DNA from: Pseudomonadota bacterium
Lineage (GTDB): Bacteria > Desulfobacterota > Binatia > Binatales > Binataceae
NCBI GenBank assembly: GCA_021324855.1
Contig: JAJPIG010000026.1
Coordinates: forward strand, 124,001 to 188,000
Direction: 5' to 3'
Length of the DNA: 64,000 bases
This document shows positions 1 to 64,000 of this stretch, in pieces (positions within the stretch are counted from its first letter, which is position 1; each line of letters begins with the position of its first letter). The notes beneath the pieces are model-generated. The model saw only the letters and a list, made by a program, of their open reading frames with translations. It did no database searches and was not told the DNA's origin. The translations under genes were made by a program, and so were the position numbers.

Positions 1-1
1 T

Positions 2-274
2 CGCAAGGATCCGTTCCAGGAGCTTGATTCGGAGGGCGTCGCCGGCCTGATGCGCATCGCGATCCAGCTCGGACGCAAGGCGAATCACAAGCTCAAGCTC
101 GGTATCTGCGGCGAGCACGGCGGCGATCCGGCAAGTATCAGGCTGTGTCACGGACTCGGGCTGGACTACGTTTCGTGCTCGCCTTTCCGGTTACCGATCG
201 CGCGGCTGACCGCGGCGCAGGCTGCGATAGCGAGTCGCAGCGCCAAGGGCAAGGTGGCGTTCAGGGACGTCTGA
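2..274 (+). CDS. ppdK: Pyruvate, phosphate dikinase, C-terminal end (partial)
   Basis: The open frame enters from the left edge and stops with TGA at 272-274, giving about 90 residues. PPDK interconverts pyruvate, ATP and Pi with PEP, AMP and PPi in the cytoplasm. The visible part is the end of the PEP/pyruvate-binding TIM barrel: [14 protein letters not shown] carries the conserved Cys-Gly-Glu-His of the active site, followed by [11 protein letters not shown] and PIARLAAAQ-like text ([13 protein letters not shown]), the normal family C-terminus. The ATP-grasp and phosphohistidine domains lie outside the window. A PPi-linked role fits the PPi-type phosphofructokinase found at 11000-12301. The identity is clear although only the tail is seen. 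Confidence 0.93.
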
Positions 275-285
275 GACCGCGCCGG

Positions 286-1194
286 TCAGCGCAAATAGTC
301 TTCGACGCGAATCGCCGGGATCGCGAACTGCTGCACCTGATTGTTGCGCAGGATGCGCAGGTTCACGACGTCGCCCGGACGATGGTTGTTGACCGCATCG
401 TAGAGCGCGCGGCGTTCCCGCACTTCGTTCCCATCAACGGTCAGCACCAGGTCGCCCTGCTTCAGGCCCGCCTTCTCGCTCGGACTGCCAGGCATCACGC
501 CCGCAATGATCACATGATCCTGCAGCGTGTAAGAGAGCACACCCAGCCACATGCGTGGCGGGATGCTGGTGCGACGGCCGTCGCGGACCAGTTCATCACG
601 GGCGCTCAAAAACAGTTCGCCCGGGATGCCGAGAATCGGGCGGCCGATTTCGGCGAAATTGAGATACGCCACGCCGAAGACCTGGCCGCGGGCATTGCAG
701 ATCGGACCTCCGTTGAGACCGACGTTGAGCGCCGAGGCGGTCATGCAGATGCATCGCTCGAGATAGAACTCCCAGACCGCATCGAAGGGGCCTAGATAGG
801 TGATCACCCCGCAGTCGGCGCATCGCTTTTCGCCGCCTACGCTCGAAACGATGAAGGCCTCCTGCCCTAGCCGCGCATCAGCCGACGAGACCACATCCAG
901 ATAAGGAAACGGTCCGCCCTCGATCTTCAGCAGGCCGAGACCGGTCGTATAGTCCTGACCGACGATCCGGGCCTCGCGCTGCTCGCCGCCGTCGAGCGTG
1001 ACGATTACGCGCTGCGCGCCCATGATCATGTAGTAGACCGTGAGAATCAGACCTTCCGCACTGACGATCGTGCCGGTGCCGCGCCGGTCGGTGCCGAGTC
1101 CGATGGCGTTCGAGATGTGATTCGAGGGAATGTGCGAATGTAGCGAGACAGTTGCGCGCGAAACTTTCGTCAGCAGCGACAGCTTGGCATTCAC
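286..1194 (-). CDS. HtrA-like trypsin/PDZ protein lacking the catalytic triad
   Basis: 302 residues with the architecture of an HtrA/DegP protease: a trypsin-like fold at about 35-185 and a PDZ domain at about 215-290 (GVMPGSPSEKAGLKQGD is typical PDZ). All three triad positions are changed. The His of the usual TNNHVV motif is Tyr55 (LTVYYMIMGA). The Asp of the usual D-x-x-x-D-L-A motif is Gly85 (DYTTGLGLLKI). The Ser of GNSGGP is Asn161 (GLNGGPICN). The fold-defining glycines remain. There is no signal peptide, so it is probably cytoplasmic. It is convergent with the PPDK gene. I infer a pseudoprotease with a binding, chaperone or scaffold role; proteolysis is very unlikely. The frame is intact with no sign of decay. 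Confidence 0.85.
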   Translation of the reverse strand: MNAKLSLLTKVSRATVSLHSHIPSNHISNAIGLGTDRRGTGTIVSAEGLILTVYYMIMGAQRVIVTLDGGEQREARIVGQDYTTGLGLLKIEGGPFPYLDVVSSADARLGQEAFIVSSVGGEKRCADCGVITYLGPFDAVWEFYLERCICMTASALNVGLNGGPICNARGQVFGVAYLNFAEIGRPILGIPGELFLSARDELVRDGRRTSIPPRMWLGVLSYTLQDHVIIAGVMPGSPSEKAGLKQGDLVLTVDGNEVRERRALYDAVNNHRPGDVVNLRILRNNQVQQFAIPAIRVEDYLR

Positions 1195-1314
1195 GGCCGG
1201 ACTACCTGAACTAAAGGTAAGACACGCAAACCGGTGGATTCAAGCATCGAGCGACACACGTGCAGATTGCACGCCCGCCGGTCGCCGAGAAGTTTCTCGT
1301 TGCAAGTACGCTAT

Positions 1315-1728
1315 TTAGTGACTCGAACCCGCCGGAGTCGCCGCTGCGCTCCGGGCCGGAGGCGGGACCGAGAGCAATTGCAGGGCCGAACCCAGATCGA
1401 GCTCCGAATACTTGCTGCTGGCGTAAAGCGCGTCGAGCCGCTTGACAGCTTCATCCGTGGTAAGATCTGAAAGCGATAACTCGCGCACTAGCTGATGAAT
1501 GATTTTGTGCGCGCCCTTCCAATGAAACAGGTCGGCTGCAATGGTTAAGCTGTCGAGCTTGCCGACGCTCACCTGCATCGCGTCGTTATAGCCGTCGACA
1601 TAACCGGTTTTGGCGTCGCCTGTCATCCGGTTCCAGAAGACGCCGTTGTGATTGAAACTCGGCGATGCGAACGCGCACGCCCAACTTGCCAGAAACCCGA
1701 CGATCGCTCCGCCGATAAATTTTTTCAT
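1315..1728 (-). CDS. Small secreted protein of unknown function
   Basis: 137 residues starting MKKFIGGAIVGFLASWACAFA, a clear Sec signal peptide with likely cleavage near residue 21-22. The mature part contains FWNRMTGDAKTGYVDGYNDA, a W...YVxGYxD pattern seen in small periplasmic proteins, then a helical stretch and a Pro/Ala-rich tail. No catalytic motif is evident. It is divergent from the sensor kinase that begins at 1923 and lies behind the HtrA-like gene with a 120-bp gap. The function is unknown; a periplasmic location is a safe inference. Confidence 0.6.
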   Translation of the reverse strand: MKKFIGGAIVGFLASWACAFASPSFNHNGVFWNRMTGDAKTGYVDGYNDAMQVSVGKLDSLTIAADLFHWKGAHKIIHQLVRELSLSDLTTDEAVKRLDALYASSKYSELDLGSALQLLSVPPPARSAAATPAGSSH

Positions 1729-1922
1729 CGCTACCGCTCCGGCCCTCCGCTTTCCAGCAACAAAGTTGATGTATCACATTAAGTGGCCAAGCAAAAGTGG
1801 GTGGTTTTGAGACTGCTTTTGCAAACTGGAGCTTAGCGCACTCGCTTAAGTTGCCTGCGAGGGAAACGGTATGTCTAATAGAGCGGGCAGGGGGAACTCG
1901 GTCCGGGCGGGCCGGGGAGGCA

Positions 1923-3209
1923 ATGCAACAGCAGCGTCCGCATCATTTGCTCCACGAGGACGAGGACGAGCGCGTTCAGCCGATAGCCATCGACAGCGAC
2001 GAGAACGCGATTCGCGTTCTCAAACTCTCAGGCCCGGTTGCGGTCCTCCTGATGCTCGCCTACCTGATGGTCTCCGACCGCGGCGCCGGTCCGGGCCGTT
2101 CGATGCTCACCGATACCCACTGGATCGCGCTGGGCGCGACGGTGGCCTTCTTCGGCATCACGTGGCTGCCAGCCTTTCGTAGGCATTGGCGATTCTGGAC
2201 GCTGCTCTTCTCGATTCTGCTCATAAGCCTGTTCATCCGGACTAGCGTGACAACAGGTGATTCAGTCTCGCCGTTCGTGGCGATCATCCTTTGCCCGGTA
2301 GCAAGCGCGTCATTCGTGCGCTGGAGCCCGCGCTGGCAGGCAGCGATGAACGTCGCGTGCCTGCTCGAGTTCGCAGCCGCCTCGCACTTTCTACCGATGC
2401 CCGATCCGTTTCAGCTCTATCGATGGCTCGGACTGCTGGCGGCGCTCTGCCTCGCCCAATTTACCGCGATCTTTTTGCACGACTACGAGCGCGCGCTTCA
2501 TCGGCAGTTCGACCTGCTCACCGAAGCGGCGCATTTCCGCGAGCGCCAGGTGGCGATGCTCGCGCATGACATCCGCAATCCGCTGTCGTCGGTCACCGGC
2601 TTCGTCGGCCTCCTCGAAGAGGATCGTGAACTCGGTGAGGCGGAACGGCGCGAAATGCTGACGCGGATCGGCCTCGCGACACGCATGATGGATCTGATCG
2701 TCGGCAACGTCCTTGATTACACCAATATCGAGGAGGGGCGCCTGACGCCGAGCCGCCGCAACGTCGATCCCAATACCATTGTGGTGGAAGTGGCGAACGA
2801 GAATCTTCGGCGCGCGCAACGCAAGCATGTCAGGTTCCATACCCAGCTCAATCGCATGCCGGAGGTGAGCTGCGATCCGCATCACCTGGAGCGAATCCTG
2901 CGCAACTTGATGGTCCATGCGATCGATCGCGCCGAGCGGGGACAGGTGCTCGTCAGCAGCGATTGCCGCGACGGCCGGGTTAGCATCGAGGTCACCGATT
3001 CCGGTCCGACGCTCGATTCGGAGGCGCTCGCGCGACTGATGCAGCCGCCGCCGTCGTCGACCGTGCGAGCGTGGCCCGCGATCGTTGGGATGTTCGTGGC
3101 GCGCTCGTTGGCCGAGGCCAACGGCGGACGGATAGCGGCACGCTCCGACGATGGTGCGGGGCTGAGCGTGACGCTGGAACTGCCGGCGGCCACGGATGGC
3201 GCACCCTGA
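1923..3209 (+). CDS. Membrane sensor histidine kinase with degenerate ATP-binding boxes
   Basis: About 428 residues. The N-terminal half (residues about 40-190) has several hydrophobic segments, a membrane sensor. A dimerisation/phosphoacceptor box follows: MLAHDIRNPLSSVTG, with His215 as phosphate acceptor. The ATPase domain is atypical. The N box reads NLMVHAIDRA instead of N-x-x-x-N-A, G1 reads DSGPTL instead of DTGPGI, and G2 reads GMFVARSLAEANGG instead of GLGLAI. ATP binding may be weak or altered. The start at 1923 follows a GGGGAGG tract. An in-frame start at 1797 would add 42 residues with no domain-like character. No response regulator is adjacent. It is divergent from the secreted protein gene. 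Confidence 0.8.
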   Translation: MQQQRPHHLLHEDEDERVQPIAIDSDENAIRVLKLSGPVAVLLMLAYLMVSDRGAGPGRSMLTDTHWIALGATVAFFGITWLPAFRRHWRFWTLLFSILLISLFIRTSVTTGDSVSPFVAIILCPVASASFVRWSPRWQAAMNVACLLEFAAASHFLPMPDPFQLYRWLGLLAALCLAQFTAIFLHDYERALHRQFDLLTEAAHFRERQVAMLAHDIRNPLSSVTGFVGLLEEDRELGEAERREMLTRIGLATRMMDLIVGNVLDYTNIEEGRLTPSRRNVDPNTIVVEVANENLRRAQRKHVRFHTQLNRMPEVSCDPHHLERILRNLMVHAIDRAERGQVLVSSDCRDGRVSIEVTDSGPTLDSEALARLMQPPPSSTVRAWPAIVGMFVARSLAEANGGRIAARSDDGAGLSVTLELPAATDGAP

Positions 3210-3362
3210 TCGCGGCGGGCGGTGGATTGTCGAAAACCACGCTATTGCCGGGCCCGGGCGAATCCTCTAGCGTAGGTCAAGTGAGCGTAAGCGACAGCCC
3301 ACGCGCAGAAACGATCCGAAACGCGTGCTCTCCCTGAGACCTCACACCGTGTCCTGACCGAG

Positions 3363-4367
3363 TTGCCCGGATTTCCTCCCAGATCGAAGACCGAGCTCGG
3401 CGAATTCGAACTGATCGCGCGGCTGTGCTCCGATCTGCGCCCCGGGTCCCGCACGATTCTCGGTCCGGGCGATGATTGCGCGATCCTCCGGCCCATCAAG
3501 CGACCAATTCTGCTCACGATCGACTCGATGGTCGAGGGCGTCCATTTTCGGGTCCCGTGGTTTTCTCCGGAGGCGCTTGGCCGCAAGGCGTTGACGGCCA
3601 ATCTGAGCGACATCGCGGCCTGCGGCGGGCGCCCACTTGCGTGCGTGGTTAACTTCGCAATCCCCCGCCATATCGATTCGCGCTTTATCCAACGGGTCAA
3701 TGCGGGTCTGCGGCGCGCCGCCGAGGCCGCGCAGGTTGACATCGTTGGCGGCAATGTCACGCGCGCCGACGCGCTTGCGATCACGATCGCGCTCATCGGC
3801 ACGAGCCGTGACGCAATCCTGCGCCGTGATGCGGCGCGGGCGGGTGACGAGATTTTCGTCACTGGCACGGTCGGCGACGCCGCGGTCGGACTGCAAATCC
3901 TCGAAGGCCGGCTTCGCGTGCGTGGCGCAAGCCGCCGCTTCCTGGTTGATCGATTTATCAATCCGACTGCGCGGTTGCAGGCCGGCGAGCGCCTAGCTTC
4001 GATGCGCCCGACGCCGGCCGCGATCGATATCAGCGACGGCTTGTGGCAGGACCTGGGGCACATCCTCGAACGCAGCCGCGTCGCCGCAGAACTCGATGCG
4101 GATGCTATTCCGCGGTCGGTTGCCTACCGCGCTGCGGTCGGCGATGATCTCGAGCTCGCGATGGGCGGCGGCGAAGATTACGAGCTGCTGTTCTGCATGC
4201 GTTCCGGATGGACCGCGGCGCGGCTGACGCGCCGCCTTGGAGTTCCGGTTCATCGCATCGGCCGGATCGTTCGCGGCGCAGGCGCGATTCGAATCATCGG
4301 CCGGCGCGCCGGCGCGATCCCGCGGATCGGCGGCTTCGATCAGCTTCGCAATCGGGGGCCGCGGTGA
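3363..4367 (+). CDS. thiL: Thiamine-monophosphate kinase
   Basis: 334 residues. It phosphorylates thiamine monophosphate to thiamine pyrophosphate with ATP, the last step of thiamine cofactor synthesis. Family motifs are in order: ELGEFELIARL at the N-terminus, GPGDDCAIL (metal-binding Asp pair), DSMVEGVHF, the nucleotide-binding segment GGNVTRADALA, ISDGLWQDLGH and MGGGEDYELLF near the C-terminus. The length is normal for ThiL. The chosen start is TTG at 3363; upstream CTG/GTG codons are possible because no strong ribosome site is visible. Its TGA overlaps the ATG of the next gene (ATGA type), so it leads a co-directional block running to 9813. Confidence 0.93.
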   Translation: MPGFPPRSKTELGEFELIARLCSDLRPGSRTILGPGDDCAILRPIKRPILLTIDSMVEGVHFRVPWFSPEALGRKALTANLSDIAACGGRPLACVVNFAIPRHIDSRFIQRVNAGLRRAAEAAQVDIVGGNVTRADALAITIALIGTSRDAILRRDAARAGDEIFVTGTVGDAAVGLQILEGRLRVRGASRRFLVDRFINPTARLQAGERLASMRPTPAAIDISDGLWQDLGHILERSRVAAELDADAIPRSVAYRAAVGDDLELAMGGGEDYELLFCMRSGWTAARLTRRLGVPVHRIGRIVRGAGAIRIIGRRAGAIPRIGGFDQLRNRGPR

Positions 4368-5581
4368 TGGCGCTGTTGCCGATCGCGGTCGTTCTTCTGC
4401 TGCTTGCAAGCGCGTTGCTGGCGGCCTCGGAAACCGCGCTCTTTTCGCTCGCCCGCATGGAGCATACCCGCGGGCGGCTCAGCCCGCGGGTGCGCGCGGC
4501 CCTGGAGCGGCTGATGAATCGGCCGCTCGAATCGCTGATTATCGTGATTGGGCTCAACGAGACCGCCAACGTTTTCGCCGAATGTCTGGCGACCTCATTT
4601 CTGCTGTTCTGGTTGGGACCGATCGGCGCTTATGTCGCGGTGCCGACGATGCTGCTGATCGTGATGCTCTTCTGCGACATCACGCCCAAGACTTTCGCGC
4701 TGGGCTTTCCCGCGATCGTCGCATCAATCACGGCGCGCCCGCTCGCGGCGCTCAGTGCCGTGCTGCATCCGATCGCACAATGGTTCGCGCCACGCGGACT
4801 TACCGCCCATCCCGAGCCAGTCTCCGAAACCGAGTTCAAGGCGCTGCTGCGGATGAGCGAGCATCAGGGCGAAGTCGAGCCGGCCGAGCGCGAGCTGATC
4901 CATCGGGTATTCGATTTCGCGGCGCGCCGCGTCTCCGAGGTGATGACGCCGCGCGACCGCGTCTTCTCGCTCGACCTCAACACGCCGCCCGAGCAGCTTA
5001 TCTCGGAAGTTTCGCACGCCCATTTCTCGCGGGTGCCAATCTATCGTGGCAACCCGGATCACATCGTCGGGGTGCTCCACGCCAAGGATCTTGTCGTGCG
5101 CCGCCTCGATCAGACCGTGCCGCGCCTGGAGCGGCTGATGCGCGCGCCGCACTTCGTGCCGCCGGCCAAGCCGTTGTTCGAATTGTTCGATGAGATGCGT
5201 CGTGACCGCTTCCAGATCGCGATAGTGGTGAACGAATACGGCCGGCTGCTCGGCCTCATCACGCTCGAGGATCTGCTCGAAGAGCTGTTCGGGGAGTTGC
5301 GCGATGAATTCGAAGTCGAAGGACCCGAGATCGAAAGCGTCGGCGCGGGCGAATGGCTGGTCTCCGGCGCCATCGATGTGGCCCATCTCCGGGCGGTGCT
5401 GAACTCCGGCGCCCGGCTGCCGGAGCCGCGCGGCGCCCGATCGCTCAACAGCCTCGTCCTGCGCGATCTGGGGCGCGTGCCCCGCGCCGGCGATCACTTC
5501 CGGTTCGGCGATTTCGAAGCCGTGGTCGAGCGTGTGCGCGGGGCCAGCGTTGAACGGCTGAGGCTCAGGCGATGCAGCTAG
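4367..5581 (+). CDS. CNNM/CorC-type transporter-like protein with CBS pair (paralogue 1)
   Basis: 404 residues. The order is a DUF21 (CNNM) membrane domain at about 1-150 with three or four hydrophobic helices beginning MALLPIAVVLLLLASALLAASETALF, a CBS pair at about 185-310 (opening VMTPRDRVFSLD), and a CorC/HlyC C-terminal domain. Members are linked to Mg2+ or Co2+ efflux and are often misnamed hemolysins. The ATG at 4367 overlaps the thiL stop, and its stop overlaps the ATG of paralogue 2 at 5572, so the two are translationally coupled. Tandem CNNM genes may form a heteromer. The transported ion cannot be read from sequence. Confidence 0.9.
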   Translation: MALLPIAVVLLLLASALLAASETALFSLARMEHTRGRLSPRVRAALERLMNRPLESLIIVIGLNETANVFAECLATSFLLFWLGPIGAYVAVPTMLLIVMLFCDITPKTFALGFPAIVASITARPLAALSAVLHPIAQWFAPRGLTAHPEPVSETEFKALLRMSEHQGEVEPAERELIHRVFDFAARRVSEVMTPRDRVFSLDLNTPPEQLISEVSHAHFSRVPIYRGNPDHIVGVLHAKDLVVRRLDQTVPRLERLMRAPHFVPPAKPLFELFDEMRRDRFQIAIVVNEYGRLLGLITLEDLLEELFGELRDEFEVEGPEIESVGAGEWLVSGAIDVAHLRAVLNSGARLPEPRGARSLNSLVLRDLGRVPRAGDHFRFGDFEAVVERVRGASVERLRLRRCS

Positions 5582-6855
5582 CGGAGCTTGCCCTGATCGT
5601 CGCCGCCTGCGTCGTCGTGCAGGCGTTTTTCGCCGCCAGCGAAATTGCGCTGGTCGCCGCTGACGACGTCAAGGTGCGCGCCGCATCGGCGCGCGGCGAG
5701 AAGCGCGCGCCCATACTCGAAGCGCTGTTGCAGCGGCGCGATCGGTTGCTCGCGCTGGTCCTGACCAGCAGCAATCTTGCGACCGTGATCGCGGCGGCCG
5801 TGCTGACCACGTTCCTCCATCGCATCGGACCGCAATATTCCTACCTCGCGCCGTTCATCCTGGCGCCAGTCACGTTGCTGATTGGCGAATCGCTCCCCAA
5901 GCTGCTCGCGCTCCACGTGCCGATCGGATTCGCCTCGTTCGCCGCGCGTCCCCTGATTTTTCTCTCAACCGCGCTTGCGCCGCTGCTCCAGGCCGAGACG
6001 ATGCTGAGCCGCGGGCTGCGCCGGCTGGTCGGCGTCTCGCCTGAGATCGCCAGCGTGTTCCTGACCCGCGAGGATTTGACGCTGCTGTTAAGACGGGAAG
6101 CCCCCAGCGGCGGCCCCGACGCTGACGCGATTCTGCCCGTCGAGCGGCAGATGATCCGCCGCATCTTCCGCTTCAGCCACTCGGAGGCGCGCAAGGTGAT
6201 GGTGCCGCTGGTCGGAATCGAGGCGGTCTCCGACGAAACTACATTGGCGGCCGCCGCCGACATCGCACGGCGCGAGGGCTTCAGCCGGATTCCGGTCTTC
6301 CACAACCGCATCTTCGATATCATCGGCGTCGTGCACGTCTTTGATCTGCTCGAAGCTCCCGATCTGAGCCGGCCGGTGACCGAAGTGATGAGGCCGGTCA
6401 GTTATTTTTCGGAAGCGACGCCGCTCGACGAAATTCTGGTTGCGATGCAGCGTACGGGCGAGAATCTTGCGGTGGTGGTCGACGAATACGGCGGCGCGTC
6501 GGGCATCCTCACGATCGAGGATTTGCTCGAGGAAATTGTCGGCGAGATAGAAGATGAGTACGATGCCGGCGAACAACTTGCATTGGCAGTCAATTCGCGC
6601 ACCCTGAAGACTCCCGGCCGCGCGCCGATTTCCGAATTGAACGAGCGTTTCGGCCTGAATCTTCCCGAAGGGGAAGAGTATGCTACGATCGCCGGGTTGG
6701 TGGTGGAACGGCTCGGCCATATTCCCAAACCCGGCGAACAACTTAAGGTGGGCGACTTGACGATTACGGTGACCCGCGCCGACGCGCGCGCGGTGCGCGA
6801 GGTGCTAATCAGGCTCGCCCGTCCGATGCCTTCCGAGCGCGTCCGCCGGCGATGA
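5572..6855 (+). CDS. CNNM/CorC-type transporter-like protein with CBS pair (paralogue 2)
   Basis: 427 residues with the same layout as its neighbour. The DUF21 membrane domain starts MQLAELALIVAACVVVQAFFAASEIALV, the CBS pair opens VMVPLVGIEAVSDE and includes VVDEYGGASGILTIEDLLEE, and a CorC-type C-terminal domain ends near residue 415. The signature EYGG...TIEDLLEEIVGEIEDEYD is diagnostic of the CorC family. It overlaps the upstream gene by 10 bp, and its stop overlaps the larB ATG at 6852 by 4 bp. Sequence divergence from paralogue 1 suggests an old duplication. An ion-efflux role is inferred from the family. Confidence 0.9.
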   Translation: MQLAELALIVAACVVVQAFFAASEIALVAADDVKVRAASARGEKRAPILEALLQRRDRLLALVLTSSNLATVIAAAVLTTFLHRIGPQYSYLAPFILAPVTLLIGESLPKLLALHVPIGFASFAARPLIFLSTALAPLLQAETMLSRGLRRLVGVSPEIASVFLTREDLTLLLRREAPSGGPDADAILPVERQMIRRIFRFSHSEARKVMVPLVGIEAVSDETTLAAAADIARREGFSRIPVFHNRIFDIIGVVHVFDLLEAPDLSRPVTEVMRPVSYFSEATPLDEILVAMQRTGENLAVVVDEYGGASGILTIEDLLEEIVGEIEDEYDAGEQLALAVNSRTLKTPGRAPISELNERFGLNLPEGEEYATIAGLVVERLGHIPKPGEQLKVGDLTITVTRADARAVREVLIRLARPMPSERVRRR

Positions 6856-7622
6856 CCGAGGAGCACATCCGGCGCATCCTGGACGAAGTGGCCGCGGGCA
6901 GGATGAACGCTTCGGGAGCGCTCAAGCGCCTGCGCCATCTGCCCTTTGATGATCTCGGCTTCGCCAAGCTCGATCTGCATCGGACAATTCGACGCGGAAT
7001 CCCGGAGGTGGTGTTTGGCGAAGGCAAGAGCGCGGCGCAGATCGCGGCGATCGGCGTGCGCGTGGTGCGCGCGGGCGGCGATCTGATCGTGACGCGGATC
7101 ACCGCCGACAAGGCGCGCGCGATCAAGGCGCGGCTCAGGAAATTCGTCTATCACGAGGATGCGCGCGTCGGCGCGATCGTCAGGCGGCGCCGCACCCCCT
7201 CCGGCCACGGCGCGATCGCCGTGGTCAGCGCGGGTACTTCCGACCTGCCGGTAGCCGAGGAAGCCGCGGTATGCGCGGAGCTGTTCGGAAATCGCGTCGC
7301 GCGGATCCATGACATCGGCGTCGCCGGGCTCCATCGTCTGACGGCCAACCTCGAAGCGCTGTCGAGCGCCGCGGTGCTGATCGTAGTTGCCGGAATGGAA
7401 GGCGCGCTGCCGTCGGTCGTCGCCGGTCTGCTCGACAAACCGGTGGTCGCGGTGCCGACCAGCATCGGCTACGGCACGGCGTTCGGCGGGCTCGCGGCGC
7501 TGCTCGGAATGCTCAATAGCTGCGCGAGCGGCGTCACCGTCGTGAATATCGATAACGGCTTTGGCGCGGCTTTCGCCGCCACCTTGATCAACCGCGTCGG
7601 GATCGCGCGCGACGGCGATTGA
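6852..7622 (+). CDS. larB: Nickel-pincer cofactor biosynthesis protein LarB (NaAD carboxylase)
   Basis: 256 residues. LarB carboxylates the pyridinium ring of nicotinic acid adenine dinucleotide and hydrolyses the phosphoanhydride, the first step to the nickel-pincer nucleotide used by lactate racemase-type enzymes. The C-terminal half resembles PurE/AIR carboxylase: VVSAGTSDLPVAEEA, HDIGVAGLHR, VVAGMEGALPSVVAGL and VPTSIGYGTAFGGLAALL are characteristic. LarC and LarE partners are not in the window and should be elsewhere. It overlaps the CNNM gene and the AarF gene (TGATG), so it is co-translated in this block. Confidence 0.92.
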   Translation: MTEEHIRRILDEVAAGRMNASGALKRLRHLPFDDLGFAKLDLHRTIRRGIPEVVFGEGKSAAQIAAIGVRVVRAGGDLIVTRITADKARAIKARLRKFVYHEDARVGAIVRRRRTPSGHGAIAVVSAGTSDLPVAEEAAVCAELFGNRVARIHDIGVAGLHRLTANLEALSSAAVLIVVAGMEGALPSVVAGLLDKPVVAVPTSIGYGTAFGGLAALLGMLNSCASGVTVVNIDNGFGAAFAATLINRVGIARDGD

Positions 7623-8953
7623 TGGCGCAGCAGCGGAAATCGCTCACCAGCGGCCGTACCCGCCGCGCAATCAAGATCGGCGGTCTCGCCTCGCAGGTCG
7701 GCTCAAGCTATCTCTGGAACTCGCTTCGCCGGCCCTTCCTGAATGCAGCCGCGCGCGAGCGCGAGCTGCTCGAAACTCATATCCGCAACGCACGCCGAAT
7801 CGTCGAAAGCTCGCAGCAGTTGCGCGGCGCCTTCATGAAGCTCATCCAGATGCTCTCGATGCGCAGCGATCTGCTGCCTGCCGAAGCGGTCGACATCCTG
7901 AAGGCGACGCGCTCGAGCGTGCCTCCGATGGACTTTGTGACCATCGCGGAGCAGGTCAAGCGCGAGCTGGGTCGTCGCCCGGAGCAGCTGTTCGCGAGCT
8001 TCGATCACCAAGCCTTCGCCGCCGCGTCGCTCGGCCAGGTGCATCGAGCGCGGCTCAGGAACGGCGAAGAGGTCGCGGTCAAGATTCAGTATCCCGGCGT
8101 CTCGGAGACGGTCGAGCAGGACCTTGGCAACGTGAAGCTGCTGCTGCGCACCCTGCAGGCGTTGGCGGGCGACCTGATGCGGCAGAAGATCGATACGCGC
8201 ACGATCTACCGCGAACTCGAAGAACGGCTGCGCGAAGAACTCGACTATGTCAACGAAGCGCGCAACATCAATGAGTTCCGCCGGCTGCTGGCTGACGACA
8301 AGGAAGTGATTATCCCGCGTGTGTTCGAGAAGCTGAGCTCGCGCCGCGTGCTGACGATGACCTACGTCGACGGCTATTGGCTCTCCGACATTATGAGCCC
8401 CGAGGTCGACGAAGATTTGCGGCGCTGGGTCGCGCGCAAGTACTACCGGCTGGTATGGCGTCAGATCCTGGAGCTCGGCGTGCTCCACACCGATCCACAT
8501 CCGGGCAACTACCTCGTTACCCATCACCCGCGGCTCGCGATTCTCGATTTCGGATCGATTCGGCACTACACCGAACCGCTTCGGCAGGCCAGCCTGATGC
8601 TCGCACGCGGGCTCCTGGAGCGGGATGACAAGTTGATCGCGAGCGCGATGGTCAAGCTGGGGTATCTCGATCGCGACAGCGACCCGGCCCCGATGATCAA
8701 AGTGATTCACATTCTGTTCGAGCCGCTGCTGACCGATCGAGTCTACGATCCGAACCGCTATGATTCGATCGCCAAGATGGCCGAGGTGGGGGAGATCGCG
8801 GTCAGGCACAAGCTCTACAAATCGCCGCCGCACAGCGTCTTCACATTGCGCGCGCTAATCGGCCTGGACGGCATCGTGAAGGGCCTCGCGATCCCCGACA
8901 ACTACCGCGCGCTGTTTCGCGAAGCGGTTGCGAGCGCGGCCAAGACCGGATGA
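7622..8953 (+). CDS. AarF/ABC1/UbiB family atypical kinase
   Basis: 443 residues. The atypical protein-kinase-like fold is related to UbiB/COQ8, linked to quinone synthesis. Visible motifs are the Ala-rich loop AAASLGQVHRA in place of a Gly-rich loop, VAVKIQYPG (ATP-binding Lys), HTDPHPGN (catalytic loop) and LDFGSIR (DFG). The family-defining KxGQ motif reads K73-L-I-Q76, so the normally invariant Gly is Ile. The ATG at 7622 overlaps the larB stop; a TTG one codon earlier is less likely. Its own stop overlaps the next start. The substrate is unknown, and the larB/CNNM context does not point to ubiquinone. Confidence 0.88.
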   Translation: MAQQRKSLTSGRTRRAIKIGGLASQVGSSYLWNSLRRPFLNAAARERELLETHIRNARRIVESSQQLRGAFMKLIQMLSMRSDLLPAEAVDILKATRSSVPPMDFVTIAEQVKRELGRRPEQLFASFDHQAFAAASLGQVHRARLRNGEEVAVKIQYPGVSETVEQDLGNVKLLLRTLQALAGDLMRQKIDTRTIYRELEERLREELDYVNEARNINEFRRLLADDKEVIIPRVFEKLSSRRVLTMTYVDGYWLSDIMSPEVDEDLRRWVARKYYRLVWRQILELGVLHTDPHPGNYLVTHHPRLAILDFGSIRHYTEPLRQASLMLARGLLERDDKLIASAMVKLGYLDRDSDPAPMIKVIHILFEPLLTDRVYDPNRYDSIAKMAEVGEIAVRHKLYKSPPHSVFTLRALIGLDGIVKGLAIPDNYRALFREAVASAAKTG

Positions 8954-9813
8954 GATGGAAGATGGAACCGGCGGGACTGCTCGACCGGCTCGAGGCCTAC
9001 CGCGACCGCAGCTTCCAGAGGTTGAAAAAGCGCCGGGTCACCGGTGAGAGGAGCGCGCTCGATTTCATCAACCGCGCCGGCTTCTGCACCGCTTTTACTG
9101 CCGGCCTCGGCGTGCCCTGCCTGCGCGAGGCGATCGCGGGTGAGCGCGAGCCGGCGCTACCCGAGCACATCCAGCACGACTACGCGATAGGCCTGGCGTG
9201 GGAGCTCAAGAATCGATTGCCGGCAAAGCGGCTGGTCTACTACGGCAAGGTGATTGGTGGACGCCCCGGGTTCATCGCGCTCGACCTGCTGCCGGCGTTT
9301 CTCCGGCTGCGCGTTGCGCCGGGCGGATATCGATCGCTCTACGCGCACGGCGAGTTGTCGCAATGCGCGCGGCTTGTAATCGAAGCGCTGACCCGCCGCG
9401 GGCCGGCCGAGACTCGGGTGCTTAAGCTTTCGAGCGGCTTCGCGAGGCCCCGCGAACGCGCCGAGTTCGACCGCGCGATGAAGGAGCTGCAGGAGAAGTT
9501 TCTCGCGCTCAAGGTCGAAGAGCGCTACGACCCGTTCACGTATGTCTGGGATACGATGGAGCGTCGATGGGGCGACGCGATGCGCGCGGCTCGGAGTATC
9601 GCGCCGGGCGAGGCGGCGCTGCGGATTGTGCGGCGTTATTTCGACGTAGCGGGGTTCGGCAATGAACGCGCGATCGCTCGGCTACTAGTGATCGATCCGG
9701 CGCTGGTCGAGCGCGCGACGCAGCGTCTGGAGCGCGAACGAATGATCGCGCGCGGCGTCAGAATCGAAGGTCTCAATGGAACGCACAGCGTACTGACCAC
9801 ACTGCTTCAATAG
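8950..9813 (+). CDS. AlkZ/YcaQ-like winged-helix protein
   Basis: 287 residues. The text FINRAGFCTAFTAGLG near residue 40, the mid-region LAWELKNRLPAKRLVYYGKV, the stretch ALTRRGPAETRVLKLSSG followed by FDRAMKELQEKFLALKV, and a C-terminal winged-helix-like segment resemble proteins related to the AlkZ/YcaQ DNA glycosylase family. YcaQ-type enzymes unhook interstrand crosslinks. I do not see a convincing catalytic Q-x-Q/D motif, so glycosylase activity is not claimed. It overlaps the AarF stop by 4 bp and closes the plus-strand block begun at thiL. Confidence 0.55.
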   Translation: MRWKMEPAGLLDRLEAYRDRSFQRLKKRRVTGERSALDFINRAGFCTAFTAGLGVPCLREAIAGEREPALPEHIQHDYAIGLAWELKNRLPAKRLVYYGKVIGGRPGFIALDLLPAFLRLRVAPGGYRSLYAHGELSQCARLVIEALTRRGPAETRVLKLSSGFARPRERAEFDRAMKELQEKFLALKVEERYDPFTYVWDTMERRWGDAMRAARSIAPGEAALRIVRRYFDVAGFGNERAIARLLVIDPALVERATQRLERERMIARGVRIEGLNGTHSVLTTLLQ

Positions 9814-9832
9814 GTTTGAATGTTGCAATCGC

Positions 9833-9846
9833 CGGGGCTTGCCCCG
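9833..9846. terminator. Short perfect hairpin between convergent genes
   Basis: CGGGGC-TT-GCCCCG lies in the 59-bp gap between the AlkZ-like gene and the minus-strand reductase. It is a 6-bp GC stem with a tiny loop. There is no T-run on either side, so intrinsic termination is only a possibility; position is the main argument. Confidence 0.3.
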
Positions 9847-9872
9847 AATACCTGGCTCATCCATTGAAATTC

Positions 9873-10619
9873 TCACCACTGCTCGTATTTGACCGACCGG
9901 CGTTCGTAGCCCGAGCTGCGCAGCAGATCGCGAATTCCGAGTACGCCCGGGCCGACGCCGCAGATATAGAATTGCCGCGCGCGGACCGTGTCGCTTTTCA
10001 CCCAGCGCGACGCGACGATCGCCCGGATGCGATCGTAAATCTCATCTGGCGCCGCGGCCGCCGGAGCCGTGACGAGCTCCAGAGCGAAGTGCCGATGCGC
10101 GTGCGTCCATCCTTCGAGCTCGCTGCGATAGAGCAGATGCGCTTCGTCCGATGCGCCATAGAGCAGGTGGAACGGATGCGCGAAGCGCGATGCCAGGAGC
10201 CGGCGAAGCATCGGGCGGATCGGCGCGATGCCGGTGCCGATTGCGACGAAGACCAGTTCCGACTCAGGCGGCCGATCGAGCGTGAACAGGCCGAACGGCC
10301 CGGTGAACGAAAGCTCGTCGCCTGTATCGCATCCGAAAAGGTAATCGACGCCGCGTCCACCACGTACGCGATTGAAACAGATCTCGAACGGCTCGCCATC
10401 TTCGGGGCTCGACGCGATGGTGTAGGCCCGCGTGCGCGTTTCGTCGCTCAGTGGGATCGAAATCGAGATGAACTGGCCTGGCACGAAGCTCACGGGCGGG
10501 CTGTCCGGCGAGCGCAGAAATAGCGAGCGCGTATCGGCGTTGTGATCGAAGATGCGCTCGACGATCGCGCGGCGGCCCGGGCGTGTCGCGCCGCTCCCGG
10601 CCGACTTCGAGTCGGCCAT
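9873..10619 (-). CDS. Ferredoxin-NAD(P)+ reductase family flavoprotein
   Basis: 248 residues. The FAD-binding barrel carries RAYTIASSP (residues 64-72, the R-x-Y-T/S flavin motif). The NAD(P)-binding domain carries GTGIAPIRPML (residues 128-138), and CGVGP near the C-terminus matches the conserved Cys-Gly of the nicotinamide site. It should move electrons between NAD(P)H and the [2Fe-2S] protein encoded just upstream, whose TGA is separated from this ATG by one base. The pair is thus translationally linked. The final acceptor is not in the immediate neighbourhood. The C-terminal KYEQW tail resembles plant/bacterial FNR-type ends. Confidence 0.9.
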   Translation of the reverse strand: MADSKSAGSGATRPGRRAIVERIFDHNADTRSLFLRSPDSPPVSFVPGQFISISIPLSDETRTRAYTIASSPEDGEPFEICFNRVRGGRGVDYLFGCDTGDELSFTGPFGLFTLDRPPESELVFVAIGTGIAPIRPMLRRLLASRFAHPFHLLYGASDEAHLLYRSELEGWTHAHRHFALELVTAPAAAAPDEIYDRIRAIVASRWVKSDTVRARQFYICGVGPGVLGIRDLLRSSGYERRSVKYEQW

Positions 10620-10620
10620 C

Positions 10621-10989
10621 TCAGCGTCCCTCGCTCATCTGGTTGATCGTGTAGCGCGGTACGAGGACGACGATCTCGGAATCGGGATCCTCGACTACCG
10701 CCTGGCATCCGAGGCGCGAAGTGGGGGTCAGGCCCGGCGCCTTGTCAAGCATGTCCTCTTCCTGCTCAGTCGGCTCGGAGAGCCGGTTCGCGCCCTGTTT
10801 CACGATCACATGGCAGGTGGTGCAGGCGCAGTTTCCACCGCAAGCATGCTCGAGATGGATACCGTGGCCAAGCAGGATGTCGAGAATCGACCCGGGGCGG
10901 CCGTCATGATGGAACGGCGCGGCGGCGGGATCGAACTCGATGACTTGCTCGGGCTCGCCGCTTTCATAAATGACACGCAGCCTGGCCAT
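10621..10989 (-). CDS. [2Fe-2S] ferredoxin, adrenodoxin/Isc Fdx type
   Basis: 122 residues from MARLRVIYES. The cluster ligands fit C50-x5-C56-x2-C59 and C95: HACGGNCACTTCH then RLGCQAVV. The CACTTCH text is typical of the Isc/adrenodoxin subgroup rather than plant-type ferredoxins. The longer frame to 11082 adds an Arg/Pro-rich segment with no homology, so the ATG at 10989 is preferred. It overlaps nothing upstream (10 bp from the phosphofructokinase stop) and is followed directly by its likely reductase. It could serve Fe-S assembly or an oxygenase; sequence does not decide. Confidence 0.92.
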   Translation of the reverse strand: MARLRVIYESGEPEQVIEFDPAAAPFHHDGRPGSILDILLGHGIHLEHACGGNCACTTCHVIVKQGANRLSEPTEQEEDMLDKAPGLTPTSRLGCQAVVEDPDSEIVVLVPRYTINQMSEGR

Positions 10990-10999
10990 CAAATGTCGA

Positions 11000-12301
11000 T
11001 CACTTGAACGCTTCCAGGTCGGGGGGCGGAGCGGTGGTGTGCGCGATGGTTGCGGAGACCGCGGGCGCAAAGCGCCGCGCAAACTCCTCGGGACTGAGGC
11101 GCGTCTGCGCCGCGAGCTGCGCGAGCATCGGCCCCTCCAGGTCGGGCGGCTGCAAACGAATCATGTAGGAACGCGCGACGGTGTACGACTCGCTCCGCAC
11201 GTCGACGGTACGGATGCGGATGCGCCCGGTCTCGGGATCGATCAATTCGTCGAGCTCGACCGGCGTCACGCGACCCCCGGTGATCGCGATCAGCGCGCCG
11301 GAGCCGCCGCCCAGCAGATAACGCACCGCGCCGTAGCCGAGCGTGCGCGTATATTCGATATCGAACGGCGTCGGCCGCGCGCATCGAAGCTCGTAGCCGA
11401 TGTCCTTGGCGATCACGGTGCCGGCGATGCCGAGTTCCTTAAGGGTGGCGCGGATCCGATCGCGCAGAAAGCTCGCCAACGGGATGTCCGCGATATGCAC
11501 GTGACCGTAGGCATCGCGCTCCAAACCGTCGACCGGCAATGTATCGAAGTCGAGCCGTTCGGCGATTCCTTCGGCGACGATCGCGACGCCGTAGTCGTGG
11601 CCGGCCACCAGGCGCTTGACGATCGCGCCGACGATGATATCGACAACCGTCCGGAGATCGATCTTGCCGGGGCCGAATTCTTCCGGGATGACCGTCAGAG
11701 TGGCGCCAGCCGACTTGCCGATTCCGAGCGCAAGCAGCCCCGCCTTGCGGCCCATGGTGACGACCACGTACCAGCGATCGGTGCTGCGCGAATCCTCCAT
11801 CAACGATTCGACGATCGTGGTGCCGAACGCCCGTGCGGTTTCGAAACCGAAAGTCGGCGCGTTTTCGGGCAGCGGCAGATCGTTATCGATGGTCTTGGGG
11901 ACCGTTGCCACGCCGATTCGCCCGCGGGCATACTCAGCGATGCGCGCGGCGCCGAAGGTGGTATCGTCGCCGCCGATGCAAATCAGGTAGCGCACGTTCA
12001 GTCGATCGAGCGCGTCCACCGTCCGCCTCAGGCTTTCTTCGTCCTGGGCGGGGTTGGTGCGCGACGTGCGCAGGATCGATCCGCCGGTGAAATGGACGCG
12101 GCTGACATCGGGAATGCGCAGCTCGACGGCCTGCGAGATATCGCCCTTCACCAGCCATCGATAGCCCTCGCGCAATCCGATCACGCGCAGGCCCGAGTTG
12201 ATCGCCTCTATCGTGGCCGAGGCGATGACGCCATTGATGCCCGGCGCGGGGCCGCCGCCCACGAGGATCGCCAAGGTCGGCGGATGGTCGTTACTCGGCA
12301 T
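11000..12301 (-). CDS. 6-phosphofructokinase, PPi-dependent type predicted
   Basis: 433 residues. It phosphorylates fructose 6-phosphate to fructose 1,6-bisphosphate in glycolysis, reversibly if PPi is the donor. Donor-specificity residues are readable. The motif is G-G-D-D-T (residues 110-114), with Asp113 where ATP enzymes have Gly (GGDGS), and PKTIDND (residues 135-141), with Lys136 where ATP enzymes have Gly. Both are the PPi-enzyme states. The catalytic TIDND Asp and MGRKAG are present. It is first in a minus-strand unit with the ferredoxin and reductase, and divergent from lexA across 155 bp. The motif-based donor call is strong but not experimental. Confidence 0.9.
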   Translation of the reverse strand: MPSNDHPPTLAILVGGGPAPGINGVIASATIEAINSGLRVIGLREGYRWLVKGDISQAVELRIPDVSRVHFTGGSILRTSRTNPAQDEESLRRTVDALDRLNVRYLICIGGDDTTFGAARIAEYARGRIGVATVPKTIDNDLPLPENAPTFGFETARAFGTTIVESLMEDSRSTDRWYVVVTMGRKAGLLALGIGKSAGATLTVIPEEFGPGKIDLRTVVDIIVGAIVKRLVAGHDYGVAIVAEGIAERLDFDTLPVDGLERDAYGHVHIADIPLASFLRDRIRATLKELGIAGTVIAKDIGYELRCARPTPFDIEYTRTLGYGAVRYLLGGGSGALIAITGGRVTPVELDELIDPETGRIRIRTVDVRSESYTVARSYMIRLQPPDLEGPMLAQLAAQTRLSPEEFARRFAPAVSATIAHTTAPPPDLEAFK

Positions 12302-12456
12302 AATGCAATGCTGGATAAGTGAAGATTCCGGGCCGCGTAGCGGCTTCTGACATCCATTCTACAGGAATTGAGCCCTGACCAATATGTCTTGCTTGTGCTT
12401 TCGCCTGATTTTCGCCATCATGCTTAAGGAGTCCTTCAGGGAGGTCGAGGAAGCTC

Positions 12457-13071
12457 ATGGCGGAAATGAAGACGCTGACCAAGCGACAGAAACAGCTCGT
12501 CGATTTTCTCGAGAAGTATATCAATGAGCACGAGTATGCGCCGACGCTGGCCGAAATTGGTGAGTACTTCGGGCTTTCATCGCTTGCGACCGTGCATAAG
12601 CATCTGCACAATCTTGAACAACGCGGCTTCATCCGCCGGAGCCACAATCACAGCCGGGCGCTGGAGGTTACGAAGGCCAGCCGGGCCAGATCGCGCGGGC
12701 TCCCGTTGCTCGGTCAGGTCGCGGCCGGCGCGCCAATCGAGGCCGTCGAGGGTCACGATTCAATAAGCGTGCCCGACGAGCTGGTGGGACGCGGCAATAC
12801 GTTCTGCCTCCGGGTGCGCGGCGAATCGATGATCGACGAGGGCATCCGCGACGGCGATTACATCATCGTCGAGGAGCGCGAAGCCGCCAATAACGGCGAG
12901 ACGGTGGTGGCGCTTTTAGGCAACGAGGCGACGGTCAAGAAGTATTATCGCGAAGCCAACGGCAGCATCCGGCTGCAGCCGGCGAACATCACGATGGAGC
13001 CGATCTACGCGCGCGAGCAGGACCTCAAGATCCGCGGAGTGGTGGTCGGGCTGATGCGACGTTATCGGTAA
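12457..13071 (+). CDS. lexA: LexA repressor, SOS response regulator
   Basis: 204 residues. The N-terminal winged helix starts LTKRQKQLVDFLEKYI and the recognition helix region is LSSLATVHKHLHNLEQRG. The peptidase domain has the self-cleavage site QVAAGAP (Ala90-Gly91), catalytic Ser124 in RGESMID and Lys161 in EATVKKYY. All elements for RecA-stimulated autocleavage are intact. The ATG at 12457 is preceded by GAGGAAG at good spacing. It is divergent from the phosphofructokinase gene. I could not find a standard CTGT-N8-ACAG box upstream, so the operator in this lineage may differ. Confidence 0.95.
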   Translation: MAEMKTLTKRQKQLVDFLEKYINEHEYAPTLAEIGEYFGLSSLATVHKHLHNLEQRGFIRRSHNHSRALEVTKASRARSRGLPLLGQVAAGAPIEAVEGHDSISVPDELVGRGNTFCLRVRGESMIDEGIRDGDYIIVEEREAANNGETVVALLGNEATVKKYYREANGSIRLQPANITMEPIYAREQDLKIRGVVVGLMRRYR

Positions 13072-13297
13072 CGCCGCGGCCGGCGGCAGACCGCGGGAGA
13101 GTCGACGGCCCACCACCGGCGTTGGCGCGCGGCGCGACTAACCCCCCGGCATCGCGCCAGCGATCTGAAAAATGGAAGAGCGCCTGAACGGCTTTCCACT
13201 CCCCGCGCCGCATCCGTTTGGAGGCTCCAGATACGCGCGCCCACGCGAGAGCGGGCACCCCTTGGCCGTCAGGCGCTCTGAGAGACCATCGATCAAT

Positions 13298-14134
13298 TCA
13301 GTTCCCCTTGAGCGGCAGCGAACCCGCGCCGTGCGGATTCACCGGAAAGCGGACGATGAAACGCGCGCCATGTCCCGGCGTCGACTGGATTTCAAGCCTG
13401 CCCTTGAGCGCCGCGACGCATCGCTTAACCACAGTCAGACCGAGGCCGAGACCGCTGTATTGACGGTTGCTGCGCAAAGCGAGTTGCGCGAACGGTTTGA
13501 AAATCTGCTCGCGGAGCTCCGCTGAGATGCCGGGACCGGTATCGACGACCTCGAATGACACCTGCGGCCTGCCGGGCCGGCCGGCCCGCCGAATCGCGAT
13601 AGTGACGCTGCCGGCGGAAGTGAAGCGGACGGCGTTAACCGCGAGGTTCGCGAGGATGAGCCGGAGCTGGCGATGCCGCGCGTGAATCACGGCCGGCGCG
13701 TCATCGAGATCGAACCGCAGGTCGAGCTTCTTGTCTTGATTCGCCGACTCGATCAGCGGCATCACCTCGTCGAGCAGCTCGAGCGTCGAGACCTCCTCAT
13801 CGCCGTTCACCTCCTTGCGCCCCTCCTCCTGCGCGAACTCCATGATGTTCTCGACGACGCGCGCAAGTTCGCAGGCATTCGCGTTCATCCGCTCGAGCAC
13901 CCGGGTTGACCCGGTCGGCAGCTGCGGCATCTGATCCTTGAGCGTATCGAGATAGCCGAGCAAAACCTGGATCGGGGTCCGCAACTCGTGCGCAAGATTG
14001 GCAAGCGCGGTCAGACGAAGATGCTCGGTCCATTGCTCGGGCGGGACGCGCCGGCTGAAGAGCATCGACGGATCAGATGCCGGGATTGCACGTGATGGCC
14101 GCGTCCCTGAACGGCTGCGAGGATAGTAGCGCAT
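13298..14134 (-). CDS. Soluble sensor histidine kinase (HisKA-HATPase)
   Basis: 278 residues with no membrane segment. The H box is LANLAHELRTPIQVLLGYL; the N box LANLAVNAVRFT, G1 VVDTGPGIS, F box FKPFAQL and G2 GLGLGLTVVKR are all canonical, in contrast to the kinase at 1923. There is no input domain beyond about 50 N-terminal residues, so it may sense through a partner. The ATG at 14134 is chosen because GGAGGGAATC lies directly upstream; an in-frame start at 14191 lacks such a site. No response regulator is adjacent. The upstream 190 bp holds a palindrome and a tandem repeat, listed separately. Confidence 0.88.
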   Translation of the reverse strand: MRYYPRSRSGTRPSRAIPASDPSMLFSRRVPPEQWTEHLRLTALANLAHELRTPIQVLLGYLDTLKDQMPQLPTGSTRVLERMNANACELARVVENIMEFAQEEGRKEVNGDEEVSTLELLDEVMPLIESANQDKKLDLRFDLDDAPAVIHARHRQLRLILANLAVNAVRFTSAGSVTIAIRRAGRPGRPQVSFEVVDTGPGISAELREQIFKPFAQLALRSNRQYSGLGLGLTVVKRCVAALKGRLEIQSTPGHGARFIVRFPVNPHGAGSLPLKGN

Positions 14135-14145
14135 GATTCCCTCCC
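14135..14145 (-). promoter_or_regulatory. Ribosome-binding site deciding the kinase start
   Basis: On the minus strand GGAGGGAATC abuts ATG at 14134. This supports the shorter start of the histidine kinase over the in-frame codon at 14191. Confidence 0.6.
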
Positions 14146-14243
14146 TGCCTGCCGATGCGCCGGGCGTCGTGAGCGACGTTGGGGTCTGCATCGAACACGA
14201 GCGAGCGTAGCGCCGGCGCGCGAACAGATGAATTGAGAATTGA

Positions 14244-14310
14244 CCTAGAACGTGGACGAAAACTACCCGGTCGGACCGGGAAAACTACCTAGACGGGCGT
14301 GGACGAAAAT
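14244..14310. repeat. Imperfect tandem duplication containing a 15-bp palindrome
   Basis: The 12-mer CGTGGACGAAAA occurs at 14251-14262 and 14298-14309, and each copy is preceded by CCTAGA, giving two imperfect units about 45 bp apart. GAAAACTACC (14258-14267) also recurs as GGAAAACTACC at 14279-14289. Inside the first unit lies the perfect palindrome CCCGGTC-G-GACCGGG (14266-14280). The array sits about 110-175 bp upstream of the kinase start and downstream of the cstA unit. The symmetry and repetition suggest binding sites for a regulator of the kinase gene; this is inference. Confidence 0.5.
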
Positions 14311-14325
14311 TTTGATGACAGGCGG

Positions 14326-14520
14326 TCAGCAGCATCGATTTAACCCGCAATATCGTCGCGTAAACGCCGCAGCAACCATCCGGGCCTGTTCGCGCCGTCC
14401 GGCTCTTGGAGCATCCGCAATGGCGAAGTGATTAAGCCGCGACAGCTCGAGGAGCATCGCACGGATGACCACGCGCACGCTGTCGCTTGTCAATGCTTTC
14501 GCTTGAGAAATGGTTCTCAC
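14326..14520 (-). CDS. Small YbdD/YjiX-like protein coupled to CstA (candidate)
   Basis: 64 residues starting GTG at 14520, with the start overlapping the cstA TGA (GTGA arrangement). It ends FTRRYCGLNRCC. In Enterobacteria, CstA is followed by YbdD and its paralogue BtsT by YjiX, proteins of about 65 residues that end in Arg-Cys-Cys after an F...R...Y-G segment. Position, size and the RCC end therefore agree with that family. The middle (LELSRLNHFAIADAP) does not show the usual PDY...HP text, so it is either divergent or partly decayed. The coupling argument is stronger than the sequence argument. Confidence 0.5.
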   Translation of the reverse strand: MRTISQAKALTSDSVRVVIRAMLLELSRLNHFAIADAPRAGRREQARMVAAAFTRRYCGLNRCC

Positions 14521-16559
14521 GCCGCGGCCTCCGCGCCGGCGCTCGCCGGCCGGATGCGATTCTGAAGCATCAGCGTCGCCCACACGCGGATTGAATCGAT
14601 CAGAATGACTGCGACGACGGCGATCAGCGCAACGGTCATGATCGCATCGACGCGATCGTTCCACATCAGCCGCGAAATCTCTGCAGCCCGCGCAGCACTC
14701 AGGCCCGGTGTCGCGAGTTCGGCGCCGAGCTGCGCGGCATGCGCGAGAAATCCGACATTCGGCGCGCCGCTCAGCAGCTTCTCGGCTCCCGCGGTCATCG
14801 TGACCGCGACCAGCCACGCCAACGGAGTGAGCGTGACGAACGCGAAGCGCGCCTTGCCCGCGCGGATCATCGCGCTGGTTGCGACGCAAAGCGCAATCGT
14901 CGCCAACATCTGGTTGGCGATTCCGAACAACGGCCACAGCGAATTGATCCCGCCCAGCGGATCGATCGTGCCGAAATAAAGGAAGTAGCCCCATGCCGCT
15001 ACCACCACCGCCGACGTGATCACGATGTTCGCGTAGGAGCCCGGACTGGCGAATAGAGGCAAGATCTGGCCGATGAGGTCCTGGAACATGAAGCGCGCGA
15101 CGCGTGTCCCCGCGTCAAGCGTGCTCAGGATGAAGAGCGCTTCGAACATGATCGCGAAGTGGTACCACAGCGCCATAACGGCCGTGCCGCCGAGCGTATG
15201 GGCGAAGATGCGCGCCATGCCCACGGCGAGCGACGGCGCGCCGCCGGTGCGTGCGTAAAGCGAAGTCTCGCCGATCGCGTGAGCCAGCGCAGCCATCTGC
15301 GCGCCATTCACCGGAAATCCCCAGGCGGTGATTCTTGCGCAGGCGGAACCGCCGACCCCGACCACGCCTGCCGGGCTGTTGATCGCAAAATAGACCCCGG
15401 GCTCGAGCATCACCGCCGCGATCATCGCCATCACAGCGACGAACGACTCCATCAGCATGCAGCCGTAACCGACCATCCGGGCGTCGCGCTCGCGCTCGAG
15501 CATCTTGGGCGTGGTGCCGGACGCAATGAGCGAATGGAAGCCCGAGATCGCGCCGCAGGCCACTGTGATAAATGCGAATGGGAAGACCTTGCCGCCGAAG
15601 ATCGGACCGCTGCCGTCGGTGAAACGGGTCAGGGCCGGCATTAGCGTCGGCGGATGCAGCGCAGCGAGGCCCGCGGCGAGCGCCGCGATGGTTCCGATCT
15701 TGATGAATGCCGATAGATAGTCGCGCGGCGCCAGCAAAAGCCAGATCGGCAGCACCGACGCAATGAAACCGTACCCGATGATCCAGAGCGCCAGCGTGGG
15801 CGCGTCCATCGCGAAGTAATGACCGAAGCTCAGCCCACCGACATAGCGGCCGCCCCAGACCGCAGCCACGATGAGTGCGACGCCGATAGCGGAGGCCTCG
15901 ACGATTCGGCCGGGCCTGAGATGCGTCATCCAGATTCCGACCAGCATCGCGACCGGCACGGTCATCGCGACGGTCGAGGTCGCCCACACGCTATGCTTCA
16001 TCGCATTGACGACTACGAGCCCGAGCACCGCAATCAGGATCACCATGATGAGCATCACGCCGAGCAGCGCGACCAGTCCGCCGACCGGTCCGATTTCATC
16101 GCGCGCCATCTTGCCGAGCGAGCGGCCGTCGCGCTTGAGCGAGTAACCGAGAATCACGAAATCCTGGACGCATCCGCCGAGCACGGCGCCGATTACGATC
16201 CAGAGCGTTGAGGGCAGATAGCCGAATTGAGCCGCCAAGACTGGACCGACCAGCGGTCCCGGTCCGGCGATGGCCGCAAAGTGATGGCCGAAGGTTACCC
16301 AGCGCGCGGTCGGGACGTAGTCGCGTCCGTTGGCGAGCCGGATCGCGGGCGTCGAGTGGTGATCATCGAGTTCCAGCACGCGATCCGCGATGAACCGCGA
16401 GTAGAAGCGGTAGCCGATGGCGTAGATCGAGACCGCGGCGACGATAAACCAAAGCGTGTTCAGATGGCTCTCGCCGCGCGCGGTCGCGACCACGGCGAGC
16501 CCACCCGCGCCGAGTATCGCCACGGCGGCCCATGCGATCAGGCTCCAGAGTCGGTTCAT
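14517..16559 (-). CDS. cstA: Carbon starvation protein CstA / pyruvate-peptide transporter family
   Basis: 680 residues with more than a dozen hydrophobic segments. Family hallmarks include GHHFAAIAGPGPLVGPVLAA near residue 90, GAVLGGCVQDF, a long loop with FPFAFITVACGAISGFHSL and SGTTPKML, and WPLFGIANQMLA toward the C-terminus. E. coli homologues import peptides (CstA) or pyruvate (BtsT). The length is normal. The gene is divergent from aroC (132 bp apart). Its TGA overlaps the GTG of a small YbdD-like ORF. The exact substrate is not readable from the sequence. Confidence 0.94.
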   Translation of the reverse strand: MNRLWSLIAWAAVAILGAGGLAVVATARGESHLNTLWFIVAAVSIYAIGYRFYSRFIADRVLELDDHHSTPAIRLANGRDYVPTARWVTFGHHFAAIAGPGPLVGPVLAAQFGYLPSTLWIVIGAVLGGCVQDFVILGYSLKRDGRSLGKMARDEIGPVGGLVALLGVMLIMVILIAVLGLVVVNAMKHSVWATSTVAMTVPVAMLVGIWMTHLRPGRIVEASAIGVALIVAAVWGGRYVGGLSFGHYFAMDAPTLALWIIGYGFIASVLPIWLLLAPRDYLSAFIKIGTIAALAAGLAALHPPTLMPALTRFTDGSGPIFGGKVFPFAFITVACGAISGFHSLIASGTTPKMLERERDARMVGYGCMLMESFVAVMAMIAAVMLEPGVYFAINSPAGVVGVGGSACARITAWGFPVNGAQMAALAHAIGETSLYARTGGAPSLAVGMARIFAHTLGGTAVMALWYHFAIMFEALFILSTLDAGTRVARFMFQDLIGQILPLFASPGSYANIVITSAVVVAAWGYFLYFGTIDPLGGINSLWPLFGIANQMLATIALCVATSAMIRAGKARFAFVTLTPLAWLVAVTMTAGAEKLLSGAPNVGFLAHAAQLGAELATPGLSAARAAEISRLMWNDRVDAIMTVALIAVVAVILIDSIRVWATLMLQNRIRPASAGAEAAA

Positions 16560-16691
16560 AGAGGGCCTTGTAATGGTCCCCGCCGCCTATCGCAAGCCGG
16601 GCTCGATTAACCGTCCGCACCCCGCTTTCATGGACCGGCTGACTCTGGTTGAATCTGAGTAACTCCGGCGCATGAAGCCGGACATCCCACG

Positions 16692-17858
16692 ATGTTGCGT
16701 TTCCTGACCGCCGGAGAATCCCACGGACCTGAACTGGCCGCGATTATCGAAGGCGTGCCGGCCGGCTTCGAGATCGATCTTGCGCGAATCAATCACGATC
16801 TCGCGCGCCGCCAGAAAGGTTATGGACGCGGCGGACGGATGCTGATCGAAAAGGACGAGGCGCGGCCCGTCTCGGGCATCCGCTTCGGCCGCACCACCGG
16901 CAGCCCGATCACGCTGATCGTCCAGAATCGTGATTTTGCGAACTGGGAGAAGCGGATGTCTGCAGATCCGCGCGATCGCGCCGAGGCCAGGCCGGTGACG
17001 CGCCCGCGTCCGGGCCATGCCGATCTCGCCGGCGTGCTCAAGTACAACCTCGACGACATCCGCGATGTCCTGGAGCGCGCCTCGGCACGCGAAACCACGA
17101 TGCGAGTCGCGGTCGGCGCGCTCGCGAAGCAGCTTATTGCGCCCTTCGGGATCGAGGCGCTTGGCTACGTCGTCCAGATTGGCGGCACGCCAGCCCCGAT
17201 TCGCGACGAAATCCCGCTTGCCGAACTCGCTGCGATCACCGAGAACTCGCAGGTCCGCGTTTCGGACGCCGACGCTGAGCGTGCGATCATCGCGGAGATC
17301 GACGAATGCAAGAAGAGCGGCGACACCCTGGGCGGTATCGTCGAGGTGACTGTCACGGGTGTGCCGGTCGGACTCGGCAGTCATGTGCAATGGGATCGGA
17401 AGCTCGACGGCCGGCTCGCGCGCGCGCTGCTTTCGCTGCAGGCGGCCAAGGGTGTCGAGTTTGGGATGGGTTTTCGGGCCGGCACCGTACGCGGCTCGCA
17501 GCTACACGATGAAATCGGCTACGACGCCGCGAACTCGCGCTTCACGCGTCATTCGAACAATTCGGGCGGCACCGAAGGCGGCATGACGACCGGCGAGCCG
17601 CTCAAGGTGCGAGTCGCGTTCAAGCCGTTGTCGACCCTGATGCGTCCGCTGCGCTCGGTCGACATCAGGACCAAGACCGAGGCGGTCGGCACGATCGAAC
17701 GCTCGGACGTCTGCGCGGTGCCGGCCGCGGCGGTCATCGCGGAGGCGGTGGTTGCGTATGAAATCGCAGATGCGTTCCTCGAAAAATTCGGCGGCGATTC
17801 GCTCGCCGAGGTGACGCGCAATTATCAGGGCTACCTCGAACAGGTGCGCCGCTACTAG
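16692..17858 (+). CDS. aroC: Chorismate synthase
   Basis: 388 residues. It converts EPSP to chorismate using reduced FMN, the last shikimate step. Signatures: the N-terminal GESHGPELAAIIEGVPAG, RRQKGYGRGGRM, TRPRPGHADLAG, RASARETTMRVAVGA and HSNNSGGTEGGMTTGEP. Active-site His residues (in ESHG and RPGHAD) and the conserved Arg in RASARET are present. It starts the aroC-aroK-aroB cluster; shikimate kinase begins 13 bp after its stop. No regulatory site was recognised in the 130 bp to the divergent cstA. Confidence 0.97.
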   Translation: MLRFLTAGESHGPELAAIIEGVPAGFEIDLARINHDLARRQKGYGRGGRMLIEKDEARPVSGIRFGRTTGSPITLIVQNRDFANWEKRMSADPRDRAEARPVTRPRPGHADLAGVLKYNLDDIRDVLERASARETTMRVAVGALAKQLIAPFGIEALGYVVQIGGTPAPIRDEIPLAELAAITENSQVRVSDADAERAIIAEIDECKKSGDTLGGIVEVTVTGVPVGLGSHVQWDRKLDGRLARALLSLQAAKGVEFGMGFRAGTVRGSQLHDEIGYDAANSRFTRHSNNSGGTEGGMTTGEPLKVRVAFKPLSTLMRPLRSVDIRTKTEAVGTIERSDVCAVPAAAVIAEAVVAYEIADAFLEKFGGDSLAEVTRNYQGYLEQVRRY

Positions 17859-17871
17859 GGACCGGCGATCG

Positions 17872-18420
17872 ATGAGACCGAAGCTGGTCGTAACCGGTTT
17901 CATGGGCGCCGGCAAGAGCCGTGTCGGACGGGTCGCGGCGACGCGGCTCGGCTGGCGCTTCTTCGACAGCGATCGCGAAATCGTCGCCCAGAGCGGCAGA
18001 TCGATCGCGGAGATTTTTGCGGAGGATGGCGAGCCGCGGTTTCGCGAGATCGAACGCCAGGTGATCGCGGCGCTCGCGGCGGATCGGCGCGCCGCGGTGA
18101 TCGCGACCGGCGGCGGCGCGCTTGCCGACGAGCGCAATCTCGCCGCGATGCGCGAGTCGGGGATTATCATCTGCCTCACCGCGCGGCCCGAAGTGATCGC
18201 GGCGCGGCTCAAGCGCTCCGGTGAAGTGCGGCCCAAGTTGCTCGAAGGCAGGAAGCCGATGCTCGAGCGGATCGTCGAATTGCTGGGCGAGCGCGCGGCG
18301 GTCTATGCGCGTGCCGACGCGGCAGTCGACACCTCCGACCTCACGATCGATGAGGCGGCCGACAAGGTGCTCTCCACGTTCAAAGCGCTCCGGGAGCTGC
18401 GATGCGGACCTTCGGCGTAA
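17872..18420 (+). CDS. aroK: Shikimate kinase
   Basis: 182 residues. It phosphorylates shikimate at O3 with ATP. The Walker A segment is GFMGAGKSRVGR, the substrate-binding Asp is in FFDSDREI, Arg in EPRFREIE, and the GGG motif is in ATGGGAL. The C-terminal lid region contains RPEVIAARLKRSGEVRPKL. The length is normal. The last 19 bp overlap the start of aroB at 18402, so the two are coupled. Confidence 0.96.
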   Translation: MRPKLVVTGFMGAGKSRVGRVAATRLGWRFFDSDREIVAQSGRSIAEIFAEDGEPRFREIERQVIAALAADRRAAVIATGGGALADERNLAAMRESGIIICLTARPEVIAARLKRSGEVRPKLLEGRKPMLERIVELLGERAAVYARADAAVDTSDLTIDEAADKVLSTFKALRELRCGPSA

Positions 18421-19493
18421 ATCTCGGCCCGCGTTCATATCCGGTGCATGTGGGCGCCGGAATTCTCGATCAACTCGGGACACTCGCGCTCGAAGCAGGG
18501 CTGCGCGGCGGGCGCGTTGCCGTTGTGACGGATTCGAACGTCGGCCCGCTTTATCTGCGCCGCGTCACTGAGACGCTGGACGGGTCGAAGTTCGATCCGA
18601 TTGCGATCGAGTTCGCGGCGGGCGAGGCGAGCAAATCGATGGCTGTGCTCGAATCGATCTACGACCGGCTGATCGCGGCCGGGATCGAACGGAGCGGCGC
18701 GATCGTCGCGCTCGGCGGTGGCGTCGTCGGCGATCTCGCCGGCTTCGCCGCAGCGACCTATCTGCGGGGCGTCGCGCTGGTGCAGGTTCCCACCACGATG
18801 GTCGCGCAGGTCGACTCCGCGCTTGGCGGCAAGACAGGGGTCAACCATCGCGCGGCGAAAAATCTGATCGGCGCGTTCTACGAGCCGCGGATGGTGCTCG
18901 CCGATGTCGCGACGCTGAGCACGCTCGGCCAGCGCGAGTATCGCGAGGGCCTGGCCGAGGTGATCAAGTACGGCGCGATCATGGATGAACCGTTTCTCGG
19001 CGAGCTCGAACGCGGTCTTGACGCGATCGAGGCGCGCGACACGCAACAACTCGAAGCGATCGTCGAACGCTCGCTGCGTCATAAGGCATTCGTCGTCGAG
19101 CGCGACGAACATGAATCGGGCCTCCGCCGCATCCTGAATTTCGGTCATACAATCGGCCACGCGCTCGAAGCCGGGTTCGGATACGGCCGCTATCTCCACG
19201 GCGAGGCGGTGGCGGTCGGGATGGTCGCAGCGGCGCGGCTCTCGGAAACCTATGCCGGGCTGAGCGCCGCCCAATCCGAGCGGCTGCGCGCGTTGATTGC
19301 GGCGATGGGGTTACCGGTCGAGCTTCCGCCGGGATGGGCCGGTGAGGACTTCATCCGCGCGATCAAGCTCGACAAGAAACGCCTGGGCGATAAGGTCGAA
19401 TTCGTGCTGCTCGACCGGCTGGGCCACGCGCTGACGCATCGGATCGACGCCGAGGAGATTATCGAGCAATTATCTAGTCAATCAGCCGCCTGA
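18402..19493 (+). CDS. aroB: 3-dehydroquinate synthase
   Basis: 363 residues. It cyclises DAHP to 3-dehydroquinate using NAD+ and a divalent metal. Visible features: the NAD-binding ALGGGVVGDLAGFAA, VPTTMVAQVDSALGGKTGVNH, metal ligands in GLAEVIKYG and NFGHTIGHALE, and HGEAVAVGM. The start overlaps aroK by 19 bp. A hairpin with a T-run lies about 70 bp downstream, closing the aro operon. Confidence 0.97.
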   Translation: MRTFGVNLGPRSYPVHVGAGILDQLGTLALEAGLRGGRVAVVTDSNVGPLYLRRVTETLDGSKFDPIAIEFAAGEASKSMAVLESIYDRLIAAGIERSGAIVALGGGVVGDLAGFAAATYLRGVALVQVPTTMVAQVDSALGGKTGVNHRAAKNLIGAFYEPRMVLADVATLSTLGQREYREGLAEVIKYGAIMDEPFLGELERGLDAIEARDTQQLEAIVERSLRHKAFVVERDEHESGLRRILNFGHTIGHALEAGFGYGRYLHGEAVAVGMVAAARLSETYAGLSAAQSERLRALIAAMGLPVELPPGWAGEDFIRAIKLDKKRLGDKVEFVLLDRLGHALTHRIDAEEIIEQLSSQSAA

Positions 19494-19809
19494 TACTTCC
19501 GATTTGGCCGCCGAAATTCCTTGTCAGCATCCGCCCTTTCAGCGATGTTGCAGTTGCCCTACGCCCGTTAAACGGGGCGGGGTTGTATTTTTTTTGCAAG
19601 AGGGTGAAACTACTAGCAGGCGGTGGGGCTTTAAGAAGCACCTGGAGGGGGGCTTTCGACGAGTGCCGCGTGGCAATCGCCGTAGGCTGCCAGCCGCACA
19701 GCAGACCCGAGGCTCGCCTTCGTCATGGCCTGAAGCCAGTTTCGGGTAGGTTGTGCGACAGCACACGCCAAAGATTGCGTGCTCAGATTTTCACCAGGTG
19801 AGGATGCTC
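19494..19809. other. 316-bp gap after aroB: terminator, otherwise nothing recognised
   Basis: The gap holds the hairpin/T-run at 19562-19595. The remaining 200 bp (19600-19800) has repeated GGGGCTTT-type text and some inverted GC tracts but no coding frame with domain character and no tRNA or known riboswitch that I can recognise. It may contain the promoter and leader of the HTH gene at 19810. Confidence 0.4.
19562..19595 (+). terminator. Rho-independent terminator of the aro operon
   Basis: CGCCCGT-TAA-ACGGGGCG forms a GC-rich hairpin (19562-19579, one unpaired G), followed after GGGTTGTA by eight T (19588-19595). Its position 70 bp after aroB is right for the end of aroC-aroK-aroB. Confidence 0.65.
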
Positions 19810-20052
19810 ATGGCACAGACAGTCGCTCAACCGTCGAAGGTGCTTACAGTCAGGGAAGTCTCGGAGTACCTTCGGGTTCATCCATCGACGATTTACAGGC
19901 TGCTGAGGCAGCGCCAGTTGCCGGCTTTCCGGGTCGGCAGCGACTGGCGTTTCAATGTCGAAGCGATCGATCGTTGGCGCGCCGCCATGGAAGAAGGCGG
20001 CCGGCCAATCGAGAAACAGCCCGTGCCGCACGGGCGGCGGCGTAGCGCCTGA
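19810..20052 (+). CDS. Small helix-turn-helix (excisionase/MerR-like) DNA-binding protein
   Basis: 80 residues. LTVREVSEYLRVHPSTIYRLLRQRQLPAFRVGSDWRF is the typical HTH_17/excisionase domain: helix-turn-helix, then a wing with R-V-G-x-x-W-R-F. It ends with a short basic tail. ATG at 19810 is preferred (GTGAGG eight bases upstream); ATG at 19804 is possible. There is no integrase or mobile element nearby, so it is probably a chromosomal regulator rather than a true excisionase. Target unknown. Confidence 0.8.
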   Translation: MAQTVAQPSKVLTVREVSEYLRVHPSTIYRLLRQRQLPAFRVGSDWRFNVEAIDRWRAAMEEGGRPIEKQPVPHGRRRSA

Positions 20053-20182
20053 CGTTTGCTTCCGCTGCCGTGTGATTGCGCGCGGCGGCGGGGTCCGGCG
20101 CTAGATCGTTCGATGAATAACAGAGGGGAGTCTCTGCAACCTGAATCGTTCGCAGCGGCGGGATGTTTCGCCCTCGGGAGGT

Positions 20183-20761
20183 TCAGCCGACGCGCTGTGA
20201 AGCGCCGGAATCCGCCAGCGTTTCGAGCAGGAGTATCGCGACGCCGATCGTAATCGCGCTATCGGCAACGTTAAACACCGGATAACTCCAGCCGTAGTAG
20301 TGGACGTGGATAAAGTCGATTACCACTCCATTCCGGCTGCGATCGATCAGGTTACCCAGCGCGCCGCCCGTGATGAGCGCGAATGCGGCCGTCTGCCATG
20401 ACGGCTTCTCCGCGCGCGCCATCAGTACGATAAGCACCACCAGCGCAATCGCAGTGATCACGAACAGGAAACTCTCGCGCACCTGCGCCGGCAGGTTGGC
20501 GAACAGGCTGAAGGCCGCGCCCGGATTGCGCGTGTAGGTAATGTCGAGGAAATGCTGAATTATCGGTATGGACTGATAGAGCTGCAGATGCGTAGCGACG
20601 TAGAACTTGCTCGCCTGATCAAGAATCAGCACTGGCGCGGTAACCGCCGCGAGCATCAACCACATCGTGCGCAGACGCGACGGCCGCCAGCTCTCAGAGG
20701 CCGGAGCGGAAGCTTCAGTCACCGGCTCAAATCCCGCAGCACCGCGCGGCATCGCGGACAC
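20183..20761 (-). CDS. lspA: Lipoprotein signal peptidase (signal peptidase II)
   Basis: 192 residues, four hydrophobic helices. It cleaves prolipoproteins in the inner membrane after lipidation. The aspartyl catalytic pair is visible in GNLIDRSRNGVVIDFI and FNVADSAI, and TRNPGAAFSLFA is the conserved loop. The N-terminal 30 residues are longer than usual; a downstream start near residue 33 is possible. It overlaps the ileS 3' end by 43 bp, the common ileS-lspA arrangement. Confidence 0.95.
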   Translation of the reverse strand: MSAMPRGAAGFEPVTEASAPASESWRPSRLRTMWLMLAAVTAPVLILDQASKFYVATHLQLYQSIPIIQHFLDITYTRNPGAAFSLFANLPAQVRESFLFVITAIALVVLIVLMARAEKPSWQTAAFALITGGALGNLIDRSRNGVVIDFIHVHYYGWSYPVFNVADSAITIGVAILLLETLADSGASQRVG

Positions 20762-23598
20762 AATTCCGGATTGCCGCCGTCATCGTAATATTTCCAGCAG
20801 CGCTGACATTTGAGACCCGGCGCGCGCTTCGCGCCGACGACCCATCCCAGGGACTCGACCACGCTGTAGTGCGCGCCGTTGCGCGAGGAATTTCCACCCG
20901 CGCCGGTTATCGCGCGCGCATCGGCAGGCTCGAGAAACGACACGCCGGAAACAATGAACAGGTCGGCCAGCTGATCCTTGTACGTGCCGACATCCTTCAA
21001 CAGACCGTCGGGTTTTCCCAATGACCCGAGCTGGACGACGGCTTCGAGCGGCGCGCCGATAGTTCCCTGCTTGCGCATCTCCTCGAGCACCTTCAGCACG
21101 TGATCGCGAAGTCCGAGAAACAGTTCCCATCGGCCCTCGAGCGCCGAATTCGCGACTTCGGGTCGCGCTTCCTGCAGTCTCAGCAGATGAACGCTTTCGC
21201 GCCGCGCCCCTGGAATATGACCGTAGATTTCGTCGGCAGTGTACGGAATCAGCGGCGCGAGCATCCGCACTATCGCATCGAGCAGGATATAGAGCGCGCT
21301 CTGTGCAGAGCGCCGCTCGCGCGACCGCTCGCCCTCGCAGTAGAGGCGATCCCTGACTACATCGATGTACAGCGAGCTCAGATCGACCACGACGAAGTTC
21401 AGCAGTCGATGATAGGCGGTCTGGAAATCGAATTTCTCGTACGCCTGGCGCACTTCGCCTTTGAGCCGTTCGAGGCGCGTCAGGATGTAGCGGTCGAACT
21501 CGAGCATCGCATCCGGAGCAAGCGCGTCGCGCGCCGGGTCGAAATCGTAGAGATTGCCCAGGAGGTAACGCGCGGTGTTGCGGAGCTTGCGGTACGCCTC
21601 GGCGACCGCGCTGAACAGATTCTCGCCGACGCTCATGTCAGCGGCATAGTCGACCGACGCGAAGACCAGCCGGAAAACATCAGCGCCCATCCGCTCGACG
21701 ACATCCGAAGCGTGCTCGAAATTGCCGAGCGACTTCGACATCTTGCGTCCCAGCTCGTCGAGCGCGAGGCCGTGGCTGATGACGTTGCGATACGGCGCGT
21801 GACCTTCCACCGCGGTCGCGCAGATAAGCGACGATTGGAACCAGCCGCGCGCCTGATCGATTCCTTCGACGTACGCCGCCGCCGGCCATCCGAGATCACG
21901 CTGACGGAGCACGGCGGCCTGCGAGCATCCGGAATCGAACCAGACGTCGAGCACGTCCTCGGTCTTCGCGAAATCGGCGCCGCCGCATTTTTCGCATTTC
22001 AAGCCGACGGCAAAATCGGCGACCGGCCGCTGATACCATGCATCCGAGCCCTCGCGGGCGAAAATCTCCTCAACCCGGCGCATCACCGACGGCTCGAGCG
22101 TCACGATCCCGCAGCCGGCGCATCGCAGCGCCGGAATCGGCACGCCCCACGCGCGCTGGCGCGAGAGACACCAGTCGGGCCGCATCTCGACCATGTTGCG
22201 GATTCGATCTCGCGACCATCCGGGCACCCATTTCACGTGACGATCGATTTCTTCGAGCGCGCGCTCGCGCAGACGATTGTGATCGACGCGCAGGAACCAT
22301 TGTTCGGTCGCGCGGAAGATCAGCGGATTCTTGCATCGCCAGCAATGCGGATAGCTGTGACTGACATCCTCGCCATGGAGCAGCGCGCCCGACGCCTTCA
22401 GGTCGGCGACGATCGCGGGGTTCGCCTCGAACACCTGCCGCCCCGCATAGGCGCCCGCCTCGTTTGTGAAGATGCCGCCGTCGTCGACCGGCGTCAGCGT
22501 CGGCAGGCCGTACTGATTGCCGATCACGAAATCCTCGTAGCCATGGCCGGGCGCGGTATGCACCAGCCCGGTGCCCGACTCAGCGGTGACGTGCGGCCCG
22601 AACATCAGCCGCGAATCGCGATCGATGAACGGATGCCGGAAAATGTCCCTGCCGTCGAGCGCCTTGAGCGCGTCGCGCTTGAGCGTGATCCTTCCCGAGG
22701 CTTTCTGTCCGCAAGCCTGCTCGACGGCCTCGGCGAGGCGCTCGGCGACGATGTACCACGAAGCGCCGAAGCGGAGCGCGACGTAGTCGAAGGTTTCGTT
22801 GAGCGTGATTCCGAGGTTCGCCGGGAGCGTCCACGGCGTCGTCGTCCAGATCAGCGCGAAGAGCCGGCCCGCGCGATGCGCCTCGGCGAGCGTCGCGCCG
22901 TCCGCAGGATTTTCGACGAGCGCCGCCGCATCGCCGAGCTTGTCATTGATGCGGAAGGCGACGTAAATCGACGGCGACAGATGGTCGCGATATTCGACCT
23001 CGGCTTCGGCCAGCGCGGTGCGGCATTCGATGCACCAGTGGACCGGGCGCAGGCCGCGGTAGATATAGCCGGCCTCGACCATCTGGCGCAGCACGCCGAT
23101 CTCGGCCGCTTCGTATTCCGGCGCGAGCGTCACGTAAGGTTTGTCCCAGTCGCCGATCGCGCCGAGGCGGCGGAAGTCGACGCGCTGGATGTCGATATAT
23201 TTCTCGGCGTGCGCGCGGCATAGCTTGCGCAGCTCGAGCTTCGAGATCGTGCGGGCGCGCTCGCCGAGCTCGCGCGTGACGTCGAGCTCGATCGGCATCC
23301 CATGGCAATCCCATCCGGGAACGAACGGCGTGCGATAGCCGAGCAGAGCGTGCGATCGCACAATGAAATCCTTGAGCGTCTTGTTGAGCGCGGTGCCGAA
23401 GTGGACGCGGCCGTTGGCGTATGGCGGGCCGTCGTGCAGCACCCAGAGCTCGGCATTGGCGCGCTCCGCGAGCAGACGTTCGTAGATTTTCAAGTCTTCC
23501 CAGCGCTTGAGCATCTCCGGCTCCCGCTTGGGCAGATTTGCCTTCATCGGGAAGTCGGTTTTGGGAAGCTTGAGGGTCGCCTTGTAGTCGGTAGCCAC
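20719..23598 (-). CDS. ileS: Isoleucyl-tRNA synthetase
   Basis: 959 residues, normal for bacterial IleRS. The HIGH motif appears as HFGT in PPYANGRVHFGTALNKTLKD, and KMSKS is intact in GRKMSKSLGN. The editing domain lies between (about 200-390, with WTTTPWTLPANLG). The C-terminal zinc finger is C-x-x-C ... C-x-x-C (KCQRCWKYY and LCPRCR). It is upstream of and overlapping lspA, and divergent from the CoA-transferase pair across 134 bp. Confidence 0.97.
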   Translation of the reverse strand: MATDYKATLKLPKTDFPMKANLPKREPEMLKRWEDLKIYERLLAERANAELWVLHDGPPYANGRVHFGTALNKTLKDFIVRSHALLGYRTPFVPGWDCHGMPIELDVTRELGERARTISKLELRKLCRAHAEKYIDIQRVDFRRLGAIGDWDKPYVTLAPEYEAAEIGVLRQMVEAGYIYRGLRPVHWCIECRTALAEAEVEYRDHLSPSIYVAFRINDKLGDAAALVENPADGATLAEAHRAGRLFALIWTTTPWTLPANLGITLNETFDYVALRFGASWYIVAERLAEAVEQACGQKASGRITLKRDALKALDGRDIFRHPFIDRDSRLMFGPHVTAESGTGLVHTAPGHGYEDFVIGNQYGLPTLTPVDDGGIFTNEAGAYAGRQVFEANPAIVADLKASGALLHGEDVSHSYPHCWRCKNPLIFRATEQWFLRVDHNRLRERALEEIDRHVKWVPGWSRDRIRNMVEMRPDWCLSRQRAWGVPIPALRCAGCGIVTLEPSVMRRVEEIFAREGSDAWYQRPVADFAVGLKCEKCGGADFAKTEDVLDVWFDSGCSQAAVLRQRDLGWPAAAYVEGIDQARGWFQSSLICATAVEGHAPYRNVISHGLALDELGRKMSKSLGNFEHASDVVERMGADVFRLVFASVDYAADMSVGENLFSAVAEAYRKLRNTARYLLGNLYDFDPARDALAPDAMLEFDRYILTRLERLKGEVRQAYEKFDFQTAYHRLLNFVVVDLSSLYIDVVRDRLYCEGERSRERRSAQSALYILLDAIVRMLAPLIPYTADEIYGHIPGARRESVHLLRLQEARPEVANSALEGRWELFLGLRDHVLKVLEEMRKQGTIGAPLEAVVQLGSLGKPDGLLKDVGTYKDQLADLFIVSGVSFLEPADARAITGAGGNSSRNGAHYSVVESLGWVVGAKRAPGLKCQRCWKYYDDGGNPELCPRCRAVLRDLSR

Positions 23599-23732
23599 GA
23601 TCGGAATCTAGCAGATTAACCGATGCCGCCGCCGCGCGCGAGACTACGCGACTCCTCGGCGGAGCGCCTTCTGCTTGAAAACACTCCCGATGCTTCGTAT
23701 CATCGGCGCCCGATAAAATCCTCGCCGCTGGT

Positions 23733-24959
23733 TTGACCTTGGCATCGGAATCCGCTGCGCAATCAGGGGCCCTCGCTGGCCTCAGGGTACTCGATCTCAC
23801 CGACTACCGCGCCCATCTCTGCGGCCGCCTGCTCGCCGATTTCGGCGCCGACGTAATCAAGGTCGAGCCCCCCGGCGGCGACTACGGACGGCGAATCGGA
23901 CCGTTCGTCGACGACCGGCCGCATCGCGATCGCAGCCTCTTCTTCTGGTTCTATAATTCCAACAAGCGCTCGCTCACGCTTGATCTCGAAAGTGCGCGCG
24001 GCCGTGAAATCCTGCTCGATCTCGCCCGCGGCGCGGATGTGATCATCGAAAATTTCGGGCCGGGACGCGCCGATGCGATGGGCCTCGGATGGGCGCAACT
24101 CCAAGAGGTCAACCCGGCCCTCGTGATGCTGTCGATTTCGCCGTTCGGCGCCGACGGTCCCTATCGCGATTACGTTGCCGACGATGCGGTGCTCACCGCG
24201 GTCGGCGGGATGCTCTACGTCAATGGCTATCCCGACCGTCCTCCCGTGCGGCCACTTGGACTGCAGGCCTATCACGTCGCATCGTATTACGGCGCGATTG
24301 CGGTCGTCTGCGCGTTGTTCGCGCGCGACCGCGACGGTATTGGCCAATGGATCGATCTCAGCATGCAGGCCGCGACCACCGGCGCGCTCGAACATGTGGT
24401 CGGCCTCTTCTTCCAGAACGGTCAGCCCGAGCGGCGCCATGGCACGCTCCATTGGGCGCGCTTTTTCCGGGCCGGCAAATGCCGCGATGGCTACGTGCTG
24501 AATTGCACAATCGGCGACTGGACCTCGCTTATCGAATGGGTCAAGGGCGACGGGGCGGCGCAGGATTTGACCGGCCCCGAATGGCACGAGTACGACTATC
24601 GCGCAAAGCACGCCGAGCATCTGTTCGACGTTCTCGATGCGTGGGTGGCTGACAAGCGTCGCGACGAGGTCGTCGAGCGCGCGCAACTTCTGCGTCAACC
24701 CTTTGCGGCTGTGCGTTTTCCCGGCGAGCTGTTCGAGGACGAACAGCTTCGCGCGCGCGGCTACTTCGTCGAAGTCGAGCATCCCGAACTCGGCCGCAGC
24801 TTCCGCTATCCGGGCGCGCCGGCGTTGATGCATGGAACGCCGTGGCGCATCAATCGCCGGCCGCCGCTGCTCGGCGAACATACCGATGAAATCCTGCGCG
24901 GCGAACTGGGAATGAACGCGGAAGAACTCGCGGTGCTCGTCGGCGAGGGAGTGATCTGA
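23733..24959 (+). CDS. CaiB/BaiF class III CoA-transferase, subunit lacking catalytic Asp
   Basis: 408 residues (TTG start; another TTG lies two codons on). Family features: LRVLDLTDYRAHLCGRLLADFGADVIKVEPPGGD, NKRSLTLDLES, DVIIENFGPG and GQWIDLSMQ. The catalytic Asp of class III CoA-transferases (Asp169 in formyl-CoA transferase), counted back from the GQ-x-x-D-L-S motif, falls on Tyr180/His181 here (LQAYHVASYYG), while the neighbour keeps it. This protein may be a structural or substrate-binding partner in a heteromer with the next gene, which follows after 2 bp. Independent catalysis is doubtful. Confidence 0.85.
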   Translation: MTLASESAAQSGALAGLRVLDLTDYRAHLCGRLLADFGADVIKVEPPGGDYGRRIGPFVDDRPHRDRSLFFWFYNSNKRSLTLDLESARGREILLDLARGADVIIENFGPGRADAMGLGWAQLQEVNPALVMLSISPFGADGPYRDYVADDAVLTAVGGMLYVNGYPDRPPVRPLGLQAYHVASYYGAIAVVCALFARDRDGIGQWIDLSMQAATTGALEHVVGLFFQNGQPERRHGTLHWARFFRAGKCRDGYVLNCTIGDWTSLIEWVKGDGAAQDLTGPEWHEYDYRAKHAEHLFDVLDAWVADKRRDEVVERAQLLRQPFAAVRFPGELFEDEQLRARGYFVEVEHPELGRSFRYPGAPALMHGTPWRINRRPPLLGEHTDEILRGELGMNAEELAVLVGEGVI

Positions 24960-24961
24960 CC

Positions 24962-26161
24962 GTGGCGATGGCGCTCGAAGGCATCCGGGTGGTCGATTTT
25001 ACCTGGGTCGTTGCGGGGCCGGTGGCGACCCGGATGCTCGCCGACAACGGCGCCGAGGTGATCAAGGTCGAGCGCAAGAGTCCGGGCTTCATGGGTCCTC
25101 GCAAGATCGGTCTCCAGCCCGATCTGAATCGCAACAAGCTCTCAGTCGCGATCAACATGGCGGAGCCGCGCGGCGTCGAGCTGGCACGTCGCCTGGTGAA
25201 GATCAGCGACTTGGTGATCGACAACTTCTCGGCGCGCGTGATGCGCGGCTGGGGGATGGATTACGAGAACCTGCGCAAGATCAAGCCCGACATCATCTGC
25301 ATGAGCATGTCGGGGCTCGGACATACCGGCCCACGGCGCGATTACGTCAGCTACGGACCGACCCTGCAGGCGCTGACCGGGTTCGTTCGCCTGATGACCG
25401 ATCCGAACGGCGCGCCGGCCGGTTACGGCTATTCGTTCTCCGATCTCGCGGGCGGCCTCGCGGGCGGCCTCGTCGCGCTCGCCGCGTTATGGCATCGGCG
25501 ACGCACCGGCCAGGGCCAGTTCATCGATTTGTCGCAGATGGAAGCGCTTACCGGGTTCATCGGACCGGGGCTCCTCGATATCGCGGTCAACGGCCGCGAA
25601 CAATCGCCCGTGGACTGGCGATCGCAGGAGCGGCCAATGGCGCCGTACGGCGTCTATCGATGCGCTCCGGAAGGCGACGACGACGATCGCTGGATTGTCA
25701 TCTCGGTCGCGACACAGGCGGAATGGGATCGTTTCGTCGGCGCGATCGGACGGCCATCGTGGACCACCGATGCGAAGTTTCGCACGCTCTATCTCAGAAT
25801 TCGCAATCGCGAGGAGCTCGATCGCAACGTCGAGGCGTGGACCCGAAACCTGCCGTCGGAAGAGGCGATGACCATCCTGCAGCGCGCGGGCGTGCCGGCG
25901 GGCGCGGTGCGCAATGGCGCGGACCTTTGCACGCGCGATCCGCAGCTGCGCTTCCGCGATTTCTGGGGCCGCGTCCCGCGGCCCGACGGTCCCGACACCT
26001 ACGTCAGCGGCATCCCGTACCGCCTTTCGGCGACGCCCGGATCGATTCGCTCCAACTGCCCTGAAGTCGGCGAGCATAACGATTACGTGCTCGGCGAGTT
26101 GCTAGGGCTTTCCGCCGCCGAGCGCGAGGAATTGTTCGAGAGCAAGGTCGTCTGGCGTTGA
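24962..26161 (+). CDS. CaiB/BaiF class III CoA-transferase, catalytic-type subunit
   Basis: 399 residues from GTG 24962 (ATG at 24968 is also possible). It moves CoA between acyl-CoA and a free acid via a covalent Asp-CoA anhydride. MALEGIRVVDFTWVVAGPVATRMLADNGAEVIKVE, DNFSARVM and GQGQFIDLSQMEALTGF are family text, and the catalytic Asp is Asp161 (SFSDLAGGLAGG). The gap to the preceding homologue is 2 bp, so the pair is co-translated. Context with an AhpD-like selenoprotein and an HpaB-type oxygenase suggests activation or transfer in an aromatic or other acid catabolic route; the substrate is unknown. Confidence 0.9.
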   Translation: MAMALEGIRVVDFTWVVAGPVATRMLADNGAEVIKVERKSPGFMGPRKIGLQPDLNRNKLSVAINMAEPRGVELARRLVKISDLVIDNFSARVMRGWGMDYENLRKIKPDIICMSMSGLGHTGPRRDYVSYGPTLQALTGFVRLMTDPNGAPAGYGYSFSDLAGGLAGGLVALAALWHRRRTGQGQFIDLSQMEALTGFIGPGLLDIAVNGREQSPVDWRSQERPMAPYGVYRCAPEGDDDDRWIVISVATQAEWDRFVGAIGRPSWTTDAKFRTLYLRIRNREELDRNVEAWTRNLPSEEAMTILQRAGVPAGAVRNGADLCTRDPQLRFRDFWGRVPRPDGPDTYVSGIPYRLSATPGSIRSNCPEVGEHNDYVLGELLGLSAAEREELFESKVVWR

Positions 26162-26255
26162 CCTTTCGCAACTCTGGACGCCTGGCGCATCGGGTTGCTA
26201 TGACGATGGAGCGCGGGCCGAATAGGGGGGGGGCGGCTGGGCTGCGCCGTTTCAA

Positions 26256-26879
26256 ATGGACGACAAGCATAATCGTCAAGGCGGCGGCGACCGGCGACAC
26301 TTCATCGCGTGGATCGATCTGCCTACGCCGGAGCAGATCCGCGCGATGGGTCTGCCGCCGAGCTATAACTACGGCTTCGTCGGTGCGATGGGCCGCCTGA
26401 TGGTGGCGCATCCCAAAATCGGACCGCACTTCACCCGGCTCTTCCAGCAGATCATGTTCGGACCGGGCGCGCTCAATCGGCAGGAGCGCGAGATGGTCGC
26501 GATGGTGACGGCGCGCGCGCAGAACTGTTTCTATTGAACGCAGTCACACGCAGAGTTTCTGCGTGCCGAGGGCGGCGACCCCAGGCTGATCGATGCCATC
26601 CATGAGCAACGCTGGCAAACTCTCGAGGGCATCGCGCCGCGAACGCGGGCCCTGTGCGATCTCGCAAATAAAATGAGCGGGAGCCCGACCATGATGACGC
26701 GCGAAGATTGGCAACCGCTGCGAGAACTCGGCTTCAGCGATGAAGCGCTGCTCGAAGTCGGCCACATCGTCGGAATTTTCAACTATCTCACCCGACTCGC
26801 GGATGGCTTCGGTCTCGAAGTCGATGAGGCGGTGCTGGAGGCCACGCGCACCAAGATTCCGCTCAAGAAGCAGGACTGA
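26256..26879 (+). CDS. AhpD-like selenoprotein with C-x-x-U active site (in-frame TGA 26535-26537)
   Basis: Reading TGA 26535-26537 as selenocysteine gives one 207-residue protein of the AhpD/carboxymuconolactone decarboxylase-like family. Before the codon: [21 protein letters not shown]. After it: [13 protein letters not shown], then LCDLANKM and [28 protein letters not shown], the usual C-terminal half. The active site becomes C91-F-Y-U94-T-Q-S-H98, matching AhpD C-x-x-C-x-x-x-H, with Sec at the position of the peroxidatic Cys. No other stop occurs in the 113 codons that follow. A SECIS-like hairpin lies directly downstream. Expected role: thiol-dependent peroxide or acyl-hydroperoxide reduction. 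ATG 26256 is the only plausible start; an in-frame TAG lies at 26223. The alternative is a nonsense-mutated pseudogene. Confidence 0.87.
26538..26565 (+). promoter_or_regulatory. Bacterial SECIS element candidate
   Basis: CACGCAGA (26547-26554), loop GTT (26555-26557), TCTGCGTG (26558-26565) form a perfect 8-bp stem. The apical loop starts 17 nt after the TGA and its first base is G. Both fit the published bacterial SECIS consensus: loop 16-37 nt from UGA, a G among the first two loop bases, and loop of 3-14 nt. It should recruit SelB with Sec-tRNA at the UGA. The stem is inside the coding frame, as in E. coli fdhF. Confidence 0.8.
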
Positions 26880-26963
26880 TGCCCAGCGGCTCCGTTCCGC
26901 TTTTCATCTCATCGACTATCGTGAAATATTTAAACCGGCCCGTACCAAATGCGGGCGGTGCAC

Positions 26964-26976
26964 GGAGGTGGCTCCC
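26964..26976 (+). promoter_or_regulatory. Strong ribosome-binding site fixing the HpaB-like start
   Basis: GGAGGTG at 26964-26970, six bases before ATG 26977. It separates the true start from the in-frame extension back to 26740, which would run through the AhpD-like coding region. Confidence 0.75.
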
Positions 26977-28551
26977 ATGAGGGTCGAGCAGCAGATGGAA
27001 TCGCAACCCGTCTTGTCCCTGCCGAAGCGGCCTTTGACCGGTGCTGAATTCCTCGAAAGTCTCAAGGACGGTCGCGAGGTCTATATCTACGGCGAACGGG
27101 TGCCCGACGTCACGCAACATCCGGCGTTTCGCAATGCCGCGCGGATGTTGGCCCGACTTTACGACGCGCTGCACGATCCCGCCCGCAAGGAGACTCTGAC
27201 CACCACGACCGATACCGGCAACGGCGGCTTCACTCATCGCTTCTACCGCGCCGATCGCAGCGCCGAGGAGATGGTCAAGACGCGCGACGCGATCGCGGAA
27301 TGGGCGCGCGTCACGTGGGGCTGGATGGGCCGCTCGCCGGATTACAAGGCGAGCTTCATGGGGACGCTGGGCGCGAACTCGAAATTTTACGAGCCCTACC
27401 ATGAGAACGCCAAGGCCTGGTATCGGCGCGCGCAGGAACAGTGCCTCTACATGAACCACGCGCTGGTCAATCCGCCGGTCGATAAATCGCGGCCGATCAA
27501 CGAATACAGCGATGTCTATGTGCACGCCGAAAAAGAGACCGATGCCGGTGTGATCGTCAGCGGCGCCAAGGTCGTCGCCACCAACTCCGCACTCACGCAT
27601 TTCAATTTCGTCGGCTGCTACCCGCTGATCGGACGCCCCGAGCAGGCCGTGTTCGCGATGTTGCCGATGAATGCGCCCGGCCTGAAGCTAATTTGCCGCA
27701 CCTCGTACGAAATGACCTCCGAGGTGATGGGCAGTCCGTTCGATTATCCGCTCTCGAGCCGCCTCGATGAGAACGACGCGATCCTGGTCCTCGACAAGGT
27801 GCTGATCCCCTGGGAGAACGTCTTTCTCTATCGCGACGTCGAAAAGGCCAACAACTTCTTCCCGGTCTCCGGCTTCCTTCATCGGTTTGCCCTTCATGGA
27901 TGCACGCGGCTCGCGGTCAAGCTCGATTTTCTGTGCGGCCTGACACTGCTCGCGGGCGAGGTCACCGGCGTCAAGGACAAGGCCTTCGGCAAAATGCAGC
28001 TCGGCGAGATGCTTGCGTGGCGACATCTGATTTGGGGCCTTACCGACGCGATGGCGCGCACGCCCGACCCGTGGGTCGACGGCACGGTGCTGCCCAACAT
28101 GAACTACGCTCACGCGTATCGCGTGCTGGCGCCGGTGGTCTATCCGCGCGTGAAGGAAATCGTCGAGCAGATTATCTCCAGCGGTTTGATTTACCTGAAT
28201 TCGCATGCCTCGGATTTCCGAAATCCAGAAATCCGCGCGATGCTCGACAAGTACCTGCGCGGCTCCTATGGCCAGAACGCCGAAGAGCGCGTGAAGATCA
28301 TGAAGCTCTTGTGGGATGGGATCGGCACCGAGTTCGGCGGCCGCCACGAGCTTTACGAGCGCAATTACGCCGGCAACTACGAGGACATCCGCTCGCAGAC
28401 GCTGTTCGGCAACGATGCCGACGGGGTCACGGCGGCGCTCAAGAACTTCGCGCGCACCTGCATGGACGAGTACGATCTCGACGGCTGGCGGACGCAGGAT
28501 CTGATCAACGCGATCGACATCAGCGTGACCAACCGCAACGGCAGGCGCTAG
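26977..28551 (+). CDS. HpaB-type flavin-dependent monooxygenase, oxygenase component
   Basis: 524 residues, the usual size of 4-hydroxyphenylacetate 3-monooxygenase large subunits. These use FADH2 from a separate reductase to ortho-hydroxylate phenols. Residues equivalent to the Thermus HpaB substrate triad are present with identical spacing: Arg119 and Tyr123 in GRSPDYKAS and His161 in NHALVNPP. The Fe-S cysteines of the related 4-hydroxybutyryl-CoA dehydratase are not seen, which argues against that function. The N-terminus reads [25 protein letters not shown]. No HpaC reductase is in the window. It lies 97 bp after the selenoprotein gene. The substrate is probably phenolic but undetermined. 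Confidence 0.88.
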
Positions 28552-28625
28552 AGGTTTTGACGGGGACGACGCGCCGCATCGCGGGCGGAGCCGTCCCAAT
28601 CCTCGAGCCGCCCGGGCGACTCCAT

Positions 28626-31600
28626 TCAGGCGCCCGGCGCCTTTCTCAGCCCGCGTTCTGTCATTATCGCGAAGAACACCGGGACCAGAATCAGCACGTG
28701 AATCGTTGAGGTGATCATGCCGCCGACGATCGGCGCGGCGATCGGCTTCATCACGTCTGATCCGATGCCTGACTCCCAGAGGATCGGAGCGAGACTGAGC
28801 ATCACGACCGCAACCGTCATCAGCTTTGGGCGCAGACGCTGAACCGCGCCTTCCAGCGTTGCCGCCTCGACATCTTCGTAGCGCAGCGGGCCTGCGGCCC
28901 GGCGTCGTTCCAAAGCCTCGTGGAGGTAGATGACCATCACCACGCCGGTCTCGACCGCGATGCCGAACAGAGCGATGTAACCGACCCAGACTGCGACGCT
29001 GAAATTGAACCCGAGCAGATATTGCAGAATCAGCCCGCCCGTCATCGCGTAAAGCGTGGGGAAAATCAGCACGGCCGCCTCCACCGCGGATCGAAACAGC
29101 ATATAGAGCAGCACGAAAATCGCCACGAACACGATCGGCAGAATAACGGCGAGCCGTTTGCGCGCACGCAGCTGAAACTCGTATTCACCTGACCATTTGA
29201 GCGAATACCCCGGCGGGAGACGAAGCTCGTGATCGAGGGCCTTTTGGGCCCGCCCCACGTAATCGCCATAATCTGACGTCGCGAGATCGATGTAGACGTA
29301 TCCCGTCAACTGCCCGTCCTCATCCCGGATCATCGACGGTCCCGAGGCGACTTCGAGGCGTCCGACTTCGCCCAGCGGTATCTGCGCGCCGGATGGAGTC
29401 ATGATCAGCACGCGCTTGAGCGAGTCGAGGTCATCGCGATAATCCTGCAAGTACCGCACGTTGATTGGATAGCGCTCGCGCCCCTCGATCGCAGTTGCGA
29501 TGTTCTGGCCGCCGATCCCGGAACTGATCGCGTTCTGCACGTCGCCGACCGTAAGGCCGTACTGCGCGGCGATCTCCCGGTTGACATGAATATTGATGTA
29601 GAAACCCTGCGAGACGCGTTCAGCGAAAACCCCGCGCGTTCCGCGCACTGCGCCGAGAATCTCCTCGACCTGGCTTCCGAGACGTTGAATTCCATCGAGA
29701 GACGGACCCTGGATCTTGAGCCCGACCGGCGTTTTGATGCCTGTCAACTCCATGTCGAGCCGGTTTGCCACCGGCATCGTCCACGAATTCGACAGTCCGG
29801 GAAAACTCAGCCTGGCGTCCATCTGTGCAATGAGCTGATCGTAAGTCACCCCGGCAGGCCATGCGCTTCTCGGCTTCAGCATGATGGTCGTGTCGTACAT
29901 GTCCAGCGGTGCGTTGTCGGTCGCGCTGTTGGAGCGGCCGACCGTGCCGAAGACGCTTTCGACCTCGGGAAAGCTCCTGATGATCTGATCCTGCTTCTGG
30001 AGCAAATCGGTCGCCGTGGTGATCGAAATGCCGGGCAGCGCCGTCGGCATGTAAAGCGTGGAGCCTTCGTACAGAGCCGGCATGAACTGGCTCCCCAGCT
30101 TCAATCCCAGCGGCAGCGCGATCAGCAGGAACATAATGTTGATCGCAATCGTGATTTTCCGATGCCGGAGGCACCATCGAATCACCGGCAGATAAAGCGC
30201 ATGAAAAAAGCGGCTGAGCGGATTTTGAGTTTCAGGCCGAAGCCGTCCGCGAATCAACGCCAGCATCAGGACCGGCACGACTGTGATTGCAAGAATTGAA
30301 GAGAAGGTGATCGCGAAGGTTTTGGTATCGGCCAGCGGCCGGAACATCCGTCCTTCCTGCGACTCGAGCAGGAATACCGGCAGAAACGAAACCACGATGA
30401 TTACCAAAGAGAAAAAGAGCGGCCGGCCGACCTGTTTGGCAGCCGCCAGCAGGATGCGCCGCCGCCCGGCCGCATCGATCTCTTCGCCGCGCCCGGCTGC
30501 CACTTTTTGCTCTTCCGAGAGATGGCGGTAGCCGTTCTCGACCATCACGATCGACGCGTCAACCAGGACGCCGATCGCCAAAGCCAGCCCGCCGAGCGAC
30601 ATGATGTTGGAGCTGACCTGCAGGTAGTACATCGGGATGAAGGTCGCCAGTACCGCAAGCGGCAAGCTCAGAATCGGAATCAATGCCGAGCGGAAATGAA
30701 ACAGGAAGACGATAATCACGAGACTGACGATGATCGCCTCCTCGATCAGGTCGCGCTGAAGCGTCGGAATCGACGCCCTGATCAATCCGGAACGGTCATA
30801 ACTCGCGACGATTTCAACCCCGGGCGGCAGGCTTTTTTTCAATTCCGAGAGCTTGCGCTTGAGGCCGTCAATGACCTTGAGCGCATTCTGCCCGTAGCGC
30901 ATCACCACGATACCGCCCACCGCCTCGCCCTCGCCGTTCCATTCCGCAACGCCCTCCCGAATGTCCGGCCCGAGACTCACGACCCCGAGGTCGCGAATCA
31001 GAACGGGAGTCCCTTTGTGCTCGGCCACTGGAATGTTTTCGAGGTCGGCGAGCGACTTGATGTAGCCGAGTCCGAGGACGTTGTACGAAGCCGAGGACAT
31101 TTCGAGCACCCGGCCGCCCACTTCGCTGTTGCTGTCCTGGATCCGATCGATGACCGTGCGGAGCGGGACGTCGAGCGCGAGCAGCCGATTCGGATCGAGC
31201 TTTACTTGGTATTGCTTGACGAAACCGCCGATGGTTGCGACCTCCGCAACCCCCGGGACCGTTTCGAGCGCATACCGAATATGCCAGTCCTGCAGGCTTC
31301 TCAGCTCGGCGAGATTGTGAGTATGGCTCCGGTCCAGCACGACGTATTCGAATACCCATCCGGCTCCCGTCGCGTCCGGCCCGAGCACGGGAGTTACGCC
31401 AGGCGGTAGTTGACCGCCGAGCTGCTGCAGATACTCCAAAACGCGGCTCCGCGCCCAGTACATGTCGGTGCCGTCTTCGAACACCACGAAGACATAGGAG
31501 TCGTTGGGCATGGTCTGCGCGCGGACCGCTTTGACGCGCGGCGCCGCCAGCATCGCGGTCACGATCGGATAGGTAACCTGATCCTCGATCAGGTTCGGCG

Positions 31601-31769
31601 GCTGACCCATCCATTGCGTATGGATAATCACCTGCACGTCGGAAATGTCCGGGAGCGCGTCGAGCGGAATTCGATTGAGCGACCAGATTCCGGCCAGCAC
31701 CAGCGCGACGACGCCTATAAAGACGAGGAAGTGATTGTCATTGCACCAATCAATGGTCCGCTCGATCAT
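28626..31769 (-). CDS. CusA/CzcA-family heavy-metal RND efflux pump
   Basis: 1047 residues, two repeats of a six-helix RND bundle with two large periplasmic loops. Diagnostic text: the N-terminal LNRIPLDALPDISDVQVIIHTQWMGQ; GLALAIGVLVDASIVMVEN in the first bundle carries the proton-relay Asp; EERMFRPLADT-like (EGRMFRPLADTKTFA) and GFNFSVAVWVGYIALFGIAVETGV follow. The ALPDISD signature is that of the heavy-metal efflux subfamily rather than drug exporters. It is last in a cusC-cusB-cusA order. The metal (Cu, Ag, Co, Zn or Cd) cannot be assigned. Confidence 0.93.
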   Translation of the reverse strand: MIERTIDWCNDNHFLVFIGVVALVLAGIWSLNRIPLDALPDISDVQVIIHTQWMGQPPNLIEDQVTYPIVTAMLAAPRVKAVRAQTMPNDSYVFVVFEDGTDMYWARSRVLEYLQQLGGQLPPGVTPVLGPDATGAGWVFEYVVLDRSHTHNLAELRSLQDWHIRYALETVPGVAEVATIGGFVKQYQVKLDPNRLLALDVPLRTVIDRIQDSNSEVGGRVLEMSSASYNVLGLGYIKSLADLENIPVAEHKGTPVLIRDLGVVSLGPDIREGVAEWNGEGEAVGGIVVMRYGQNALKVIDGLKRKLSELKKSLPPGVEIVASYDRSGLIRASIPTLQRDLIEEAIIVSLVIIVFLFHFRSALIPILSLPLAVLATFIPMYYLQVSSNIMSLGGLALAIGVLVDASIVMVENGYRHLSEEQKVAAGRGEEIDAAGRRRILLAAAKQVGRPLFFSLVIIVVSFLPVFLLESQEGRMFRPLADTKTFAITFSSILAITVVPVLMLALIRGRLRPETQNPLSRFFHALYLPVIRWCLRHRKITIAINIMFLLIALPLGLKLGSQFMPALYEGSTLYMPTALPGISITTATDLLQKQDQIIRSFPEVESVFGTVGRSNSATDNAPLDMYDTTIMLKPRSAWPAGVTYDQLIAQMDARLSFPGLSNSWTMPVANRLDMELTGIKTPVGLKIQGPSLDGIQRLGSQVEEILGAVRGTRGVFAERVSQGFYINIHVNREIAAQYGLTVGDVQNAISSGIGGQNIATAIEGRERYPINVRYLQDYRDDLDSLKRVLIMTPSGAQIPLGEVGRLEVASGPSMIRDEDGQLTGYVYIDLATSDYGDYVGRAQKALDHELRLPPGYSLKWSGEYEFQLRARKRLAVILPIVFVAIFVLLYMLFRSAVEAAVLIFPTLYAMTGGLILQYLLGFNFSVAVWVGYIALFGIAVETGVVMVIYLHEALERRRAAGPLRYEDVEAATLEGAVQRLRPKLMTVAVVMLSLAPILWESGIGSDVMKPIAAPIVGGMITSTIHVLILVPVFFAIMTERGLRKAPGA

Positions 31770-31781
31770 CGGTGCGGCTCC

Positions 31782-33242
31782 TCACATTCCGCCGGCCGCC
31801 GACAGATTGAACTGCCTGCTGGCAAGCGTCCGACCTTTCCTGGTCGCAACCGCGGTCACCTGCCAGGTGCCGCCGCTTTCCAGCGTGATGTAGCCCTCGT
31901 AAACTCCCGCTCCCTGTGCAGTCAGCGTCGCCGTCTCACGCATCGCCGACATTTCCATCGCGGGCATCGCGGACATAACGAAAGTGACCGTCACGTTCGC
32001 CCCGTCGATCCCATGGCCACGCGCGTCCTTGAGAGTCACTCGCACCCGGTTCTTTCCCCGCGCGGGCGGGCTGGGAATCGTAGTCACGTCGAGAATGACT
32101 GCGGGTCGGGCTTCCGCAGGCTGGACGGCATTTGCGCTCACCGGCGCCGGCGGCACGAAACTGCCGGTCGCAGCCTGAAGCTGGCTTTCCGAGTCGATCA
32201 GGAAGTTTGCGGACGCGACGATGCGCTGTCCGGGAGTGAGCCCCTTGAGCACGATCAGATCGTTGCCGACGCGCGGACCCAGTTCGACCTGTGTGGGAAC
32301 CAGGTACCCGTCGCCGCGATCGATGAATGCAATATTATGCGTACCGGTCCGGAGGACGCCGCCGGCGGGAATCACGGTGCGCTCGCCCATTTCAATTTGT
32401 AACTCAACGCGGCCATACATGCCCGGCTTGAGCAGTCCGTCGCGGTTGTCGAACGCAATGCGGACCCGCGCGGTCCGCGTTTCCAGATCGATTTGCGGCC
32501 AGATGTAATCCACGCGGCCGGCGAACCGCCTGCCCGGATAGGCGTCGATACTGAACGCGGCGGAATCGCCCACGCGAATCCCGCCGATTTCGTCCTGGAA
32601 TACGGCGGCGTAGACCCAGACGGTCGAGAAATCGGTGATCGTGTAGAGCTTGGTTTCAGGCTGTACGTACAGGTTCGGAAGCGCGTTTCGATCGACTACG
32701 TAGCCCGATGCGGGCGAATAGACGGTCAGCACGTTGCGCGGGCTCCCGCCGCGGGCGAGCCGCGAGATCTCGGATGGCGGGATTCCCATCAGCGAAAGCC
32801 GTTCAGCGGCGGCTTGAGCCAGGGAATTCGCCCCGTCCGACACTCCTTCGACCGGGCTGCCTGCAACTCGAGCTTTGGCCCGCAATGCCAGTACGTACTC
32901 CTGTTCGGTGCTGGCAAGATCTGGGCTGTATACGGTGAACAACGGCTCGCCCCGACGCACGTACTGGAAAGTCTGGTTGACGAAAACCCGCTGGATCCAT
33001 CCCGCGAATCGCGTTTGCACGTAGGACTGGAGTTGTTCGTCGGCCTCGATGTTGCCGGTGGCGTCGATTCCCCGCGTGACGTCGCGGCGCTTGACGATGG
33101 CGAAGGTCACGCCGATTAGCTGGCGGCGTTCGGGAGTGAGCTGAATCGGCGCCAGTTCGGAAGCGCGGCCGGCCGCCGCGATCTGCACGGCCGCGATCGT
33201 GGTGCCAATCGCAACCATCAGCTTCAGCCACTTTCGATTCAT
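31782..33242 (-). CDS. CusB-type periplasmic adaptor with C-terminal FixH-like domain
   Basis: 486 residues with an N-terminal signal-like helix. The adaptor core reads GNIEADEQLQSYVQTRFAGWI, a helical hairpin with STEQEYVLALRAKARVAG, lipoyl-type VYSPASGYVV and barrel segments up to about residue 365. The C-terminal 100 residues form an extra domain of the FixH/YtkA type: VRVTLKDARGHGIDGANVTV, the Met-rich SAMPAMEMSAMRE and a final Ig-like strand pattern. The Met cluster is a plausible soft-metal site and may replace a missing CusF chaperone. It overlaps cusC by 4 bp (ATGA), and cusA starts 12 bp downstream. Confidence 0.9.
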   Translation of the reverse strand: MNRKWLKLMVAIGTTIAAVQIAAAGRASELAPIQLTPERRQLIGVTFAIVKRRDVTRGIDATGNIEADEQLQSYVQTRFAGWIQRVFVNQTFQYVRRGEPLFTVYSPDLASTEQEYVLALRAKARVAGSPVEGVSDGANSLAQAAAERLSLMGIPPSEISRLARGGSPRNVLTVYSPASGYVVDRNALPNLYVQPETKLYTITDFSTVWVYAAVFQDEIGGIRVGDSAAFSIDAYPGRRFAGRVDYIWPQIDLETRTARVRIAFDNRDGLLKPGMYGRVELQIEMGERTVIPAGGVLRTGTHNIAFIDRGDGYLVPTQVELGPRVGNDLIVLKGLTPGQRIVASANFLIDSESQLQAATGSFVPPAPVSANAVQPAEARPAVILDVTTIPSPPARGKNRVRVTLKDARGHGIDGANVTVTFVMSAMPAMEMSAMRETATLTAQGAGVYEGYITLESGGTWQVTAVATRKGRTLASRQFNLSAAGGM

Positions 33243-34543
33243 TTCACTTCCCCCACGATCTGTTCGAGCCGGGCAACCGCGAGTTCGTGGTCGGCCAGCG
33301 TGCGGTAGTACTCTTCCCGAAGGTTCAGGAGATCGACGAAAGCTGAGATCACGGTCTGGAAATCGACCTTCGACACCCGATAGGCCGCGAGCGCCGCCTG
33401 TATCGAGTTTTCCGCCTGCGGGATCAGCCCTTGCGCATAAATTTTGAGCATTCGATCCGAGGCGTGAATTGCAACCAGTTGATCCTCGGCCGAAGCTCCG
33501 GCATCGAGTTCGTGCGCGCGGACCTGCTCGCGCGCCGCCGACCTCTCGAGCGCGGCCTGTTCGATCGCGGGCGTCTGTTTGCGCCAGAAGTAGAGTGGGA
33601 TTTTCGCCCCGAGCGTGAGCATGTAGTAGTCGCGAAAGCCCGGCCCCGTCTTGTCGTACGCATACCCGAGCGTGAAATCCGGAAAGTAACCCTTTTGCGC
33701 AAGCTCGAGCGCTTTTTCACTGCGCTCCTCAGCCGCGCGATCTATCATCAACTCGGTCGACTGGCGGCGCACGGCTTCTCCGAGCTGCGCGCGGTCCAAC
33801 TCGACTCGCGTCGGTTCAACCGCGCCGATTACGATGTCCGGGGAATCGAGGTCGCGGCCGAGCGCGGCCTTGAGGTCCGCCTGCCGCTGTTGCATCTCGC
33901 GATGATGGTGCACGATCTCGTTGAGCATCCGGGTCGCCTGTAGCTGGGCCTTCAGGACGTCCTGAGCCTGTCCTTCGCCGACGCGGTACCGCGCTTTCGC
34001 AATCTCTTCGATTCGCAGCAGATCGCTCCGCTCGCTTTCGAGCAGTCCGATGGTTTTTGTCAGGTAGAAAAGCTCGAAATAGCTCTCACGAATCTTTTCC
34101 GCGGCCTCGCGCTGCGCGGCTTTATATTGATGCCGTGCGATCTCGGCGTCCTGCTCGGCAATGTCGCCCTGCAGGCGCAGCTTGCCGGGGCCGGGAATCT
34201 CCTGCGAGATGCCGAAGCCGGTGTAATAGAAATTGCTGGTTTCGTAGCCCGCAGCAGGCTTTGGGCTGCCGACCGTGAATTCCTGCACCTGAATTTGCGG
34301 ATCTGGAAGCGTGCGCATCTGGATCGGCACGCGTTCGAGCGCTTCCCAATGTTTGCGCGCCGCGACCACGCCGGGGTTGCGCTGCATCCCCTCCTTCACC
34401 AGTGAATTCAAGTCGCAGCGGCTGTCCCGTGATGCATAAGCGCCTGTCTGAGCGCTGGCCGATGCACGCGGGGCAAATGCTATCCCGAAGAGAATTAGAA
34501 CAATGGCATAACGTCCAACCGGACGCCGACCAGTCATTTCCAT
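33239..34543 (-). CDS. CusC/TolC-family outer-membrane efflux channel
   Basis: 434 residues from ATG 34543 (a second ATG is at 34537). A signal peptide follows: GRYAIVLILFGIAFAPRASASAQ. Two OEP repeats show long amphipathic helices: GISQEIPGPGKLRLQGDIAEQ in the first and GAKIPLYFWRKQTPAIEQA in the second, both typical of metal-efflux channels. The frame is open back to 34738, but that extension is Arg-rich and would sit ahead of the signal peptide. The end overlaps cusB. It carries the exported ion across the outer membrane. Confidence 0.9.
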   Translation of the reverse strand: MEMTGRRPVGRYAIVLILFGIAFAPRASASAQTGAYASRDSRCDLNSLVKEGMQRNPGVVAARKHWEALERVPIQMRTLPDPQIQVQEFTVGSPKPAAGYETSNFYYTGFGISQEIPGPGKLRLQGDIAEQDAEIARHQYKAAQREAAEKIRESYFELFYLTKTIGLLESERSDLLRIEEIAKARYRVGEGQAQDVLKAQLQATRMLNEIVHHHREMQQRQADLKAALGRDLDSPDIVIGAVEPTRVELDRAQLGEAVRRQSTELMIDRAAEERSEKALELAQKGYFPDFTLGYAYDKTGPGFRDYYMLTLGAKIPLYFWRKQTPAIEQAALERSAAREQVRAHELDAGASAEDQLVAIHASDRMLKIYAQGLIPQAENSIQAALAAYRVSKVDFQTVISAFVDLLNLREEYYRTLADHELAVARLEQIVGEVK

Positions 34544-34676
34544 AACAAGCCACCGAGGTCGCCAAGTCGTGGATCGGCCGCTCGCGAGGCGAGTGCCGAC
34601 GACGCGAAGCAGGCGCGAGCAGGCCGCCAAACGGCTCTGCGCCGGCTTCAGAATCAGCCTGCGGCTTCGATGGCGA

Positions 34677-35039
34677 TCAGATTTGTCGCGAACAGAGGAG
34701 AGCTTGAGGGTCCGGACGGATTCCTGCGCGGGAGACAAGGTCGACCGCTGAACGGGTTACCACCATATTCGGCGTTACCCGACTCGATACGGCGGCCGGC
34801 GAATCGATAACCGGCGTCAGCGTTGATGGAAAAATAAGCGCGTTCGGTGCCTCGTCCGAAGAGCTGCAGCAACTGATGGTTCGAGTCGCGGTATCGGCCG
34901 GGCATCTCGCCGAACAACAATCTGCTGACATCGCCCGGCCCGATGAACAAGCGGCGCGGTGCGCGGTCAGCCGCGGTGCAACCGCAATCATCGAAAGCAG
35001 CAACAGGAGTGAAATCGCGCGGCGCACGGTCTTTAACAT
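34677..35039 (-). CDS. Small Cys-rich secreted protein leading the metal-efflux operon
   Basis: 120 residues: a basic N-terminus, a hydrophobic core SLLLLLSMIAVAP, then Cys31, Cys41-Cys42, Cys46, Cys57-Cys58 and a last Cys near the C-terminus. Short Cys-rich secreted proteins often precede cus- or cop-type genes (CopL-like leaders) and bind copper or help regulate. Here it lies 133 bp upstream of the channel gene on the same strand. The ribosome site is weak, so the coding call is moderate. A metal-binding role is inferred from composition and position. Confidence 0.5.
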   Translation of the reverse strand: MLKTVRRAISLLLLLSMIAVAPRLTAHRAACSSGRAMSADCCSARCPADTATRTISCCSSSDEAPNALIFPSTLTPVIDSPAAVSSRVTPNMVVTRSAVDLVSRAGIRPDPQALLCSRQI

Positions 35040-35507
35040 ACTTTAGTCCGGCCGCGGCAAACAATCCGGCACCTGCCAATCGCCGAAACGACTCTGTGAC
35101 AGGTCTCCCGTTGAAGTTTCGCTCGAAGTCGGCGTCAGGCGTCTATGGGATAGATTTCTACGAGCGCACAATTCGGAGGAGCGTTATGTCACGCTGTAAT
35201 TATTTACTGCAGCTTTCTATCCTATTTTCATTGAAATTAATCATTTTGACATGTTATAAGCATCATTCAGGAATCTGAGCTATAGCTGTTTAGCTTCGTT
35301 CAAGTTTGACTTTTGCTGCTGATACTGGGCTCATGCGGCTAATGAGTTCGTTTTATGGAAGCCGTAACAGCGGCAAGCGGACGCACATCTAAGCGGCCGA
35401 GGCGCTTGGGTAGATGTTAACTGCGAAACGTAACTCAAAAAGTGCGTTTTCTTTTTCTTTTGGCTCTCAGAATCTGCTATTAAGTCAAACCACTGAGGGG
35501 ATGTTCA
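35040..35507. other. 468-bp AT-rich intergenic region before the exopolysaccharide locus
   Basis: The composition drops sharply between about 35170 and 35507, unlike the GC-rich surroundings. A TTGACA hexamer is at 35246-35251, but I see no well-spaced -10 box. Divergent genes flank the region, so it should hold promoters for both the metal-efflux unit and the polysaccharide operon. GAGGGG eight bases before ATG 35508 is the ribosome site of the export gene. No gene or structured RNA was recognised. Confidence 0.45.
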
Positions 35508-38333
35508 ATGCATAGCGCGGCTAAACATGACCCGCGATTTCGTCAATTGACCGCTGTGGCCTTGCGACCGCTTCTCGTCGGATTGGTCGTCATACTCACC
35601 GCAGCCGTGTCAGCGCGCGCACAGACCGGCTTTCCAGGCACCAACGGGTTCGGCCATTCTTCGAGCACCGGCGGTTCATCGCCGGGAGGAATGACCGGAC
35701 CGGGTATCGGACAATCGATAGGCGGTCTCGCAGGCACCCCCTCGCTCTCACCCGATCAGATGGCCGCGGTTGCGCAGCGGCTCGGATTGTCGCTCGATGA
35801 TCTGAATGCGCTGCGCAGCGAAGCAGCCAACGGTGGACTCACTTCGGACGAAATTCAACGTCTCTGCCTGCGATTGAGCGCGAAGGGAATCGACCCGCAG
35901 CAGATCGAAGCGATGGCGGGCGCGCTTGGGTTGGGTCTGAACGCAGTGCAAATGGCCTCGCTGAAGAGCTGCTCGGCGCTCGGCCAATCGCCGCAGGGGA
36001 TGCCGACGCCGCAAAATGCGCAGCAGACACAACAGCCGCCTTATTCACCCTTGGGGCCATCGCAGCTCGGACCATCTTCGATTGAGCAGACGTTCCAATC
36101 GCTTGATTCCGGAGTCCCACCGACCGCGCCCACTCCGAAAACTCTCACGCAGTTCGGCTATTCGCTGTTCAATCAACCTGTAAGCACTTTCGCACCGACG
36201 GATGACGTTCCGGTCGGTGATGACTATCTCGTCGGTCCCAACGACGAGATGAAGATCCTGATCTGGGGCCGCGTCAACGACAGTCTGGATCTTTTCGTGA
36301 ATCGCGATGGCACCATCCTGGTGCCTGAGTTCGGACCGGTGCAGGTCGCGGGTCTGACCTTTGGTCAGGCCAAACAGTTGATCGAAGACCATGCCAAGCA
36401 GATCACGGGCGTCAAGATCGACGTCACGATGGGCAAGCTGCGGACGATACAGGTGTTCGTGATCGGCGAAGTCAATCAGCCCGGCGCCTACACGGTGAGT
36501 GCGCTCTCACGCGTATCGAACGCGATCGTCGCCGCCGGCGGAATCGCCAAGACCGGCAGCCTCCGGCGCATCGAAATTCGACGCCGGAATCAGACGCTGC
36601 GCACCGTCGATCTCTACAACCTGCTGCTCACCGGCGACAACTCGGGCGATGTGCGTCTGGAGCCGCAGGACGTGATCTTCGTGCCGGTCATCGGTCCCGT
36701 CGCGGCGGTCGCCGGCGATGTCAAGCGTCCGGCGATCTACGAAATCAGCCAACACTCGACGCTGGCCGGCGTGCTCAGACTGGCAGGTGGAATCACGGCA
36801 TTCGGCTATTCGCAGCGTCTGCAGGTCGAGCGGGTGCAGAATCACGATCGACGCGTGGTGCTCGACGTCGATTTAAATACTGCGCGCACGCGTGCCTACC
36901 CGATCGAGGATGGCGACCTGATCAAGGTCTATACCGTTTTGCCGCAGCAGACCAACGTCGTCACCATCGACGGCAACGTCAACCGCCCCGGCAAGTACGA
37001 ATATCGCCCGGGGATGCACCTGACCGATCTGATCAACCAAGCCGAAGGCGTGCTGCCGCGCACCTATTTCCGTTATGCCCTGTTGCGCCGCCAGGGTCCG
37101 CAGAAGAATCAGCGTCTGATCCCGGTCAATCTCGACGACGCGATGTCCAACGCGACCGACTCGAACAGCAACCTGGTGTTGTCTCCCGGCGATGACCTGA
37201 CGGTTTTCAGCGAAACCCAAATCCGTGATCTGCCGACCGTTCTGGTACAGGGCGAGGTGCGCAATCCTGGCTACTATGTCCTCGATCACCAGATGCGCGT
37301 GAGTGACCTGATATACGTTGCGGGTGGGTTGAAGGACGACGCCTACGAGCGTCAGGCCGAATTGGCCCGGACTCAGGTGATCAACGGTGTCAAAACCATT
37401 CACACCTATATGGATGTGGATTTGCGCGCCGCGTTGAGCGGTTCCGATGCACAGAATCCGGTGCTGATGGCCAACGATCAGCTCTTCGTCCGCAAGGCCT
37501 CGGACTGGCATCTGCCGTGGGTGGTACAGATTCGCGGCGAGGTGCGCCGGCCCGGCCCGTACGCGATTCACAAGGGCGAGCGCATCGCAGAGCTTCTGCA
37601 GCGCTCCGGCGGATTGCTGCCCGATGCCTACTTGCCGGCGACGGTGTTCATCCGGCAGTCGATTAAAACAGTTCAACAGCAGGCGCTGGATCAGGCTCGC
37701 GCGCAGCTCGAACAGAAGGTCGCGCAGCTTCAGTTGATGCCTGCGCAGGCGGGAACCTCGGCCTCGCAGAACGGCTCCGACAGCTATTCGAAGGCGCTGC
37801 TCACGATGCAGAACGTGCTGTCCGATACGCAGAATCAGCAGGCGCAGGGCCGGCTCGTAGTGCATCTCGGACCGATCGATCAGCTCGTCCAGAGTGCGAA
37901 CAACGTTGAACTCGAGGATGGCGACCAGATTGCGATTCCGCGCCGTCCCTCGGCCGTGCAGGTGCTCGGTCAGGTCTATACGCCTAACGCGATCATCTGG
38001 CAGCGCAACCTGCGCACGCGCGATTACCTGCAGATGGCCGGCGGACCGACCGAGGGCGCCGATCCCGACCACATCTTCGTCATCCGCGCCGACGGCTCAG
38101 TGCTGACGGATCAGGGTCTCCGGGATTCGGAAAAATCACAGATGTTCCCGCTGCTGCCGGTTATCTCGGGTAGCGGCCTGATGGATACATCGCTGAATCC
38201 TGGCGACACCATCTACGTCCCCGAGCAGCTCGTCTACGTGGACAAGACCGCCTACTGGAAAGACGTCACTCAGATCATCGCCAACGGTGCGATGTCGCTG
38301 GGCGTCATGGGTTTGTTGGGGGCGCAACTATAG
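35508..38333 (+). CDS. Wza-like polysaccharide export protein with six SLBB repeats
   Basis: 941 residues, over twice the size of E. coli Wza. A signal peptide runs to about residue 38 (LVGLVVILTAAVSARAQ), followed by a Gly/Ser/Gln-rich linker. The Poly_export domain is at about 235-312 (YLVGPNDEMKILIWGRV). Six SLBB domains follow, starting near residues 314, 397, 483, 574, 673 and 818; each has a G-x-V-x-x-P-G-x-Y-type opening (GEVNQPGAY, GDVKRPAIY, GNVNRPGKY, GEVRNPGYY, GEVRRPGPY, GQVYTPNAI). No lipobox Cys is seen. It should form the outer-membrane/periplasmic export channel and heads the locus. Confidence 0.92.
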   Translation: MHSAAKHDPRFRQLTAVALRPLLVGLVVILTAAVSARAQTGFPGTNGFGHSSSTGGSSPGGMTGPGIGQSIGGLAGTPSLSPDQMAAVAQRLGLSLDDLNALRSEAANGGLTSDEIQRLCLRLSAKGIDPQQIEAMAGALGLGLNAVQMASLKSCSALGQSPQGMPTPQNAQQTQQPPYSPLGPSQLGPSSIEQTFQSLDSGVPPTAPTPKTLTQFGYSLFNQPVSTFAPTDDVPVGDDYLVGPNDEMKILIWGRVNDSLDLFVNRDGTILVPEFGPVQVAGLTFGQAKQLIEDHAKQITGVKIDVTMGKLRTIQVFVIGEVNQPGAYTVSALSRVSNAIVAAGGIAKTGSLRRIEIRRRNQTLRTVDLYNLLLTGDNSGDVRLEPQDVIFVPVIGPVAAVAGDVKRPAIYEISQHSTLAGVLRLAGGITAFGYSQRLQVERVQNHDRRVVLDVDLNTARTRAYPIEDGDLIKVYTVLPQQTNVVTIDGNVNRPGKYEYRPGMHLTDLINQAEGVLPRTYFRYALLRRQGPQKNQRLIPVNLDDAMSNATDSNSNLVLSPGDDLTVFSETQIRDLPTVLVQGEVRNPGYYVLDHQMRVSDLIYVAGGLKDDAYERQAELARTQVINGVKTIHTYMDVDLRAALSGSDAQNPVLMANDQLFVRKASDWHLPWVVQIRGEVRRPGPYAIHKGERIAELLQRSGGLLPDAYLPATVFIRQSIKTVQQQALDQARAQLEQKVAQLQLMPAQAGTSASQNGSDSYSKALLTMQNVLSDTQNQQAQGRLVVHLGPIDQLVQSANNVELEDGDQIAIPRRPSAVQVLGQVYTPNAIIWQRNLRTRDYLQMAGGPTEGADPDHIFVIRADGSVLTDQGLRDSEKSQMFPLLPVISGSGLMDTSLNPGDTIYVPEQLVYVDKTAYWKDVTQIIANGAMSLGVMGLLGAQL

Positions 38334-38364
38334 CGGGGGAGTTTGAGACTCTAACGGGTTCTTT

Positions 38365-39078
38365 GTGAGGGGAATCGGTCGGATATCGCGATCGATCGCG
38401 GCCGCAGCCGCGATAATCTCGCTCGGCGCGGGCGCCGCATCGGCGCAGCAGCGTCCCGCCACGTTCAACCGAACCGAGACCCGGAACCTGATTATCGCTG
38501 CGGCGCGGCTCTACGATCTCGATCCCGATCTGCTGCGCGCGATCGCAACGGTCGAGTCGGGTGGCAATCCCGAAGCGGTCTCGCCGAAGGGCGCGCAGGG
38601 CCTGATGCAACTGATGCCGGGGACGGCCGAACGCTTCTCGGTTGAGAATCCGTTCGATCCGGTGGATAACGTGCTGGGCGCCGTCCGCTTCATCAATTTC
38701 CTCAAACGCTGGCAGGCTGAGCAGCCGGAACGGCGTGGCAGCCTGGCCGAACTGCTCGCGGCCTATAACGCAGGTCCGGGCGCGGTCGAGAAATACGGCG
38801 GTGTGCCGCCTTATCCGGAGACGCAGGAGTATGTGCGGCGCGTGATGCTCGCCTATCTGTTGGGTGGAAACCTGCCACCGGGCTTCCGCCGCGCTGCCAC
38901 TCGCGAACCTCACGATATTCCCGTAAAGGCGCGCCCCCGGGCGGGCGTGGTGCCCGCTTCATCGGACAGCCACAGCCCCGATCTGCTCGATCAGTTGTCC
39001 GACATTCGGGATCGCCGCAGCAGCGAGATGAAGCGGATGGCGGCGCAGGGCTGGGTGGAATCGAATGACCGGCAATAG
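38365..39078 (+). CDS. Soluble lytic transglycosylase-type (SLT) protein
   Basis: 237 residues from GTG 38365 with a signal peptide (IAAAAAIISLGAGAASAQ). The SLT fold has the catalytic Glu in AIATVESGGNPEAVS, then SPKGAQGLMQLMPGTA and LAAYNAGPGAVEKYGG, both hallmarks. It cleaves peptidoglycan glycan strands. Placed between the export channel and Wzi genes, and overlapping the latter by 14 bp, it may open the cell wall for the export complex; that role is inferred. The C-terminal 60 residues are low-complexity. Confidence 0.92.
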   Translation: MRGIGRISRSIAAAAAIISLGAGAASAQQRPATFNRTETRNLIIAAARLYDLDPDLLRAIATVESGGNPEAVSPKGAQGLMQLMPGTAERFSVENPFDPVDNVLGAVRFINFLKRWQAEQPERRGSLAELLAAYNAGPGAVEKYGGVPPYPETQEYVRRVMLAYLLGGNLPPGFRRAATREPHDIPVKARPRAGVVPASSDSHSPDLLDQLSDIRDRRSSEMKRMAAQGWVESNDRQ

Positions 39079-40789
39079 GCGAATGTGCGGCCGCCGCGGT
39101 TTACGATGGTCCGCGGCTTGCGCGGCCATCGCGGCGCTGGCGCTCGCATCGGCACTGATCGTCTACGCACGGACCGCACACGCCTCGACTTACGCAGTCT
39201 ACATCCCGCTCGACGATCCTATTTACAAGGAATTGGACACGCTGAACGGCCTGGGTCTGCTCTACTCCTACATGGACACGATCAAGCCGATCTCCCGCAT
39301 CGAGGCGGCCCGCCTGGTGCTCGAGGCCGAGCGTCATTACGAGCTGCATGAGCAGGGCGAAGACGGGCTCGAGGACGACGACCTGGCGCGTCCGATCCTG
39401 CGCGCGATGCGCGCGCAACTGCACGAGGAGATTGGATGGCTCGAAGATCGGAAGGAAAACAACCTTCCCAACTTGGTCCACCCGCTCGAGCGACTTGAAC
39501 TGCAGTATGTCTATTCGCACGGCGAGGCGCGCGAGGAGCACATCAACCAGGTCAACGGCGCGAACATCAACTTCAACGAAGGGACTCCGCTACTGCCGAA
39601 CAACGACGCGCTCCCGACGGCGACCGGCAGCAACGAGATCGCGCGGGCTTCGAGCTGGGCGGGATTCGGCAGTTTCCTGACGCTGTATGGCGAAGGCGCA
39701 GTCGCGGGGCCTTTCACTCGCTCAGTTAGCGGCCCGCCCGGCTCGGACGCGCGCCGCGTACAGCCGATCGACGCCGAGGCGGTGGTGAGCCTCGGCAATA
39801 CAGCGATCTCGTTCGGACAGGAAGAGATGTGGTGGGGCGTCGGCCACTTCGCCGCGCTTTCGCAGAGCGACAACGCTGCCCCGTTCCAGGCCTTGCGCGT
39901 GCAGGGGATTCATCCGACGCATCTGCCGTGGTTCCTCAAGTACCTCGGACTATTTCGATGGAACGCGTTCTTCGGCCAGCTCGATGACGATCGGACCTTC
40001 TCGCGCCCATGGATCGACGGGCAGAACTTCTCCTTCAAGCCGCTGCCGAATTTTGAGTTCGGGTTCACCCACGCGATCGAGTTCGGCGGCTACAACAACG
40101 ATCATTACAACCTGTCGGGCTTCATGGGCCGTGCGAGCGGCCTCTTCACCGGCAATCCCCTGCAGGGCAACACCAACTCGCGCGGCGGCGTATACCTGAA
40201 ACTGTACGTGCCAAAATGGCGGAACTCACAGTTCTATTTCGAGATCCTGGGCGAAGATAATCTCACCAAGGAAGTCCCTTATGTCGGCAGGGTGCTGCCC
40301 TTCCTCGCGCGCTCATACCAGGGCGGCTGGTATCTCCCGCGGCTGACCCGGGACGGCCTGACCGATTTCCGGATTGAATGGGCGATTCTCGAACCCAACT
40401 ACTCGCAGCACTCTGACTCGCTTTACTGGACCAACGACGACCGTCTGATGGGCGATCCGATGGGTCCCAATGCCAGCCAGGTCGACATCGATTTCGGCCG
40501 CTGGTTCATGATGAAGTGCAAAGCCGACCTCGACATCTTCTATACCGAGCGCGCGCCGATCTGGAGGCCGCAGATTAACGTTCACAAGGAGCGCAGCGTC
40601 GGCGGCACGCTCGATCTGTGGACGCTGCCGGGGCCGACGCCGGGGACCGCGGGATGGCTCGGCGATGTGAAGGCCCGCAGCGGCTTCGAGTACGTGCATG
40701 ACATCAATTTCGGCAATTCCGGATCGTTACGGGCCATTCTGATGCTTTCGTTTGCGATCCAGCCGAGCTGGAAAAGCATTGAGTATTAG
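39065..40789 (+). CDS. Wzi-like capsule assembly outer-membrane protein
   Basis: 574 residues. A signal/TM segment (SAACAAIAALALASALIVYA) is followed by YIPLDDPIYKELDTLNGLGLL, the usual N-terminus of the capsule assembly Wzi family, and by many alternating beta strands with aromatic girdles (FLTLYGEGAVAGPF, NFEFGFTHAIEFGG, FYFEILGEDNLT). An outer-membrane barrel that anchors surface polysaccharide is expected. Length is slightly above E. coli Wzi because of an extra helical stretch at residues 80-150. It overlaps the SLT gene end. Confidence 0.88.
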   Translation: MTGNRRMCGRRGLRWSAACAAIAALALASALIVYARTAHASTYAVYIPLDDPIYKELDTLNGLGLLYSYMDTIKPISRIEAARLVLEAERHYELHEQGEDGLEDDDLARPILRAMRAQLHEEIGWLEDRKENNLPNLVHPLERLELQYVYSHGEAREEHINQVNGANINFNEGTPLLPNNDALPTATGSNEIARASSWAGFGSFLTLYGEGAVAGPFTRSVSGPPGSDARRVQPIDAEAVVSLGNTAISFGQEEMWWGVGHFAALSQSDNAAPFQALRVQGIHPTHLPWFLKYLGLFRWNAFFGQLDDDRTFSRPWIDGQNFSFKPLPNFEFGFTHAIEFGGYNNDHYNLSGFMGRASGLFTGNPLQGNTNSRGGVYLKLYVPKWRNSQFYFEILGEDNLTKEVPYVGRVLPFLARSYQGGWYLPRLTRDGLTDFRIEWAILEPNYSQHSDSLYWTNDDRLMGDPMGPNASQVDIDFGRWFMMKCKADLDIFYTERAPIWRPQINVHKERSVGGTLDLWTLPGPTPGTAGWLGDVKARSGFEYVHDINFGNSGSLRAILMLSFAIQPSWKSIEY

Positions 40790-40825
40790 CACCGCACCGG
40801 GGTAGGCCGGCGGCGTCAGGTTTTT

Positions 40826-41854
40826 ATGGACACGATTAATTCCTTCCCACGTTTGTCCGATTCCAACGGCGCGCAGCTTCCGGCGCATCCGGGCCATCCC
40901 GGGCCAGCGGCGCATCCTCACCTGAGCATCGAGGTGCTCAAGTATTTCAAGATTCTTTCCCGGCACAAACGGCTGATCATCGGGCTGACACTTGCGGCCG
41001 TGATTCTCACCGGCCTGTACCTGGAATTCCTCGCGACGCGGCTCTACCAGGCTCAGGCAATCATCACGCCCGTGCCGCCCGATCAGGACCTGAGCCAGAT
41101 CGGCGGTGGTCTTGAGGACATGCTCGGCGGCGGAAGCGGCGGACTGGCCTCGATGCTGATGGGAACGAGCGACAACGAGCTGGTCTCGGAGCGCGATATC
41201 GCCATCCTCAACAGTTTCGACTTCACCAACACCTTAATAAAGCGCTACAACCTCGCCACCTATCTCTTAAGTGGCGATGGTGACAACCTCGCCAAGATGA
41301 CGCCATGGAAAAAGTATGAGTACATTAATGGCCGGTTCGGAACCAGTTATGACTACAAGGGCGGCAACCTGGAACTGACCTTTATTGACAGCAGCCCCGA
41401 GCGCGCGCGCCAGGTGCTGACCTGGTATCTCGATGCGTTGCGAGAACGACTGCGCAGCCAGGAGGTCCAGAGCGCCGCGATCGCGGCCAAGTCGCTGGAA
41501 GAGGAAATCTCGCGAACTTCGGACTCGTTGTTGCAAAGTCAACTCTACGAGCTGCTCGCCCGCCAGATTCAGCGCGAGAAACTGGCCCAAGTCGAGGCCG
41601 ACTTCGCTTTCAAGATCATCGAGCCTCCGGTAGTGCCGGACGCACGCTACTCGCCGCGTGTGACCCGCTCATCCCTCCTCGCCGGCATCGGCGTCCTGTT
41701 GCTCGTCTGCCTGACCATCGTGGTGCGGGAATGGCTGATGCACGCACATGCTCATCTTACGGCCGCGGCGATCGTTCCGTTGACGAACCCGGTCGAGCAC
41801 GATGACGGCGGACGCGAGCCGGCGGTCGCGGAGCGAATCAGGCTTTATCGCTGA
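40826..41854 (+). CDS. Wzz-type polysaccharide chain-length determinant protein
   Basis: 342 residues. The first membrane helix (LIIGLTLAAVILTGLYLEF) follows LSIEVLKYFKILSRHKR, then comes a periplasmic helical domain with YQAQAIITPVPP and coiled-coil character (SLEEEISRTSDSLLQSQLYELL), a PPVVPDARYSPR motif and a second membrane helix (SLLAGIGVLLLVCLTIVV). This is the co-polymerase layout. There is no fused tyrosine kinase domain and no Walker motif. It sets polymer length in the inner membrane. Confidence 0.88.
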   Translation: MDTINSFPRLSDSNGAQLPAHPGHPGPAAHPHLSIEVLKYFKILSRHKRLIIGLTLAAVILTGLYLEFLATRLYQAQAIITPVPPDQDLSQIGGGLEDMLGGGSGGLASMLMGTSDNELVSERDIAILNSFDFTNTLIKRYNLATYLLSGDGDNLAKMTPWKKYEYINGRFGTSYDYKGGNLELTFIDSSPERARQVLTWYLDALRERLRSQEVQSAAIAAKSLEEEISRTSDSLLQSQLYELLARQIQREKLAQVEADFAFKIIEPPVVPDARYSPRVTRSSLLAGIGVLLLVCLTIVVREWLMHAHAHLTAAAIVPLTNPVEHDDGGREPAVAERIRLYR

Positions 41855-41953
41855 AAGTCGTAGTTCCCGCGCGCCGGCTCGCGGCGCGGCCAGCAAACGT
41901 CGCCTAATGTTTGCGGCCCCCGTGGTGCACAGCTAGGCTGGCCGACAGGTAGC

Positions 41954-43219
41954 ATGACTTCTGCGAGCAGCGTCCCGAATCACCCGACGCCCGACGCGAA
42001 GCCGCGGATGCTGGTCGTGATCCACGGCAGCCTCGATTATTATGCGTCGGGGCCCAAGGAGATTCTCGCCTACGAACGCCACTTCGCGATTCATATCGTC
42101 TGCTCGAATTCGCGCCCGCCGGCTTACGACTGGCCTCCGGAAATTGTGGTTGAGCGCATCGGTCTGCATCTGCCCTACGGAAAACGTGGAAGGATGCTGA
42201 GTGTGCTCCGATGGTTGGATTATCTGGTGTTCCGGAACGTCGTGAAGAGGCGAGCTCAACGGCTGCGGCCGGCTGTCGTCTACGCCTACGATGCGCCGGC
42301 ATTCGCAGCCGCAAGCTCGGTTCGCCGCCGTGGTCAGGACTGGCCGCTGGTGTACCATTGCTACGACCAGTGGGAGCCGGAACGCCAATCGAAACTTTCG
42401 GTGCGACGCTATCTCGATTTGGTCGCGTTTCGCGAGGGCCGGAACGCGTCGCTGGTGATTTTTCCGGAGATGGAGCGGGCGCGCTACTATATGGATCGGA
42501 GCGGTGATCGGCGGCCGCCGTTAATCCTACCCAACTATCCGAAACTCGACCTGGTCCCGCATATCGAGCAGTTCGAGGCGCTCATCGAACGACGCTTCGC
42601 CAGACGCGAGCTGCTATACACCGGCACGGTCGAGGAAGACATCGCGCTCAGCGAGACGATCGAAGCGGTCGCAAACCTTAAAGGATTTTTGCGAATCTTC
42701 GGCACCCAAAAACACGAAACCCGGCGCGAATTGGATCAACTCATTGCGCGACTCGCGCTTTCCGATCGGGTTTCGTTTTCGGGCTGGATCGCTGCTCACG
42801 ATCGGATGATCGCCGACTCGATGGACGCCAGTCTCGGGCTGTCGCTTTATAAACCGACTTCCGTGAATCGCGCGGCCATGGCCTCGGCCTCGAACAAGCT
42901 CTGGGAATATGCCGCGCGTGGTCTTCCGGCGGTAGTCCCCGATACCCCGAACTACCGCGAAAAGCTCGACGGCGCAGAGTGGGTCGCATATGCGGACCTG
43001 AACGATCCGAAATCGATCGAGCGCGCGGCGCGCTGGTTTCTGGACGATCGGGAGCGCTATGCGAGGGCCGCGCACGCCGCGCGCGACGCCTTTGAGCAGC
43101 GCTACAACTTCGAGCGCGTCGCACCGGATCTCATAGCGCGTCTGCTGGCCCTGGCGAACCCGGCTTCAGCGCCATCTGCAGTGAACGGCGGAGAATCAGC
43201 GAGCATCGCGCGGCCATGA
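41954..43219 (+). CDS. Glycosyltransferase, GT-B fold (GT4-like)
   Basis: 421 residues. The N-terminal Rossmann-like half reads PRMLVVIHGSLDYYASGPKEI, and the C-terminal donor-binding half contains ELLYTGTVEEDIALSETIEA, FSGWIAAHDRM and NKLWEYAARGLPAVVPD, the E-x7-E-like region of GT4 enzymes. It should add a sugar from a nucleotide donor on the cytoplasmic face. The stop overlaps the FkbM gene (ATGA). Donor and linkage are unknown. Confidence 0.82.
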   Translation: MTSASSVPNHPTPDAKPRMLVVIHGSLDYYASGPKEILAYERHFAIHIVCSNSRPPAYDWPPEIVVERIGLHLPYGKRGRMLSVLRWLDYLVFRNVVKRRAQRLRPAVVYAYDAPAFAAASSVRRRGQDWPLVYHCYDQWEPERQSKLSVRRYLDLVAFREGRNASLVIFPEMERARYYMDRSGDRRPPLILPNYPKLDLVPHIEQFEALIERRFARRELLYTGTVEEDIALSETIEAVANLKGFLRIFGTQKHETRRELDQLIARLALSDRVSFSGWIAAHDRMIADSMDASLGLSLYKPTSVNRAAMASASNKLWEYAARGLPAVVPDTPNYREKLDGAEWVAYADLNDPKSIERAARWFLDDRERYARAAHAARDAFEQRYNFERVAPDLIARLLALANPASAPSAVNGGESASIARP

Positions 43220-44139
43220 CCAACCCACGGAAGCGCCCGGACAAGATGAGCGTCGGACTGGATCGGGCTGCGCGGCGCATCCGCCACTTACCCTTTCTTG
43301 ACCGGGCCAATTGGCTGTGGAATTCAATTCGTCCGGCGTACGATGCCGTGCTCCGGGCGACCGCACGCCAAAGCGGTCTCGAACGGCATATTAACGGCAC
43401 CGATCGGTTCCGTATCGCACCCGCCTCGCGCCGTCTGGTAGGCAACTGCTACGAGCCCGAAGTATGGGCGTTAACGATGAGTCTCATACGGCCCGGCGAC
43501 ACGATTGTGGACGTCGGCGCGCACATCGGAATTTACGCCATCGCGTTCGCGCTCCGCGCGGGCAGCAACGGTCGGGTCATTGCAATCGAGGCGGATCCGG
43601 CCAACGCCGACCTGATGGAAGCCAATGTGGCGGTCAACCAGCTTCGCAATCTCGAAATCGTCAGAGCGGCAGCGGGAGATCATGCCGGTTCCGTGCGGTT
43701 CGCGTCTCTCAACAGCAAAATTTCGCACGTAGTGGGTCTCACCAACCATAATGCCGCGGTATCTGCCGGCGAAGCGGCAAGGGGAGAGATCGGCGTCCCG
43801 ATGATCACGCTCGACAGCCAACTTGCGGGACAGCAGGTCGACTTTATCAAGATCGATGTCGAGGGCTTCGAAGAAGCAGTCCTCAAAGGCGCGCGCGAAC
43901 TGCTCGCCGACAGCAAACGCCGTCCCCGCGCAATTCTCATCGAGGTTCATCCCTACGCCTGGGAGTCGATGTCCACGACCAGCGAGTCGCTCACATCGTT
44001 CATGGAGCAGTGTGGGTATCGGACCGAAACGCTCGATGGCCGACCGCGGCCTCTGATCACCAGTTACGGTCATCTGCTTGCGTTCCCGCTTCACGAATCG
44101 CCGGAACTCTCAAGGAGGCCCCCGGCCGCGGGTTCATGA
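43216..44139 (+). CDS. FkbM-family methyltransferase
   Basis: 307 residues. The SAM-binding motif is DTIVDVGAHIGIYAIAFALRAG with VIAIEADPANADLMEANV, and the FkbM-type ending segment is QVDFIKIDVEGFEEAVLKGARELL with RAILIEVHPYAWE. These enzymes O-methylate sugars in surface glycans and natural products. ATGA overlaps link it to both the preceding GT4 and the following GT9 gene, so it is likely to act on the same repeat unit. Confidence 0.9.
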   Translation: MTNPRKRPDKMSVGLDRAARRIRHLPFLDRANWLWNSIRPAYDAVLRATARQSGLERHINGTDRFRIAPASRRLVGNCYEPEVWALTMSLIRPGDTIVDVGAHIGIYAIAFALRAGSNGRVIAIEADPANADLMEANVAVNQLRNLEIVRAAAGDHAGSVRFASLNSKISHVVGLTNHNAAVSAGEAARGEIGVPMITLDSQLAGQQVDFIKIDVEGFEEAVLKGARELLADSKRRPRAILIEVHPYAWESMSTTSESLTSFMEQCGYRTETLDGRPRPLITSYGHLLAFPLHESPELSRRPPAAGS

Positions 44140-45416
44140 GCGCAATAGCACAGGATCGGGCCGCCGCGGCGCGCTCGGAGTCCGGACGGCTGCCGGCTAA
44201 CTATCGCATCCCGATGGCTGCCGCTCTCGCAATCGAGCGGATCGCGAACGCGCTGCTGCGCGATCTGGCGTTCCTCCTATGGCCACGGAAGCGGCCGCGG
44301 TCTGCGGCGCGCGTCTGCGTTTACCGCATCGGGAACATCGGCGACATGGTCTGCGCGCTGCCGGCGATCCATGCGATCCGGCGTGCGTATCCCGAGGCCC
44401 ATCTGACGCTGCTTACATCGCCGGGCCTGCGCGGAGCGGCGTGGACCGGCGAGCTGCTCGAGGACCTCGGATGGTTCGATGCCATCGATGTCTATCATGC
44501 GGAAGACATCGCCGGATGGCGCAAGTTGTTCGCGATGGCGCGCCGGCTCCGCGCCAGGCGTTTCGACGTCTGGATTGAACTCCCGCCGGCGCTCGCTCCG
44601 TTTCGTGTCATGCTGCGCAATCTTTTGCTCGCCGGCGGCACCGGGGTCCGATGGGCGGGCGGTTGGGAACTCGCCACGGTGCGCACCGGCAGACAAGCGC
44701 AATCGGAATCGCGGGAATTCGACGACGAAGTTGTTCGGCTCCTTAAGATCACGGCCGCGCTCGGTATTGACGGCGACGACGCCGCTTTCCCGCTCGCACT
44801 GCCGGCGCGGCATCACCGGCGCGCGGAGGAGATCCTCTCCACGGCGAATCTGGCCGGGCGGCGGCTGATCGCGATCGCTCCGGGTGCGAAGCGGCCGACG
44901 AATCGATGGCCGACCGAGCGCTTTATAGAGGTTGCGCGGCGGTTTGCGGCACGCGGCTTTGGAATCGCGATCATCGGCGGGGCGTCCGAGCGCGAATTGT
45001 GCGCAAGGGTGGAGACCGGGGCGGGCGGCGACCTGGCCGTGAATCTGGCCGGGCGCTGCTCGGTGCCGGAGTCGTGCGCGGTGCTCGCACGATGCGATTT
45101 GTTGATCTGCAATGATTCCGGTGTGCAGCATCTGGCGGCGGCGATGGGCACGCGATGCGTCTCAATTTTCGCAGCGCGCGATCTCGGGCTCCGCTGGCGT
45201 CCGCATGGCTCCGGCCACGTTGCGATTAGAAAGTGGGTGCCCTGCCACACCTGTCTGCTTGAAGTTTGCCCGTACGACAACCGCTGCGTCGGCCTGATTA
45301 CGGTTGACGAAGTAGCCGCTGCCGCTGAAAGGATTCTGCGCTCGGCGTCCGAGCCCGGCTCTGATGGCGCGTGCGCCTCACACACCGAGTCCGAGATACG
45401 GCTCAGGTCGGCTTGA
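44136..45416 (+). CDS. Glycosyltransferase family 9 (heptosyltransferase-like)
   Basis: 426 residues from ATG 44136, which overlaps the FkbM stop. Features: VCVYRIGNIGDMVCALPAIHAIRRAYPEAHLTLLTSPG (N-terminal GT9 motif), AIAPGAKRPTNRWPTERF (donor phosphate loop) and CNDSGVQHLAAAMGTRCVSIF (conserved D-S/T-G-x-x-H-x-A). A C-terminal Cys cluster (PCHTCLLEVCPYDNRC) recalls GT9 members that bind a structural metal or form disulfides. Donor is probably an ADP-heptose or related sugar; acceptor unknown. Confidence 0.88.
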   Translation: MSAIAQDRAAAARSESGRLPANYRIPMAAALAIERIANALLRDLAFLLWPRKRPRSAARVCVYRIGNIGDMVCALPAIHAIRRAYPEAHLTLLTSPGLRGAAWTGELLEDLGWFDAIDVYHAEDIAGWRKLFAMARRLRARRFDVWIELPPALAPFRVMLRNLLLAGGTGVRWAGGWELATVRTGRQAQSESREFDDEVVRLLKITAALGIDGDDAAFPLALPARHHRRAEEILSTANLAGRRLIAIAPGAKRPTNRWPTERFIEVARRFAARGFGIAIIGGASERELCARVETGAGGDLAVNLAGRCSVPESCAVLARCDLLICNDSGVQHLAAAMGTRCVSIFAARDLGLRWRPHGSGHVAIRKWVPCHTCLLEVCPYDNRCVGLITVDEVAAAAERILRSASEPGSDGACASHTESEIRLRSA

Positions 45417-45434
45417 ATGGTCGCATAGCGCTCG

Positions 45435-46952
45435 ATGGCTCGGCAGGTCCACAAGAACATCGTCTGGAGCTATCTCAGCCTCGCAGCCGGCACACTGTCG
45501 CCGCTCATTCTGATTCCGCTCTTCACTCGTTTGTTGGGCCACGAGCTTTACGGCGAGTATGTCGTGATCACGTCGATTTCCTACTACATCGGACTGGCCA
45601 ATCTTGGAATCGGCCAGACGGTCGCAAACCGGATCGCGGAGGCGGTCGCGAAGCGCGACGATGAGCAAGTCGCAACTTTGGTCTCGACCGCCTTCTATTC
45701 GCTTGCCGCGGTCGTGGGCCCGCTCATCATCGTGCTGTTCGTTGCGACACCGTGGCTGTGGCCATTGTTAGTCGGAAGTCCGGATCGGTCAGCTAAGTTC
45801 GCCTTCCTGGTGATCTTTGGGCTCGGCCTCATCAGCTTTCCGTTCAAAGCGCAAAGCATGATGCTGCGCGGCTATCAACGGATCGATCGTGAACAGGGAA
45901 TTTGGGTATTGCTGAACCTGCTTCGGATAGCCGGGATCGCGGCGGTGTTGCTGAGCGGCCTGAAGCTTGCCGCGGTTGCGACCGTCTATGGTGTTGTCGT
46001 GCTCCTGGGCGGGATCGCGAGCTATCTCCTCGCGGCGCAGATCTCCCCCGCAGCTCATCCTGTGCCGGGCAGATTTTCGTGGCGGCTGCTGCGCGGGATG
46101 GTCGTGCCGAGTGTGGCGTTCCTGATGCTGCAGATAAGCTCGACGCTTGCGACGCGAATCGACAACGTGGTCATCGGCTACGTGCTGGGCGCGACGGCGG
46201 TTACCTCCTACTCGGTGCCGTATCGGCTGTTGCTGATGGTCATTCTGCTTTTCTCGATTCTGCAGAGCGCGCTGCAGCCCACGATCACCGCCCATTACGC
46301 GCGCGACAATCGCCCCCTGCTGCGCCAGGCCTACAGCTTCCTGATGCGCCTCGCGATGTTCTACGCGGTGGCGGCGGCCGTCGCGCTGTGGCTGGTCGGC
46401 CCGCTGTTCATCCGGCTGTGGGCCGGGCACGGCATCTATCCGGGAGGCCTGGTATTCGGCCTGCAAATTATCTTCGCTGCGGTGCAAATCATGATGGCGC
46501 CCGCCGAAATGATCCTGTGGTCGACCTCGCGTCATCACACGTGGGCGGTGATAGCGCTGGTCGAAGGCGTGCTGAATCTCGGACTGTCGATCTGGTGGGC
46601 GCATCCGTGGGGACTCGCCGGCGTGATCGGCGCGTCCATCGTGGCGCGCGCAGTGACCAGTGCGTGGTATATCCCGATTGCTGCATCGACGATCGTCGGC
46701 ATGTCGATGCGTCACGCGCTCCGGCGGATGGCTCCCGGCGTGGCGCTCGCCGCCGTTACGCTCGCCGCGATGTGGCTGATATGGACGGTCGCTGCGCCAT
46801 CGTCACCCGGCGTCGCGATCGGGTTCGCGGCGGCGCTGATGATCGCATTCACCGCGGCTTTCGGATGGCTGGTCTTTACCGCCGAAGAGCGGCGCGTCGC
46901 GATCGATTGGATTCTGCCGGCATTTTCATCGCAGGGCGTGGCGCAAGGCTAG
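45435..46952 (+). CDS. Wzx-type polysaccharide flippase (MOP superfamily)
   Basis: 505 residues with about 14 hydrophobic helices and few charged stretches. It starts HKNIVWSYLSLAAGTLSPLILIPLFTRLLGHELYGEYVV, a typical Wzx N-terminus, with FKAQSMMLRGYQRID in the middle. It flips the undecaprenyl-linked repeat across the inner membrane. Transport specificity cannot be read. Its presence implies a Wzx/Wzy-type route. Confidence 0.9.
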   Translation: MARQVHKNIVWSYLSLAAGTLSPLILIPLFTRLLGHELYGEYVVITSISYYIGLANLGIGQTVANRIAEAVAKRDDEQVATLVSTAFYSLAAVVGPLIIVLFVATPWLWPLLVGSPDRSAKFAFLVIFGLGLISFPFKAQSMMLRGYQRIDREQGIWVLLNLLRIAGIAAVLLSGLKLAAVATVYGVVVLLGGIASYLLAAQISPAAHPVPGRFSWRLLRGMVVPSVAFLMLQISSTLATRIDNVVIGYVLGATAVTSYSVPYRLLLMVILLFSILQSALQPTITAHYARDNRPLLRQAYSFLMRLAMFYAVAAAVALWLVGPLFIRLWAGHGIYPGGLVFGLQIIFAAVQIMMAPAEMILWSTSRHHTWAVIALVEGVLNLGLSIWWAHPWGLAGVIGASIVARAVTSAWYIPIAASTIVGMSMRHALRRMAPGVALAAVTLAAMWLIWTVAAPSSPGVAIGFAAALMIAFTAAFGWLVFTAEERRVAIDWILPAFSSQGVAQG

Positions 46953-46959
46953 CGGCTCC

Positions 46960-48204
46960 ATGGCCATGGAAGCGGATGCCGCGCAGGGCGGCGAGGCGAT
47001 CGGGGGTGCGGCCATCGTTGAAAACCGCGCCGCACCTCGTCGCTTGCTCCACGTGGTCCCGTCATTTTGGCCCGCAGTGCGCTTCGGCGGCCCGATCGAA
47101 TCAACCGCTCAGCTATGCCGCCATCTGGCAGCCGCAGGATGCGAGATCACAGTGTTGACGACCGACTCTGACGGACCGGGCGCGCGGCTGGCGCTCAAAT
47201 CGAGGGGCGAGGTCGAACTGGCGCCGCGGATGAAAGTTCGCTACTGCCGCAAGCTCGCGCGCAATTCGGTCGCGCCTGAAATGATCCCGCATCTGGTTCG
47301 CTACGCCCGTACTGCCGACGTGGTGCATCTGACCGGCGTCTATAACTTTCCGACTTTCCCAGCGCTCGCCATCTGCCGACGGTTGCGGAAGCCGCTGGTA
47401 TGGTCGCCGCGCGGATCGCTCCAGGACTTTCCTGGCCGGCGTCGCGCTTTTCTGAAGGCGCTTTGGGATCGGCTCTGTTGGGAACTCGCGCCGTCGCACA
47501 CGATCATGCATGCGACCGCAGAACCTGAAGCGGCATCGATCCGCAAGGCGATGCCCGGCTTGAGCGTCGCTATCGTTCCCAACGGTGTGACGATTCCCGA
47601 GGCGCCGTTGCCCCATCCGGAGCGCGCGCGATCGCTGCGGGCGCTGTTCATCGGACGGCTCGATGCAAAGAAGGGAATCGAGAACCTGCTCGAAGCGTGC
47701 GCAATTTTGAAGCGCGGCAATTTTCTCGAACTCACACTCACGATCGCGGGCGGCGGCGAGGAAAGCTACCGCCGGAAGCTAAGCGATCGCATCAATCGGC
47801 TTGAACTGGGCGGTGTGGTCCGGATGATCGGCGAGGTGCAGGGTGACGCAAAAGAACAGGCGTTTGCTGCGGCGGACATCGTGATCGTTCCGTCGTACGT
47901 CGAGAACTTCGCGATAGTGGTCGCCGAAGCGCTCGCGCGGGAGCGCCCGGTAATCGCGAGCCGGGGCACGCCCTGGGCCGAGATTGAACGGGTCGGATGC
48001 GGTCTTTGGGTCGACAATAGTCCCCCGGCGCTTTCCGAGGCGCTGTGCCGCATTTCGACCATGCCGCTCGCCGAAATGGGAGAGCACGGTCGCCGTTGGA
48101 TGAGCGAGCAGTTCGGGTGGCCGACAATCGCGCGAGAGATGCTCGCCTGTTATTCGAAAGCGCTCGCCGCCGCGGACGGCACGGACCATGCTTATGGCAC
48201 CTAA
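46960..48204 (+). CDS. Glycosyltransferase family 4
   Basis: 414 residues (ATG 46960; 46966 also possible). RRLLHVVPSFWPAVRFGGPIESTAQLCRHLAAAGCEITVLTT is the acceptor-side fold. The donor domain has LRALFIGRLDAKKGIENLLEACAIL, the phosphate-binding segment, and AADIVIVPSYVENFAIVVAEALARERPVIAS, the E-x7-E motif. A retaining mechanism is expected. Its end overlaps the GT2 gene by 17 bp. Confidence 0.9.
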   Translation: MAMEADAAQGGEAIGGAAIVENRAAPRRLLHVVPSFWPAVRFGGPIESTAQLCRHLAAAGCEITVLTTDSDGPGARLALKSRGEVELAPRMKVRYCRKLARNSVAPEMIPHLVRYARTADVVHLTGVYNFPTFPALAICRRLRKPLVWSPRGSLQDFPGRRRAFLKALWDRLCWELAPSHTIMHATAEPEAASIRKAMPGLSVAIVPNGVTIPEAPLPHPERARSLRALFIGRLDAKKGIENLLEACAILKRGNFLELTLTIAGGGEESYRRKLSDRINRLELGGVVRMIGEVQGDAKEQAFAAADIVIVPSYVENFAIVVAEALARERPVIASRGTPWAEIERVGCGLWVDNSPPALSEALCRISTMPLAEMGEHGRRWMSEQFGWPTIAREMLACYSKALAAADGTDHAYGT

Positions 48205-49084
48205 TGGCGTCCGAAAAGTGCTGTCGATCGTGATTTTAACTTTCAATGAAGAGGCAAATTTGCCTCAATGTCTCCAGAGCCTGGCGGGACTCGATTGCGA
48301 CCTGTTCGTGGTCGATTCCGGCAGCACCGATCGCACTGCGGAAATCGCGCGGAGCTTCGGCGCTACCGTCGTCCAGCATCCGTTCATCAATCAGGGGAAA
48401 CAGCTCAACTGGGCGCTCGATCATCTGCCGATTCGGACGCCGTGGGTGATGCGGCTCGACGCCGATGAACGCCTGACCGACGAACTTGCCGACGAGTTGA
48501 AGGCGTCGCTGCCGTCGATGCCGGCGACAGTGAGCGCGGCCGAGATGAAACGGCGCGTCTATTTCTGGGGGCGCTGGATTCGGCATGGTGGCTATTACCC
48601 GGTCTGGCTGCTGCGCCTGTGGCGGCACGGAATGGCGCGATGCGAAGAGCGCTGGATGGACGAGCACATGATTGTGCAGTCCGGGATCACCATCCGGCTG
48701 CGCAATGACTTCATTGACGAGAACCACAAGGGTCTCGGCTTCTGGATTGACAAGCATAACCGCTACGCCGATCGCGAGGTTGCCGACATGATCGCGGCGG
48801 CCGTCGGCGATTCCGATCGAGGCGTCGACGGAAGCGTCGCGCGCCGGCGCTGGCTCAAGCAGAATCTGTACGGGAAAATGCCGCTCTACTGGCGGGCGTT
48901 TTTTTACTGGTTTTATCGTTATTTCATCTTATTGGGGTTTCTTGACGGGAAGCCCGGCCTCGTTTTTCATTTTCTCCAGGCCTTCTGGTACCGCTTTATG
49001 ATCGACGCGAAGCTCTACGAGGCGCGTATCAAAGCCGCGGAAACTCCGCAGCCGCACGCCGCCGATTCCCGGCAGGCCGGATGA
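48188..49084 (+). CDS. Glycosyltransferase family 2 (WaaE/KdtX-like)
   Basis: 298 residues. LSIVILTFNEEANLPQCLQSL opens the GT-A fold, DLFVVDSGSTDRTAEIARSFGATV is the UDP-binding region, WVMRLDADERL holds the D-x-D-type metal site, and MDEHMIV fits the catalytic region. An amphipathic or membrane-associated C-terminal stretch rich in aromatics (YWRAFFYWFYRYFILLGF) is typical of WaaE-type enzymes. Start ATG 48188; ATG 48194 also possible. Donor unknown. Confidence 0.9.
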   Translation: MLMAPNGVRKVLSIVILTFNEEANLPQCLQSLAGLDCDLFVVDSGSTDRTAEIARSFGATVVQHPFINQGKQLNWALDHLPIRTPWVMRLDADERLTDELADELKASLPSMPATVSAAEMKRRVYFWGRWIRHGGYYPVWLLRLWRHGMARCEERWMDEHMIVQSGITIRLRNDFIDENHKGLGFWIDKHNRYADREVADMIAAAVGDSDRGVDGSVARRRWLKQNLYGKMPLYWRAFFYWFYRYFILLGFLDGKPGLVFHFLQAFWYRFMIDAKLYEARIKAAETPQPHAADSRQAG

Positions 49085-49094
49085 TAACGTTTCG

Positions 49095-50849
49095 ATGCTG
49101 ATCCTCGGAATCAACGCCTACCACGGCGACGCGAGCGCCTGCTCGGTCGTCGATGGAAACCTCGCGGCGGCGGCCGAAGAGGAACGCTTCACGCGCATCA
49201 AGCATACGGCCGGTTTTCCGGGCGAGGCGCTCCGCTACGTGGTCGAGGCTTCAGGAGCCGGCAAGGGCGACATCCGCATTCTCGCGATCGCGCGCAATCC
49301 TTGGGCGCGCATTCTCAGCAAGGCGCTCTACGCCTTCAGGATGCCGTCGCTCGCGCGCAATCGGATCGGTGCGCAGAGCCGTTTCGCGGCCATCGGCGAA
49401 GAAGCAGCGCGCGCCCTGGGAGTCCCGTCGACGCAGATCGAGGTGCGCCGTGTCGAGCATCACAAGGCGCACATGGCGAGCGCCTTCATGGTCTCGCCCT
49501 TCGACGAAGCCGCGGTCTTCTCCGTCGATGGGCTCGGCGACTTCGCGAGCGCGATGTGGGGCGTCGGGCGCGGCAACCGTCTTCATCCAATGGGCGCGGT
49601 CGCGTTTCCGCATTCGCTCGGAATTTATTACACCGCGCTCACGCAGTATCTCGGCTTTCCGAAGTACGGTGACGAGTACAAGGTGATGGGTCTCGCGTCC
49701 TACGGTCAGCCCGAGATGCTCGATGAGTTCCGGCGCATCGTGATCGCCCGGAACGGGGGCCGGATGAATTTCGAGCTCGACCCCGACTACTTCACGCATC
49801 ACGTCGGCGGAGCCGAGATGAGCTGGGATGGCGGCGAACCGACGATCGGGCGCCTATATTCGGAGCATTTGGTAAAGCGGCTGGGAAAGGCCCGTGCGGC
49901 GTCCGAGCCGATCGAAGATCGGCATTATGCGATCGCGTCATCGTTGCAGCGGCGGCTCGAAGAAGTGGTGCTCGATCGTTTGCGCACGCTCCGCAAGATC
50001 ACCGGGATGCGCAAGCTGTGCTTGGCGGGCGGAGTCGCCTTCAATTGCGTCGTCAATGGCAAGATTCTGGAGCAGACCGGATTCGACGAAGTCTACGTGC
50101 AATCGGCGGCCGGCGATGCGGGCCTCGCGATCGGCGCGGCGATGTACGTGTGGCATCACGAGCTCGGCAATCCACGCCGGTTCATCATGGAGCACTCGTA
50201 CTGGGGCCCGGAGTACGGCGACGCACAAATCGGCGCGCTGCTCGATTCGGCCCGCGGCGAGATCGAGCGCGAAGGATGCGAGATCGCAAAGATCGACAAC
50301 GAGGCCGAGCTCTATCGGAGGACCGCCGCCGCGATTGCGGATGGAAAGGTTGTGGGATGGTTTCAAGGCCGGATGGAGTGGGGACCGCGCGCGCTCGGCA
50401 ATCGGAGCATCCTGGCCGACCCGCGCCGCCCGGAGATGCGCGACATCCTGAATGCGAAAATCAAACGCCGCGAGATGTTCCGTCCGTTTGCGCCGTCGAT
50501 TCTTGAAGAAGCGACCGGGGAATATTTCAGCCAAAGCTATCCATCGCCGTTCATGTTGATGGCCTATCCGGTGCGGCCTGAAAAACGCGCGGTGATACCG
50601 GCGACGACCCACATTGACGGGACCGGCCGGTTGCAAACGGTTAGCGGCAGCCAAAATCAGCGCTATTATGGCCTAATTAGCGAGTTTCGACGACAAACGG
50701 GCGTTCCAGTGCTGCTCAACACCTCATTTAACGAGAATGAACCTGTTGTATGTAAGCCCGAAGAGGCGCTTAACTGTTTCATTCGGACGAAGATGGATGT
50801 GTTGGTCCTGGGGTCGTATATAGTGACACGGCCAAGTTTGGTGGGTTGA
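49095..50849 (+). CDS. Sugar O-carbamoyltransferase, NodU/CmcH family
   Basis: 584 residues. The N-terminal Kae1/TsaD-like domain includes ILGINAYHGDASACSVVDG, the metal-binding HHKAHMASAF and FSVDGLGDFASA; the C-terminal carbamoyltransferase domain includes GWFQGRMEWGPRALGNRSILADPR, REMFRPFAPSI and VPVLLNTSFNENEPVV. Members transfer carbamoyl from carbamoyl phosphate, via carbamoyl-AMP, to a sugar hydroxyl. Neighbouring GT and epimerase genes suggest that a residue of the exopolysaccharide or its nucleotide sugar is carbamoylated. Confidence 0.93.
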   Translation: MLILGINAYHGDASACSVVDGNLAAAAEEERFTRIKHTAGFPGEALRYVVEASGAGKGDIRILAIARNPWARILSKALYAFRMPSLARNRIGAQSRFAAIGEEAARALGVPSTQIEVRRVEHHKAHMASAFMVSPFDEAAVFSVDGLGDFASAMWGVGRGNRLHPMGAVAFPHSLGIYYTALTQYLGFPKYGDEYKVMGLASYGQPEMLDEFRRIVIARNGGRMNFELDPDYFTHHVGGAEMSWDGGEPTIGRLYSEHLVKRLGKARAASEPIEDRHYAIASSLQRRLEEVVLDRLRTLRKITGMRKLCLAGGVAFNCVVNGKILEQTGFDEVYVQSAAGDAGLAIGAAMYVWHHELGNPRRFIMEHSYWGPEYGDAQIGALLDSARGEIEREGCEIAKIDNEAELYRRTAAAIADGKVVGWFQGRMEWGPRALGNRSILADPRRPEMRDILNAKIKRREMFRPFAPSILEEATGEYFSQSYPSPFMLMAYPVRPEKRAVIPATTHIDGTGRLQTVSGSQNQRYYGLISEFRRQTGVPVLLNTSFNENEPVVCKPEEALNCFIRTKMDVLVLGSYIVTRPSLVG

Positions 50850-50910
50850 TGGCCGTTATGTCAGCCAGGCTGCTCGATGGACATCGTGATCGAACCGCGA
50901 AAGTGAGAAA

Positions 50911-51909
50911 GTGATGGCAAAGGCAAGCAGGGTTCTGGTGACCGGAGCCGGGGGGTTCATCGGTCATCATCTGGTCAGCTATCTCAAGCGTCAGGGCCAT
51001 TGGGTCCGCGGAGTTGATCTCAAGCTTCCGGAATTTTCATCCACCGAGGCCGATGACTTCGCCCTGCTCGACCTGCGACGCTGGGAAAACTGCCTGCGCG
51101 CGACTGAAGGCGTCGAGGAAGTCTATGCACTGGCGGCCGATATGGGTGGGATGGGCTTCATCTCGGCGCATCACGCACAAATCCTGCACAGCAACACGCT
51201 GATCAATTTTCACACGATCGAGGCAGCGCGGCTCAATGGCGTCAAGCGGTATCTCTACACCTCATCGGCCTGCGTCTATCCCGAGTATCGTCAAAACGAG
51301 ACCGCAGTTACGCCGCTGCGCGAGGAGGATGTCTACCCGGCCCAGCCGCAGGATGCTTACGGCTGGGAGAAGCTTCTGACCGAGCGTCTCTGCATCCATT
51401 ACCGGGAGGATTACGGCCTCGAGACGCGAATCGTGCGTTTCCACAATATCTTTGGCCCGCTGGGAACGTGGGACGGTGGACGCGAGAAGGCGCCGGCAGC
51501 GATGTGCCGCAAAGTCGCGATCGCGAAGCTCAGCGGCAATCATGAAATCGAGATCTGGGGCGATGGCGAGCAGACCCGTTCGTTCTGTTACATCGACGAT
51601 TGCGTGGTCGGCATCTACCGCCTGATGCGCTCGGATTTTCGCGAGCCGCTGAACCTCGGCCAGGATCGTTTGATCAGCATCAATCAATTGGCGGACTTGG
51701 TGGCATCGATTGCGGGCATCCGCATTACCAAGAAACATGTCGTTGGTCCGCAGGGGGTGCGCGGCCGGAATTCTGACAACAACCGCCTGCGTGCGGTGCT
51801 CGGATGGGAGCCGCAGATTTCGCTCGAAGAAGGACTCGGGCGGACCTACGCGTGGATAGAAGAGATGGTCCAGCGCAAAGGTGTGGCGCGGGCTCGAACC
51901 GCGGCCTAG
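50911..51909 (+). CDS. GDP-mannose 3,5-epimerase-like SDR
   Basis: 332 residues. The Rossmann motif is VTGAGGFIGHHLVSYL. The text DMGGMGFISAHHAQIL, SSACVYPEYRQNET, PAQPQDAYGWEKL, RFHNIFGPLGTWDGG, REKAPAAMCRK, QTRSFCYIDDCV and GVRGRNSDN follows plant GME block by block. Catalytic positions known for GME are kept: Cys in SSACVYP, Tyr and Lys in YGWEK, and Lys in REKAPAA. It should epimerise GDP-D-mannose at C3/C5 to GDP-L-galactose or GDP-L-gulose. It directly follows the carbamoyltransferase. Confidence 0.87.
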   Translation: MMAKASRVLVTGAGGFIGHHLVSYLKRQGHWVRGVDLKLPEFSSTEADDFALLDLRRWENCLRATEGVEEVYALAADMGGMGFISAHHAQILHSNTLINFHTIEAARLNGVKRYLYTSSACVYPEYRQNETAVTPLREEDVYPAQPQDAYGWEKLLTERLCIHYREDYGLETRIVRFHNIFGPLGTWDGGREKAPAAMCRKVAIAKLSGNHEIEIWGDGEQTRSFCYIDDCVVGIYRLMRSDFREPLNLGQDRLISINQLADLVASIAGIRITKKHVVGPQGVRGRNSDNNRLRAVLGWEPQISLEEGLGRTYAWIEEMVQRKGVARARTAA

Positions 51910-51924
51910 CAACCGGCGAACCGA

Positions 51925-53208
51925 TTGGTTCGCCATCGGACAAAAAAGGATTCATCTACGCGTCTTCTTTTTCTCAATCGCTCGTTCTGGCCCGACCTAG
52001 AGGCGACTGGTCAGTTCCTTACGGAATTGTGCGAGGATCTCTCGTCCGAGCACGAGGTAACATTTATCGCCGGCCCTTCGTATCACGTTCGCACGCGGGG
52101 GCGCGGGTTCATCCGGCGCGAGACGCACGGCGCAATTTCGATCATCCGCACGTGGGGCACGCGCCTCCCGAAGCGGCGGCTGCCGTTGCGATTTCTGAAT
52201 CTCGGCACCTATTACATGCTTGCCGGACTCGCTGCGCTGCGGGTGAAGCGTCCGGATATCGTCATCGCGGAGACCGATCCCCCGCTGTTGGGCGCGCTCG
52301 GCGCGATGCTCAAGCGGCGATGGAACTGCCGGCTGGTCTACAACGTCCGCGACCTATATCCCGACATCGCGATTGCCAACGGCGCGCTGAAGAATCGGGT
52401 TTTGCTCGGATTGCTCGAGCGGGCCAATCGGATCTCCTATCGCGATGCGGATTGCGTGATTGTGCTGGGCGAGGATATGCGCCAGCGGCTGCTCGCCAAG
52501 GGCGTTCCACCGGAAAAGATCGCGCTGGTGCCTGACTGGGTCGATTGCCGGAAAATCCGACCGATCCAATCGAGCCCGTTCCGCAGCCAGCTCGGCGAGA
52601 GTTTCGTCGTGATGTATTCGGGGAATCTTGGCTTGTCGCAGCAGCTCGAAACCGTGCTCGATGCGGCCGCACACCTACGTGACGACTCGCGAATAAAATT
52701 CTTGTTGGTAGGAGACGGCGCGCGCAAAGCATGGCTGGTCGAGCGCGCGCGAAAACTCGGGCTGACGAACATCGAGTTTCTGCCATACCGGCCGAAAGAA
52801 GAGCTCGCGGAATCGCTCAGCGCCGCCGATCTCCATCTCGTCCCGCTCCTACCCGGCGCCGCGGGATGTATCGTCCCAAGCAAGATCTACGGGATCCTCG
52901 CCGCCGGTCGCCCATTTGTGGCGATCATGGAAGAGTCGGCGGAGATCGCCCGCCTGGCGCGCCAAAACTCCATCGGCTTCGTCGTCAATCCCGGTGATGC
53001 CGAGGGACTGTCGCGAGTCATCCGGGAATCTGCCGGCAAGCGTGCGGAGCTGCTCGCGATGGGCGCGCGGGCGCGCCGATTGGCCGAGGAATGTTTTGAT
53101 CGACAGGTCGCGACGCGCCGTTTCGCTGACGTCCTCAATTCGGTCATGAGTGACGATTTGCCGCCCCGAGCGGAACCGCGCCTGTCGGCATCGACCGGGT
53201 CAGCTTGA
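51925..53208 (+). CDS. Glycosyltransferase family 4 (WbuB-like)
   Basis: 427 residues, TTG start at 51925. RLLFLNRSFWPDLEATGQFLTELCEDL and PDIVIAETDPPLLGALGAML are typical of WbuB-type GT4 enzymes; the donor half has VVMYSGNLGLSQQLETVLDAA, FLPYRPKEELAESLSAADLHLVPL and VPSKIYGILAAGRPFVAI. It starts 16 bp after the epimerase gene. WbuB homologues act on N-acetylfucosamine in E. coli, but the donor here is unproven. Confidence 0.87.
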   Translation: MVRHRTKKDSSTRLLFLNRSFWPDLEATGQFLTELCEDLSSEHEVTFIAGPSYHVRTRGRGFIRRETHGAISIIRTWGTRLPKRRLPLRFLNLGTYYMLAGLAALRVKRPDIVIAETDPPLLGALGAMLKRRWNCRLVYNVRDLYPDIAIANGALKNRVLLGLLERANRISYRDADCVIVLGEDMRQRLLAKGVPPEKIALVPDWVDCRKIRPIQSSPFRSQLGESFVVMYSGNLGLSQQLETVLDAAAHLRDDSRIKFLLVGDGARKAWLVERARKLGLTNIEFLPYRPKEELAESLSAADLHLVPLLPGAAGCIVPSKIYGILAAGRPFVAIMEESAEIARLARQNSIGFVVNPGDAEGLSRVIRESAGKRAELLAMGARARRLAEECFDRQVATRRFADVLNSVMSDDLPPRAEPRLSASTGSA

Positions 53209-53375
53209 AATGCTTTGCGGAGCCAAGCATATCGTCTGCAGCAGTCTTGTATTTAATTTGCTTTTGATAGTTTATAACTAATCTAGAAGTGCTTGACGAA
53301 GCTTACTATTTAATATCGGATTCCCGAATGCTTTTAGCAGCAAGTTGATGGCTTCTCGTGTATACAGTCGCTTGA

Positions 53376-55289
53376 ATGAAAGTTGATTTGCTCAGAGCGA
53401 TGGCTTTGTGGTGGACGCCGTTTCCGGTCGCCTTCGCGATCACGCTCTCTCTGATGCCGCTGGTGAAGCGGCTCGCGGTAAAGTTCGGTGTCGTCGCCAA
53501 GCGCGCCAAGTCCGATCTGGAGGGCGATGCCGACGAGGAATCTGTGCCGCTCCTCGGCGGCTCGGCGATCATCGCGGCGCTGCTCGTCACGCTCGCAATC
53601 TTTGGCCGTCTCCCGTCCTGGATGATCGTCGCGGGATTGAGCCTGCTTTTGCTCGGCCTCGTTGATGACATTCTCGCGCTCAAGCCGCTGCAAAAAATTA
53701 TCGCACAGGTGGCCGTGGCTGCCGCCGTCGTGGTGCTCCATCGGCATACGACGTTCACCCCCTGGCCGATGCTCGACTCTTTCCTTGTGATGCTGTGGCT
53801 GCTCGGCACGACCAACGCTTACAACCTCGTTGATGGCCTGGACGGATTGGCGGGCGGCACCGGGGTCGTGGTATGCGCCGCCGTTGCCGCCACCGGGTGG
53901 CTCCATCACAGTCCGGCGCTGGTCTGCTGGTCGCTCGCGTTGGGAGGCGGCCTAGCCGGCTTCCTGCTCTACAATTTTCATCCGGCGTCGGTCTTTATGG
54001 GCGATAGCGGCGCGCTGCCGATCGGTCTGATTCTCGGCGTGTTCGCGCTCTCCGGTGGAGGCCTCGCCCACAATTCTCGCGTCACTCGCTACATCTATCC
54101 GATTCTGGTGCTCGCGTTGCCGCTGCTCGACACGGCGATCGTGAGCGTAACGCGGCTCGCCACCGGCAACCCGATCTCGCGCCGCGGCCTCGATCATTCG
54201 CATCATCGGCTGCTCCACCTGGGGCTCTCGACGCGACTTGTAGTCGGGGTCTGTTGGATGGTCGCGGCGGCGGGTGCGGCCGGCGCCGTCGTAATGACCA
54301 TCCTGCCGCATTGCTACCTGGTCGCCACGCTGCCGATCGTAGTGCTGGTGTTCGCCGTGCTGGGCCTCTTCATGATGGATCTCACGTTCGAGACCAGCGC
54401 TCCCGGTGTTGCTTACGGATACCTGCAAGGGCTCGCCGGGTTCATCCTGAGCATCGCGTACCGGCGCCGTCTGGTCGAAGTGATCCTCGATTTCGCGCTG
54501 ATCTCGGGTGCCTACTTCGGCGCCTTTCTGCTGCGTCACGATTTCAAAATCAACGATCTTACTTTAGCGATCATGATGCACTCGCTGCCGTGGGTGATGG
54601 CGCCGACCTATGCGATGTTCGCGGCGGCGGGCGTGTATCGGGGGATGTGGCGCTACGCGGGCTTGTCCGAGCTGATCAGATTCGCGAACGGCGCAGTGCT
54701 GGCCGGCGCGGCGATAGTGGTCCTGAATCATTTCGTGGCGCTGCCGACCTCGGGTTCTATCATCGCTTTATACGTGATCCTGCTGTTCAACTTCCTGGTC
54801 GCCACCCGGATGTCTTTTCGCGCGCTGCGCAAGGGAATCCATCGGCTCACCGATCCGCGCAAGCGGGTTCTGATCGTTGGCGCAGGAACCTCGGCCGCAA
54901 TCGCGGCGCGCTGGATGTTTTCAGGGCAGAATCGCGATCTGCGTCTGGTCGGCTTCGTCGACGACGACGCCTTCAAGCTCGGCAAGCTGGTCCACGGCCA
55001 TCGCGTGCTCGGCTCCCTCAAAGATCTCGAACGGGTCATTCGGCGCCGTCCGTTCGATCAGATCATGCTGGCCGCGGAATCGCTCGCCGAGGACCGCCTC
55101 GCGATGGTTCGGCGCTTTGCCGACGCGCATCGAATCGCGGTCAGCCGCTTTACGATACAGATCGATGAAGTCGAAGGCGCCGCCGCCGAGTATGTATTGT
55201 CCAATGGCACGTCATCCCTCGAAAGCGTGTCGGCTCCAATCGCCGAAACCCAACTGCCGCTCGGACGCATTCGCCCGGTCGGCTCCTGA
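53376..55289 (+). CDS. WecA-like sugar-phosphate transferase fused to CapD-type N-terminal domains
   Basis: 637 residues with two unrelated halves. Residues 1-335 are a polyprenyl-phosphate GlcNAc/HexNAc-1-P transferase: the metal-binding LVDDILAL (Asp97-Asp98), NAYNLVDGLDGLAGG, FMGDSGALPIG and HSHHRLLHLG. Residues about 365-620 match the N-terminal part of FlaA1/CapD-type dehydratases: a four-helix membrane block (LVEVILDFALISGAYFGAFLL), then a Rossmann-like domain (RVLIVGAGTSAAIAARWMF, LVGFVDDDAFKLGKLVHG). The SDR catalytic domain that normally follows is absent. The protein likely starts the lipid-linked repeat; the second half may sense or position a nucleotide sugar. 167 AT-rich bases precede it. 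Confidence 0.88.
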   Translation: MKVDLLRAMALWWTPFPVAFAITLSLMPLVKRLAVKFGVVAKRAKSDLEGDADEESVPLLGGSAIIAALLVTLAIFGRLPSWMIVAGLSLLLLGLVDDILALKPLQKIIAQVAVAAAVVVLHRHTTFTPWPMLDSFLVMLWLLGTTNAYNLVDGLDGLAGGTGVVVCAAVAATGWLHHSPALVCWSLALGGGLAGFLLYNFHPASVFMGDSGALPIGLILGVFALSGGGLAHNSRVTRYIYPILVLALPLLDTAIVSVTRLATGNPISRRGLDHSHHRLLHLGLSTRLVVGVCWMVAAAGAAGAVVMTILPHCYLVATLPIVVLVFAVLGLFMMDLTFETSAPGVAYGYLQGLAGFILSIAYRRRLVEVILDFALISGAYFGAFLLRHDFKINDLTLAIMMHSLPWVMAPTYAMFAAAGVYRGMWRYAGLSELIRFANGAVLAGAAIVVLNHFVALPTSGSIIALYVILLFNFLVATRMSFRALRKGIHRLTDPRKRVLIVGAGTSAAIAARWMFSGQNRDLRLVGFVDDDAFKLGKLVHGHRVLGSLKDLERVIRRRPFDQIMLAAESLAEDRLAMVRRFADAHRIAVSRFTIQIDEVEGAAAEYVLSNGTSSLESVSAPIAETQLPLGRIRPVGS

Positions 55290-55354
55290 TACCCCCTTCG
55301 ACCGACACTTGCATCGGTCAGGCGCGGTCTTTAAAAGCTGGTAAGGACTGGTGG

Positions 55355-55723
55355 ATGGCGATGAGCCGCGTACGAAAGCCGATTCGGATTGTTCCCAAGG
55401 GATGGGGCCGGGAGGTCTGGATCGCCAACAACGAGCTCTATTGCGGCAAGATCCTGGAAATCAATAAGGGCAAGCGCTGCTCGCTGCACTTTCACAAGAT
55501 CAAGTCCGAATCCTTCTACCTGCGTGCGGGCCGGCTGAAGGTGAGAGTCAAGGAATCGCCTGACGCCGAAACTATCGAGGAATTCGAGCTCGCGGCGGGC
55601 GATTGCATGGACGTGCCGCGCGGTTTGGTGCATCAGATGGAAGCGCTCGAGGACGCTGAGTTGCTCGAGTTCTCGACTCAGCATTTCGACACCGATTCCC
55701 ACCGCCTGGTCCGCGGCGATTGA
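55355..55723 (+). CDS. Single-domain cupin protein (sugar-isomerase-like)
   Basis: 122 residues. The cupin metal site is visible: SLHFHKIKSESFYLRAG (H-x-H-x(n)-E) and DVPRGLVHQM (second-motif His). The N-terminal KGWGREVWIANN is typical of type II mannose-6-phosphate isomerase cupin domains. It could isomerise or bind a phosphorylated sugar feeding the neighbouring gmd, but stand-alone cupins of this type often lack proven activity. AAGGA precedes the ATG. Confidence 0.75.
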   Translation: MAMSRVRKPIRIVPKGWGREVWIANNELYCGKILEINKGKRCSLHFHKIKSESFYLRAGRLKVRVKESPDAETIEEFELAAGDCMDVPRGLVHQMEALEDAELLEFSTQHFDTDSHRLVRGD

Positions 55724-55826
55724 GCGGCCGAGTGACCCAACCAGCCTCGTGCACTCATCACGGAAACAGACTGTTGCATAACCTTGATGGCGCCTTCTGA
55801 CAGGCTCTCCCTGTCCAAAGGGGGCT

Positions 55827-55847
55827 GCCGCGAGCGACGGTCGCGGC
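55827..55847. other. Perfect hairpin upstream of gmd
   Basis: GCCGCGA-GCGACGG-TCGCGGC, a 7-bp GC stem with a 7-base loop, in the 200-bp gap between the cupin and gmd genes. There is no T-run. It may be a leader structure or a weak terminator separating gmd from the cupin. Confidence 0.35.
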
Positions 55848-55923
55848 GGGTGAGGTTACTCTGGAGCCGGGGAATGCGGTAAAGCGCAAATCCGATGAGC
55901 CGAATCATCCGGGGGAAAGATAG

Positions 55924-56940
55924 ATGTCAAAAGTTGCGCTAATCACAGGCGTCACCGGACAGGACGGCTCATATCTTGCCGAGTTTCTGCTCAAGCGCGG
56001 CTACGAGGTCCACGGTATCGTGCGCCGCAGCTCCAGCTTCGCTACCGGCCGCATCGATCATCTGCGCAAAGGCTACGGGCAATCGCGCAACGGTCTGCAG
56101 CTTCATTATGGTGACCTCGGCGATGGCACCGGCCTGCGGCGCATCATCGAGCAGACGCGGCCCGATGAGCTCTACAACCTCGCCGCGCAATCGCACGTCA
56201 GGATTTCGTTCGATCAGCCGGAATACACCGTCGATGTAGTCGGGCTCGGAACCCTCCGGCTGCTCGAAGCGGTGCGCGATCATAACAAGCGCCACGGGCG
56301 CACCGTGCGGATGTACCAGGCCGGCTCGTCCGAGATGTTCGGGCAGGCGCCCGAGGTTCCCCAGCGTGAGTCCACGCCGTTCCATCCGCGCAGTCCCTAC
56401 GCCTGCGCCAAGGTCTACGCGCACTGGCAGACGGTTAATTATCGCGAAGCCTACGGGATGTTCGCCGTGAACGGGATTCTGTTCAACCACGAATCGCCGC
56501 GCCGTGGCGAGAATTTTGTCACGCGCAAGATCACGCGCAGCGCCACACGAATCAAGCTCGGATTGCAGCAAAAACTGATGCTCGGCAATCTCGAAGCGCG
56601 GCGCGACTGGGGTTTTGCCGGCGACTACGTCGAAGCGATGTGGCTGATGATGCAGCAGGAGAATCCCGACGACTACGTGATCGCAACCGGCGAGAGTCAT
56701 TCGGTGCGCGAATTCCTGGAGCTTGCGTTCGCCCGGGTCGGGCTCGACTGGCAGAAATATGTTGAGCTCGATCCGCGCTTCCTGCGCCCGGCCGAAGTTG
56801 ACAACCTGCGCGGCGATTCATCGAAGGCGCGCCGCATCCTGAACTGGAGCCCGAAGGTGACCTTCGAGCAGTTGGTTGCGCTCATGATCGATGCTGACAT
56901 GGAGTTGGCCGAGCGCGAGCTGAAATCGCAGGGCCGCTGA
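55924..56940 (+). CDS. gmd: GDP-mannose 4,6-dehydratase
   Basis: 338 residues. [33 protein letters not shown] is the classic Gmd N-terminus. [25 protein letters not shown] with catalytic Thr/Ser-type position, [12 protein letters not shown] (Tyr-x-x-x-Lys; here Tyr then Ala-Cys-Ala-Lys) and [17 protein letters not shown] are diagnostic. It makes GDP-4-keto-6-deoxy-D-mannose, precursor of rhamnose, fucose, perosamine and others. The reductase or aminotransferase for the next step was not seen in the window. A GGGGGAAAG site precedes ATG 55924. Confidence 0.96.
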
Positions 56941-57021
56941 ACCGGCCGCGCCGCTTTCAGCTCACGTCGTCGGCCGAGGACGTTGCGCTCCGACGGGCGT
57001 TGCTGGATCATCACTCAGATC

Positions 57022-57762
57022 ATGATCCCAGCTTGGCTTTCGCTGCTCGATGCCGCTATCGCGGCAATCCTGGTCGCCTTCGGAATTCTCGGTGCGCATT
57101 TCGAGTTGATCCCTGCGCTCTTCGGCCTCCAGATGTTCATCCTCGGCGCGCTGCTCGCCGTGCTGGGCCTGCTCTCCGGCCTGATCGGAATTTGGCGCAC
57201 CGCAGATCCGACGCTCCGCGCGGGTCGTATTGCCGCCTGGATCGGCGTGCTGGTCGGACTCGCGATCGCGACGCCGACCGCGGTGGTCGTTGTGCGCAAC
57301 AGCCGCGCTCCGCTGCTGAACGATGTCACCACGGATTTCGCCGACCCGCCGACCTTCATGCGCGCCGGCCTGCTCGAAGGCAATCGCAATCGCAACCTGG
57401 ACTATGATCGTCAGCGCTCAGAGCCGATGCAGAAGGCGGCCTACGGTCCGATCGAACCGCTCGAAGTTTCCGACCCGCCGCCGATCGCATTCAACCATGT
57501 CAAGATCGCCGCGAGCGAGATGCCCGACTGGCGCATCACCTATGTCGATCCGCAGCGGCTCGCGCTGGAAGGCGTCGCGACCTCGCAAGTGTTTCATTTC
57601 AAGGACGACTTCGTGATCGAGGTGCGGTCGGGCGCGCATGGCGGGAGTCTGGTCGAGATGCGCTCGAAGTCGCGCGACGAGATCAGCGATTTTGGCTCGA
57701 ATGCCGCGCGGATTCGCGGCTTCTTCGCGATGCTCTCGGGCCGGCCGCTCGCAAATTCCTGA
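57022..57762 (+). CDS. Membrane protein with DUF1499 domain
   Basis: 246 residues from ATG 57022; a TTG at 56983 would add 13. Three hydrophobic segments fill the first 95 residues (LSLLDAAIAAILVAFGILGA, MFILGALLAVLGLLSG, IAAWIGVLVGLAIATPTAVV). The DUF1499 domain follows with KAAYGPIEPLEV, PDWRITYVDPQRLALEGVA, FHFKDDFVIEVR and MRSKSRDEISDFGSNAARI. Function is unknown. It lies after gmd in the same direction but probably does not belong to the sugar pathway. Confidence 0.85.
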   Translation: MIPAWLSLLDAAIAAILVAFGILGAHFELIPALFGLQMFILGALLAVLGLLSGLIGIWRTADPTLRAGRIAAWIGVLVGLAIATPTAVVVVRNSRAPLLNDVTTDFADPPTFMRAGLLEGNRNRNLDYDRQRSEPMQKAAYGPIEPLEVSDPPPIAFNHVKIAASEMPDWRITYVDPQRLALEGVATSQVFHFKDDFVIEVRSGAHGGSLVEMRSKSRDEISDFGSNAARIRGFFAMLSGRPLANS

Positions 57763-57828
57763 GGAATCGCGGCTCTTTGTCCATACTGTAACGGTGGGCT
57801 CGCGCCCGATATGATTCCATGCATCGCT

Positions 57829-58449
57829 ATGATCGCAATCGTTGACTATCGGGCGGGTAATCTGACCAGCGTCGCCCGCGCGCTTGAGCATCTCGGCCAT
57901 CGCTCCGAAATCACCGACCGCGCCGATCGGATTTGCGCCGCCGATCGCGTGATCCTGCCCGGCGTGGGCGCGGCGGGAGCGACGATGGCGAATCTCGCGC
58001 GCCTCGGACTCGTCGAGGTTCTCCGCGACGAGGTGATCGGCGCCGGCCGCCCGTTTCTCGGCATCTGCATCGGCATCCAGGTGCTGTTGGAGCGCAGCGA
58101 AGAGGATGATGCGCGATGCCTCGGCGTGATCGCCGGCGCCGTGCGGCGCTTTCCCGCCATGATCGACGGACGGCCGCTCAAGGTTCCGCAGATCGGATGG
58201 AACCGGGTATATCAGCGCCGGGCGCATCCGATCTTCGAGGGCATCCCGAATCCCAGCTATTTCTATTTCGTGAATTCGTATTATCCGGCGCCCGCCGATC
58301 CGTCGCTGGTGATTGCCGCGAGCGACTACGGCGTCGAATTCTGCGCCGCGCTCGCGCGCGAAAACCTGGTTGCTACGCAATTTCATCTCGAGAAAAGCGG
58401 CGCGGTCGGGCTCAGAATGCTCGACAACTTTTGCCGGATGAACGCCTGA
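57829..58449 (+). CDS. hisH: Imidazole glycerol phosphate synthase, glutaminase subunit
   Basis: About 206 residues from [15 protein letters not shown]; an ATG six codons earlier (57811) is possible. The class I glutaminase triad is present: Cys in [12 protein letters not shown], and His and Glu in TQFHLEKSG (usually FHPEKS). [10 protein letters not shown] and the PQIGWNRV segment are typical of HisH. It supplies ammonia to HisF, whose ATG follows 2 bp after its stop. Confidence 0.92.
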
Positions 58450-58451
58450 CG

Positions 58452-59249
58452 ATGCTCGCCAAGCGGATCATCCCATGCCTCGACGTGCGGGCCGGCAAGG
58501 TTACCAAGGGCGTGCAGTTTCTGGCCAACGTCGATGTCGGCGATCCGGTCGCGATGGCGCGCTACTATTACGAAGAAGGCGCCGACGAGTTGGTTTTTTA
58601 CGATATCACGGCGTCCAACGAACGCCGCGGAATCATGATCGACGTGGTGCGCGCGGTGGCGCGCGAAATATTCATTCCGTTCAGCGTCGGCGGCGGACTG
58701 CGCACGCTTGAAGACATGCGCGCGGTGCTGCTCGCCGGTGCGGAGAAGGTATCGATTGATTCCGGCGCAGTGCGCAATCCCGCGCTCATCGCGGAGGGCG
58801 CGCGCGCCTTTGGCAGCCAGTGCATCGTGCTGTCGATGCAGGTGAAGCGGACCGGAAACCCGAACTGCGCGAGCGGCTGCGAAGTGATAATCGACGGCGG
58901 ACGCACGCCCACCGGCCGCGATGCGCTCGAATGGGCGTGCGAAGGCGAGCGGCTCGGCGCCGGCGAACTCTGCATCAACTCGATCGATCGCGACGGCACC
59001 AAGCTCGGCTACGATCTCGAGATTACGCGCAGCATCAGCGCGCGGGTCTCGATTCCGGTGATCGCGTCGGGCGGCGCCGGTGAGCCGAAGCATCTGCTCG
59101 CGGCCTTCACCAGCGGACTGGCGGACGCCGCGATCGTCGCCTCGATCGTGCACTACGGCGAATATCCGATTCCTCAGCTCAAGCGCTATCTGCGTGATAA
59201 CGGCGTCGAGATCCGCGAGGCGGTCAGCCTCGAAAGGAGCGCGCCGTGA
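58452..59249 (+). CDS. hisF: Imidazole glycerol phosphate synthase cyclase subunit with Asp130 replaced
   Basis: 265 residues, a (beta/alpha)8 barrel. It joins PRFAR-derived intermediate and ammonia to form imidazole glycerol phosphate and [22 protein letters not shown] carries catalytic Asp11 and Lys19. Phosphate-binding loops [33 protein letters not shown] and IASGGAGEP are intact. At residue 130, where the second catalytic Asp lies in Thermotoga HisF (AVDAKR), this protein has Gln (LSMQVKR, numbering coincides). It is coupled to hisH (2 bp) and ribH (GTGA overlap). Either the clade tolerates Gln or the pair does another amidotransfer reaction. Confidence 0.88.
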
Positions 59250-59653
59250 AGATCGCGCTGGTGGTCGCCGATTTCAACGGCGATGTGACCTCCGTGATGC
59301 GCGACCGGGCCCGCCGGCACGCCGAGACGCTCGGCGTCGAAATCAGTCACGAGGTCCATGTGCCCGGGGTCTATGACATGCCGCTGATGATCCGCCGAAT
59401 GCTCAAGCGCGAGGACGTCGACGGCGTGGTGATCATCGGCGCGGTCATAAAGGGCGAGACTTTGCACGATGAGTTGATTTGCCATGTCACGGCGCTCGTC
59501 GCCGCCCAGCTTGCGCTGGAATTCGACAAGCCGGTGGGACTCGGGGTGACCGGTCCCGGGATGACCACGATGCAGGCGATGGAGCGCGTCGACAACGCGA
59601 AGAACGCGCTCGACTCCGTCGTGAAGATGATCCGCCTGCTCGGGCCGGATTAA
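59246..59653 (+). CDS. ribH: 6,7-dimethyl-8-ribityllumazine synthase, archaeal type
   Basis: 135 residues from GTG 59246, with AGGAG at proper spacing. It condenses the ribityl-pyrimidine with dihydroxybutanone phosphate in riboflavin synthesis. [46 protein letters not shown] and [22 protein letters not shown] resemble methanogen RibH proteins more than the usual bacterial form, which reads VPGAxEIP and GxVIRGxTxHFD. The catalytic His is in ETLHDEL. It overlaps the hisF stop. No other rib gene is nearby. Confidence 0.88.
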
Positions 59654-59730
59654 ATGTTGATAACGCGCGCGCCGGGCGTTGAGGCCGATCGCGCGAGTTC
59701 CTATACTCGCCTTGCCGGGTGGGGTTGACG

Positions 59731-60552
59731 ATGGCAGGGAGAGGGGACACCCGTACGCAGACATTTTCTACGCGCGCCGCCGCGCGCATCGTCGCAGTTT
59801 CGCCGGATCGGATCCGTTACTGGGTGAAGCGTCAGCTTCTGCGTCCTTCGCTTCGCAACGGCCGGCGGCATCGGTTCGCCTTTGGCGATTTGTTGCTGAT
59901 GCGGCTCGCGAAGGAATTGATTCCGACGCGACGTCATCTGGAACCCGTCCAACGATGCCTCGCGCGGCTTTACGCGATGCTCGAGCCATCGCGGCCGTTG
60001 ACTTCGCTGCGCCTCGTCAACGACGACGGCCGCATCGTCGCGCGCGACGGCGCGATTTGTTTCGAGGCCGACAGCGGACAGATGCTGTTCGATTTCGGAC
60101 CGCGCCAATCCGGAAAAATCGACGATCGTTTCGGGCCGGCGCGTGTGGCGGAACGCTTCGAGGAAGCGAAGCGCATCGCGGACGAAGACCCGTTGAAGGC
60201 GCTGCAGCTCTACGCGGAGTTGCTGGTCCGCGAGCCGCGCAATTTTGAAGCGCACATGCGCGTCGCCGCGCTGCTCGAGGAGCAGGGCGATCTCGCCGGT
60301 GCGTTACAGCATCGCCTCGGCGCCGCCGCAACGCTCCCGACCAGCGCCGAGGCGCATCTCAGGCTTGGGCTGCTCTATCGGCGGCGTGAGGAATATGAGG
60401 CTGCTGCGCAAAGCCTGCTGCGGGCGCTTGAATGCGACCCGTCGTCGGTCGAAGCTCATCGCAATCTCGCCGAAATTTACGAACGGCTGGGCCGTCCGCG
60501 CGAAGCGCTTCGCCATATGAGCGCGGCGCATCGCCTGAGCCGGGGCGAATAG
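59731..60552 (+). CDS. MerR-type HTH protein fused to TPR repeats
   Basis: 273 residues from ATG 59731 (GGTGGGG six bases upstream; GTG 59719 is possible). The N-terminal MerR-like helix-turn-helix is FSTRAAARIVAVSPDRIRYWVKRQLLRPSLRNGRRHRFAFGDLLLMRL. The middle (about 80-140) carries a short segment of unknown fold. TPR repeats fill about 150-268 (LQLYAELLVREPRNFEAHMRVA, RLGLLYRRREEYEAAAQSLLRALECDPSSVEAHRNLAEIYERLGRP). The effector domain is thus a protein-interaction module, not a ligand pocket. Targets unknown. Confidence 0.85.
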   Translation: MAGRGDTRTQTFSTRAAARIVAVSPDRIRYWVKRQLLRPSLRNGRRHRFAFGDLLLMRLAKELIPTRRHLEPVQRCLARLYAMLEPSRPLTSLRLVNDDGRIVARDGAICFEADSGQMLFDFGPRQSGKIDDRFGPARVAERFEEAKRIADEDPLKALQLYAELLVREPRNFEAHMRVAALLEEQGDLAGALQHRLGAAATLPTSAEAHLRLGLLYRRREEYEAAAQSLLRALECDPSSVEAHRNLAEIYERLGRPREALRHMSAAHRLSRGE

Positions 60553-60598
60553 GCCATCGAGTTGAAACCGGCAAAGGCCGGGCGATAAGCTTTGAGAC

Positions 60599-60940
60599 GT
60601 GAGTTCATCGCGTCCGCTGAAACGCGTCGATGTGCTGCGCCATGAGTTGAAGGCGCTGCGTTACATCCTCGAAAATTTCCACACGCAGAAATTCGCGCCC
60701 GGCGCGATACCCCCGGCTGAGGATTTCATCTCGCCGCAGGGTCGTGAAATTTACGACGCGATCGTCGGCGCGCCGAACCGCGAGGCCGCGGAGACGGCGC
60801 TGAAACATCTCGACCTGGAGGATGTCGACATCGGGTCGTTCCTTCGCCTTTCGGGCGAGCATTACTACAGCTATCCGGACCTGGTCCGGCAGCGCGCCGC
60901 GGCGATTCGGAGCGGAGCGCTCAAGGTCGAAGCGGCTTGA
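60599..60940 (+). CDS. Hypothetical protein, all-helical
   Basis: 113 residues, GTG start. A basic N-terminal helix (RVDVLRHELKALRYILENF) is followed by a helical region with FISPQGREIYDAIVGA and LDLEDVDIGSFLRLSGEHYY. The latter faintly recalls DnaB N-terminal/DnaG C-terminal helical domains, but similarity is too weak to assign. Its TGA overlaps the TTG start of the next small gene, so the two are coupled. Confidence 0.6.
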   Translation: MSSSRPLKRVDVLRHELKALRYILENFHTQKFAPGAIPPAEDFISPQGREIYDAIVGAPNREAAETALKHLDLEDVDIGSFLRLSGEHYYSYPDLVRQRAAAIRSGALKVEAA

Positions 60941-61287
60941 ATGCCTCCGGATCAGGCGAACTGTATTTTCTCCTCGACCGCGGAGGCTCGCTCATCGTCT
61001 TCCAGGAAACGGAAAGCGCCTGGGTGGGAGTGCTCGCATTTACCAGCGAGCAGAAGGCGCGCGATTTCATCGCAACCAGCCATCTCGAGGCCGCGGAGAT
61101 CGCCGCGATCGATCGCGGCGATGCAGAAGCCGTCGTCGCGCTCGTGACCAACGTCAAACGACGCGCGGTGCGTTACGTCCTGCTCGATCTCGATTATCGC
61201 ACCGGGCGCTGTATCCAGATCGATTTCGAAGGCGATCGCTTCGGGCAGGAACGGGAGCGCCAGCTGGCTCCCCGTCCTGCGCATTGA
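60937..61287 (+). CDS. Hypothetical protein, alpha/beta, SseB-like length
   Basis: 116 residues with TTG start at 60937 overlapping the previous stop. GELYFLLDRGGSLIVFQETESAWVGVLAFTSEQKARDFIATS shows strand-strand-helix alternation; VKRRAVRYVLLDLDYRTGRCIQIDF gives more strands. No catalytic motif. It lies 10 bp before threonine ammonia-lyase in the same direction. Function unknown. Confidence 0.6.
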   Translation: MNASGSGELYFLLDRGGSLIVFQETESAWVGVLAFTSEQKARDFIATSHLEAAEIAAIDRGDAEAVVALVTNVKRRAVRYVLLDLDYRTGRCIQIDFEGDRFGQERERQLAPRPAH

Positions 61288-61297
61288 GCCGCTGACG

Positions 61298-62512
61298 ATG
61301 GCGCTCGGAATCGAACAGGTCGAACAGGCGCGCTTGCGCCTCCGAAACATCGCGAAACCGACGCCGCTCATCCGGAGTGCGACGCTTGACCGAATGCTTG
61401 CGGCAGAAATCTGGATCAAGCCCGAGAATCTGCAGAAGACCGGCTCGTTCAAAATTCGCGGCGCATACAATCGCATCGCGGCACTCAGGCCGGAGGAAGC
61501 GGCGCGCGGCGTGATCGCGGCGTCGGCCGGAAATCACGGACAGGCGCTGGCGTGGGCCGCGACCCGCGCGGGCGTGCGGGCGACGATCGTGATGCCGCGC
61601 ACTGCGACGATCGCGAAAGTCGATGCGACGCGCAGCTACGGCCAGGAGGTCGTGCTCGCCGGCGCCGATTACCTGGAGGCGCGCCATGCCGCCGAGGAGC
61701 TTCGGGCGCGCAGCGGCGCGCTGTTCGTCGATGCTTACGACGATCCGTTCGTGATCGCCGGACAGGGCACGATCGGGCTTGAAATCCTCGAGGAGTGCAC
61801 TCCCGACATCGTGCTGGCGCCGGTTGGCGGCGGCGGTTTGATCGCGGGCGTCGAACTAGCGCTGGCGGCGCGCGCACCGGGCGCGCAGTTGATCGGTGTC
61901 GAGGCGGCGGGGTCGCCGCAACTGAGCGCGAGCCTCAGGCTCGGCAAACCCGCGACGATTTCGAATCCCGTCGATACCATCGCGGACGGTCTCGCAACCG
62001 GCGCTCTCGGAAAGCTGCCGTTCGAGATTCTGAAATCGCGGTTCTCACGGGTCGTCACGGTCGACGATTTCGAGATCGGTGAAGCGGTGCTGCTGATGCT
62101 CGAGCGGATGAAGCTTCTGGCCGAGGGCGCCGGCGCGGCGGCGCTCGCGGGCGCGCTCAAGCTCAAGGCCGAGCTCGCCGGCAAGCGCGTGGTGATCCTC
62201 GTCACCGGCGGCAATATCGACATCAACCTCCTCGATCGGATCATCGCGCACGGGCTCGCAAAGGCGGGGCGCACGATGCGTCTTGCGCTCGATATCCGTG
62301 ATCGGCCGGGAGAGCTCGCGAAACTGTTGACGCTGGTCGGCGCGACGGGCGCGAACGTACGCACGATCGAGCACAGCCGGATGCGCCGCGATATCCCGAT
62401 TGGATGGTCGCGTGTGACGTTGGAGCTGGAGACGCGCAGCCCCGAACACATCGCGTCAGTTCTGCGCGAACTGCGCGAGCATGGCTATCAGGTCGCGATC
62501 GACGGCGGCTGA
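61298..62512 (+). CDS. ilvA: Threonine ammonia-lyase with C-terminal ACT domain
   Basis: 404 residues. PLP enzyme converting threonine to 2-oxobutanoate and ammonia, first step toward isoleucine. Schiff-base Lys52 is in KTGSFKIRGAYN; ASAGNHGQALAW binds the carboxylate; VGGGGLIAGVELAL is the phosphate-binding Gly loop. Residues about 325-404 form one ACT domain (TMRLALDIRDRPGELAKLLTLVG), the short form shared by TdcB-like biosynthetic/catabolic enzymes. The symbol is therefore a functional guess. It converges on the minus-strand unit with a 1-bp gap. Confidence 0.93.
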   Translation: MALGIEQVEQARLRLRNIAKPTPLIRSATLDRMLAAEIWIKPENLQKTGSFKIRGAYNRIAALRPEEAARGVIAASAGNHGQALAWAATRAGVRATIVMPRTATIAKVDATRSYGQEVVLAGADYLEARHAAEELRARSGALFVDAYDDPFVIAGQGTIGLEILEECTPDIVLAPVGGGGLIAGVELALAARAPGAQLIGVEAAGSPQLSASLRLGKPATISNPVDTIADGLATGALGKLPFEILKSRFSRVVTVDDFEIGEAVLLMLERMKLLAEGAGAAALAGALKLKAELAGKRVVILVTGGNIDINLLDRIIAHGLAKAGRTMRLALDIRDRPGELAKLLTLVGATGANVRTIEHSRMRRDIPIGWSRVTLELETRSPEHIASVLRELREHGYQVAIDGG

Positions 62513-62513
62513 C

Positions 62514-63173
62514 TCACTGACCGGAAATATTGACCTCGTTGCACTCGGCGAGTCGGGCGAGAGCGACCGAGAGATCGAAGCCGCCCAGTCGCAATCCGAG
62601 CGAGCCCTGACCGGACGCCTCGCGGGCGAGGTCGGCGTGATTCGCCGACTTCTCGCCCTCGGCGTCGATGACGATGAGCGCGGGGTCGGATTCGTTCACA
62701 GCTTCCGCCGTGAGCGAGGACGGCGCGGCTCGCAGCAGATCGAGCAGCGCCGGAAGATTGTCGCGCGAGTCGCCGGCGACGATCAATTTGGTCGCGCCGA
62801 GCGTCGGACGGAGTTCGTCGAGCCGCGAGCCATCGACGATTGCGACCACTGGCTGATGACGGTCACAGGCGCTGCGAATTTTCGCAGCATCGGCCACGCC
62901 GGTCGTGATTGCGACCGCGCCGATTTTGATAGCTCCCAGCATCACGCCGATCAACGCGGGCGAAGGCGACAGCACGATCATAACGCGGCCGCCGCGCTCC
63001 ACGCCCATCGAGCGCAGCATATTGCCGGCGCGGTTCACCAGCGCCGCGAGATCGTGGAAGCTGTAATTTTTGTCGCGATAGACAAGCGCGCGCCGGTTTC
63101 CGTTAGTAGCCGCGATCTGCGCATCGACGAGCATCGCGACGGCGTTGCGATCGCGGTCCCCATCGGCGCTCAT
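62514..63173 (-). CDS. Acyl-CoA synthetase N-terminal fragment with altered P-loop
   Basis: 219 residues from ATG 63173, whose codon overlaps the upstream TGA. NRRALVYRDKNYSFHDLAALVNRAGNMLRSMGVERGGRVMIVL and PALIGVMLGAIKIGAVAITT are the N-terminal part of AMP-binding acyl/aryl-CoA synthetases (benzoate-CoA ligase-like). Where the ATP loop S-G-T-T-G-x-P-K-G should follow, the sequence is IVIDAEGEKSANHADL (about 168-182). The large catalytic remainder and the C-terminal domain are missing. No frameshifted remainder is visible downstream because ilvA starts on the other strand. It is either a truncated relic or a repurposed domain. Confidence 0.7.
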   Translation of the reverse strand: MSADGDRDRNAVAMLVDAQIAATNGNRRALVYRDKNYSFHDLAALVNRAGNMLRSMGVERGGRVMIVLSPSPALIGVMLGAIKIGAVAITTGVADAAKIRSACDRHQPVVAIVDGSRLDELRPTLGATKLIVAGDSRDNLPALLDLLRAAPSSLTAEAVNESDPALIVIDAEGEKSANHADLAREASGQGSLGLRLGGFDLSVALARLAECNEVNISGQ

Positions 63174-63688
63174 GCGTTTGCCTTCGCGCGATTGACGTTG
63201 GATGCGTTCTCGCGGCCATCGGCCGGCGTCAGATCCTGCAGCCCATAGCGCTGCAGGTAAAGCCGGCGCACGTCTTCCTCGCGCACGCCACGATTGAACG
63301 TGTAAGCGGGCGACCATAATGGCAACGCCTGTTCGATTCTGATCGTCACGATGCCGTTGGCAGGGTACTGTCGACCTTCGCGCGTCCAGAAATCCTCCGC
63401 CACGGTTTTGTATAGTTCGCCCTCGGTCAGGACTTCAGCAACGCCTTTGAAGCGATAGCCGCGTCTGCGCAGATTATCGACGACGTTCACTTCAATGTAC
63501 GGATTCGCCTTGAGATTGCGAATCGTGTTGGGCGACGCGATGTCAACGAATACCAAATGATTGTCATCCAGGACCTTGGTGGACGCCTTGGGCGAGAGAT
63601 TCGGCCGTCCGTCAGGCGTCACGGTGGCCACGTACGTGAGCCGACATTCCGCCAGCAGCTTTTTCATGTCGTCATTGAGCATGCCCAT
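63170..63688 (-). CDS. Pyridoxamine 5-phosphate oxidase-family FMN split-barrel protein
   Basis: 172 residues from ATG 63688 (GAGG eight bases upstream). LTYVATVTPDGRPNLSPKASTKVLDDNHLVFVDIASPNTIRNLKANPYIEVNVVD is the FMN-binding split barrel; YRFKGVAEVLTEGELYKTVAEDF completes it. An extension of about 40 residues follows (VREEDVRRLYLQRYGLQ). Members reduce or bind flavins, or act on small substrates. ATGA overlap with the fragment gene downstream and 11 bp from the cupin gene upstream indicate an operon. Confidence 0.85.
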   Translation of the reverse strand: MGMLNDDMKKLLAECRLTYVATVTPDGRPNLSPKASTKVLDDNHLVFVDIASPNTIRNLKANPYIEVNVVDNLRRRGYRFKGVAEVLTEGELYKTVAEDFWTREGRQYPANGIVTIRIEQALPLWSPAYTFNRGVREEDVRRLYLQRYGLQDLTPADGRENASNVNRAKANA

Positions 63689-63699
63689 AGCCAAAACCT

Positions 63700-64000
63700 C
63701 TAAATGTCGACCTTGAAGCTGCCGGCGGTATCGCGATGCGGCACGAATTTCTTGCTGACCAGGCGGATATTCTCGGGGCCGCGCGGCTCCTCGAAGATCA
63801 GGTTGCGCTGCGCGGCAAGCAGCGGGAAATCCTGCACCGTCAGGATGATCGCCTGCTCGTCGCCGTCGTTGACGTGCTGATGATAGGTCCAGGCGGGACA
63901 GAGCCAGGTGTCGCCTTTTGACCATTCGATTTTCGTCGGATCGGGATCGTCGTCGTTCTGCATCACGTCGAAGCCGACGCCCTGGATGACGTGGTAGATC
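63700..64000 (-). CDS. Cupin-domain dioxygenase-like protein (partial, runs off the right edge)
   Basis: The frame is open to the right edge (first visible residues IYHVIQGVGFDVMQND) and ends at 63700. IEWSKGDTWLCPAWTYHQHVNDGDEQAIILTVQDFPLLAAQ is a cupin core with the second-motif His in TYHQH, similar to the C-terminal half of gentisate 1,2-dioxygenase-type bicupins. With only about 100 residues visible, the first metal motif is not seen. It leads the minus-strand operon with the split-barrel protein and acyl-CoA synthetase fragment, consistent with aromatic metabolism. Confidence 0.75.
   Translation of the reverse strand, partial: IYHVIQGVGFDVMQNDDDPDPTKIEWSKGDTWLCPAWTYHQHVNDGDEQAIILTVQDFPLLAAQRNLIFEEPRGPENIRLVSKKFVPHRDTAGSFKVDI

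Follow-up and report, generated by a model that had tools for sequence, protein, structure and literature searches.

A gene of the AhpD-like family in the 64,000-nucleotide stretch of DNA analysed here (the window) almost certainly encodes a genuine selenoprotein, whose full-length product would arise from the reading of an in-frame TGA as selenocysteine (Sec). Positions 26256-26879 form a single 207-codon frame with a lone internal TGA at 26535-26537, which lies within the sequence N-C-F-Y-U-T-Q-S-H. As a preliminary description of this locus had proposed, the TGA takes the place of the second Cys in the AhpD C-x-x-C-x-x-x-H site, a position at which the solved homologues 6k40, 2oyo and 2pfx have an aligned Cys, and the frame then stays open for 113 codons until its terminal TGA; all of the coordinates given in that description hold. 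The start is the only in-frame ATG, GTG or TTG between 26226 and Ala18, and no clear Shine-Dalgarno sequence was found upstream of 26256. The observation of a TGA-interrupted AhpD frame is therefore confirmed, and its interpretation as a selenoprotein gene is very well supported by the comparisons that follow.

Features of the AhpD-like locus (positions are those of the window)
Feature	Position	Strand	Remarks
CoA-transferase family III (CaiB-like), neighbour 1	23733..24959	+	context; beside the gene in only one other family member
CoA-transferase family III (CaiB-like), neighbour 2	24962..26161	+	context; upstream of the AhpD-like gene
AhpD-like (TIGR01926 / CMD) selenoprotein gene, 207 aa	26256..26879	+	TGA predicted to be read as Sec at residue 94
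In-frame TGA, Sec94	26535..26537	+	second position of C91-F-Y-U94-T-Q-S-H98; TGA in 54/54 distinct orthologues
SECIS stem-loop CACGCAGA-GTT-TCTGCGTG	26547..26565	+	8-bp stem; loop G at 26555, 17 nt after the TGA
HpaB-type flavin-dependent monooxygenase	26977..28551	+	TIGR02310, 696 bits, below the 885-bit cut-off; downstream

The ORF list shows a 93-residue frame for the N-terminal part of the gene, and routine annotation would split the gene into two. Such a pair of fragments, together with the fact that in-frame TGA codons are by themselves common among pseudogenes, is also what would be expected of a decaying Cys gene interrupted by a nonsense mutation or of one misread through a base-call error. 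We regard either origin as extremely improbable, given that the identical codon is TGA in every one of the 54 distinct orthologues we collected, which are 50-82% identical and, going by record titles, belong to about ten phyla, that the frame has no other stop and that the catalytic residues show no drift. Within the same class, orthologues of 54-82% identity occur in seven further genomes, and TGA stands at this codon in all seven. A wider scan of 84,980 species, with one genome per species, returned 52 relatives, 51 of which have the TGA; the sole exception (L116) is a homologue of 30% identity with TGC at this position and a degraded stem. At an E value of 1e-20, no Cys orthologue was found among the 297 genomes of the phylum that were searched. 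Because the same TGA recurs in dozens of independent assemblies, a base-call error is excluded, and the scattered decay that would mark relatives of a pseudogene is replaced by a conserved TGA that refutes this reading as a whole. Alignment to homologues, which the preliminary description had proposed for this column, thus gives TGA throughout the orthologues and Cys in the homologues of solved structure.

That family sequence goes on past the TGA would also be accounted for if this organism generally read UGA as another amino acid, such as Trp or Gly, in which case the codon would not specify Sec. The probability of such a reassignment is negligible: the AhpD-like gene and its upstream neighbour both terminate in TGA, stops in the same genome that refute it, the interrupting codon sits exactly at the catalytic Cys column, and the genome possesses a full Sec pathway. 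In this assembly (3.75 Mb in 38 contigs, 96% complete), matches to SelA (579 bits), SelB (370 bits) and SelD (392 bits) were all found, and selC, the tRNA-Sec with anticodon TCA, lies on the window's own contig but outside the window, in which ARAGORN finds no tRNA. The four components that the preliminary description had suggested looking for are therefore present, and the absence of machinery that would have counted against a selenoprotein was not encountered. SelB also scores above the cut-off in 50 of 57 related genomes and, among 24 sampled TGA-bearing genomes from the wider scan, in 19 plus one in which it is split across contigs; it was not found in the other four, which are metagenome-assembled and possibly incomplete, nor in the one Cys genome. 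The SelD gene itself (G000:C35:96180-97106, L119), directly downstream of selB, has an in-frame TGA in the motif G-U-A-G and is itself Sec-coding.

The hairpin that follows the TGA shows selection at the RNA level. The perfect 8-bp stem, its GTT loop beginning with G and its distance from the TGA are as first described. Taken singly, the sequence folds only a little more stably than its shuffled versions (z -1.76), and Rfam models applied to the window at their gathering thresholds gave no SECIS and no other family match; when synonymous codons were resampled for the same peptide, 0.35% of draws formed all eight pairs at this position. Since single-sequence folding is weak, we turned to comparative codon evidence. 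Relative to the rest of the same genes, the six hairpin codons are synonymously frozen in the 54 distinct Sec orthologues, with observed counts against expected ones of 52/54 against 35.1 for CAC, 45/51 against 6.6 for GCA, 52/53 against 32.2 for GAG, 46/52 against 10.7 for TTT, 51/54 against 23.7 for CTG and 53/54 against 7.3 for CGT. Immediately beyond the hairpin, residues that are just as conserved have codons that vary freely, Glu105 for example being split 27/27. As the synonymous freeze is limited to the hairpin codons, it points to selection on the RNA at the place where a SECIS should be. We consider this comparison decisive evidence that the hairpin is not a chance structure, and a pattern of this kind is, as judged from codon usage, the signature of a SECIS and not of a decaying gene. 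In three marine Alpha- and Gammaproteobacterial orthologues (L096, L097 and L113), the TGA is kept and a weak stem lies about 10-28 nt after it in place of the canonical hairpin. These three form one clade (support 99/94), and SelB is strongly matched in their genomes, which suggests that their SECIS has diverged and is recognised by a different SelB; SECIS and SelB may perhaps have diverged in step.

Sec insertion is usually inefficient, and a stable 93-residue product is conceivable. One might therefore imagine that UGA mostly terminates translation here, with the stem acting as a selenium-dependent switch, or that Cys sometimes replaces Sec. We think regulated truncation of this type very unlikely, for the C-terminal half of the protein is conserved like the N-terminal half and many invariant residues follow Sec94. 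Because the two halves are conserved alike, it is the full-length product that is under selection, and on these comparisons the AhpD-like selenoprotein gene as such is under selection.

The predicted product belongs to the TIGR01926 "peroxidase-related enzyme" family (122 bits, cut-off 81.8), and the Pfam CMD and PF04636 models are matched as well. All 35 aligned members match TIGR01926 at E 0.001 or better. An AlphaFold2 model of the 207-residue protein (pLDDT 90.4, pTM 0.87) is closest among solved structures to 6k40 (Z 21.8, rmsd 2.4, 180 residues). The peroxidatic cysteine of M. tuberculosis AhpD is the second one of the CxxC motif. Elsewhere, both cysteines have been assigned peroxidase activity, and the proton relay of PA0269 is made up of E36, C48, Y50, C51 and H55 (PMC3141380). 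The spacing of E79, C91, Y93, U94 and H98 in our protein is the same, and these four residues and position 94 are invariant among the 35 aligned members. According to the model, then, the protein probably has the AhpD fold with the relay residues Glu, Cys, Tyr/His, Cys (here Sec) and His. The Cys proteins of TIGR01926 type with solved structures (6k40 from D. radiodurans, 2oyo, 2pfx, 2prr and 3c1l) share this fold (179-184 residues, Z 20-22) and the same catalytic set, but they are only 24-29% identical to it and have Cys where it has Sec. The N-terminal domain of human sestrin 2 also has an AhpD-like fold in common with it (Z 11-14), along with the PF04636 match, but sestrin 2 is a distant, multi-domain eukaryotic regulator and not an orthologue.

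These assignments suggest a way in which the enzyme may be made and may work. A SelB-GTP-tRNA-Sec complex would bind the stem-loop immediately downstream of UGA-94, and Sec would be inserted at codon 94, yielding an all-helical AhpD-fold enzyme of 207 residues in which Glu79, Cys91, Tyr93, Sec94 and His98 would occupy the proton-relay positions. Sec94 is most likely the nucleophile, deprotonated via the Glu-His relay and oxidised by peroxide or hydroperoxide. Cys91 would then serve as the resolving thiol to form a selenenylsulfide with Sec94, which a cellular thiol system would reduce. Peroxidase activity is assumed here from the family, and the chemistry, substrate and reductant are all inferred. 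Alternatively, the selenoprotein may carry out a different thiol- or selenol-based reaction, such as a dehalogenation or decarboxylation like that of Bmp8, in the service of the adjacent catabolic-type genes. The debrominase Bmp8 (6ohi) is a relative in both sequence and fold (Z 19.9), and the gene does adjoin CoA-transferases and an HpaB-type monooxygenase. Nevertheless, AhpD and peroxidase-related proteins are closer by sequence and by Z, and the neighbourhood varies across orthologues, so we find chemistry of this kind unlikely.

The CoA-transferases are kept beside the gene in one genome of the same family only, and HpaB only in one of the same genus. When 409 neighbouring ORFs were clustered, no conserved operon partner emerged at a constant position save within near-identical Binatia genomes, and in the absence of a recurring partner the gene looks stand-alone. 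The preliminary description had called the member in this setting possibly new, but the setting does not mark a new functional type. The neighbourhood is lineage-specific and says little about function. A local role in clearing peroxide released by uncoupled turnover of the flavin monooxygenase is a possible, hypothetical one. Further upstream, ileS and lspA (20183-23598, minus strand) are arranged head-to-head with the two CoA-transferase genes; the lspA-ileS-CoA-transferases-AhpD block is kept in one related genome (G012), and another (G001) keeps AhpD-HpaB only.

CXXU AhpD-like selenoproteins were reported in 2005 with 27 sequences in COG2128 (PMC1088965) and in 2008 as AhpD-like 1 and 2 with 299 and 70 sequences (PMC2398784), and a 2026 review lists TIGR01926 CxxU, with the deposited sequence MCB9421940.1, and NF041238 CxxU among the selenoprotein families (PMC13188914). 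The earlier suggestion that the class is known and that this member may be new was thus right about the class, which has however been described more thoroughly than it implied. The gene accordingly adds a well-supported member to the known AhpD-like selenoproteins and is no new phenomenon. By description, it resembles the AhpD-like sequences of the Sargasso Sea and GOS collections (COG2128, "AhpD-like 1"), which have the same CxxU, are of TIGR01926 type and have a SECIS just past the TGA; those, unlike our gene, are mostly metagenomic reads. Among our orthologues are some from marine SAR202 and SAR324. With NF041238 (AhpD_rel_CFYUT, the hypothetical protein 1 of the Sargasso Sea), it has C-F-Y-U-T in common and matches the C-terminal half (61.9 bits, positions 180-343 only, under the cut-off of 175), but that model has 357 positions and our 207-residue protein is without the N-terminal half. 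We found no biochemical characterisation of this Sec subfamily in the literature and nothing there on Binatota and selenoproteins.

On a tree of the 54 orthologues, 16 changes of phylum are needed against a minimum of 9, which suggests transfer between phyla, an unproven reading limited by the phylum labels of metagenome-assembled genomes and by weak deep forks. Since there is no Cys among the 54 members from about ten phyla and the SECIS codons are nearly invariant, we think it quite possible, without favouring it, that these proteins form a Sec-only subfamily of TIGR01926 and that the gene, along with its recoding signal, perhaps passed as one unit from phylum to phylum. If the subfamily is truly Sec-only, it would be a case in which Cys does not substitute for Sec and would lend itself well to testing what advantage Sec has over Cys. 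In any event, a hairpin frozen at the nucleotide level across many phyla makes this AhpD-like gene a clear example for the comparative study of UGA recoding.

The same genome also contains a second AhpD-like gene (G000:C5:243-1484, L056), a two-domain protein of 414 residues with the motif C-R-F-U-G-I-E-H and a TIGR01926 match of 151 bits. It carries the identical 13-nt SECIS core GCAGAGTTTCTGC. Apart from this gene and the one in the window, a pattern search of the genome for this core turned up no site at which a suitable TGA and a long open frame go together. Related genomes hold many further AhpD/CMD paralogues with CxxU (L026, L028, L035-L039, L065 and L133) in which the neighbours of U differ, the motifs CHYURASH, CTHUTVAH, CVYUEDGH, CEYUISFH and CFYULTAH being found among others, and with so many of them AhpD-like selenoproteins seem unusually abundant in this class.
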